Of a DNA stretch of 7,983 nt, positions 1 through 7,983 are shown piece after piece; within the stretch, counting starts at the first letter, position 1, and each line of letters starts with the position of its first letter. Source of the DNA: Clostridia bacterium (GTDB taxonomy: Bacteria > Bacillota_A > Clostridia > Oscillospirales > SIG627); NCBI GenBank assembly GCA_017508505.1, contig JAFVYT010000061.1, positions 1-7,983 on the forward strand, written 5' to 3'. Under the pieces are notes generated by a model that searched no databases, was not told the DNA's origin, and saw nothing but the letters and a program-made list of their open reading frames with translations. Position numbers and translations under genes: made by a program.

Positions 1-20
1 ACGTTGCGTTCCAGCTTCAT
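1..20 (-). CDS. Start of an unidentified gene downstream of the GRE (partial, runs off left edge)
   Basis: An ATG at 20-18 lies four bases after the GRE stop codon. It opens a frame reading MKLERN before the window ends. An AAAGGA-like ribosome binding site lies about ten bases upstream, inside the last codons of the GRE gene. The close spacing suggests a fourth gene of the same operon. Only six residues are visible, so the product cannot be identified, and the start itself is an inference from spacing. The next gene would be informative for the GRE substrate, for example a dehydrogenase, kinase, aldolase or transporter. Confidence 0.4.
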
Positions 21-24
21 AGCA

Positions 25-2238
25 TTACATTCCTTTCAAAAAGCGTTTGATGACAAGGGTTCTGAATTCGGGAGAGAGGCTGGCAAAATATGCCGTAAAG
101 CCCGTAACACGCACCACCAGATCCGGATGACGGTCGGGGTCCTCGTGAGCCTCCATCAGAGTCTTCTCGTCTAAAATGTTGATGTTGATGAGGGTACCGC
201 CCTCGCGGAAGTGCCCCAGCACAAACTGCTTGACGATCTCGATCCCTTCCTGATCGGGGCGAAGGTTCGGGTCAAACTCGATCTGAAGCGGTGCCGTGTT
301 GCCTCGGCCACACTGCACCGAGGCGATGCCTCTTGCCTGAGCGGTGGGAGCACCGTCCCGACGGAAGCCGGGATTGGGGTTGGCCCCGTGGGAGATGGGC
401 TCGCCCCTTCTCCTTCCGTTGGGGGTCGCACCGACGCATTTTCCGTATTCAATGCTTCTGGCCCAGGAGAACCATCCGGGCACGAGCCTGCGCCCTTGGG
501 GCATCTCTTCCTCCGTTACGGTTTTCGTCCAGACCTCCGTCAGGCGCTTGGCCCAGCGGTCGGCAGAGCTCCCTCCGCTGCAGTAGCGTGGCGCGGAGGA
601 GAGGATGAGGCGCGTGCGCTCCTCGGGGAAGTTCTGCTCCAGCGCGGTCAGAACCGTTTCCCAATCCAGCACACCTTCCTTTTCCACCCGATCCTCCAAG
701 GCCCCGAAGGAGTCGGCCACCACGGCAAGGCCCGCTCCGTCCACACCGACGGTGAAAAGGGATGCCGCTTGAGAAGCGTCCCGTCCCGTTTCGATGGTAT
801 TCTCCATCAAAAGGTTCATCACGATCTCGGGGGTCACCTCCCACTGGTGATCCAGATGGAGGTTGACGCCTTGGGCGGTGACGTGCACGGCGCACTTCAG
901 ATGCTCGCAGAAAAGGGAGAAGAGCCGCTCGGTGGAGTAGTGTTTCTCTTTCTTCATTTCCTCCAGCGCCACGTCAAAGACCTTGGCGACGTTGACCTTG
1001 ACCGTGTCGTTCATGGGGTATTCCTTCCCGGGGACGCACATCCAGTTGCATCCTACGGCAATGCGTTCACGGGCGGTTTTTTTGTCCACCCCATTTTTCA
1101 TATACCCCTCGGTCAGCGCCTTGTCGTTGCAAAATCTGGGCCAACCGTTTTTGTTTTTCAATAAATAATAGATGCCCTTCTCCACGACCCGCTCGTCGCA
1201 GTTTTCATGGACGCGGATCGTCAGGTTGCAGGAGATGTTCAGGCTGTCTGCCGCCTCCAGACAGAGAAAGGTCAGTTCGTTGGTTAGATCTCGGTCGTTT
1301 TCGTCCACACCCGAAAGCTGATAGTAGTGAGGATCGATCAAAAGGAGATTTGCAATGAGAAATTTTGCCTTTTCATCGTCCAGGATCCCGGCCGCCTTGT
1401 CCCGCAGATAGTAGGGGTACAAGAGAGTATCCAACTGAAAGCCCGCGCCGTCACGGGTGCAGATGCGAGCCGCACAGTTAAAGTACGCCGCCCACTGACA
1501 GACCTCGTGAAGGGTCTCGGGCTTGCCCAAGCGGATCCTTTCGTTCACCCGAAGCATCTCCTTCAGATTCTCCAGGATCTCAGGGCGCTTTTCCTTCTCG
1601 ATCAAGTCGCGGATGGCCCCGATGTGGCGATCGATGAAGGCTACGATGGAGAGCAGCACCCGACGCTCTGCCTCGTAAAAGGCCTTTTTGTCGGGATTTT
1701 TCTTTTCGTAAAAATCGATTTTTTCCAGAAGTCCTCCGAAGCCCAGGGCAAAGCCGATGCGATAGTCGCAGGCAAAGTGCGCGTCGGAGTCGATTCCCGT
1801 TTGAATGTTGTACTTTTTTTGCAGGGGCTTCAGATCATCGTAGGGAAAACGGATTTCGTCCCAGCGCTTGGACCACTGAGTGGTGGCCGACTTCATAAAT
1901 TCCAGCGTCTTGGGCTTATTCTTGAGCCAATCGGGCATATAGTGCAGGTCTCCGCGATAGTTGACCAGCATATCCCGCCATCTGCCGCACAGCATCTCCA
2001 AGGGATCCACGTACGGAGGGTGGGCATCCATCACCCGACAGAAATTCTCCGTCATCCCGTCGTAGCCGTAAAAGCTTCCGCTTTCACTGTTGTACCACGG
2101 AATGACCTCATATTCCTCGGGCAGGGGAACGGTGCCGAAATCATCCAGATCGGTGTAGCCGTTCTGGATTCTTTTTTCCTTTGTGTGGCGGGTCTTCGTT
2201 TCCCGAAGCATCGCCAGTCGGTCAGCGTATGAAAGCAT
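25..2238 (-). CDS. Glycyl radical enzyme, pyruvate formate-lyase (PFL-like) family, unknown substrate
   Basis: This is a 737-residue member of the PFL/glycyl radical enzyme family, oxygen-sensitive cytoplasmic enzymes that carry out dehydration, C-C, C-N or C-S cleavage. The C-terminal radical loop is present as RVTGFTAYF; the radical glycine is G713 (codon 102-100). The thiyl cysteine is C397 (codon 1050-1048) in AVGCNWMCVPGKE. This aligns with GCVEPQVPGK of diol dehydratase-type GREs, but the usual glutamate two residues after the cysteine is W399, and a second cysteine, C401, follows. Other family blocks are present: GATPNGRRRGEP, NPGFRRDGAPTA and a TLININILD segment before the glycine loop. 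Length is near PFL (about 760). I chose ATG 2238 because AAAAGGG lies 9 bases upstream and it overlaps the activase end by 17 nt. A longer frame reaches a GTG at 2286 but would add 16 residues deep inside the activase gene. It is not a canonical PFL, which has adjacent cysteines, and not a recognised GCxE dehydratase, decarboxylase or lyase. The family is certain; the reaction is unknown. Confidence 0.95.
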   Translation of the reverse strand: MLSYADRLAMLRETKTRHTKEKRIQNGYTDLDDFGTVPLPEEYEVIPWYNSESGSFYGYDGMTENFCRVMDAHPPYVDPLEMLCGRWRDMLVNYRGDLHYMPDWLKNKPKTLEFMKSATTQWSKRWDEIRFPYDDLKPLQKKYNIQTGIDSDAHFACDYRIGFALGFGGLLEKIDFYEKKNPDKKAFYEAERRVLLSIVAFIDRHIGAIRDLIEKEKRPEILENLKEMLRVNERIRLGKPETLHEVCQWAAYFNCAARICTRDGAGFQLDTLLYPYYLRDKAAGILDDEKAKFLIANLLLIDPHYYQLSGVDENDRDLTNELTFLCLEAADSLNISCNLTIRVHENCDERVVEKGIYYLLKNKNGWPRFCNDKALTEGYMKNGVDKKTARERIAVGCNWMCVPGKEYPMNDTVKVNVAKVFDVALEEMKKEKHYSTERLFSLFCEHLKCAVHVTAQGVNLHLDHQWEVTPEIVMNLLMENTIETGRDASQAASLFTVGVDGAGLAVVADSFGALEDRVEKEGVLDWETVLTALEQNFPEERTRLILSSAPRYCSGGSSADRWAKRLTEVWTKTVTEEEMPQGRRLVPGWFSWARSIEYGKCVGATPNGRRRGEPISHGANPNPGFRRDGAPTAQARGIASVQCGRGNTAPLQIEFDPNLRPDQEGIEIVKQFVLGHFREGGTLININILDEKTLMEAHEDPDRHPDLVVRVTGFTAYFASLSPEFRTLVIKRFLKGM

Positions 2239-2992
2239 ATTGTGATACCCTTTTCCATGTCGCTTCGTCGGGGACGGAAAAGGCACGCATCTCGATGCCG
2301 CAGGCCTTTGCCTTTTCCAGCCCCAGGGGGTGATAGGGGAGAAGTCGGTACTCCCGTACCGAGTCCAGACCCTTTAAAAACTGTGATATCTCGGGAATCC
2401 CCTGATCGATCTCGGGAATCACGGGGGTGCTTGCCACCGTGGGAATCCCCAATTCGTTCAAGCGTCTGAAATGCTCCGGAATCGTCTCATTCCCCACACC
2501 GGTGTAGGTGCGGTGCAGGTTACAATCCCAAATCTTGAAATCCGCCATAACAAGATCCACGGCGGAAAGGATTGCCTCGTCCCAGAGGATCAGAGAGGTC
2601 TCCACGGCAGTGTGAAGCCCCTCTTGCTTGCAAAGGGGGATCATCTCCAAAAGAAAGTCCCGCTGCATCAGGGGCTCTCCTCCGGAAAAGGTCACGCCGC
2701 CGTTTTTTCCGTAATAGCTCTGATCCGCAAGGAGCGCTTCCAAAAGCTCTTGGGGGGTGTACTCCGTTCCGCATTCCGTTCTTGCACCGGAAAAGCAGCC
2801 CTCGTCGCATTTTCCGCAGCCGATGCACTTTTCGGGGTAAAGGAGAAGCTGCTTTTTCGGAGAAATGCACTCGGGATTGTGGCACCACGCGCAGTGCAGG
2901 GGACAGCCCTTAAAGAATACCGTCGTGCGGATTCCGGGACCGTCGTGAAGAGAGAAGCGTTGCAGATCCGTAATGAGGCCTGTTTTTTTCAT
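2222..2992 (-). CDS. Glycyl radical enzyme activating protein (radical SAM)
   Basis: This 256-residue radical SAM enzyme is expected to install the glycyl radical on the GRE encoded immediately downstream, using S-adenosylmethionine and a 4Fe-4S cluster. The cluster motif CxxxCxxC is C30-C34-C37 (GCPLHCAWCHNPE). One ferredoxin-like motif follows, CIGCGKCDEGC (C56, C59, C62, C66). SGGEP at 103-107 is the SAM-binding motif, with GGVTF just before it. ADFKIWD near 150-156 and YTGVGNE at 163-169 match activase family blocks, and LLPYHPLG at 217-224 is the conserved C-terminal strand. Many activases of dehydratase-type GREs are about 300 residues and carry two auxiliary clusters; this one has a single complete motif, while PFL activase has none. 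It starts one base after the stop of the BNR gene (TAA-A-ATG) with only a weak ribosome binding site, so translational coupling is likely. It ends 17 nt inside the GRE gene. The N-terminal region (FSLHDGPGIRTTVFFKGC) is intact. Confidence 0.95.
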   Translation of the reverse strand: MKKTGLITDLQRFSLHDGPGIRTTVFFKGCPLHCAWCHNPECISPKKQLLLYPEKCIGCGKCDEGCFSGARTECGTEYTPQELLEALLADQSYYGKNGGVTFSGGEPLMQRDFLLEMIPLCKQEGLHTAVETSLILWDEAILSAVDLVMADFKIWDCNLHRTYTGVGNETIPEHFRRLNELGIPTVASTPVIPEIDQGIPEISQFLKGLDSVREYRLLPYHPLGLEKAKACGIEMRAFSVPDEATWKRVSQYAFIR

Positions 2993-2993
2993 T

Positions 2994-3992
2994 TTAAAGA
3001 CCGATTTCCTTCTTGTCCATCAGGCATAGGATCAATTTGTGATCTGCCTTTTGAAACTTTCTTTCGGGACTTTCGTAATAGGTGATCAAAATTTCCTTTT
3101 CGGTAAAGTACAGCATCGGATAGCCGTAGCCCTTCATCGGGTCGGACTCCGGCTCGCAGATCCTTTCCCATCGGACACAGTCACAGCTTTTGGCAAGGCA
3201 AAGGGGAGATCGGGGATACTGATGCTTCAGCCCGGGGAAGGAGTTTGCCCATACGGCGAAAAACAGGTCGGAGTGGGCGTCATAGGAAATCGTGAAGGGA
3301 GCGCAGGGACTGCGAAGCTCCGAGGGCTCCGCCTTCGTCCAGGTTACACCGTCATCATAGGATTCGGAGTGGTACAGATAGCCGTATCCGGTACGCATAT
3401 ACATATGGACGACGTCGTCCTTGCCTTGTGTAACCATCGGCTCGCAAAGCTGATCCACGTTCTCTGCGGGGAGCCAATTGCCCTCCTGCCAGCTCTTTCC
3501 CTCATCGTCGGAATAAAAGCATCCCGACCAGCCGCTTTTTTCAAACAGCTCCTCGGTGAGAAATTCCTCGGGCACGTAGCAAACGGGGATCAAAAGCCGC
3601 CCCGTGTGAGTGCGAAGGATGCGGTGGTTCATCAGGTAGTAGCAGCCGGGCTTTTGATTGATGATCCCGCCCATCACAAAGCTTCTTCCGTCGTCGTAGG
3701 AGAAGGCGGTGTGAAAGTCGGCACCCTTGATGGCGGCGATCTTCGGATCTGAGCTCAGGGTGCGAACCACGGTCATCAGGCTCTTGTCCTTTAAACGGAT
3801 CAGGTTCGCGTTGGCCGTGATGGAGCCGATGGGAACGGTCCACTCCTCCTTGGTGGTGCGAAACAGATCGTCGCTTTTCAAAAAATGCTTTCCGTCTACC
3901 GAGGAGTAGGTCAAAAGCAGATCTCCGTCCAAAGCCACGGCGGCTCCGGTTCCGATCAGGTTGTATTCCGCAAGACAGCGTTTGAACATCAT
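2994..3992 (-). CDS. Cytoplasmic sialidase-like BNR/Asp-box repeat protein
   Basis: This is a 332-residue beta-propeller protein of the sialidase-like (BNR_2) superfamily. Three clear Asp boxes of the SxDxGxxW/F type are visible: SYDDGRSF (98-105), SDDEGKSW (161-168) and SYDDGVTW (211-218). Degenerate copies lie near 30-37 and 267-275. Spacing of about 50-60 residues fits successive propeller blades. CEPM (183-186) followed by MYMRTGYGYLYHSES is typical of this superfamily. I see no signal peptide or membrane segment, so it should be cytoplasmic, unlike secreted mucin-degrading sialidases. I cannot identify a full arginine triad or nucleophilic tyrosine, so sialidase activity is not supported; it could be another glycosidase, a lyase or a binding protein. 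ATG 3992 is the first of two consecutive ATGs and has GGAAGGA 6-7 bases upstream. It is the first gene of the GRE operon, 1 nt before the activase, so it probably handles the GRE substrate or its glycosylated precursor (inference). Confidence 0.85.
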   Translation of the reverse strand: MMFKRCLAEYNLIGTGAAVALDGDLLLTYSSVDGKHFLKSDDLFRTTKEEWTVPIGSITANANLIRLKDKSLMTVVRTLSSDPKIAAIKGADFHTAFSYDDGRSFVMGGIINQKPGCYYLMNHRILRTHTGRLLIPVCYVPEEFLTEELFEKSGWSGCFYSDDEGKSWQEGNWLPAENVDQLCEPMVTQGKDDVVHMYMRTGYGYLYHSESYDDGVTWTKAEPSELRSPCAPFTISYDAHSDLFFAVWANSFPGLKHQYPRSPLCLAKSCDCVRWERICEPESDPMKGYGYPMLYFTEKEILITYYESPERKFQKADHKLILCLMDKKEIGL

Positions 3993-4021
3993 GGTGCATC
4001 CTTCCGTTTTTTCTACCTTTT

Positions 4022-4050
4022 ATTATATCGGGCTTTCGTTGTTTCGGAAA
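4022..4050 (-). promoter_or_regulatory. Candidate promoter of the BNR-activase-GRE operon
   Basis: Read on the minus strand, a perfect TATAAT lies at 4027-4022. At 16-18 bases upstream only poor -35 matches occur (TTTCCG at 4050-4045 with 17-bp spacing). The predicted start point near 4015 would leave a leader of about 23 nt holding the GGAAGGA ribosome binding site at 4005-3999. A strong -10 with a weak -35 is typical of activator-dependent promoters and fits control by the divergent AraC-family gene. The -10 is seen in the sequence; activator dependence is inferred. Confidence 0.6.
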
Positions 4051-4084
4051 GAGAGAATGAGAACAAAAAAACGCTTGACAGGTT

Positions 4085-4126
4085 TTGCTTTTTCGCTTTT
4101 TGAAAAGATATGGTTGATTTTTTCGC
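4085..4126. repeat. Direct repeat TTG(C/A)T5-6CGC, candidate regulator operator
   Basis: Two near-identical copies lie in the divergent intergenic region: TTGCTTTTTCGC at 4085-4096 and TTGATTTTTTCGC at 4114-4126, differing by one base and one extra T. They are offset by about 30 bp, close to three helical turns, and lie upstream of the operon -35 region. The right copy overlaps the -35 of the AraC-family gene. AraC-family regulators usually bind direct repeats, so this is a reasonable operator candidate. The region is T-rich, which makes chance similarity a real possibility. Confidence 0.35.
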
Positions 4127-4142
4127 ATCAAAGGGATATGAT
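4114..4142 (+). promoter_or_regulatory. Candidate sigma-A-type promoter of the AraC-family gene
   Basis: TTGATT at 4114-4119 and TATGAT at 4137-4142 are separated by exactly 17 bp, close to the TTGACA/TATAAT consensus. The predicted start point is near 4149. The strong AGGAGG ribosome binding site is at 4161-4166, 9 bases before ATG 4176. A perfect TTGACA further left (4075-4080) has no -10 at usable spacing, so I prefer this pair. Confidence 0.65.
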
Positions 4143-4175
4143 AGAGAAAAGCGAGAAAAAAGGAGGAGAAAAGCA

Positions 4176-5030
4176 ATGGAGCAAACGGGAAAGAGTCTTT
4201 CCTTTCGCATCCGCGGGATGACCGTGGAAACGCGCATTGACGGCTTTCGTACCTCCTCGGCGATCCAGCCCCGCTCCTTTTCCAACCATTCCCATACGGC
4301 CTTTGAGGTCTACTTTTTGGAGGAGGGGAGCCTTACGGTGAGCCTTGAGGGACAGCGGATCACCCTGCAGAAGGGGGACGTGTTCCTCATTTTCCCGGGG
4401 GTGGTGCACCGCTTGGAGGCCGTAGGGGAGAGGTCTGCAAAGTTCAATTTGCGCTTTCTTTTGTCCGAGCCGCTTTCTCTTACGGAGTCTCCCGCCTTTC
4501 TCCGATTGGAGCTGCAGGATGCCCTTCGGGAGGAGATCTTCTCCAACATCGCCTTTCTCCGTGCCCATCAGGAGCGGAGTGCCACGGAGCAAAGCGCATT
4601 TCGGATCCGCTCTTACCTAGGGATGCTCATCAGCGACATCCTGCCCTTCCTATTGCCAAAGGGACGGGAGAGGACGGAGGCAGAGCAGGAAAACACCCGT
4701 CTGGAGCGAAGCATCCGTCTGGAAAACTTTTTCCTTGCCCATTACGGGGAAAACGTTACTTTGGAGGATCTGGCAAGCACGCTGCATTACAGCAAGACCC
4801 ACGTCAACCGCATTCTCCGACAGAGCCTTGGAGCCAGCTTTTCCGAGAAGCTCTCGGAGGTTCGCATCGGCGTGGCCAAGGAGCTTCTGGAGGAGAGCGC
4901 GCTTCCCATCTCCAGGATCGGGGAGCGCTGCGGGTATTCCACCCTTCGGGGCTTCGAGCTCTTCTTTTTCAAAATGACGGGGCTCCTCCCGCGGGAGTAC
5001 CGTGCCAAAAGAACGAAAAAGCAACCTTGA
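4176..5030 (+). CDS. AraC-family transcriptional regulator with N-terminal cupin domain
   Basis: This 284-residue regulator has an N-terminal cupin ligand-binding domain (about 36-90): HSHTAFEVYFLEEGSL with H38, H40 and E44, then QKGDVFLIFPGVVHRLEA with H78. A linker follows, then the C-terminal AraC DNA-binding domain (about 180-276) with two helix-turn-helix units. The first is around 195-216 (TLEDLASTLHYSKTHVNRIL). The second is around 244-274, with the signature CGYSTLRGF and the family ending GLLPREYR. I chose ATG 4176 over an in-frame ATG at 4110 because AGGAGG lies 9 bases upstream and because 4110 precedes the predicted promoter. It is divergent from the GRE operon across 183 bp, so it is the natural candidate to sense the operon's sugar or related substrate and activate it (inference). 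Its stop codon lies in the loop of the terminator. Confidence 0.93.
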   Translation: MEQTGKSLSFRIRGMTVETRIDGFRTSSAIQPRSFSNHSHTAFEVYFLEEGSLTVSLEGQRITLQKGDVFLIFPGVVHRLEAVGERSAKFNLRFLLSEPLSLTESPAFLRLELQDALREEIFSNIAFLRAHQERSATEQSAFRIRSYLGMLISDILPFLLPKGRERTEAEQENTRLERSIRLENFFLAHYGENVTLEDLASTLHYSKTHVNRILRQSLGASFSEKLSEVRIGVAKELLEESALPISRIGERCGYSTLRGFELFFFKMTGLLPREYRAKRTKKQP

Positions 5031-5043
5031 CGGTTGCTTTTTT
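5016..5043. terminator. Bidirectional intrinsic terminator between convergent genes
   Basis: The stem GCAACC (5021-5026) pairs with GGTTGC (5032-5037) around a 5-base loop. It is flanked by AAAAA on the left (5016-5020) and TTTTTT on the right (5038-5043), which can extend the stem. On the plus strand it ends in a U tract for the AraC-family gene. On the minus strand the A tract becomes a U tract for rsgA. The left arm lies in the last codons of the regulator and its TGA (5028-5030) lies in the loop; the right T tract touches the rsgA stop codon. Confidence 0.85.
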
Positions 5044-6001
5044 ATCGCCTTGTTTTTTTCTTTCCCATATCCCAGGAGGGGGTTTTTGCCAGCTCCTCGT
5101 AAAGGGTCACGTAGCTTTCGTGACGGGACGGAGCGATCTCGCCCGCCTGCACCCCTTCCAGAATGCGGCATCCGTCCTCGGTTCGGTGGGAGCACTTGGT
5201 GTACCTGCACGAGCCCAGATAAGGGGAAAACTCGGGGAAGGTAAACACAAGGTCGTCCTTCTCCATAAAAAAGAATCGTTCAAAGTCCAAAAGGGAAAAG
5301 CCGGGAGTATCCGCAACGTAAACGGGATCCTCCTTGCCCAAACGGCTTGAAATGTCAAAGAGGGTGCTTTGACGGGTGGTGTGCTTGCCCCTTTGGGTCT
5401 TTTCGCTCAAAAGGCCCGTCTCCTGCCGAAGCTCGGGGAACAGACCGTTGATCAGGGTGCTCTTTCCCACGCCGCTGGCACCTGCCATGGCACAGACCTG
5501 CCCACGGATGCAGGGGTAAAGGAGCGCCTTGGCCTCCTCCTTTTCCAAGTTGGAAACGGCAAAGGCAGAGAATCCCGCCCTGCGGTAAAGGCTCACGAGC
5601 TCCTCGGCACGTTTGGGATCCAGCTCCTTTTTCGTAAAGACGAGCACCGCCTCGATCCCGTTGTGTCGGGCGATGGAAAGGAGCTTGTCTACGGAAAGGA
5701 GCACGGGCTCGGGCTCCCGCACCGCCACCACCAGAAAGAGGGTGTCCAGATTGGCAAGGGGAGGACGGATGAGCACGTTTTTTCTCTCCAGAACACGGGT
5801 GATCAGACCTCTCGCACCCATCTGTCTTTGCTTTTGACCGATTGGCTCCTCCAGGCTGATCTCCACCAAATCCCCCGCTACGGGGCTGGTTTCCCCGCGG
5901 CGAAAGGCGCCCTTGGCAAAGCAAAGAATGGTCTCCTCGGGGGTTCTGACGGTGTAAAGACCGCCGCTGAGGCTGAGGATGCGTCCGAATTGCGTTGCCA
6001 T
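5042..6001 (-). CDS. rsgA: Ribosome small subunit-dependent GTPase RsgA
   Basis: This 319-residue circularly permuted GTPase takes part in late 30S subunit maturation. It has an N-terminal OB-fold (about 1-75), then G motifs in permuted order: G4 TKKE (123-126), G1/P-loop GASGVGKST (174-182), a switch I region with RGKHTTR (204-210), and G3 DTPGF (231-235). The C-terminal zinc knuckle is CRYTKCSHRTEDGC, with ligands C265, C270, H272 and C278. Length is normal for the family. ATG 6001 lies two bases after the kinase stop codon (TGA-GT-ATG), with AAGGAAG inside the end of the kinase gene as ribosome binding site, so coupling is likely. In Bacillus subtilis the orthologue CpgA is reported as a PrkC phosphorylation target, which fits this operon. 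The G4 motif differs from NKxD: T replaces N, common in relatives, and E occupies the guanine-reading Asp position, which is unusual. Confidence 0.97.
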   Translation of the reverse strand: MATQFGRILSLSGGLYTVRTPEETILCFAKGAFRRGETSPVAGDLVEISLEEPIGQKQRQMGARGLITRVLERKNVLIRPPLANLDTLFLVVAVREPEPVLLSVDKLLSIARHNGIEAVLVFTKKELDPKRAEELVSLYRRAGFSAFAVSNLEKEEAKALLYPCIRGQVCAMAGASGVGKSTLINGLFPELRQETGLLSEKTQRGKHTTRQSTLFDISSRLGKEDPVYVADTPGFSLLDFERFFFMEKDDLVFTFPEFSPYLGSCRYTKCSHRTEDGCRILEGVQAGEIAPSRHESYVTLYEELAKTPSWDMGKKKTRR

Positions 6002-6003
6002 AC

Positions 6004-7434
6004 TCAGGATTCTTCCTTCTTGGTGCTTTCGGTCTTTTCGTCGGTCTCGGGGGTTTTGTCGGGCTCCTCTTCCACGGGCGCATAGGGATCGCGACCCATA
6101 CTGACCACAAGATCTACCACGGTGTAGCGCTGTGCGGAGGAGGTTCCCGCAGGCACGCTCTGTCGGATGACTGCTCCCTCCTTTACCTTGGAGGAGTATT
6201 CCTTCGTGATCTTACCTACGATAAAGCCGTTGCCGAGGAGCTTTTCCTTTGCCTCCTCGACGGGGATCTCACACACGTCCACCATATCCACGTACGAGGT
6301 CTCGGCGCCCTTTGACACCACAAGATGCACGGTGCCGCCGTTGTTGACGGTCTTTCCTGCCTCGGGAACGGTGGAAATGATGTGCCCTGCTATGACCTCG
6401 GGGTCAAAGACCTCCTCTACGGTGACGTTGGCTCCCTTTTCCATCAGGCTGATTCGCACCTTGCGGTATTCCTTACTCTTATAATCCTCGAGGGTGAAGC
6501 TTTTCTTGCCTTTGGAGACCTCGATGCTGATCTCCACCGTCTGATTTTGGTTTGCGATCTTTCGGGTTTGTCCCCCCTCGGGATTCTGATAGGAGATCTG
6601 CCCTGCGTCATATACGTCGTTGTTGACCTCCTTGACGCTCAGGATGATGTTTTGTGCCTCCAGACTTGCCTTCAATTCATCCGTCAGGGTTTGTCCCACC
6701 AGATCCGGAATCGGAATGACCACGGTGTTGTCCTCGCTGGTCATATCAATCAGGGAGGAGAGCAGCAGGATGCCCGCGACCGCCACCACCAAGAGAAAGG
6801 CCGTGGTAACTCCGAAGATGATGGGGAAAAGGGTAAGCCTGGTGGGCGTCTCCTTCTTTTGCGGCTTTTCAGCGACTCGTGCTACGGGAGCGGGAGCAGG
6901 CTTCGCGGTGGGATCCTCAAATACGACGGTCTTGTCCTTTTTGATGATCTCGCAGGCTCTCAGCATGCTCTTGGCCGAGCGGAAGCGGTTTTCCGGTGCC
7001 TTGTTCATGGCGCGGAGAATGATCTGCTCCAGACCCTGAGGCAGAGTGGGGTCGATTTTTCTGGGACGGGTGGGCGTAGAATTGACCTGCATCATTGCGA
7101 TGGAAAGGGGCGTGTCTCCCTCAAAGGGGAGCTTTCCCGTTGCCATCACGTAGAGCATAATACCCACGGAATAAATGTCCGAGGAGAAGGTGGTGGTCTT
7201 GCCGCTCGCCTGCTCGGGGGAAATGTAGTAAACGGTGCCCATGGCCACTCCGGAGTTGGACTGCTTGGTATCGCTGATTTGGGCGATGCCGAAGTCTGTC
7301 ACCTTGAGCTTGCCCCCTGCCTGCACCATAATGTTTTGGGGCTTGATGTCCCGATGCACCACACCCTTTTCGTGGGCGTGCTGCAGTGCAGACAAAATCT
7401 GAACGGTGAAGTCGAGACTCTTCTCAAGACCCAA
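6004..7434 (-). CDS. prkC: PASTA Ser/Thr kinase, C-terminal part: catalytic lobe, membrane segment, three PASTA domains (frameshifted)
   Basis: This frame holds most of a PrkC/StkP-type membrane kinase. Counting from the TTG at 7434: catalytic loop VVHRDIKPQN (H27, R28, D29, K31, N34), DFG at 47-49, and the activation segment ending in GTVYYISPEQ (SPE at 72-74). A Pro/Ala-rich juxtamembrane linker lies at about 175-200, one transmembrane helix at about 201-228, and three PASTA domains at about 240-308, 311-376 and 379-447. An acidic Thr/Ser-rich tail ends the protein. In the family, PASTA domains bind muropeptides outside the cell and the kinase acts in the cytoplasm. This part lacks the glycine loop, catalytic lysine and helix C, which lie in another frame (7424-7777). 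The TTG at 7434 is only where the frame can open; it has no ribosome binding site and codes for the Leu expected in NGPLGLEKS. I treat this as the second half of one gene broken at 7435-7439. The stop lies 2 bases before rsgA. Confidence 0.9.
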   Translation of the reverse strand: MGLEKSLDFTVQILSALQHAHEKGVVHRDIKPQNIMVQAGGKLKVTDFGIAQISDTKQSNSGVAMGTVYYISPEQASGKTTTFSSDIYSVGIMLYVMATGKLPFEGDTPLSIAMMQVNSTPTRPRKIDPTLPQGLEQIILRAMNKAPENRFRSAKSMLRACEIIKKDKTVVFEDPTAKPAPAPVARVAEKPQKKETPTRLTLFPIIFGVTTAFLLVVAVAGILLLSSLIDMTSEDNTVVIPIPDLVGQTLTDELKASLEAQNIILSVKEVNNDVYDAGQISYQNPEGGQTRKIANQNQTVEISIEVSKGKKSFTLEDYKSKEYRKVRISLMEKGANVTVEEVFDPEVIAGHIISTVPEAGKTVNNGGTVHLVVSKGAETSYVDMVDVCEIPVEEAKEKLLGNGFIVGKITKEYSSKVKEGAVIRQSVPAGTSSAQRYTVVDLVVSMGRDPYAPVEEEPDKTPETDEKTESTKKEES

Positions 7435-7777
7435 GGGGGCCGTTGCGCTTCATATATTCTCTCAGGGTGATCCCGTCGATATACTCCATCACAAGGTACT
7501 TGTTTTTCCCCGTGAAGGCCACGTCGTAAATGTCCACGATATGCTCGTGAGAAAGCAACGCAATGGCGCGGGATTCATTCACAAATCGGCGAACCGAGGC
7601 AGAGTCTCCCTCGTTCTTTTCGTTGAGCATTTTGATGGCCACGATTCGGTTTTTTTCCAGATCCTTGGCCTTCAGAACCACCGCCATACCGCCGATGCCC
7701 TTCACCTGAAGGATTTCGTAACGGTCGTCGATGACCTTTCCTACCAAATGGTCGTATTTGTGTTGAGCGGAATCCAT
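7424..7777 (-). CDS. prkC: PASTA Ser/Thr kinase, N-terminal part: N-lobe (truncated by frameshift)
   Basis: This 117-residue frame is the N-lobe of the same kinase. It shows the glycine-rich loop KGIGGMAVV (26-34), the catalytic lysine in VAIKML (K49), the helix C glutamate in FVNESRA (E68) and the hinge VMEYIDG (96-102). It reads ...MKRNGPLGS and then stops at TGA, exactly where PrkC homologues continue into the first helix of the large lobe. ATG 7777 has AAGGAG about 6 bases upstream and lies 15 bases after the PP2C phosphatase stop. Removing one C at the frameshift joins P114 to LGLEKSLDFTVQIL of the downstream frame and gives a 590-residue kinase of normal size. As sequenced, this fragment lacks the catalytic loop and cannot phosphorylate anything. 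Confidence 0.9.
   Translation of the reverse strand: MDSAQHKYDHLVGKVIDDRYEILQVKGIGGMAVVLKAKDLEKNRIVAIKMLNEKNEGDSASVRRFVNESRAIALLSHEHIVDIYDVAFTGKNKYLVMEYIDGITLREYMKRNGPLGS
7435..7439 (-). other. Frameshift site in the kinase gene (run of five C on the coding strand)
   Basis: The coding strand reads AAC GGC CCC CTT GGG TCT TGA, giving NGPLGS and stop. With one C fewer it reads AAC GGC CCC TTG GGT CTT GAG, giving NGPLGLE and continuing into the catalytic lobe. A single extra base in the C5 run therefore explains the split. A homopolymer indel from sequencing or assembly is the simplest cause. A true mutation or +1 slippage at CCC-C is possible. Confidence 0.85.
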
Positions 7778-7792
7778 GGAGTTCTCCTTTCC

Positions 7793-7983
7793 TTAGAGCT
7801 TGATCACCACAGCGGTGATGTTGTCCGCACCGCCGCAGTGGTTGGCATATTCGATGAGGAGCTTTGCCTTTTCTTCACAGCTTCGCTTGCTTTCCAGCGT
7901 TTGGAGAAAGAAGTTTTCATCAAAATAATTGGAAAGCCCGTCGCTGCACAGAAGCACCGTTCCCGTGGTGTAGGGAAATTCCA
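7793..7983 (-). CDS. prpC: PP2C-family Ser/Thr phosphatase, C-terminal part (partial, runs off right edge)
   Basis: The last 63 codons of a gene whose start lies beyond the right edge read EFPYTTGTVLLCSDGLSN, then NHCGGADNITAVVIKL and stop. LLCSDGLSN carries the metal-binding Asp of PP2C phosphatases, and GGADNITAV is the final PP2C motif with its metal-binding Asp before Asn. The family (PrpC/Stp) is manganese-dependent and reverses phosphorylation by the cognate PASTA kinase, which starts 15 bases downstream here. The prpC-prkC-rsgA order is conserved in many Bacillota. The visible C-terminus ends cleanly, without extra domains; the N-terminal two thirds are not in the window. Confidence 0.93.
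   Translation of the reverse strand, partial: EFPYTTGTVLLCSDGLSNYFDENFFLQTLESKRSCEEKAKLLIEYANHCGGADNITAVVIKL

Follow-up and report, generated by a model that had tools for sequence, protein, structure and literature searches.

The window analyzed in this study, which is the whole 7,983-nucleotide stretch of contig JAFVYT010000061.1 from a Clostridia bacterium, harbors a gene unit that encodes a glycyl radical enzyme (GRE) of a clade designated here GCxW after its active-site motif. The following features were assigned:

25..2238, minus strand: GRE of the GCxW clade, 737 amino acids, with thiyl cysteine C397, W399, D411, H154 and radical glycine G713
1036..1053, minus strand: active-site cysteine loop G396-C397-N398-W399-M400-C401, assigned from the sequence, the alignment to C433-V-E435 of glycerol dehydratase (GDH) and conservation
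2222..2992, minus strand: radical SAM activase (GRE-AE), with CPLHCAWC and a ferredoxin-like cysteine cluster; TIGR02494
2994..3992, minus strand: BNR_2 protein with a sialidase fold; its gene opens the unit
4110..5030, plus strand: divergent AraC-type regulator, HTH_18 and AraC_binding above cut-off, exact start uncertain

The activase gene overlaps the start of the GRE gene (ATG at 2238) by 17 bases, and its product scored 243.7 bits against TIGR02494 (NCBIfam cut-off, 174.35). The GRE exceeded the Pfam cut-offs for both PFL-like (273 bits) and Gly_radical (48 bits), matched the full ten-stranded-barrel GRE fold in the PDB and gave an AlphaFold2 model with a mean pLDDT of 92.5. All the marks of the superfamily were found, namely the RVxG[FWY] motif, a mid-protein cysteine, a neighboring activase with CX3CX2C and the barrel. 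Moreover, the radical-glycine motif RVTGFTAYF (G713) is kept near the C-terminus, in agreement with an earlier sequence-only reading, which had found the glycine loop intact and had judged the enzyme to look functional. The BNR_2 gene probably encodes a glycosidase; GH33 sialidases combine the sialidase fold with a catalytic triad of Glu/Tyr, Asp and Arg. The AraC-type regulator has relatives close to the GRE at other loci as well. Elsewhere in the window, a gene recognized by eye as encoding a Ser/Thr kinase is broken into two minus-strand frames (7424-7777 and 6004-7434) that overlap at approximately 7424-7434, which may reflect a real frameshift or a sequencing error.

In the translation of 25-2238 (minus strand), residue 397 is surrounded by VGCNWMCVPGKEYPMND. 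A profile of 20 relatives was aligned with solved GREs without gaps in this loop, and the alignment to the glycerol dehydratase 1r8w paired C397 with C433, W399 with E435, D411 with D447 and H154 with H164. Glu occupies the place of W399 in all five solved relatives compared (PflD, 2f3o, 1r8w, the HypD 6vxc and the HplG 7vua), which, together with the gap-free loop, indicates that a glutamate has truly been exchanged for tryptophan. The sequence-only reading had named C397 as the thiyl cysteine and placed W399 where Glu was expected; both assignments hold, since the two residues pair with C433 and E435 of GDH. Its residue numbers (C397, W399 and C401) also stand, whereas its nucleotide span, 1040..1056, lay approximately 3 bases off the true 1036-1053. 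The Glu two residues after the cysteine that marks GCxE-type eliminases is replaced by W399 in the window GRE, and GCNW contains no adjacent cysteine pair of the pyruvate formate-lyase (PFL) type, a point on which the earlier reading was likewise correct; the PFL model TIGR01255 gave 66 bits against a cut-off of 994.

Of 7995 candidates scored in a protein search, 1240 reached E ≤1e-3, and the best 120 of these 1240 were examined. GCNW was present in the window GRE and in all of these 120 homologues, and of the 121 sequences, one had Ala and another Ser at the C401 column. In addition, genomes were scanned with two patterns, one of which was the motif; 166 stretches were confirmed and 80 loci were kept. 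Together with 30 rows found by similarity, these formed a set of 110 genome rows (identity, ≥40%); five of the 30 repeated scan genomes, leaving 25 new rows and 105 rows without repeats. Tryptophan was found at position 399 in 110/110 rows, in 105/105 without repeats and in all 25 new rows, which were found independently of the motif scan. C397, E406 and D411 were each conserved in 110/110 rows, H154 in 108/108, and G713 in all 109 of the 110 rows that reach its motif, the row of locus L048 ending before it. The N398 column contained N in 95, H in 14 and Q in one row. The earlier reading had pointed to C401 as a notable second cysteine, and this did not survive: the column held C in 55, S in 36, A in 17, V in one and G in one of the 110 rows, and its variation between Cys, Ser and Ala rules out a second catalytic cysteine at this position. 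E406 was also considered as a candidate for a displaced base; HypD rows, too, carry a nearby Glu in the loop, so that E406 may instead be structural. The signature of the clade can be written GC[NHQ]W-x2-[VILP]PGxE-x4-D. One locus below the 40% threshold and outside the 110 rows, L108, carried GCHWLA. In the GRE of this family at locus L092 (G598:C18), an in-frame TGA falls at the F167 column, where 41 of the 110 rows have Trp; it may be read as Trp or be an error.

The clade is widespread. Record titles of its members span six phyla (Bacillota, Bacteroidota, Planctomycetota, Verrucomicrobiota, Lentisphaerota and Chlorobiota), and cecum, colon, rectum or omasum was named in the titles of 28 of the 80 scanned loci. 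Phylum samples were searched by similarity only (E ≤1e-100, seeds counted). For the phylum to which the Ereboglobus seed belongs, 21 of 387 genomes contained members; the corresponding figures were 3 of 398 for the Oscillospiraceae seed, 3 of 294 for the Planctomycetota seed and 1 of 395 for the Puteibacter seed. A plasmid search yielded two GCxW members, from Flammeovirga and Persicobacter (44-45% identical), and 132 further records with weaker matches.

A tree of 64 rows was built by a quick method with SH-aLRT in place of bootstrap support, leaving out loci L134, L136 and L148 and sequences of BssA, IslA and HpsG. A branch with SH-aLRT 100 separated all 28 GCxW rows (L079 and L137 being identical) from the CutC and HypD rows (both over their NCBIfam cut-offs), from E. 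coli PflB, YbiW and PflD, and from other GREs of the same genomes. The GCNW group for which the sequence-only reading had proposed a search therefore exists, in the form of a GCxW clade with Trp in 110/110 rows, and its suggestion that the enzyme has no characterized relative with this Trp is upheld among the GREs compared (PFL, CutC, HypD, PflD and YbiW). The sequence of locus L132 (GCQWYC-PGKEY, 27% identical to the window GRE) was the sister, with support 98 and a long-branch warning. In 32 other GREs, the W399 column held Glu in 26, Ser in three of PFL type, and Asp, Trp (L140) and Gln in one each, and thus the GCxW clade is not alone in having lost the Glu. L140 (G013:C57:5900-8800) is a distant GRE with GCNWCSPGD, which has Trp after the Cys and lacks the PGxE...D signature, and possibly represents an independent Glu-to-Trp change. 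Furthermore, a second GRE or a piece of one, 23-26% identical to the window GRE, lies within approximately 5 kb of the GCxW GRE in L047, L049, L051, L052, L020 and L082, with the motifs GCGEY (L047, L049), GCQEP (L020) and GCNQI (L052), the last also without Glu.

The window GRE reached no NCBIfam GRE cut-off among the models for the PflD type, HpsG, HpfG, HypD, CutC, indoleacetate and hydroxyphenylacetate decarboxylases and PFL. The best equivalogue was NF007437 (PflD type; 191 vs 1109 bits), and the broad subfamily TIGR01774 gave 233 vs 678 bits. The window GRE shows the features of its own clade, namely W two residues after Cys, E406, D411, H154 and a place in the single clade. A literature search, in which subscription papers and supplementary networks lay mostly beyond reach, found no paper pairing "glycyl radical" with GCNW, and none pairing "glycyl radical enzyme" with GCVE either. 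The absence of GCVE suggests that papers may not print such motifs, and the clade may already be in print as an unnamed cluster. On the strength of these sequence comparisons, GCxW is a genuine, widespread and uncharacterized GRE clade, defined by the replacement of Glu with Trp.

Family rows were compared with other GREs, omitting L134, L136, L148, the near copies L086, L122 and L125, and the sister L132. Constant in the GCxW family and rare elsewhere were W399, Y305, Q307, N338, E406, D411, K414, D500, F590, W592, Q652, D656 and N685. The structure model predicts barrel strands at 305-309, 338-343, 494-502, 651-656 and 683-688, and seven of the family-specific invariants besides W399 (Y305, Q307, N338, D500, Q652, D656 and N685) would lie on them. 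The pocket therefore seems to have been rebuilt as a whole, which favors a new substrate over the loss of one residue. The His/Asp pair of the GDH type is kept, with H154 and D411 invariant in the family; as HypD, CutC and YbiW have other residues at the D411 column, the His/Asp argument concerns only the GDH/PflD type. Judged from sequence, an eliminase acting on a different substrate would fit the kept His/Asp pair and the joint pocket changes as well as a new chemistry would. In IseG, according to a structural study (PMC6453916), the conserved glutamate is required to deprotonate the substrate hydroxyl.

Operons were called by crude ORF finding with gaps of <250 bases. The activase was present in 79 of 99 operons and a gene of a Gfo/Idh/MocA cluster in 51; the other 48, the window's among them, had none. 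Among genes of at least 150 amino acids, with the GRE and activase left out, the cluster accounted for 133 of 356 in-operon genes and for 33 of the 726 that lay elsewhere in these loci. The loci are related, so that a p-value for this enrichment would not be a fair probability. The cluster was built by BLAST linkage, with few members checked against profiles; one member matched DgpA (7.7e-48), and a second (L014) gave weak, partial PDB matches, the best at 6e-07. A DgpA link was considered and set aside: one cluster member matches, but L014 is weak and the window unit has no Gfo/Idh/MocA gene. In 28 of the 99 operons, the cluster protein directly upstream of the activase (e.g., L014:8148-9254) bears HMH near its N-terminus, and these proteins may form a distinct sub-family.

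TIM barrels of the isomerase type also occur among the neighbors, and for one of them a 3-keto-D-glucoside 4-epimerase ranked second among the PDB matches (2.5e-10). GH130, GH47, GH92 and sulfatase genes lie near the GRE in Bacteroidota loci, and a NanA-like aldolase and a sialidase-fold gene lie beside it in L081. Sugar enzymes thus neighbor the GRE in many lineages. The neighbors differ between lineages, however, and several genes downstream are unrelated to sugars: methionyl-tRNA synthetase and asparaginase (L076), a histidine kinase (L062), a POR-type TPP enzyme (L059) and HSDR_N (L075). In the Puteibacter locus (L066:831-13577), inositol-degradation genes, with IolG and MMSDH over cut-off, lead into an AraC-activase-GRE-cupin-RhaT module. 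A deoxyhexose hint from the RhaT-like transporter of this locus was not retained; a similar N-terminus in L072 was identified by eye. The small cupin-like protein (L002:22145-22561 and seven other loci) has no Pfam match and resembles the solved CA_C3497 (3d0j, E 1.5e-15); its gene comes immediately after the GRE in L001, L002, L066 and L073, and four Clostridia loci contain it as well.

The window GRE, from a gut bacterium, belongs to a large uncharacterized clade that shares the Trp exchange and often lies beside sugar-processing genes; it therefore probably carries out an as yet unassigned radical reaction on sugars. As its most likely function we tentatively propose, with a probability of roughly 0.4, a radical C-O lyase that acts on a cyclic sugar, a sugar derivative or a cyclitol and in which a Trp stacking platform replaces the glutamate. 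Tryptophan is known to stack on sugar rings in sugar-binding sites. In such a mechanism, the activase would generate the G713 radical, which would pass to C397, and the C397 thiyl would take a hydrogen from a carbinol carbon of the substrate. This cyclic sugar, derivative or cyclitol would probably carry no phosphate, and its ring would be stacked on W399. The H154/D411 pair, equivalent to H164/D447 of GDH, would perform the acid/base work that glutamate aids in GCxE lyases, and breakage of the C-O bond, by dehydration or ring opening, would yield a product with a keto or aldehyde group. Neighboring glycosidases (sialidase-fold, GH47, GH130) or a DgpA-like oxidation might free or prepare the substrate, with Gfo/Idh/MocA enzymes balancing redox. 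A broader proposition is doubtful at present: that GCxW is a new functional GRE class without a glutamate base, acting on intact cyclic sugars or glycoside-derived keto/anhydro sugars, coupled to Gfo/Idh/MocA 3-keto-sugar chemistry and giving glycan catabolism a radical branch in herbivore gut Clostridia, Bacteroidota and Verrucomicrobiota.

Several other readings were weighed. The sialidase-fold gene of the window unit, the NanA-like DHDPS aldolase and BNR_2 gene of L081, a ROK-type kinase (identified by eye from its N-terminus) adjoining some members and a PL8 lyase upstream in L072 could point to a lyase for C-N or other heteroatom bonds of an amino sugar or sialic-acid-type sugar, with eliminase chemistry unchanged and a leaving group other than water. 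This is improbable, since such neighbors occur in few lineages, the L081 aldolase is under every NCBIfam cut-off, and both C-N lyases aligned, CutC and HplG, retain the glutamate. It is just as improbable that the enzyme is a non-eliminase that, lacking the glutamate base, cleaves or forms C-C bonds like PFL or the fumarate-adding enzymes. PFL has no Glu at the site, the three PFL-type rows carrying Ser, and in L059 the GRE gene is followed by one for a POR-type TPP enzyme; however, the cysteine pair is absent, the TIGR01255 score is far too low, and benzylsuccinate and alkylsuccinate synthases (4pkc, 9o8u) matched more weakly than eliminases did.

A ring opening in the manner of YbiW/PflD, which presumably catalyze an anhydroglycolysis reaction, but with an unphosphorylated 1,5-anhydro sugar as substrate, has a small chance of being correct. 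It would be fed by DgpA-like redox deglycosylation, for which a DgpA-like partner is at hand, and PflD is the best-scoring solved relative, but the identity to PflD and YbiW is approximately 25%, both lie in another branch, and the PflD-type model was far from reached. The chance of an inositol-type cyclitol lyase is smaller still. Just upstream and on the same strand, L066 has IolG (455 vs a cut-off of 355), MMSDH (558 vs 448), an IolE-like gene (220, under 290) and an IolD-like gene (by eye); nevertheless, this is a single locus, its IolD-like, MMSDH and IolE-like proteins had no match at E 1e-15 in other loci, its IolG had just 24-30% matches there among the matches listed, and AraC and cupin genes recur beside other GREs without these inositol genes. 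Finally, a sequence error or misalignment masking an ordinary GCxE site is refuted by the gap-free loop and its conservation in more than 200 sequences, and nothing was found in its favor.

New GRE classes have tended to reveal new reactions of anaerobic gut metabolism. The introduction of PMC11528403 makes a similar point. The GCxW clade lacks the glutamate described as required in the IseG study (PMC6453916), yet it is intact and conserved, and it would test how far radical elimination needs this residue. If the proposed C-O lyase on cyclic sugars is correct, the clade may link glycan breakdown to radical chemistry.

Compared with known systems, the window GRE shares with the B12-independent glycerol/propanediol dehydratases (1r8w, 5i2a, 9rco) the GRE fold, the Cys and Gly motifs and the equivalents of His164/Asp447, and differs in having Trp in place of Glu435 and only 18-22% identity; the H281/S282 stretch of glycerol dehydratase aligns with RDGAGF. 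PflD and YbiW, which we take to be 1,5-anhydrohexitol-6-phosphate lyases, are both GCxE enzymes on a separate branch, although PflD is the best PDB sequence match and keeps the His/Asp pair. A PflD homologue has been crystallized with 1,5-anhydromannitol-6-phosphate (8id0, PDB title). The Archaeoglobus fulgidus GRE 2f3o, whose title names no function, has GCVE rather than GCxW. CutC, HypD, IslA/IseG, HpsG and the arylacetate decarboxylases share the fold, but the CutC and HypD rows have Glu at the site, and the window GRE falls below the cut-offs of CutC, HypD, HpsG/HpfG and the two decarboxylases. PFL shares the fold and likewise lacks Glu at the site, whereas its CC pair is missing here. The aminoacyl radical enzymes (Ala, Ser or Thr radicals) described in PMC11528403 are homologues of GREs, encoded near an activase, to which no function has been assigned; unlike them, the window GRE retains its radical glycine.
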